NCBI GenBank assembly: GCA_009602725.1
Contig: WELB01000174.1
Span: forward strand, 282,376 to 305,209
DNA length: 22,834 nt
Source of the DNA: Spirogloea muscicola
Taxonomy: Eukaryota; Streptophyta; Zygnematophyceae; Spirogloeales; Spirogloeaceae
Reading direction: 5' to 3'
The notes beneath the pieces are model-generated. The model was not told where the DNA came from. It did not search any database and saw nothing but the letters and a program-made list of their open reading frames with translations. Made by a program: the position numbers and the translations under genes. Below, one piece after another: positions 1 through 22,834 of this stretch; position 1 is the first letter of the stretch; the number at the start of each line of letters is the position of its first letter.

Positions 1-71
<71 letters not shown>

Positions 72-82
72 GCGCGCGCGCA
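1..82. repeat. Compound (CA)n(CG)n microsatellite
   Basis: The window opens with about 28 uninterrupted CA units that switch abruptly to about 12 CG units. The left side is cut by the window edge, so the true length is unknown. Alternating purine-pyrimidine DNA of this kind is the classic left-handed (Z-DNA) former. It lies just upstream of the first recognisable exon, probably in an intron or the 5' flank of the RGG-rich gene. Confidence 0.97.
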
Positions 83-150
83 ATCTTCGTGTGTGCTGAG
101 TGCGCTAACTATGTTTCCTCACTTGCCATGCTCTGCGGGCGGCTCGGCAG

Positions 151-1951
151 GGCGAGGCGGCGAGCCTAACGTGGATGAAGGTGCACGAGCGCAGCAGCTG
201 CCTTTCTTACGAGTACCAGACCGATGATGACGACTCCACCGCGAGGGCTGGCGAGCGGCTAGCAGAGGTGGACTTGGACCAGATCGCCGAGTTTGGGCGG
301 CTGCTCACACGCCGCCCGCCGGTCGCCAACCTCTCGCACCGCGACGCGCTCGGCCTCTGCCTGCGGCATGCGCTTGCCTACCTTCGCGACACCACCGAGC
401 CTGTCGTTCCCGGCAGCTCCCTCACCTGTAGGCGCCTCTGCCACCCGTATCTCCACCTCCCTCTACTTGTCTTCCCCTACGCTTAGCTGTGGCATCAGCC
501 TCTCAAGCACGTGCGGCGGCGCCACCTGCAGACTCGCGTGTCAAGGAGCGGCTGGGCCGCATCCTCGACTCCGACTACTTCACAATGCAGGCAGAGATGC
601 AGACGGTGAGCCACCGCAGCGCAGCTGCCGCCAAGGCAAAGGCCGCACTGGGCCACTTTGGCGGCGACGACGATGACGAGGATGCAGGCGACGTCGGCCA
701 TGTCGGAGACGGAGTTGCCCAGCCGGATGAGAAGCAGCCGCCACCGCCACCACTGCCGCTAACGCAGGCGCAGGCAGCTTCGCCGGCATTCTATGCGCCA
801 CAGGCGAGGCCACACCCACCCTCCCTCCCCTCTCCCTTCACCTCCCTCCTCTTCCTTCCTCCTTTCTGAGCAGCTGCATGCAGCGTCTCTGAGGAAGTGC
901 AGGCCGAGCATGGCGGGCAGGCGGCACCAATGTACGTGCCTGCCGGAGCCACAGCTGAATACATGGGCAGCGGTGGTCGTGCCGTGAGCCTGGGCATGCC
1001 ATTGGCGAAAGCGCCGCCGATCCTCATCGGCGCCGGCTTTGCGGCTGATGGCAGTGGCGGTTATGCATTCCACGACCCTGCAGTGGTACCGCCAAACCTG
1101 GCCACCACCTTCAGTGACTATCATGCATTCCTGATGTTGCTATTTCTGAGCACACTGTCTAGTTCTGTATGCCACATCTGAGAGACTGGCAGTGGCTGTG
1201 GCACATTCGCAGCATGCATATGCACCATCGCCACAGTCACTGCCTCTGCCGCCGACGCCACCGTTGCCGCTGTCGCCGCTGCAACAGCAGCAGCAGCCTT
1301 TTCCACGGCCGGTGGAGGACACCATGGAGGGAAATGGCAGCTCGTCTGTGCTTGAGGACAGCAGCACCATGCAGCAGGGCACCGCAGTGCAACCGCCAAC
1401 CATGCCGCAGTCGCCGCAGCAGCCGCCGCTCCTGGGCAGTGGCCCACGGGGCGGGGGCGGAGGCAACCGTGGCGGCAGTCGTGGAGGGTACTACGGGAAT
1501 GGACAGCGCGGCAGCGGGCGGGCGCCTTATGGCGGCGGCATGCGCGGGGGCGGTGGTGGCGGCGGGCGCGGTGGCGGTGGTCGTTACGGCGGACGCGGAT
1601 ATGACCAGCAGCAACAATCGGCACAAATGAGCAACAGCAGCACTGGCGGCGGGTATCAGCAGAGCAGGTGATCTCTATTAGCAATAAATAACTCCATTAC
1701 TCTTACGTCATAACGTGGATGTCAGGGCTTGTCAGCAAGTATAGCCAACACCATCCTTGGCGGCTCGATGCTGCAGAGATGGCGGCGGACGGGGTCGAGG
1801 GGTACACCGCGGTAGCAGCGGCGGCAGGGGCCCGCCTGGCCCTCGCGGCGGAAGCACCAGTCGCAGTGGCGGCCTGGATGGCAACAGCGGCGGCACTGGA
1901 GACAATGCAGCTCCGAGCAATGCCGCGCCTCTGCAACCTGATACAGCTTGA
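151..1951 (+). CDS. RGG-rich, probably RNA-binding protein of unknown family (5' end uncertain)
   Basis: I do not recognise the family. Five exons join in phase: 151-427, 532-803, 903-1113, 1193-1667 and 1777-1951, about 469 residues. The N-terminal 100 residues look like an ordered helical domain (VDLDQIAEFGRLL, then SHRDALGLCLRHALAYLRD, then RVKERLGRILDSDYF). An acidic DDDDED patch, a proline-rich stretch and a glutamine/proline segment follow. The last third is a dense glycine/arginine region with many RGG and GGRG units split across the last two exons, typical of RNA-binding and condensate proteins. Exon 1 may start at the acceptor CAG ending at 150, which would place the true N-terminus beyond the window; otherwise the ATG at 175 is the start. 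Intron 2 begins with GC instead of GT (CAG/GCGAGG at 804). The RGG tail alone does not identify the function. Confidence 0.72.
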
Positions 1952-2453
1952 TCGGTTCGGCTGGCGGCTTTGCAGCGCAGCGAGCAGAGCTCTGTGTACA
2001 CGCGCATCCATTTGTTGCTTTATACAGCAGAACGGCTGTCCACCAACTCAGAGGTGCTCTTATTCTGGCCATCTGGTGTATAAGGCTGCCAAAACAGCTG
2101 CCGCTGGGTATGCTCAGCGCTCCTGCGTGCTGCTGCTGGCGTGCCCAAGTATTTGCACTGGCTTTGGAGTATGCCTTCCTTTGGCAGCTGCCGCAGACTA
2201 ACTGCTCGGGGTTAGCTGCCAACGTTGGTGCTTAGCCTTCTGCTTGCGATCTCGCAGCCTCAAGGGACCTTGAGAGACTTAGTTGACCTAGCTGTTAGAC
2301 CTAGTTGACATAACGTCGTTCTTAGATGTTACTTTCTTCCCATTTATTTAGCACCAACTGGGAATGTGGAACACTGGCCAGGCCGACAAGCCAGAGCTCC
2401 TTGAAGCATGGCAGCTTTGCTGATGGATGCCATTGAATGCTAGCCGCTTGTGG
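1952..2453. other. Convergent 3' spacer between the RGG-rich gene and the NAPRT gene
   Basis: About 500 bases separate two facing stop codons. No coding exon is supported here; long frames on either strand lack family features. It holds a short perfect inverted repeat (CTCAAGG, 2-base loop, CCTTGAG) near 2259-2274, then two loosely repeated TTAG..GACCTAG units around 2280-2305. I saw no TGTAA polyadenylation motif for either gene. Confidence 0.6.
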
Positions 2454-5400
2454 TCAGGTCAGCTCGCCGACTGGTGCCTCACTGAGCCACAAGTGGTGGA
2501 TGAAGTCGTAGAGGCTGTCGCTCACACTCACCTGCGCAAGGCAAAAGCCGGAAACTTATGGCAACATGAGGATGTACAGCATTGTGCATTAAGCAACAAC
2601 TTGGCAATGTCAGCATCAGTGTAAAAAATTGCTCAGCTCAGCACCTGAGCTTAGCGCGTGGTGGGAAGCTCACCTTGTAGGGCGTAGGATTGAGGGCGCG
2701 GAGATGGTCAGGTCGCACGGCGGCCAGCTGGCGTGCGCAGGTTGCCCGCACCTCCTCCAGGCTTGGCAGCTGCTCCGCCACGCCACCTGTGCAACCCCGT
2801 GCTTAAGTTCATGGCTGCAGCTGTGATGTGGAGGGGCTTGATGACCACTATGGGAGTTGGGCTCTGACAGCTATTACAGACTTACCGCCAGCCCAGTAGG
2901 TGTGATGCAGCGGCTCAACCCGGCTTGGCACAACATGTGCACGCTTCGACTCAAGGAATGGGTGCCGGCACAGGATGCGCTCACCAGCCTGCACCGCCGC
3001 GGAGTCCACTTTGTAAGGGCTTAGCACCTCGTGATTAACTAGTGCATGGGTTCGAGTTTAGAGTCGAATTTGGGGCTCAAGCGCAAATCTTGCGGAACGG
3101 CTTTGTCATTAGCCGTGCATGTGAGACTTTGTGCTTGAAGGATCACACCCACCTGTCCTCAAATTTGCCTGACTTTGGATCAAGAGCACTAATCATTCAA
3201 TAGCTGACGTGTCAATGACCGGGCTATTTGGCAAGTGCGTACCTTGGGTGGCGCATCGGTTTCGCCAATGAGCAGGTCGACGAGCGCAAACCCCTCTCGC
3301 CCGTACAGGCGGTACAGCCGCTTTTTCCCAGGAATCGTGACCTGGCCATACAAGTCGAATTTGGTGACGAGCTCAAGATACCACAGATGACATGGAGACT
3401 TGTGCAGAACCATAACTCTGTAGCTTGATGTTGCTGTCCAAACGTTGACTCAGATGCACGCAACGTTAAGTGCGTCAACAGAAGCAGCAGAAATGAATGG
3501 TTGCTTATGGCGGCTTTCTGCAACGGGGATGGCCCTGCCTTCTCAACGTCCTCGCTGAGTTTGATGCGGGGCCGACCATTGAGCTCAACGAGCTTGTATA
3601 CGCAACCCAGCGCGGGCTGCCGATAGCACGTCACTAAGTGCGTGCCGATGCCAAATACGTCAATTTCGTGGCCCTGCTCCACGCCCACGCCACACCCATG
3701 CTGCGTCAGCACATTATGACCCTCACACACGTGACCATCAATCCTGGCCTTGGACCGACTACGTGAATGCCTCATGCAGATGGTCTTCTCCTTTCTTGAA
3801 GGACAGGCTCATGGACGCGCCTGCTTGTTAAGGGCGTCGAGCGTGTCCTCATTGATGTCATTGCTAGCAGTGATGGTGCACGATGCAAGGGCAGGATCGC
3901 TGAACGCCGCGCTCGCTGCCTGGAAGAAGGCCCGCGTCTGCTGCGACTGATATGAGAGGTCACCGGAGTCCAGCCGCACGCCAATGGACTTGTACCTGCA
4001 AGCCTCGGTGTACGAAGCCAGTACCAATTCCAATGACAGTGTTGAGCACAGAGATGCCAGGTGGAAATAGGTGGAGGGAGGTGGCGAGCTGAAGAGGGAA
4101 GGAGGTGTGTGAAAGTCTTAGTAGCAGCTTGTTTGAGGCTTTATGACACGAAATAGTCAAGCAAGTCATCCTGGATAATTGCTAACAGATTGCATCTAGT
4201 ATTGCAAGGTAACCCTTTGTGGCCATTCACGCGGCTGTGCTCCTGCTAAAACCTCAGGAAACATCCACCTAAGGCAAGTTGAGCGAAATTGAAAGTGCTA
4301 GACAGTCGGCGAGGTCGCACCCAAGCTCATGGAGGGCCAGAGCAACGGCGCAGAAGTTCGGAACTCCGCTGCGCATCACCTGCACAAGTGCTGGCCGGCA
4401 ATGCGAGCCAGCGGCCGTGAGGCTCCTGGCTACTGCCAGTGCCGGGCAACGCTGCGGAACACAGGAGGCTCGGGCAGCAGCGAACGCTCACGTCATACGT
4501 GTCAACGAGAGCTTGAAAGGAGGTGGGAAAAGCGAGGGCGTACGCCACGAAAGATGCCAGCTCACTCGCATTCGTCTCTGAGAATTGGTGATTCAACTCG
4601 CTGTTGGCCTATTCAGAAAGACAGCCAGCAGCCAGTACGGGTTGGTGGGCTTGTACAGACTGCACAGGAGCAGAATGTGTAACAAAACCTGGACTCCGGA
4701 GAACAAGACATGAGGTAGCCCGTAACCCTTCGCCCTTGTAAATATATTATACAAACAATAAACTACAATCACAAACTTGCTCGTATAATAGCGCCTGCTC
4801 TGCAGCTGACCTGCATCTTGGCGAGCCAGCCACATGCGGAGGCTGCAAAGTCCGAGCATTCGTGGCTGCCGTGAGCCGACGGCAGGGGTCGGCTGGCCAC
4901 CTCGTCCAGGCTCTGCCACAGGTGCCAACAGCGCGCTTGCCTCAGTTGAGAACCTGTCCGAGGGGCGGACGACAGTGGGAGCATGAAGACAGGGAGGAGG
5001 ATTTAGAAGGGGTGTTATAAATCTCAGGAATGGAAGAGAGGAGAGGGAGAAGAGGTGGGAGGTGAGAAGTGGGTGGGAAACGTGGAAGACCATGAATGAG
5101 GAGACGAAGGCGTGCGAGTGTGTGCCGCGGACGGGAATGCCGAACCGTCGCCCGGCCTCCACGTTGCTGCTCGGTTCGTTTGCCAATAGGACAATGACAG
5201 CTTACAGTGAGATGTAGTATGCTTCTACAAGAGCTCCAACCTCCAGATGACTGCAGCAGCTGCGGCTAGCGAGCCATCTCACCTGGTGGCGTCGCAGCCG
5301 CCAACATATGTATAGCGGGACGCAGAGAGGCCGCCGTCAGGGCCCTGCGCGCGGCGCAGCCCGAACTCGAGCAGCACCTTCTTGGGGCCGGCAACGCGGC

Positions 5401-6388
5401 GGTAGCGAGCCGCATTGGTGGCCACAAGCGATGCATAGTTGACCAGCGTCAGGAAGTGCGTCTCCAGCAGCTGCACCACCTGTGGCTCGAGAGAGGGAGG
5501 GAGAACTAAGACGTCCTTGCCATCAACTTGCTGAAGTAGCTGATTAAAGCAACAATCAGGGCTAATGAGCAGCAGCCTAAGCTTTGGCAATCAAAAATTC
5601 CTGACAATTGATTCAAGGAATGCGACTTGGGTTCTCGAGGGCAGCGCCGCACAAGGAGGGGCCCGGAAGCGCGGATGAGGGGCGTGCGCGGGAAGACGAT
5701 GTAGCCCTCCGGCACGGCGTCGATGCGCACGCCGCTGCAGTCCAGCGCCGCGAGGTAGTCGAAGAACGCCTCCTGCGCAGCGTCAGCCCAGCAGCGCCGT
5801 CAGCGTGATGCCGACGAGGACGTCGAAGCCGACGCCGACGCCGACGCCGACGCTGACGCCGACGCTGGAATGCAGCCCTCCCTAACAATGGAGGTCGTCA
5901 GTGGTGACGGCGAGCGGGGCATGCCTCGCAGTGCGGCGGCATGACTTGCCGCAGGTAGCGCAGGTCGTCGGGCTGGAAGCTGAAGTGGGCGGCGAAGCGC
6001 ACGCACTCCTCGAGGCCGGCGAAGACGGTGTACTCGCCCTGGAAGGGACTGCGCCGGAAGAAGAGGTCGAACCTGGCGGCCGAGGCGGCCGGCCCATGGA
6101 CAGCCAGTCTATTTAGGGTTCAGGATGAGGGTTAGGGTTTAGGGCGTAGGGTTTAGGTTGCCCGAGCTGCCGCGATTGGCGCCGCAGGGCGTAGGAGCGG
6201 GAAGGAGGCCCTCACACGGCGTCGTCGTGCGCCTTGCCAGCCTTCCAGTAGGCGTACGCCATAGTCAGCTGGTACATGTCCGTCAGCAGCGCCGTCACCA
6301 GCGGGTTCGTTGGCGGCGGCGGTAGCGTTGCTCCTCCGCCGCCGCCGCCCTCGCCGCCGCCACCGTCGGGCGCCACCGCCGCGTCCAT
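2454..6388 (-). CDS. NAPRT: Nicotinate phosphoribosyltransferase (complete, 14 exons, 560 aa)
   Basis: First enzyme of the Preiss-Handler NAD route: nicotinate + PRPP + ATP give nicotinate mononucleotide, ADP/Pi and PPi. Exons in transcript order: 6388-6216, 6072-5925, 5772-5653, 5479-5283, 5166-5091, 4912-4811, 4596-4492, 4379-4321, 3995-3821, 3673-3539, 3341-3243, 2988-2886, 2786-2674, 2531-2454. All phases close (1683 nt). Visible family blocks are [22 protein letters not shown] near residue 29, GGCDATSN near 208, RGTHSHAF near 226-233 (the family's phosphorylated His aligns with the second His), RLDSGDL near 334, [25 protein letters not shown], and the tail [17 protein letters not shown]. 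Length matches plant enzymes. The start ATG at 6388 is followed by a Gly-rich leader with no convincing transit peptide. Introns 2, 9 and 10 use GC donors. Intron 1 carries telomere-like sequence. The gene faces PCF11 head-to-head. Confidence 0.97.
5826..5868. repeat. Imperfect (GACGCC)n hexamer array in NAPRT intron 2
   Basis: About seven copies of a GACGCC/GACGCT hexamer lie inside the intron between NAPRT exons 2 and 3 (5924-5773). The same intron starts with the non-canonical GC donor. No coding role is supported, because the NAPRT reading frame is complete without it. Confidence 0.85.
6112..6157 (+). repeat. Interstitial telomere-like tract (TTTAGGG type), copy 1
   Basis: The + strand has a run of TTTAGGG/TTAGGG/GTAGGG units with a few substitutions, containing exact TTTAGGG three times. 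Read on the NAPRT strand it contains AAACCCTAA, the plant telo-box core. It sits inside NAPRT intron 1 (6215-6073). The degeneracy indicates an old insertion, not an active telomere. Confidence 0.88.
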
Positions 6389-6402
6389 GGCGGCGGCAGC
6401 TT

Positions 6403-6467
6403 TACCCCTGACCCTAACCTTAGATCCGAAGTCCTACCCTCTAATCCTTAACCCTAATCTTAGACCC
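6403..6467 (-). repeat. Interstitial telomere-like tract (CCCTAA type), copy 2, opposite orientation
   Basis: The + strand carries degenerate CCCTAA units (exact at 6412-6417 and 6452-6457) mixed with CTTAGA and CCTCTAAT variants. It starts about 15 bases upstream of the NAPRT start codon, so it is in the NAPRT 5' leader or promoter and in the shared divergent region with PCF11. It is oriented opposite to the tract at 6112-6157. Confidence 0.8.
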
Positions 6468-6749
6468 GGCGGCGGCGGCAACGGCGGCGGCGCCGGCGGC
6501 GGCAGAGCCTGGCGATCACTCAGTGCCACGTGGCAGAAGCTTCTTGGTCGGGCCAGGGCCCCCTTCCCTCACATGAGTGAGTTTCTGCCGTTACCAGTTA
6601 GCGCCGGTGTGGCGCCGTCAAGGTCCCCGCTAACTGCCCGCTCGGGGGCCCCCGCTAAAGCCCCCCGCCCCCGGTCCCCCATGGCCATGAGGCACGAGCT
6701 GCAGGCGCCGCCGTCGCCCGCCCGCCGCCGCGGCCGCCGCGGCCGCCGT

Positions 6750-6750
6750 N
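6750..6750. other. Ambiguous base (N), probable collapsed assembly gap
   Basis: A single N is embedded in a GC-rich GCC/GGC tract. The PCF11 frame is open from 6751 but contains no ATG in frame before the CID domain, so the PCF11 start codon and N-terminal residues are probably lost here or lie in an unrecognised upstream exon. Confidence 0.7.
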
Positions 6751-9700
6751 GGTGGAGATAGCACGTGGCGCGGAGTAGTCAGGGCTGTCAGGGCCTTAGC
6801 TCGCTCGGCCGCCGCCGCCGACGGCGGCGGCGGCGGCGGCGGCGACGACGTGGTGGCGCACTACCGCGCAGAGCTGGGGGAGCTGACGTTCAACTCCAAG
6901 CCGATCATCACGAACCTGACCATCATCGCCGGCGAGAACGCCGGCGCCGCTGCCGGCATCGCCGCCGCCGTCTGCGCGCACGTCCGCGCGTCGCCGCCCG
7001 ACCGCAAGCTCCCGGCGCTCTACCTCCTCGACTCCATCGTCAAGAACATCGGCGCCGCCTACGTCCGCCACTTCACCGGCCCCCTGCCCGAGGTCCCCCG
7101 CCACACCTTCTCGACGCCTTGTGCTTGCCGCTGTACTTGGCCTCGCAGGCCCTCCATCACTCAATACACACTCCCTCCCTCAATGCTCTCCCGCCCCCTG
7201 CCTCCCTCATCTGACTTCCTATTGCTGACACGGGGTGAGTAAGGGAAAAAGTGGCTGTCTCAAAGGGGGTGAGGGCTGTGATAGCCAGCCCGAAACGACT
7301 TGACACGGTCCGGAGGCGCGGAATGGCCGCTTTTCCAATGCTTTTCCTGTAGTAGTGTCACTTAGTAATCTTCAATCAGGAGCCGCAAGTCAAACAGACT
7401 AGCCGCCGGAACTCATTCCCCTCAACGAAAGCCAGAGGCTGCAGCTACTAGGAGCGCCCTGTGTGCCTAGCCTGTGGCTCCGCTAATATAGTCATAAGCA
7501 CCCTCAGTTATGCAGCTAAGTGGCTCTTACAGCCTCTCTTATGATACAGCCGCAGTCTATCTCCCTCCCTCCCTCCCTCCTGCCTGACTGCGCCTACGTC
7601 GTTGCGGTGGCGGCGGCGCAGGTCTTCATCGGCGCATGGCGCGCTGTGCCGCCGGGCCTGCGGCCGGCCATGCAGCACCTCTTCAAGACGTGGCGCGGCA
7701 TCTTCCCCGCGCCGCAGCTCCGCCGCATCGAGAGCGCGCTCCAGCAGGACGCGCCGCTGCCGCTGCAGCAGGTTGCCGCTGCCAATGGCCCCGCCGCCGG
7801 CCCCCCGCCGTTGGAGACCTCCGGCGGCTCCGGCCGCATCCACGTCAACCCCAAGTACATTGAGGCGCAGCACCGGCAACGCCTGGTGGGTGTGCTGACA
7901 CCAGCACCTCCTCCCGCCCTGCTGTGGCAGCCGAGCGCCAGCACCGCCCATACTCAGACCGTGACCAGAATAACCCTCAGAGCCATTTCCGCGCTTGCAG
8001 GAAGCGCAGATGAGCCCTCGGGCGGGCAAGTACCTCAACGCATACGGCGACAATGGCCGCTCCGAGAACGGGCTGCAAGGATACGCGAGCTCAGGTGCAG
8101 GCGTGGGGCCAGACCGGGCCGCAGGGGCCGCCCTGCCTGCTTATGAGGCAGACCACACCCCCATCTACAGGACAGAGCGGCCGCCGCCGCCGCCAGCGTA
8201 TGCGCGTGGGGCCAGCTACAGCGTCGCGGCACAGAGGGCCTACGGCTCGGCCTCTACGAGGAGGACCGCCGAGCCGCTGGACGATGAGCTGGAGCTGCGC
8301 GGAGGCGGGGTGCGCGCCTTCTCCGGCAGCAGCCACGGCGAGCAGCTGCCACCGGACGAGCCCGTGCGTCTCCGTGGAGCTTACACTCATGTCGTTGCCG
8401 TCAACACGTGACACTGTGCACATTGGCTCAGCAGTTAGATTTCCGTATGCTGACAGCTCCTTCGCCTTGGTACAGCAGGACCTGAGGACGCTCCTCAGGG
8501 CTCGGCGCCGTAGCGCCGGTGGCCATGGAGGAGGCGGCATGCACGAGCCTCCTTTTGCCGATGGCGGCTACTTGCAGCAGCCGCTCCCGCCTTCTCAGGT
8601 TGGCACGTTGGGATCTAGCAGAGCTGCGTGCACACATAGCCGCACACGGTATCATGGTCATCGATCAAGGTAGTCCGTCTGACACGCTCTTGGGGTCACC
8701 CTGAGCATGCTGCTGGTTGCCGTGGACAGGGGCTGCCGCTGCCGGATCTGTACCTCTCGCCGCTCCCGGACATGCAGCCGCCGGGCCCGCCGCAGCTGCA
8801 GCCACGTCCGCCGCCACCACAGCCAGAGCTGCCGTCACCGTCGGCAGAGCCGCCGCTGCACCAGCAGCAGCAGCAGCTGCTCGCGCAGCTCATGAGCCAG
8901 CTCCAGCAACGCAGCCAGGCAGCGCCGCCGGTGCCGCAGCCGCCTCCCCCCCTGCCGCCGTTGCAACCCCTGCACCAGCCCCCTCCCGCGCCACTCGACG
9001 GGTCTGCCATGCCTAACGCTGCGCAGCTCCTAGCGTCGCTCCTCTCGTCGTCGGGCTTCGCCCAGGCGCCGCAGCCCGGTCCCCCGCCGGCCATGTTCGC
9101 CACGACCGGCTCGACTCTCCCTCCTCCCTCGAACACCGGCACCGCTGCATCCTTCGCTGCGCCTCCTCCATTCCAGGCCCCTTCTGCTGCTCCTCCATCG
9201 TTCTCGGCGGCGCCTCCCACGCTGCCGCCCTTCCAGCAGCTGCCCCCGCCGAGTGCAGCCGCCCCGCAGCCGCAGCAGGGCCCGCCGCCCTCTGGTGGCC
9301 CGCCGCAGCTGTCTACCCTCCTCTCCTCCCTCATCTCTTTCGGAGTCATCCAAGCGCCCCGCGGCCCGCCGGCGCCGCCGCCCGGCAGCTTCGCCTCCTT
9401 TGGGCCGCCCATACAGCCGCCTCCGTCACCGCCCCCCCCGCTGCCGCTGGGACCCCCGCCTGTTCGTCAGCTGCTTCACGGGCCGGCCACCGTGGCGGCA
9501 GGGCCGCCAGCGGAGCTCCCCATCGGTCGCGAGTTTCGGCAGGAGGTCTTGCGTGAGCGCCACCTGAGTGTGATCTCCGCGCTGTACGATGACTTTGCAC
9601 ACCAGTGCAAGACCTGCGGCCTCCGCTTCGTCACTCAGGTGCAGACAGCACCCATTTCATTCATCTCTTACAGCCTAGCTGAAACACAGTGATTTAGTGA

Positions 9701-10346
9701 CCAACTTATGCAAAGTATCATATTCCAATGTATCTCGTCATATTCCAATGTATCTCGTTTATGTTCAGTGAAGGTGCACGACTGATGACTTTGGCAATGA
9801 TACGCTTTGTCATTGCAGGAGGAGTATGGGCGGCACCTGGATGCACACTTCCAGAAGCGGAAGCGGCAGAAGAGCGCAAAAGGCCGGTCGCGCCGCTGGT
9901 TCGTCACGCTGCAAGAGTGGCTGGCCGGCACGGCGGGCGGCACGGACGGCGAGGCCCCACCAGGCACCGCAGGCGGCGGCGTGGCGGGCTTGGTTGGCAA
10001 CACGGCCGCACTCGACGAGGACCTTGACCAGATGGCTGTGCCGGCGGATGAGGCGCATGACCGCTGCTCGCTCTGCGGCGACAAGTTTGAGGTATTCTTC
10101 AACGCCGAGGAGGATGAGTGGATGTTCCGAGGCGCAATCTACGCTGCGCAGCCAGGCGGCCCCATCGTGCACGCCAAGTGCCGCTCAGAGAGAGACGCGG
10201 CAGCCGCCAATGGAGTGACGCTGCCGTTGACTGGGCATGACGGGTTTTTGCAACCAAAGCTGGAGGGCCTTGAGGAGGTCAGCCTTGTGCAAAGCATGAG
10301 TAGCATGAGTACATGCTACAGTTGCGCTTCAGAGTGCAACTCTTGA
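6751..10346 (+). CDS. PCF11: PCF11-like cleavage/polyadenylation factor (CID domain), 5' partial
   Basis: Subunit of the pre-mRNA 3'-end cleavage machinery. It binds the phosphorylated RNA polymerase II tail through its CID and acts in cleavage and termination. Exons: 6751-7092, 7622-7885, 8001-8363, 8476-8598, 8730-9638, 9819-10346, all joining in phase 0. The CID spans exons 1-2 ([47 protein letters not shown]), followed by the conserved HVNPKYIE. Exons 3-5 encode a long Pro/Gln/Ala-rich linker. The C-terminal zinc-finger region has [43 protein letters not shown] and [12 protein letters not shown], as in human PCF11 and plant PCFS4. The frame runs 47 residues past HAKCRSER to a TGA at 10344; a GAG/GTCAGC donor at 10278 could instead lead to a further exon I did not find. 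The start is lost at the N at 6750. Confidence 0.95.
7446..7543 (+). repeat. Dispersed repeat, copy A (in PCF11 intron 1)
   Basis: About 100 bases align along their length with 15952-16047. Shared blocks in the same order include GAGCGCCCTGT, GTGG.TCCG, CACCCTC, TATGCA and TACAGCC. The two copies are clearly diverged but collinear, which suggests an old interspersed element. No coding capacity or terminal repeat is visible. Confidence 0.72.
9719..9758 (+). repeat. Perfect 20-bp tandem duplication in PCF11 intron 5
   Basis: The unit beginning CATATTCCAATG occurs twice in direct tandem without mismatch (9719-9738 and 9739-9758). It lies about 60 bases before the exon 6 acceptor, where a branch point would be expected, so the copies could bear on branch-site choice. 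Recent duplication is the simplest reading. Confidence 0.93.
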
Positions 10347-10632
10347 TACAAAGCATGAGCCCTGCCTGTTGCTGCATGCTGTGTTCTCTCTTTTGTAGCA
10401 CAGACCGCAACCTGCATCCATTCCAAGCTTGCTGGCTGGTACTTTGGCACATTCGCTGACAGCCTTTCCTGCCATTTGCTCCCTGCCTCTGCTGTCAAGC
10501 AGGAGGAGAGCTTGTCCAAGCGAGCGCGGCACTGAGGACCCCAGTGAGCTCTGCACTTGTTGATCTTGGCACCTGTGTGGCCCCATTCGTCTCATCATCC
10601 TAACTTTTCAGTCTGCCACCCAAGACTTTGAT

Positions 10633-10637
10633 TTACA
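10633..10637 (-). terminator. Candidate TGTAA polyadenylation signal for the U11-48K gene
   Basis: TTACA on the + strand reads TGTAA on the gene strand, about 307 bases past the stop at 10944. The caveat about chance occurrence is the same as for other five-base motifs. Confidence 0.27.
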
Positions 10638-10699
10638 CTAGCTTGAGCTTATGGCTTGGGGTGCTGAAGGCCTAGTGAGCCTATTGTGCATCCAAAGTG

Positions 10700-10704
10700 T
10701 GTAA
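10700..10704 (+). terminator. Candidate TGTAA polyadenylation signal for PCF11
   Basis: TGTAA (UGUAA in RNA) is the usual poly(A) signal in chlorophyte algae. This copy is 354 bases after the PCF11 stop. The motif is short and expected by chance, so it is only suggestive; the organism is not confirmed to use it. Confidence 0.3.
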
Positions 10705-10712
10705 TGACATGC

Positions 10713-10738
10713 TGATTGATTGCACATGCAATCAATCA
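10713..10738. repeat. Perfect inverted repeat, 12-bp arms with 2-base loop
   Basis: TGATTGATTGCA is followed by CA and then its exact reverse complement TGCAATCAATCA. It falls between the convergent PCF11 and U11-48K genes, just past the candidate PCF11 poly(A) motif. It could form a hairpin in either 3' UTR or transcript tail. Function is unknown. Confidence 0.93.
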
Positions 10739-10943
10739 CCTTCCGAGCATGCGAAGCGGTCCGTAAAATGACAGCAGCCCAAGGCCAAGTTGTACTGTCA
10801 GCTTAGGATGTCAGCATGCAAATCAGGGAGATGGCAGTGCATATTTGTGGTTATGCCTCTCTTGATGGCCATGGCCTGGCACATCTGTCTCATATTGGCT
10901 TCAATTGAGTGCAGACTTGGAGGTGGTTAGGCGCGCAGCTGCA

Positions 10944-13900
10944 TCACTGGCCGCCCTGCCACCTGTCAAGCTCCTCAGGCGACCGTCGGGCTCTGCTGTG
11001 CAGCTGCCGGCCTTGGTTGCGAGGCTCACAGCGCTCGTCCTCGTGCCGCTGGCGGCTTGCCGCTCGCCGCTCAACCCGTGCCTTGGCGTCATGGCTGTGA
11101 GCCCGGTCGTGGTGGCTGCTTCCCCTGCTCTCCCTTTCTCTACCTCTTCCTATCGTTCTCTCGTCCGTGTCTGCTTCAGTCGAGTCCTCCCACTCGCTCT
11201 GCCCCGCCCCATGCGACCTCAGCCGCTCCTGCCTGGCGTAGTTCCCCTCCTCCCGGTCCCAAGCAACTCTATCTGACGTTTCTCCACCGAAGCGATCGGC
11301 CCTTCCGCGATCCACCTCCTTCGCCCGCCGAGGTTCTGGCACTGTGTCCAGCTCCCGTCCTTCATAGCTCTGCCGTGAATGCCCACTCCTCTGTCTCACG
11401 CGGCGATCCTCACTTTCCTGCTGAACCCTCTGGGCCCTGTGGTTGGCATTGCTGCCCAGTCTGCCTGGCCTATGCAGTGCCTCCTTGCCTTTGGGGTTGT
11501 CCACTTCGTCCACAGCAGGCCTCCCAGCTCCGTCTCTCTCACGACATACACGGTCATCCTGTTGCATCCGATCAAATTTTCTATTGATTGCTATCACATG
11601 TGTGTACCGTGTATCAAGCAATGTCGTCAGCACAATGAAGGAATCAGGGCCAATCATCCTATTCGCGCCATGAGAGGAGATCACTGGAACAGCACCAAGC
11701 AAGCAACAGATGCACTTATCAAATTCAGGCGCCAGGCGCCAGGAGTCTAGCTGCTCACATCCAGCAAGTGGCGCTCCTCACTCTCTGGGCTCCGGCGGCT
11801 GTGCGCCCCGCTCTCTGTCACACAGTGAGAAGGGCATATGAGCAACTTCAGCGATAAGTGATTCCGTATGCACCTCACGGCGTCCACTTAGTCAAATTCC
11901 AAGCTCCCGCTTCACAGATTCAAATAGACTCTTGCAACCCAGAGACAGAGATTCTAAGAGAGCTGAAATTCTAGTCCCAGCAATCAATTGCTATCACTAA
12001 CTTCAACACCACACTAGTTAGTGCCTAACTTTGACTACAGGCTAGCACCAGCTAGCACAGGGTCCATGGTTGGTACATAGATACCCATATTGTTGTTCTT
12101 TCCAAGAACATCTGACATGGCCGACATCTGCTTGTAAATGATCTCCCGCATCATCTGCCACACGTGCATTGCACCCAATTGAGTTCTTTGGACTTTGTTG
12201 CTTCGCCATAGCCCGCCGCAACGAGACTTGGGGCCGATAAGACAGAGTAGTGCTGCTTAGCTCAAGGATCGTCAGTTGCAGGCTGCTCACAGTGGTGGCC
12301 GTGCGAAGGCCATGCTTGGCACGATACGAGATGCGGCGCCGCTTATAGTCCCGCTCCTCTGCCAGTCGTTCCACTTTGCTCTTGTCCCGCTTTTCCTGCC
12401 ACGACCGACCTCAAGATATGCCATAAGTACGGTGCATGATGCAAAGACTCAGGCTTGGGAGTTGGAGGCCAACGGGCAAAGGCATGAAAACTTTGAAAAT
12501 ATTGGAAACGCTCACACTTTCAATTCTGGAGCTAAGATTTTCTGCTGTCCAGTATGAAGTCCACAAGACAATGCAGCTGTATCACGCCAGAGGTAGCCTG
12601 GACGCAAATCTGGATCAATATACAAGAAGACAATCCGATTGACAACAATAAGAGGAAGGACATCCAGCCAGATATACAGTCAAGACTGGCAGCTGCACCT
12701 TCTCGGCGGCAAGGTTGGCGTGATAAGCCGCTTCCGCAATGGAGGAGGCAGTGCTCGTCGTGGCTGGCCTCAGCCGCCGCTCGACTTCAGCGGCCTCGAC
12801 AACCTGGTCATAGCTCCTGATCCTGTTTGGACAAGCGGAAAGCCACCATCATCGTAACGCTGATGACAGTCACGGGTTACTGACTTAGTTGTTACTAAAG
12901 CTAATCAGCCGAAGAGGCGAGGCATTGCGAGGATGCACAGAGCCGTTCAACTGAGACCGGGCGCATGGCCCACCACTGACCATTCGGCAGCAGCCGTGTC
13001 AGGAAGGCCCTCCTTGCGGTGCCGGGCAGCGAGTGCGAGCTCGTAGAAGCTCGTCAGCGCCTTGGCAACGTTACTGCCGCCGCTGCCTTGCTCTGCAGTT
13101 GCTTCTCCAAGCGGCGAGTACAGCTCCAGCTCATCTGATTCTGAGATACCAAAAAAGCGTGGTATCAGAACGGGAGAGCAGCGGAATGACTGGAATGTGA
13201 CAGATCTAAGTCTTGATCTTGGAACTGGCAAAGATTGGGCGCACACCAAAGCCTTCAATCATTAAGGATCTGTGATATCAAAGAACTCAGGTGCAAGTAG
13301 AGCCCACTGCACCGGTGCTGCTGTCACGGAGGGCGGTGGTGCGTAAGAGAAGGTGCTGAAGCAGCGCCAGGGTGGTGGCGACAGCGGTGGCCGGGCTGCA
13401 GAGCGCCGCCGCGTGGCTGGCGAGCCAGCGGGCCTGCTCGGCCAGGACAGGGCATGGGATGGGTTTGCTGCCGCCGCTGCCAGGCATGGCCGCCGCTGCC
13501 TCCATGGCCACGCATCCAAGTGCCACCCGAACGAGCGTGGCAAAGCAGGCGGCTGCAATCGGCGGTAGCCAAGCGGCCGCCAGTGCCAGCACGGCCGCCT
13601 CAACGTCGCAGATCGCCAGCCTTGGCAGAGCCACTGCAGCACAGCAGTGGACGGCCCATCAGGAGGCGAGCAAGCAAGCGAGTGCGTTGGCCTGGGCTGC
13701 AGCAAATGCAGCGAGTGCCAGGCAGCGCCAGCATCGCGGCGCACCTACGACAGCGGCAACCGTCGGGCTGTATGCCAGCGGGACAGCCTGCCAGCCAGCG
13801 ATCTCGCGATCGGCCTGCCACAGCTGCGCGGCTGACAGCGCCACCGCCCCGCCCGGACCTGCAGACTCCTGTCATGTGTTCGGGACCGAAGCGGCACTTA

Positions 13901-14684
13901 AGGCCAGGGCTTCACCAGATCTATTGGGTTTGCGTGAAAAGCAGCGCCTGGCTCAGAGATCAGCTGAGACGCAACCGGCGTCAGGGAGATACACATCGTC
14001 TTGCCATTGGAGCTGCAGCCCTCAACAGTGGTTGGCAGCCACCTGGCTGTGGCGGTCGACCTGAAGGCGCCTCTCCTCGATATCCCGCAACTCCGTATCG
14101 CGCCTCGCAAGGAGCTCTAGTGTGGCGCCGCTGCGGACAGTGACGGCGCTGGGGGCCCTCTGGGCAGGCCGCTCGGAGGCAGGCCGCCGTCAGCGGCGAC
14201 CTAGACAATCGCCAGCAATGCCGCCGCCGCCGCCCCCGGCAGCCGCAGCGGCAGTCGGCGACTGGCTGAGAGCTGCACCTCGTAGAAGAAGGCCGAGCTC
14301 TCCCAGTCTTCAATAGGCAGAGCGGGGCCAAGAAATGGGTTTTCACGTTTCTGGCTGCAATAGAAGACGCCAATAGATCACCGTCTTAACCACACACCGG
14401 CGGCGGGCCCGGCGGCGGCTGCGGCGGCAGCGACGGCGGCGGCGGCGGCGGAGACGGCGGCGGTCTCACTTCCCGATATCATTATGAGAATCTTCCACTA
14501 TTCACTGAGAGTTGGTTCTAGTACAGTTGTGGCGAATTGCGGCGATTCAACGGCGGCGGCGGACTGCTTACCGGCAGGCCTCGGCGTGCGCGTAAATGGC
14601 GGCAGGCGGCAGCCGGTGCGCGGCGTCGTGCGGGCACGCCACGAGCAGCGGGCGCCGCGCGAGCAGCACTGCGCCAGCGGCCAT
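10944..14684 (-). CDS. SNRNP48: U11/U12 di-snRNP 48 kDa protein (minor spliceosome), CHHC zinc finger
   Basis: U11-48K recognises the 5' splice site of U12-type introns within the U11/U12 di-snRNP. Exons in transcript order: 14684-14572, 14354-14207, 14159-14061, 14012-13976, 13858-13745, 13633-13313, 13134-12977, 12803-12699, 12395-12291, 12154-12085, 11814-11759, 11558-10944; all phases close (1941 nt, 646 aa). Residues 17-37 show C17-x5-H23-x9-H33-x3-C37, the exact spacing of the U11-48K CHHC finger, around PHDAAHRLPP and AIYAHAEAC. Further family-like blocks are FFYEVQLSASRRLP, PCPVLAEQARWLASHAAALC, and RLAEERDYKRRRISYRAK, which resembles the plant 48K segment before its charged tail. The tail is about 200 residues rich in RE/RD/RS dipeptides. 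Least certain are the 37-nt exon at 14012-13976 with its 48-nt intron, and the donor at 12976 (12973 is an alternative). All donors are GT. Confidence 0.85.
12035..12085 (-). other. Alternative 3' end by retention of U11-48K intron 10
   Basis: If the donor at 12084 (GG/GTATCT) is not used, the frame continues for about 16 codons to a TAG at 12035-12037, ending PVLAGASL. That product would keep the finger and the KRRRISYRAK block but lose the whole RE/RD tail encoded downstream. This reading is directly visible; whether it is used is unknown. Confidence 0.45.
14397..14464. repeat. GGC-rich triplet tract in U11-48K intron 1
   Basis: Imperfect GGC/GCG triplets with interruptions run through the intron between exons 1 and 2 (14571-14355). 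The tract is coding-like in several frames but is excluded because exons 1 and 2 join in phase around it. Confidence 0.85.
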
Positions 14685-14759
14685 GGGGGAGCGCAGTAAC
14701 GCGCGAGTCACAGGAATGCATTAAACGAAAACAGAAAATAGTTGAATTGCGGTGCGAGC

Positions 14760-14760
<1 letters not shown>

Positions 14761-14797
<37 letters not shown>
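14761..14797. repeat. (GGC)n triplet microsatellite upstream of the U11-48K start
   Basis: About twelve uninterrupted GGC units lie 77 bases upstream of the U11-48K ATG, read as (GCC)n in its putative 5' leader. Similar tracts occur at the NAPRT/PCF11 and CSN4 5' sides, so this is a recurrent feature of gene starts in this genome. Confidence 0.92.
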
Positions 14798-14798
<1 letters not shown>

Positions 14799-15951
14799 TC
14801 GCGGGAGAGATCGACCACACTCCCCGCCCCGTTTACACGACAGCTCTGCCAGCGGGGGTCCCGACAAAAAGCGCCAGCAGAGGCCCGGCGGCTACAATAG
14901 TGGCAGGAAGCCCACCTCCGAACAAGCGGCTGTGGTGGCTACTTGTTAGGATCACCTGCAGGTGACAGAGGATGAGCTGCAAGTCCTGATTCCTCGCTCG
15001 CTGTCCAACAGAAGCACCTGGTCACCCTGGGGCTGGGTGGATTTGTTGACAACTTTCTTGACAGTGTGTTGATTGAGGGGTCTGGGATGGGAATCCTAGT
15101 TATGCACAAACCCCTCTTTTGATTCTCTTCGTGCTGGCTATTCGCAGACCTTGCCCGCTTTGGGAGAGCCACTTTGTTCCCTCTGTCCGTCTTTTGTCTA
15201 ATGTCCATCTGCTGATACACAACCTGCTGTGATCTATTGACAGTGGCATCCGAAGCCGCCACGGCCATTGACTTCTGTCACGCGAAGCGCTGGGCTGTCT
15301 GTGCCACGGAGCTTCGCGAGACAACCCGCCAGGTCTAGCCAAGGATGTCAACCACCTCCCTCTGGCGCAGGGCTTGTTCACATGTCTACCTAAGTCACTG
15401 GTGCACAAGCACTGGCTTATCCCGTTGCCCCTCCTTGGGCAGGCCGCCGCATGCCGCCAAGACCAGCATGGGAGCGTCTGGGCAAGCATGCAAAGGTTTG
15501 ACGTCCTCCTCATTTGCATCCGACATTGTCCATCCGTCCTCTAGCGGCTCCTCATAGACGCCGTCCTCACTGACAGCATTCAGAAGAAGGCCCCATACGC
15601 CTGGTGCCGGTCATGCTGTGAAGGTGGCCGAGCAGAAAAGGGTAAGTAAGTACACGGACAACCCTGCTGTGAGTATCATTCTACCCGCTGGCTATGGACA
15701 TCCACGGGTGTTACGGGGCCTCTCAAGCTGACCGCGGCGCCGCAAATAGGGTGCAGCACATTCTGGAGGCTCCGTGCATTTTGGTCTTGTGTCCTGCTAC
15801 CGCATGCGTCTATCCATGTCTCTCCAGGGATCCCAAGCGCTTGCTTTGCACCGCCAAGCCGGTCGCGCTCTTGCAGCAGCCTCTGGCTTGCGCAGCGGGG
15901 TTGCCCTATCTCTTCTCAGCTCATCAATACTTCTATTGCAGACAAGGAAGT

Positions 15952-16047
15952 GTACTAAGAGCGCCCTGTTTGTCGAGCTGTGGTTCCGTTAGTATGATAA
16001 CGAACACCCTCTGTATGCACCTAGCTGGCTTCTACAGCCGCTCTTTT
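15952..16047 (+). repeat. Dispersed repeat, copy B
   Basis: Collinear with 7446-7543 and in the same orientation. Blocks GAGCGCCCTGT, CACCCTC, TATGCA and TACAGCC recur at near-identical spacing, with substitutions and small indels between. This places a repeat element in the spacer upstream of RRP9. The outer limits of similarity are not clear by eye. Confidence 0.72.
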
Positions 16048-17150
16048 CAACATCAGCAGTTGCATTCTTTTTCCACGCCCTCAGGCGAGCTCCGTTCACA
16101 TACGCCATGTATGTGGCCACCTCTCGCACTACACTGACGCTCTCTCGGGCCTTGCTTATGGAATGCCTGGATCCTGCCCGTGGCAACCGAGCTCATCACA
16201 GCCCCATTAATCATAGTGCGCGTGGGCTGGTCTTCTGCAGCCACCTGCCTATGGTAACCAATTCCATTGCATCCACTACATTCATTGCATCCTTCTGGCA
16301 ATGGAAGCAGGGTGAGCACCACGGGCTGCTCACCCGCGTGCTCGCTGGATCTGGTTCACTGCATGCGTCTCTACGTCGTGCTGCAGCTTTCCAAGCTTTC
16401 ACCTTGCAATTTCGTGGCCATGCCTTGGCTGTCGCCCCAATTTGGCGAGTCACTCTCTACTGCTTATTCATCTGACTTGCGGCTATTGACCATGGGATTT
16501 CGCTGCGGCTATTAAGAGTATACGCTTCTTCTGCCGAAGTGCATCGTGCTTCCGTTTGGGCTTCCCTGGACTTTGTCTTTCTTTCCCGCTGGCCTTTCAC
16601 TATCACTGCCTCCTCTTGGAGTAGCCTTTTCTCTGCAGCTCTGCAATTCCCTGCAAAGCGCGGAGTTATGCCAAAGTCGCAGCAGGGGCCAAGGGGCAGG
16701 AAGTAACACCTCATTGACAGACCTAAAAAGTCGAAGGGAGAACACAGTCTGTCACTTGACATATTGAGGGGGATGACGGCTTTGCCATCAGCACTACATT
16801 GGACATCTGCAATCCTTTCAATCTACGGGCGAGCACTTTCTTTCATTCGGTACAGATATTCATACCTGACTGTCTTGACCCTCCAAGTCGGAGGACATAT
16901 GGTAAGAAGCAAGCGCGGCCAGATTAACTGGTCGCTGGGAGAGGCCAGCACAAAGGAACGGACAAGGTCTGAAGGAGCCGGAGTGCTAAGGACTGAGACA
17001 GCAGCAAGCGGACTCTCAGTAACCTCTAGTCAGTAGATGCAAATCTAAATAGCTAGCAATATCGTAAGCCGTTGTAAACAGAAATCTGAGGCTTGGCTGG
17101 CCCTGCCACTACCACTATACTGGAAGCACAGATCCAGAACAGGAATCTGG

Positions 17151-17151
17151 N
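17151..17151. other. Ambiguous base (N) at a probable assembly gap in the RRP9 gene
   Basis: The WD40 frame begins immediately after this N, inside a GC-rich imperfect repeat of CGCCCACCTCGG. The N-terminal region and first WD repeat of RRP9 are absent on its left. A single N probably stands for an unresolved gap, so the sequence left of it may not be truly adjacent. Confidence 0.7.
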
Positions 17152-17152
17152 C

Positions 17153-19013
17153 GCCGGTGGTGGGCGCCCACCTCGGAGGCGCCCACCTCGGCCGCCGAGC
17201 CGCCACGTCCTGGCCATGGACGTCTCGTCCGACGGGCGCTACCTGGCGGTGGGCGGCCACGACCGCGCCATCCACGTCTGGGACCTCCGCACCGACGCCC
17301 ACGTCCAGGCCTTCTCGGGCCACCGCGGCGCCGTCGCCGGCCTCGCCTTCCGCCGCGGCACGCACCAGCTCTTCTCGGCGTCGTTCGACCGCAGCGTCAA
17401 GATCTGGACGCTCGACGACATGGCGTACATGGACTCGCTGTACGGCCACCAGAGCGAGGTCGTGGCCATCGACTGCCTGCACCAGGAGCGCGCCCTCTCG
17501 GCGGGCCGTGATCGCACCTGCCGTATCTGGAAGGTACAGAATATAAACTCAGTAATGGTACCGCGGATAAATTCTAACGTCTACCATAAAAAGGGGTTAC
17601 TAGTAAATGGAATATCAGCAAAAAATGACTAAGGATCAGATTCCTCCAAGGTTAGGGAGCTTGCTTTTACACTGGTGTCTTTGTTACTGCAGGTGCCAGA
17701 TGAAACGCAGCTGGTGTTTCGGGGCCACTCGGCGTCCATTGATTGCTGCAAGTTTCTCACCGGCAATGAGTACATCACGGGCTCCGAGGACGGCTCTGTG
17801 GCCCTGTGGACTGTGCAGCGCAAGAAGCCTGTCCACGTTGTGCGGCGCGCCCACGGCGCTGCTGTTGCCATGAAGGTATGCCATGGGCAGTGTCACTTGC
17901 GCATGAGGGACAAGGAAGGAAAGTTGCAAATTTATCTCGGAGATTTTTTTGAGCAGGCTTGACAAGGGCCTCTGTGCAACTCAGTGGCATGAGAACGTCA
18001 AGCCACTGGTATTGGGTGTCGGGTGTCTATTTCCATCTGATAGCTCGTTACTTGGTGCTACATGTAATATTACCAGGATGGTGAGGACGGTCTGCGGGAA
18101 GCTGAAAACGAGAATGACAGTGACGCGGAGGAGGCCGTTGAGGAGGGACCCAGGCACCTGCATCATGAAGCCGCAGTTGCCAATGGAGGACCGTCGCATG
18201 CATCTCCGCAAACGACAGCAGACGCGATGGTGGGAGGCGCGGCAGAGGCCTGGGTTGGCGCCGTCGCTGTCTGCGCCGGAAGCGACATGGCCGCGAGCGG
18301 CGCGGGCGACGGCGCCATCCGGTTGTGGCAGGTCGAGGATGGCAAGCAGCGGCGCCTCAAGCCACTCTTCTCGCTTCCTACGGTACGTGCATCGTCACCA
18401 AGGATGGTTCAGATTTTCAACTCAGGGTTTCAAACTCAAGGGCTAGAGATCCCGTTTCCATGGCATTTAGGACTCTTCAGGTCAGGGCCATGCACGATGT
18501 AACCTGCTGAAGCACTTACTATACAGATAGTTTTGGCTAATTGATACACATGGTATAGGCTAATCGGTACACTCTCAGGGTGATGGATGGTAGACTATAA
18601 CCATTGGGCTCAGTCAAGCTTGTCGTATGCCGCATGTGGTGCTCCGCAGAAGGGGTTTGTCAATGCGTTGGCATTTGCCCACAGCGGCAAGTTCCTCCTT
18701 GCCGGCACCGGTCAGGTGCGACGCGAAAAGGATTTTAGAAGCTCGCCTCTATTGTTGCCCCAACTTTGATTGATCTATTACGGCATAGCAATTAACGTGA
18801 TTATAAAAGATGCCCTTTAGTTGAGAAGGACTTCTTAAGACAAGGACCATGCAGAGGCTTCGCTAAGGAGCTGCACCTGACGCACTGCTTGCACCGTATC
18901 CTGACGAGGACTTCTGCTTTCTGGACCTCCAGGAGCCACGGCTTGGGCGGTGGGCCAAGATTGCGCATGCAAGGAATGGCGTCATATTGCACCCAATCAC
19001 GCTGGACCTATAG
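17153..19013 (+). CDS. RRP9: RRP9 / U3-55K, U3 snoRNP WD40 protein (5' partial)
   Basis: U3 snoRNP-specific WD40 protein of the nucleolus, needed for 18S rRNA processing in the SSU processome. Exons: 17153-17533, 17693-17875, 18077-18382, 18650-18715 and 18933-19013, all phase 0 (1017 nt, 338 residues). WD repeats are clear: SSDGRYLAVGGHDRAIHVWD, then SASFDRSVKIWTLDD, GHQSEVVAIDC with LSAGRDRTCRIWK, SGSEDGSVALW-like ITGSEDGSVALWTV, then ASGAGDGAIRLWQVED and FVNALAFAHSGKFLLAGTGQ. The RRP9-specific ending EPRLGRWAKIAHARNGVILH is present. An acidic insertion (ENENDSDAEEAVEEG) precedes the sixth repeat, where plant RRP9 also has a divergent loop. Around 150-200 N-terminal residues expected for the family, including the first WD repeat, are missing at the N at 17151. 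All four donors are GT. Confidence 0.93.
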
Positions 19014-19343
19014 TGATGGCCCTTAGAGGGCAGGTTTGAGATATTTTGTGTCGACCATTTGGTTGGGACTTGTTGGCATGCCAGAGGAAACGGCCGGATG
19101 CTAGTCAAGACAGCCGCTCTCGCACCAATAGCCAACTCCTGCGGAGGGCGAGAGACCCTCAATTGGCAGCAAACAATCAGACGGATTTTCCATTCATTGA
19201 ATCATGGCAAGCATGCCATGACCACCGCAGGATGTGAATAATAACAGTGGGCCTCAAGCTCAATCTCGTCGCTTTGCAACCTATCATGGACTTTGCGAGT
19301 GCACAAGGCTCTGAGCTAAGTGCTCAGCGAGCTCAAAGAGAAA

Positions 19344-19348
19344 TGTAA
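19344..19348 (+). terminator. Candidate TGTAA polyadenylation signal for RRP9
   Basis: TGTAA at a distance from the stop similar to that seen for PCF11 and U11-48K (about 300-350 bases). Suggestive only because the motif is five bases long. Confidence 0.3.
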
Positions 19349-19473
19349 TCAAGTTTACGCAACAAGGAGTGACAGCCATGAACAAGACCCACAAAGTATT
19401 TGTAGCTCCACCTACCACAGGGTTCAGACTTGAGCGCGGAATCTCGAAGTGGACAGAAATGTAGTCAGGCTGT

Positions 19474-19478
19474 TTACA
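19474..19478 (-). terminator. Possible TGTAA polyadenylation signal for CSN4
   Basis: TTACA on + is TGTAA on the gene strand, only 11 bases past the CSN4 stop. Listed for completeness; the proximity makes it weak. Confidence 0.2.
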
Positions 19479-19489
19479 GACATGCTGCC

Positions 19490-22400
19490 TCACACGGTCA
19501 CCTGCATGCCCTTCTTGACCATGTCGTCCAGGATGCTAGTCACTGCCAAGCACACGCCTTGAATCTGCACACATACCCCGCTTTGCTCTGAGTCGACTAT
19601 GCTCCTGGCTGATTAACAATTACCATGCAGACGCTTAAGTAGTCACAAAATGCCACTGTTGCATCAAAGCCCATTCACTGGAGGTTTTCCGCTGTACCTG
19701 CTGATCCCACTGCTGTAACTCCTCGGTGTTCCCCTCAAAGTGGATAACGCCTTCCACCTGAAGGAAAGCAAAGAAGGTGAAGGGTTCAGGGGTTGATCAG
19801 CATTGCCTCAAAACTTGGTACAAGCAAGCCGTACAGCAGTGAGCAGCTTGCTGCCTTACCTGATCAATGGAGCCATGCATCCGATCCTCGGAGATCATGC
19901 GCGCGGCAATGCTCTCTGCCTGCTCAAAGTGGCAGCAAAACTTGCTCAGCCCAAGTGTTTACGCACGAACTTGCATGGCCTACTCTGCAACTCTGCCACG
20001 AGTGCTTGAAGACCCTGCCATGGCACCTAGCCTTCAAGCGCAACTATGGAGGTACTGCTAGTCTTTAATTCACCAAGTGTGCATACTCATGGTGATTGCA
20101 CAGTAACTAAACAGCCGTGTCAATAGTCGTCAGACTGAGGCTGTGAGAGAGGGTACCTTGTTGGCATCAATTCCAAGGAGTGTGCCCAGCTCCTCAAAGC
20201 TGAAGGCAAAGAAGGTCAAGAACAGATGCTAAGTGTGACTTTTGATTTCAACGAGCACTATCTGCGTGGCCTGTCCTGCCCTAGAACGGATGTTTGAGCC
20301 AAGGCTTAAAGGCAAGCCCATTATAGTCCATGACGGTGTGAGGCAAGGAGTTCTTCCAGTTACAAGTGTCAGTGCCTGCCTGATGTTGTTGTACAGCTTG
20401 GAGGCACTGAGGAGGTTGTGCTCAATAACGGCCCGGTCGAGAACAGTAGAACCATCTGGAAGCAATGCTTTCTGACGTCCCAGTGACGGCATTCGTGAGA
20501 AAAGGAGGAGCAAAACGACTCTTGAAGCACACTCAACAATTTCACAAGCCTCACTCAAGTAGGTACAGGTTGGTGCCCAAACAGAGCATGATGCCAAGTG
20601 ATTGTTTCTCAAACATGGCTCACTTGATGGGGCTTCAGCTCCTCAGCAAAAGCCTCCACCTCAGGCTTTCGCAAGATCCGCTCCAGGTACACCTACATCA
20701 GCAACAGAAGCAACGGCACTGTTGCTGCTTTAGTGAATGAGCGAAAGACCGCACTTCTAGTAAGAAAGCAGCACGACGCATCATGAGTAAAACACCGTAA
20801 GGGCAGGGAGACGGAGGGCCACAAGGCTTACCTTTTGTAGGATGGAGTAGACACTGAGCTTGGAGCACCTCTCATCCTGATAGAAAGCAAGCATCTAGAT
20901 CAAAAACTTAGCATAGACCCTACCGTACCCTCTTAACTCTCTGGAGTGTCAGACACGACATATGTTGCTCTGGGTCACATAAAGATCCATGAAGCATTTG
21001 GGAAACAGCACTCCAATCACCGAGCGTGCACCACATGGTTGGCTGCACAAATTCTGCAAAACCACCTATCACAGAAGTCCTGGACACCGTGAATCTGAAA
21101 TTCTGCACTGAGCTTAGACTTGGGGGGAATGCCTTGTAAAGCGTGGCAAGGACTCGCGACCGCTGCGGCCCAGCGGCGGCCAGGATTGTGCAGGTGACAG
21201 CTGCAGTGAGTGCGGTCTCGAGTTCCTCCTCGTCCACCTTCCTGTAACCACACAGACATGAGTGCCTCAAAAGACGACCTGAGAGAGAAAGGCTGTCAGC
21301 GTACACAGAATCAGCTTACACTAATAACTCGATAATTTGGAACAGCTTCTGCAGGTAGCAGACTTCTGATGAGGAAACAAAGAGGTAAATGGCTCACTTG
21401 CCAGCCACCTCCCGCTTGTTGAGCTGCGATAGGTCATAGTACTTGAGCGCCGCCTCCAGAAATTTCCTCTTGGAGTCGAGGATGCGTGCATAGCACACCT
21501 GTGTCACGAGCACAGGCTCCAAGGCCTCACCCAGTTTAGTTACAATTCATGTGTTGCAACTGCACAGATCCTTACTACTCATTGTAAGTACTTCTTGTGA
21601 TTCCTGAAATGATGCCATGGCTGCCGCACGGTGAAAACGTTCAACACTGCTGCTGATGCAGCAGCCACGACAGCATGCCAGCTTGTTTGATTTGGACCTT
21701 GTACTGAAGCTCCAGACCCTCGTCCTTGCAACTGGTGATGAGGAACGAGGCCTTCTTAATGTAAGTCTCTGCATTCAGAGCCTCGTCGTCCTGATACAAC
21801 ATGACAGAAGCTCTTTAAGCTATGGTAGATATGCTGGCAGACTCTTGAAGCACAAGGACACACCGTCGCAGGTACGACCACCATCATTAAACTTCTGTCT
21901 AACGGGAGCACAACAATCTGTTAGAAGGTCAATAAGTGTGACGCTCTCAAGCGATCCTTTGCCACTCACTTCCAGGAAGAGGAGGGCTATTTTCACACAC
22001 TTGGCAAGCTTGTATGTGTCGTCCAGTCCCCTGCAAGCAAGCAGCAAGACTCTTCATCAAGCACACAAGGCATTGCCTGGGAGCCTTGCTTCTGCAGTCA
22101 CATGGCTGTCAGCTTTGCAAGAAAACTACATGCATCCATCGAGTAAGAGAGGACCTCCTCCCGCTCACTCCGGGGCGGGTCCAGAGGGAGGCCAGCCAGC
22201 TCCGCTCCTCACCTCAGGCCCGAGTCGAGGTCGATGCCGCCGAGCATCTGCGCAGCCTTTGACCACTCCTCCTCGTCCTCGTACAGCTCTGCTAGCCCCT
22301 CACGCATGAGCGCCACCTAGTGTCGCCACAGCTCAGAACCCAATACCCAGCTTGAGTAACCAAGCAGGAATTTGGCAGCCATTAGACATTGTGAAGCCAC

Positions 22401-22726
22401 ATTTTATGTCGCTGGCGGCTTAGAGTTAAGGGTGTGAGCAGAATCTATTAATCCTTTTATCTGGGCTGGCCAATTACAGCCATCGCCTCTACTGAAAGAA
22501 TCTTTCTTCTACTAAATTTTCTTACAATGGATAGCATTTAGCTCAGGTCGTAATGTGCGGTGCTCTGTAGAGACCTGCTCCTCGAAGGAGACGACGCGGG
22601 GCTGGATCTGCGTTAGCGCGTACTGCGCGACGTCCTTGTGCGCCTCGGGCTCCAGCCGCCCGAGGTCCTGCGCAAACAGCTGCAGCAGCTGCCGCGACGC
22701 CACCAGCGGCACTTCGTCCGAGATCA
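19490..22726 (-). CDS. CSN4: COP9 signalosome subunit 4, PCI domain (5' partial, 13 exons seen)
   Basis: Subunit of the COP9 signalosome, which removes NEDD8/RUB from cullins and so controls cullin-RING ubiquitin ligases. Exons in transcript order: 22726-22575, 22316-22213, 22030-21970, 21790-21698, 21498-21398, 21241-21133, 20876-20832, 20692-20624, 20471-20380, 20199-20157, 19919-19860, 19757-19698, 19564-19490; phases close, 353 residues. Diagnostic stretches are [109 protein letters not shown] (PCI winged-helix part), [17 protein letters not shown] and the tail KKGMQV. Plant CSN4 is about 397 residues, so some 45 N-terminal residues lie in exon(s) beyond the right edge; the first exon here starts in mid-codon. 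Introns after 21133 and 20380 use GC donors. Confidence 0.97.
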
Positions 22727-22810
22727 CTGCGCTCCGAGGCCTCACCCAGGGCGTCAGTGTCTCGGACTTGGTGCCGGTTTAATCCCAGTCAGGTATTAAG
22801 TGACGAAATG

Positions 22811-22834
22811 AGCGGCGGCGGCGGCGGCGGCGGC
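22811..22834. repeat. (GGC)n triplet tract at the right window edge
   Basis: Eight GGC units run to the window end and are cut by it. They lie upstream of the first visible CSN4 exon, either in its first intron or near its 5' end, matching the pattern of triplet tracts near other gene starts here. Confidence 0.93.

Follow-up and report, generated by a model that had tools for sequence, protein, structure and literature searches.

A U11-48K gene and its second copy

The window, by which we mean the whole stretch of 22,834 nucleotides analysed here, contains on its minus strand a gene whose predicted product, 626 amino acids long, was assigned to U11-48K of the minor spliceosome, the second and seldom used splicing machinery of the cell. 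Its ATG lies at position 14684 and its stop codon ends at 10944, exactly the limits set by the initial annotation, which had described the gene as intact. A search of the genome (153 Mb) with the predicted protein gave 17 matches, nine in the window copy and eight in a second intact copy on contig C151 (160316–164029, plus strand); no third copy was seen in this search. The exon limits in the window rest on a base-by-base alignment with the C151 copy, after which a first model of 10 exons was replaced by the following model of 11 exons.

10944..14684, minus strand: U11-48K gene, 11 exons, 626 aa (two-copy exon alignment with consistent phases; PDB match to human U11-48K)
14572..14684, minus strand: exon A, start codon and CHHC zinc finger (aligned to the 2vy4 and 8r7n fingers)
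14279..14354, minus strand: exon B, ending ..DWESSAFFYE (aligned with the human FFYE region)
14043..14159, minus strand: exon C (conserved in the C151 copy)
13745..13868, minus strand: exon D (two-copy alignment and gene model)
13313..13633, minus strand: exon E, its 3' boundary the least certain of all (two-copy alignment and gene model)
12981..13140, minus strand: exon F (two-copy alignment and gene model)
12699..12822, minus strand: exon G, containing ..SYDQVVEAAEVERR.. (aligned to human 48K)
12291..12395, minus strand: exon H, with the LAEERDYKRRRISYRAK block that singles out 48K (PDB alignment; codons 300–400 constrained)
12085..12154, minus strand: exon I (two-copy alignment and gene model)
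11815..12084, minus strand: intron starting GTATCTATG in both copies, the nearest to a U12-type donor in the gene; no strict branch site seen
11759..11814, minus strand: exon I2 (found through conservation with the C151 copy)
10944..11558, minus strand: exon J, Arg-rich R/E/D tail and stop codon (gene model, composition)

Neither reading frame is interrupted between start and stop; the two copies have the same 11 exons, GT-AG introns and matching phases, and their products are 84% identical over 623 codons. By the NG86 method, dN was 0.082 and dS 0.203 (dN/dS 0.40), so that amino-acid-changing differences are fewer than silent ones; YN00 gave a dN of 0.089 and a dS of 0.169, and hence a higher ratio. 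Constraint was pronounced in codons 300–400, which hold the RDYKRRR block (dN 0.013 versus dS 0.138), and weak in the tail, codons 400–623 (dN 0.112 versus dS 0.172). All ten introns are GT-AG, and neither copy contains TATCCTT, ATATCC or GTATCC; thus no intron of this gene has the usual U12-type donor, which for these ten introns agrees with the earlier remark that none of 49 placed introns looked U12-type. Tandem TATCCTT motifs form the autoregulatory USSE element of 48K genes, and no such element was seen in either copy.

The surroundings of the gene were scanned with Pfam in 30 of the 127 open frames of at least 75 aa outside it. On the plus strand, a Pcf11-like neighbour is recognisable by a CID domain and a zinc finger of the PCFS4 type; a WD40 exon was located at 17090–17629.

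Identity of the encoded protein

The finger of the predicted protein, CPHDAAHRLPPAAIYAHAEAC (residues 17–37), has the spacing C-x5-H-x9-H-x3-C, which has no other match in the six frames of the window and occurred at least once in 8 of 200 triplet shuffles. A block reading LAEERDYKRRRISYRAK follows at residues 356–372, and the protein ends in a tail of 204 aa in which 42 residues are Arg (21%, compared with 9% in the remainder); the 48K-like block and the RE/RD tail noted in the initial annotation were thus both confirmed. A phmmer search against 177,635 PDB sequences returned three sequences at E ≤ 10, of which the sole significant match was human U11-48K (8r7n_F, E 4.7e-9), aligned in two stretches, the others being the isolated U11-48K finger 2vy4 (E 0.18) and GTSF1 (6x46, E 6). 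With a profile built from the two copies, 8r7n_F scored E 3.7e-10, followed by 2vy4 (0.36), the unrelated 2nx9 (0.38) and GTSF1 (1.8). The LAE-RDYKRRR-SYRAK region constitutes the second domain of the 8r7n_F match, with an i-E of 2.4e-5 for the single query and 2.5e-7 for the profile, and the reversed protein gave no match in the PDB at E ≤ 10.

The initial annotation had relied in part on finger spacing identical to that of human U11-48K. The spacing is indeed the same, but the GTSF1 fingers aligned in the PDB search have it too, so it cannot tell 48K apart from other members of the CHHC group; judged on sequence, it is the LAEERDYKRRRISYRAK block, the whole-protein score and the order finger-FFYE-block that do single out 48K. 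The Pfam family zf-U11-48K was found neither in the genome (E ≤ 1e-3) nor in the protein (E ≤ 1); this model of 25 positions presumably covers other CHHC proteins as well, and for that reason we did not take it as defining 48K. TRMT13, a tRNA methyltransferase, carries a methyltransferase domain in addition to its CHHC finger. That the window protein is TRMT13 or a gametocyte-specific factor, as the shared GTSF1 spacing and the silence of Pfam on the protein might allow, is highly improbable, given that GTSF1 reached E 6 against 4.7e-9 for 48K, that 6x46 shows two tandem CHHC fingers whereas the window protein has one, that a scan of 437 residues found no Pfam family, methyltransferases included, at E ≤ 1, and that the RDYKRRR-SYRAK block aligns with 48K. 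The check proposed at the outset, scoring the protein against 48K and other CHHC families, ranked 48K ahead of GTSF1 in the PDB, and the window protein is taken as U11-48K below.

Lineage of the contig

On the plastid contig of the same genome (C392, 56,897 bases), matK (MatK_N 97 bits, Intron_maturas2 77 bits) lies immediately upstream of psbA. This gene order is known from land plants and from the algae related to them. psbA is followed by tRNA-His(gtg), and trnK was not detected on the contig. Against the PDB, psaB matched 8htu best (1627 bits), presumably moss photosystem I, then a group with entries presumably from Arabidopsis, pea and maize (1583–1594 bits), and reached at most 1524 bits, some 100 below the moss entries, with 6zzx, 6igz and 6ijj, presumably chlorophyte entries, 6ijj being Chlamydomonas. 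The older models 4y28, 2wsc and 3lw5, assumed to be from pea, scored 1529–1537 and 9kqp 1536. For psaA, 8htu was again best, and 6ijj (1605 bits) stood level with land plants; for D1, the psbA product, the top scores of 772–777 went to 9i4t, 7oui and others, and 6kac, presumably Chlamydomonas, scored 748.5. Nuclear fragments resembling psaA or psaB matched C392 in all eight cases listed, at 77–98.6% identity, the highest value being reached by one fragment over 72 bases; these matches tie the nucleus to this plastid. The position of matK beside psbA, together with the best matches of psaA and psaB to presumed moss entries, places the lineage in the Streptophyta.

The initial annotation had judged the genome green-algal from its sequence, and a chlorophyte origin would make its product the first protein of the minor spliceosome in that group; apart from this judgement and the psaA score of 6ijj, which resembles those of the presumed land plants, the evidence (matK adjoining psbA, a psaB score for moss about 100 bits above the best presumed chlorophyte entry, and the eight of eight nuclear fragments matching this plastid) runs against a chlorophyte origin, which we consider most improbable. 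The earlier framing therefore has to be replaced by a streptophyte one. The U12 and U6atac genes, the good U11 genes and an NHX-like gene described below occur in three copies each, and a genome triplication is mentioned for Spirogloea muscicola in one report (PMC7994812). Altogether, the U11-48K gene in the window is almost certainly functional and from a streptophyte alga; the species is probably a zygnematophyte with a triplicated genome, such as S. muscicola.

Minor-spliceosome snRNA genes

The genome was searched for the minor-spliceosome snRNAs with Rfam models. For U12, all three matches passed the Rfam cut-off at full length, with 81.1, 80.1 and 80.1 bits (42 of 1707 candidates scored); for U6atac, three of four did so, the fourth being U6 (46 of 5506 scored); and for U11, four of four passed (39 of 3632 scored). 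None of 14 control genomes passed the cut-off for these three RNAs. The fourth U11, on C439, has no upstream element and is probably a pseudogene.

Conservation among the three copies was high in the gene bodies, with invariant columns numbering 158 of 161 (U12), 106 of 112 (U6atac) and 131 of 140 (U11), and lower in the 90 bases upstream (56/91, 50/91 and 53/92, respectively). Within these upstream regions, TTATCCCA or ATATCCCA stands at about -69 to -78 in nine of the ten snRNA copies, that is, in all nine good ones, a TATCCCA element is common to the functional-looking U11, U12 and U6atac copies, three of each, and every U12 gene has TATATAA at -31 or -32. Plant snRNA genes carry an upstream sequence element, which the element at -69 to -78 resembles. 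The branch-pairing segment of U12, GUAAGGAAAA, is intact and would pair with the branch site TCCTTRAY; U11 starts AUAAAGGG in the three good copies and keeps AAAGG for pairing with the 5' splice site.

By contrast with these RNAs, U4atac was not found: Rfam gave no match among the 48 of 1771 candidates scored, in an assembly that may have gaps. Three patterns were also designed from the pairing required with the U6atac of this genome and from the K-turn. The first had no match in the genome; the second had eight, with 26 in controls, none of them U4atac-like when the letters were judged by eye; and the third had 12, with four in controls, and Rfam detected no U4atac in the surroundings of about 350 bases of all 12. 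At the loci of the third pattern, the Rfam scan gave one weak mir-623 match, and those on C111 and C187 look protein-coding by eye. The expectation that other parts of the minor spliceosome would be present in the genome was thus borne out for U11, U12 and U6atac, as well as for a conserved U12-type intron (below).

U12-type introns

A pattern combining the U12-type donor TATCCTTT with a branch site gave six matches in the genome and four in a reversed-pattern control, a count that proves nothing on its own; as it required TATCCTTT, the pattern is uninformative about the typical 5' splice site. Three of the six matches are homologous, however, lying in the same gene on C58, C90 and C155, where the introns measure 138, 147 and 149 bases, respectively, with ATATCCTTTC at the start and TCCTTGACACAAGCCCAC at the end. 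Across the three copies, ATATCCTTTC (10 of 10 columns) and TCCTTGACACAAGCCCAC (18 of 18) are invariant, compared with 88 of 121 columns in the intron body. AT-AC joining is in frame; two copies then read GVSVALSCALLFKYAGLSVY and the remaining one GVSVALLCALLFKYAGLSVY. The exons, joined by eye, matched Pfam Na_H_Exchanger above its cut-off (E 8.4e-7) and, in the PDB, the sodium/hydrogen exchanger 6z3z (E 5.6e-7), NHE6 and NHE9 (6.8e-7) and, at a long distance, NHE1 (0.12). On this sequence evidence, all three copies of an NHX/NHE6-like gene retain an AT-AC intron of the U12 type. An earlier study lists Arabidopsis NHX6 among the transcripts that contain U12 introns (PMC3422263).

Among the other matches, the one on C44 is a candidate AT-AC intron between coding exons by eye, for which Pfam gives no match; that on C59 was rejected, with a T before TATCC and a position inside an apparently ordinary intron; and the sixth lies on C256. 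The branch sites of two introns from this pattern read GTCCTTGAC and CTCCTTGAC. A second pattern, open at +6 to +9, yielded 52 matches (50 distinct places) against 60 for its reversed control, a weak null in that the pattern required TTCCTTRAC and was blind to both of those introns. Two TATCCTT matches among the 52 were inspected by eye, and neither looked U12-type. With no clear excess over controls, the patterns give no number of U12-type introns.

An altered U6atac

The first 60 bases of the three U6atac genes are identical, and all three read UGAGCCGAGAGAAGG, against UGAAAGGAGAGAAGG in the Rfam consensus. Unexpectedly, positions 12–14, which pair with the 5' splice site, are GCC in all three genes found instead of the consensus AAG, and positions 6–8 also depart from the consensus. 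The sequence change itself, seen in three genes, is well supported. The U12-type introns found retain ATATCCTTTC despite GCC at positions 12–14.

In human cells, according to a mutational study, G14/G15 of U6atac pair with C5/C6 of the U12-type donor, and a CC5/6GG donor was partially rescued by U6atac GG14/15CC and nearly fully so when a U11 partner mutant was added (PMC4980772). The change to GCC would remove the C6-G14 pair with RTATCCTTT and, were the same helix extended, the U7-A13 pair also, and would leave recognition of CCTTT by U11 intact. The predicted pairing energy of U6atac with ATATCCTTTC weakens from -8.2 kcal/mol for the consensus to -4.1 kcal/mol here, the residual pairing being in another register, whereas that of U11 does not fall (-4.9 for the consensus, -6.0 here). 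A hypothetical ATATCGGTTC donor is predicted to form a strong duplex with this U6atac (-9.8 kcal/mol) but virtually none with this U11 (-0.4 kcal/mol); TATCGG starts 3 of the 52 second-pattern matches, no more than base composition gives by our estimate.

In minor splicing, U6atac takes the place of U11 for catalysis. Given a U4atac that is unrecognisable or lost, U11 might hand over to U6atac by way of a shorter helix or a changed register, or with proteins contributing more. We tentatively suggest that 5' splice-site selection by the minor spliceosome of this alga may be altered, a possibility that we regard as somewhat doubtful.

Probable activity of the minor spliceosome

The altered U6atac, the failure of Rfam and of three patterns to find U4atac, and the lack of a clear excess of U12-type intron patterns over controls (the second pattern being a weak test) would fit a decaying relic, in which genes persist with few or no dependent introns and U4atac has been lost. 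In a relic, however, one would not look for snRNA genes that each occur in triplicate, almost unchanged and with promoter-like elements conserved, for a 48K gene intact in both copies at a dN/dS of 0.40, or for an NHX-like intron whose splice signals are invariant while its body varies, and we consider decay unlikely. The minor spliceosome is instead very probably active in this alga, and we infer from these sequences that its parts are expressed and that these introns are spliced.

Discussion

The algal protein shares with human U11-48K (SNRNP48; 8r7n chain F, 2vy4) the spacing of the CHHC finger, the FFYE region and the RDYKRRR-SYRAK block, and differs from it in length (626 aa versus 339 aa), adding a long middle region and an Arg-rich tail. 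Arabidopsis U11-48K, as described in the published account, has 714 aa, an N-terminal CX5HX9HX3C finger and an Arg-rich C-terminal half (PMC4892727). By that description both are long proteins with an N-terminal finger and an Arg-rich C-terminal part, whereas the alga has two copies; by this analogy, the length and Arg-rich tail of the algal protein fit the plant form.

The initial annotation had proposed that the gene would inform the loss of the minor spliceosome in green algae such as Chlamydomonas. This was not supported, the lineage being Streptophyta, for which minor introns were already published: Larue and Roy report 166 in Chara braunii and 110 in Klebsormidium nitens (PMC10639083). 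The account of loss in chlorophytes is therefore unchanged. An older survey gives no minor introns in green algae, with Chlamydomonas as the species tested (PMC2846911). In the literature searched, we found no publication on minor introns in Zygnematophyceae and none since 2018 that joins the minor spliceosome and U12 with Chlorophyta. The present alga is like C. braunii and K. nitens in being a streptophyte alga with minor introns, but U4atac was not found in it and its U6atac is altered.

The algal 48K gene adds to a known family, and its presence in this lineage is expected. One more streptophyte alga is now documented to have 48K together with three of the four RNAs of the minor spliceosome, and the result is consistent with retention of this machinery along the land-plant branch of the green lineage. 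What specialists would wish to pursue is the altered U6atac: the need for pairing between U6atac and the 5' splice site has been studied with engineered mutants such as U6atac GG14/15CC (PMC4980772), and the change in this alga would offer a natural test of that need.

Neighbourhood and regulation of the 48K genes

Tandem TATCCTT is an autoregulatory element of 48K genes in animals and plants; no such element was found in either Spirogloea copy, the U11-48K gene of the window (10944-14684, - strand) or the second copy on contig C151 (L013). A Pfam scan of 30 of the 127 open frames (75 aa or longer) outside the gene gave these matches in the window:

6691-10343, + strand, adjacent frames encoding a CID domain together with a PCFS4-type zinc finger
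17090-17629, + strand, exon of a WD40-repeat protein

The first set of frames probably constitutes a single Pcf11-like cleavage factor gene.

Elsewhere in the assembly (G000), short plastid psaA/psaB pieces lie within contigs C74, C93, C136, C17, C22, C36, C148, and C132, with 77-98.6% identity to the plastid copy.

Minor-spliceosome snRNAs and a candidate U12-type intron

The following loci were located in G000:

C40:67983-68101, - strand, U6atac gene (L003)
C294:115190-115309, - strand, U6atac gene (L004)
C69:305419-305538, - strand, U6atac gene (L029)
C439:1913-2051, - strand, fourth U11 copy (L032)
C44:575200-576300, second candidate AT-AC U12-type intron (L014)

The Sm-site stretch is unusual in the U11 copies on C42 (L005), C8 (L006), and C39 (L031), reading AAUUUGUGG or AAUUUGUUG as against AAUUUUUG. 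The copy on C439 carries more changes than the others, lacks the upstream TATCCCA element, and is probably a pseudogene. All three U6atac genes found have GCC at positions 12-14, where the consensus is AAG, a change in the stretch through which U6atac base-pairs to the 5' splice site of U12-type introns. The candidate intron on C44, read by eye, shows ATATCCTTTC with TCCTTGAC and is flanked by coding exons.
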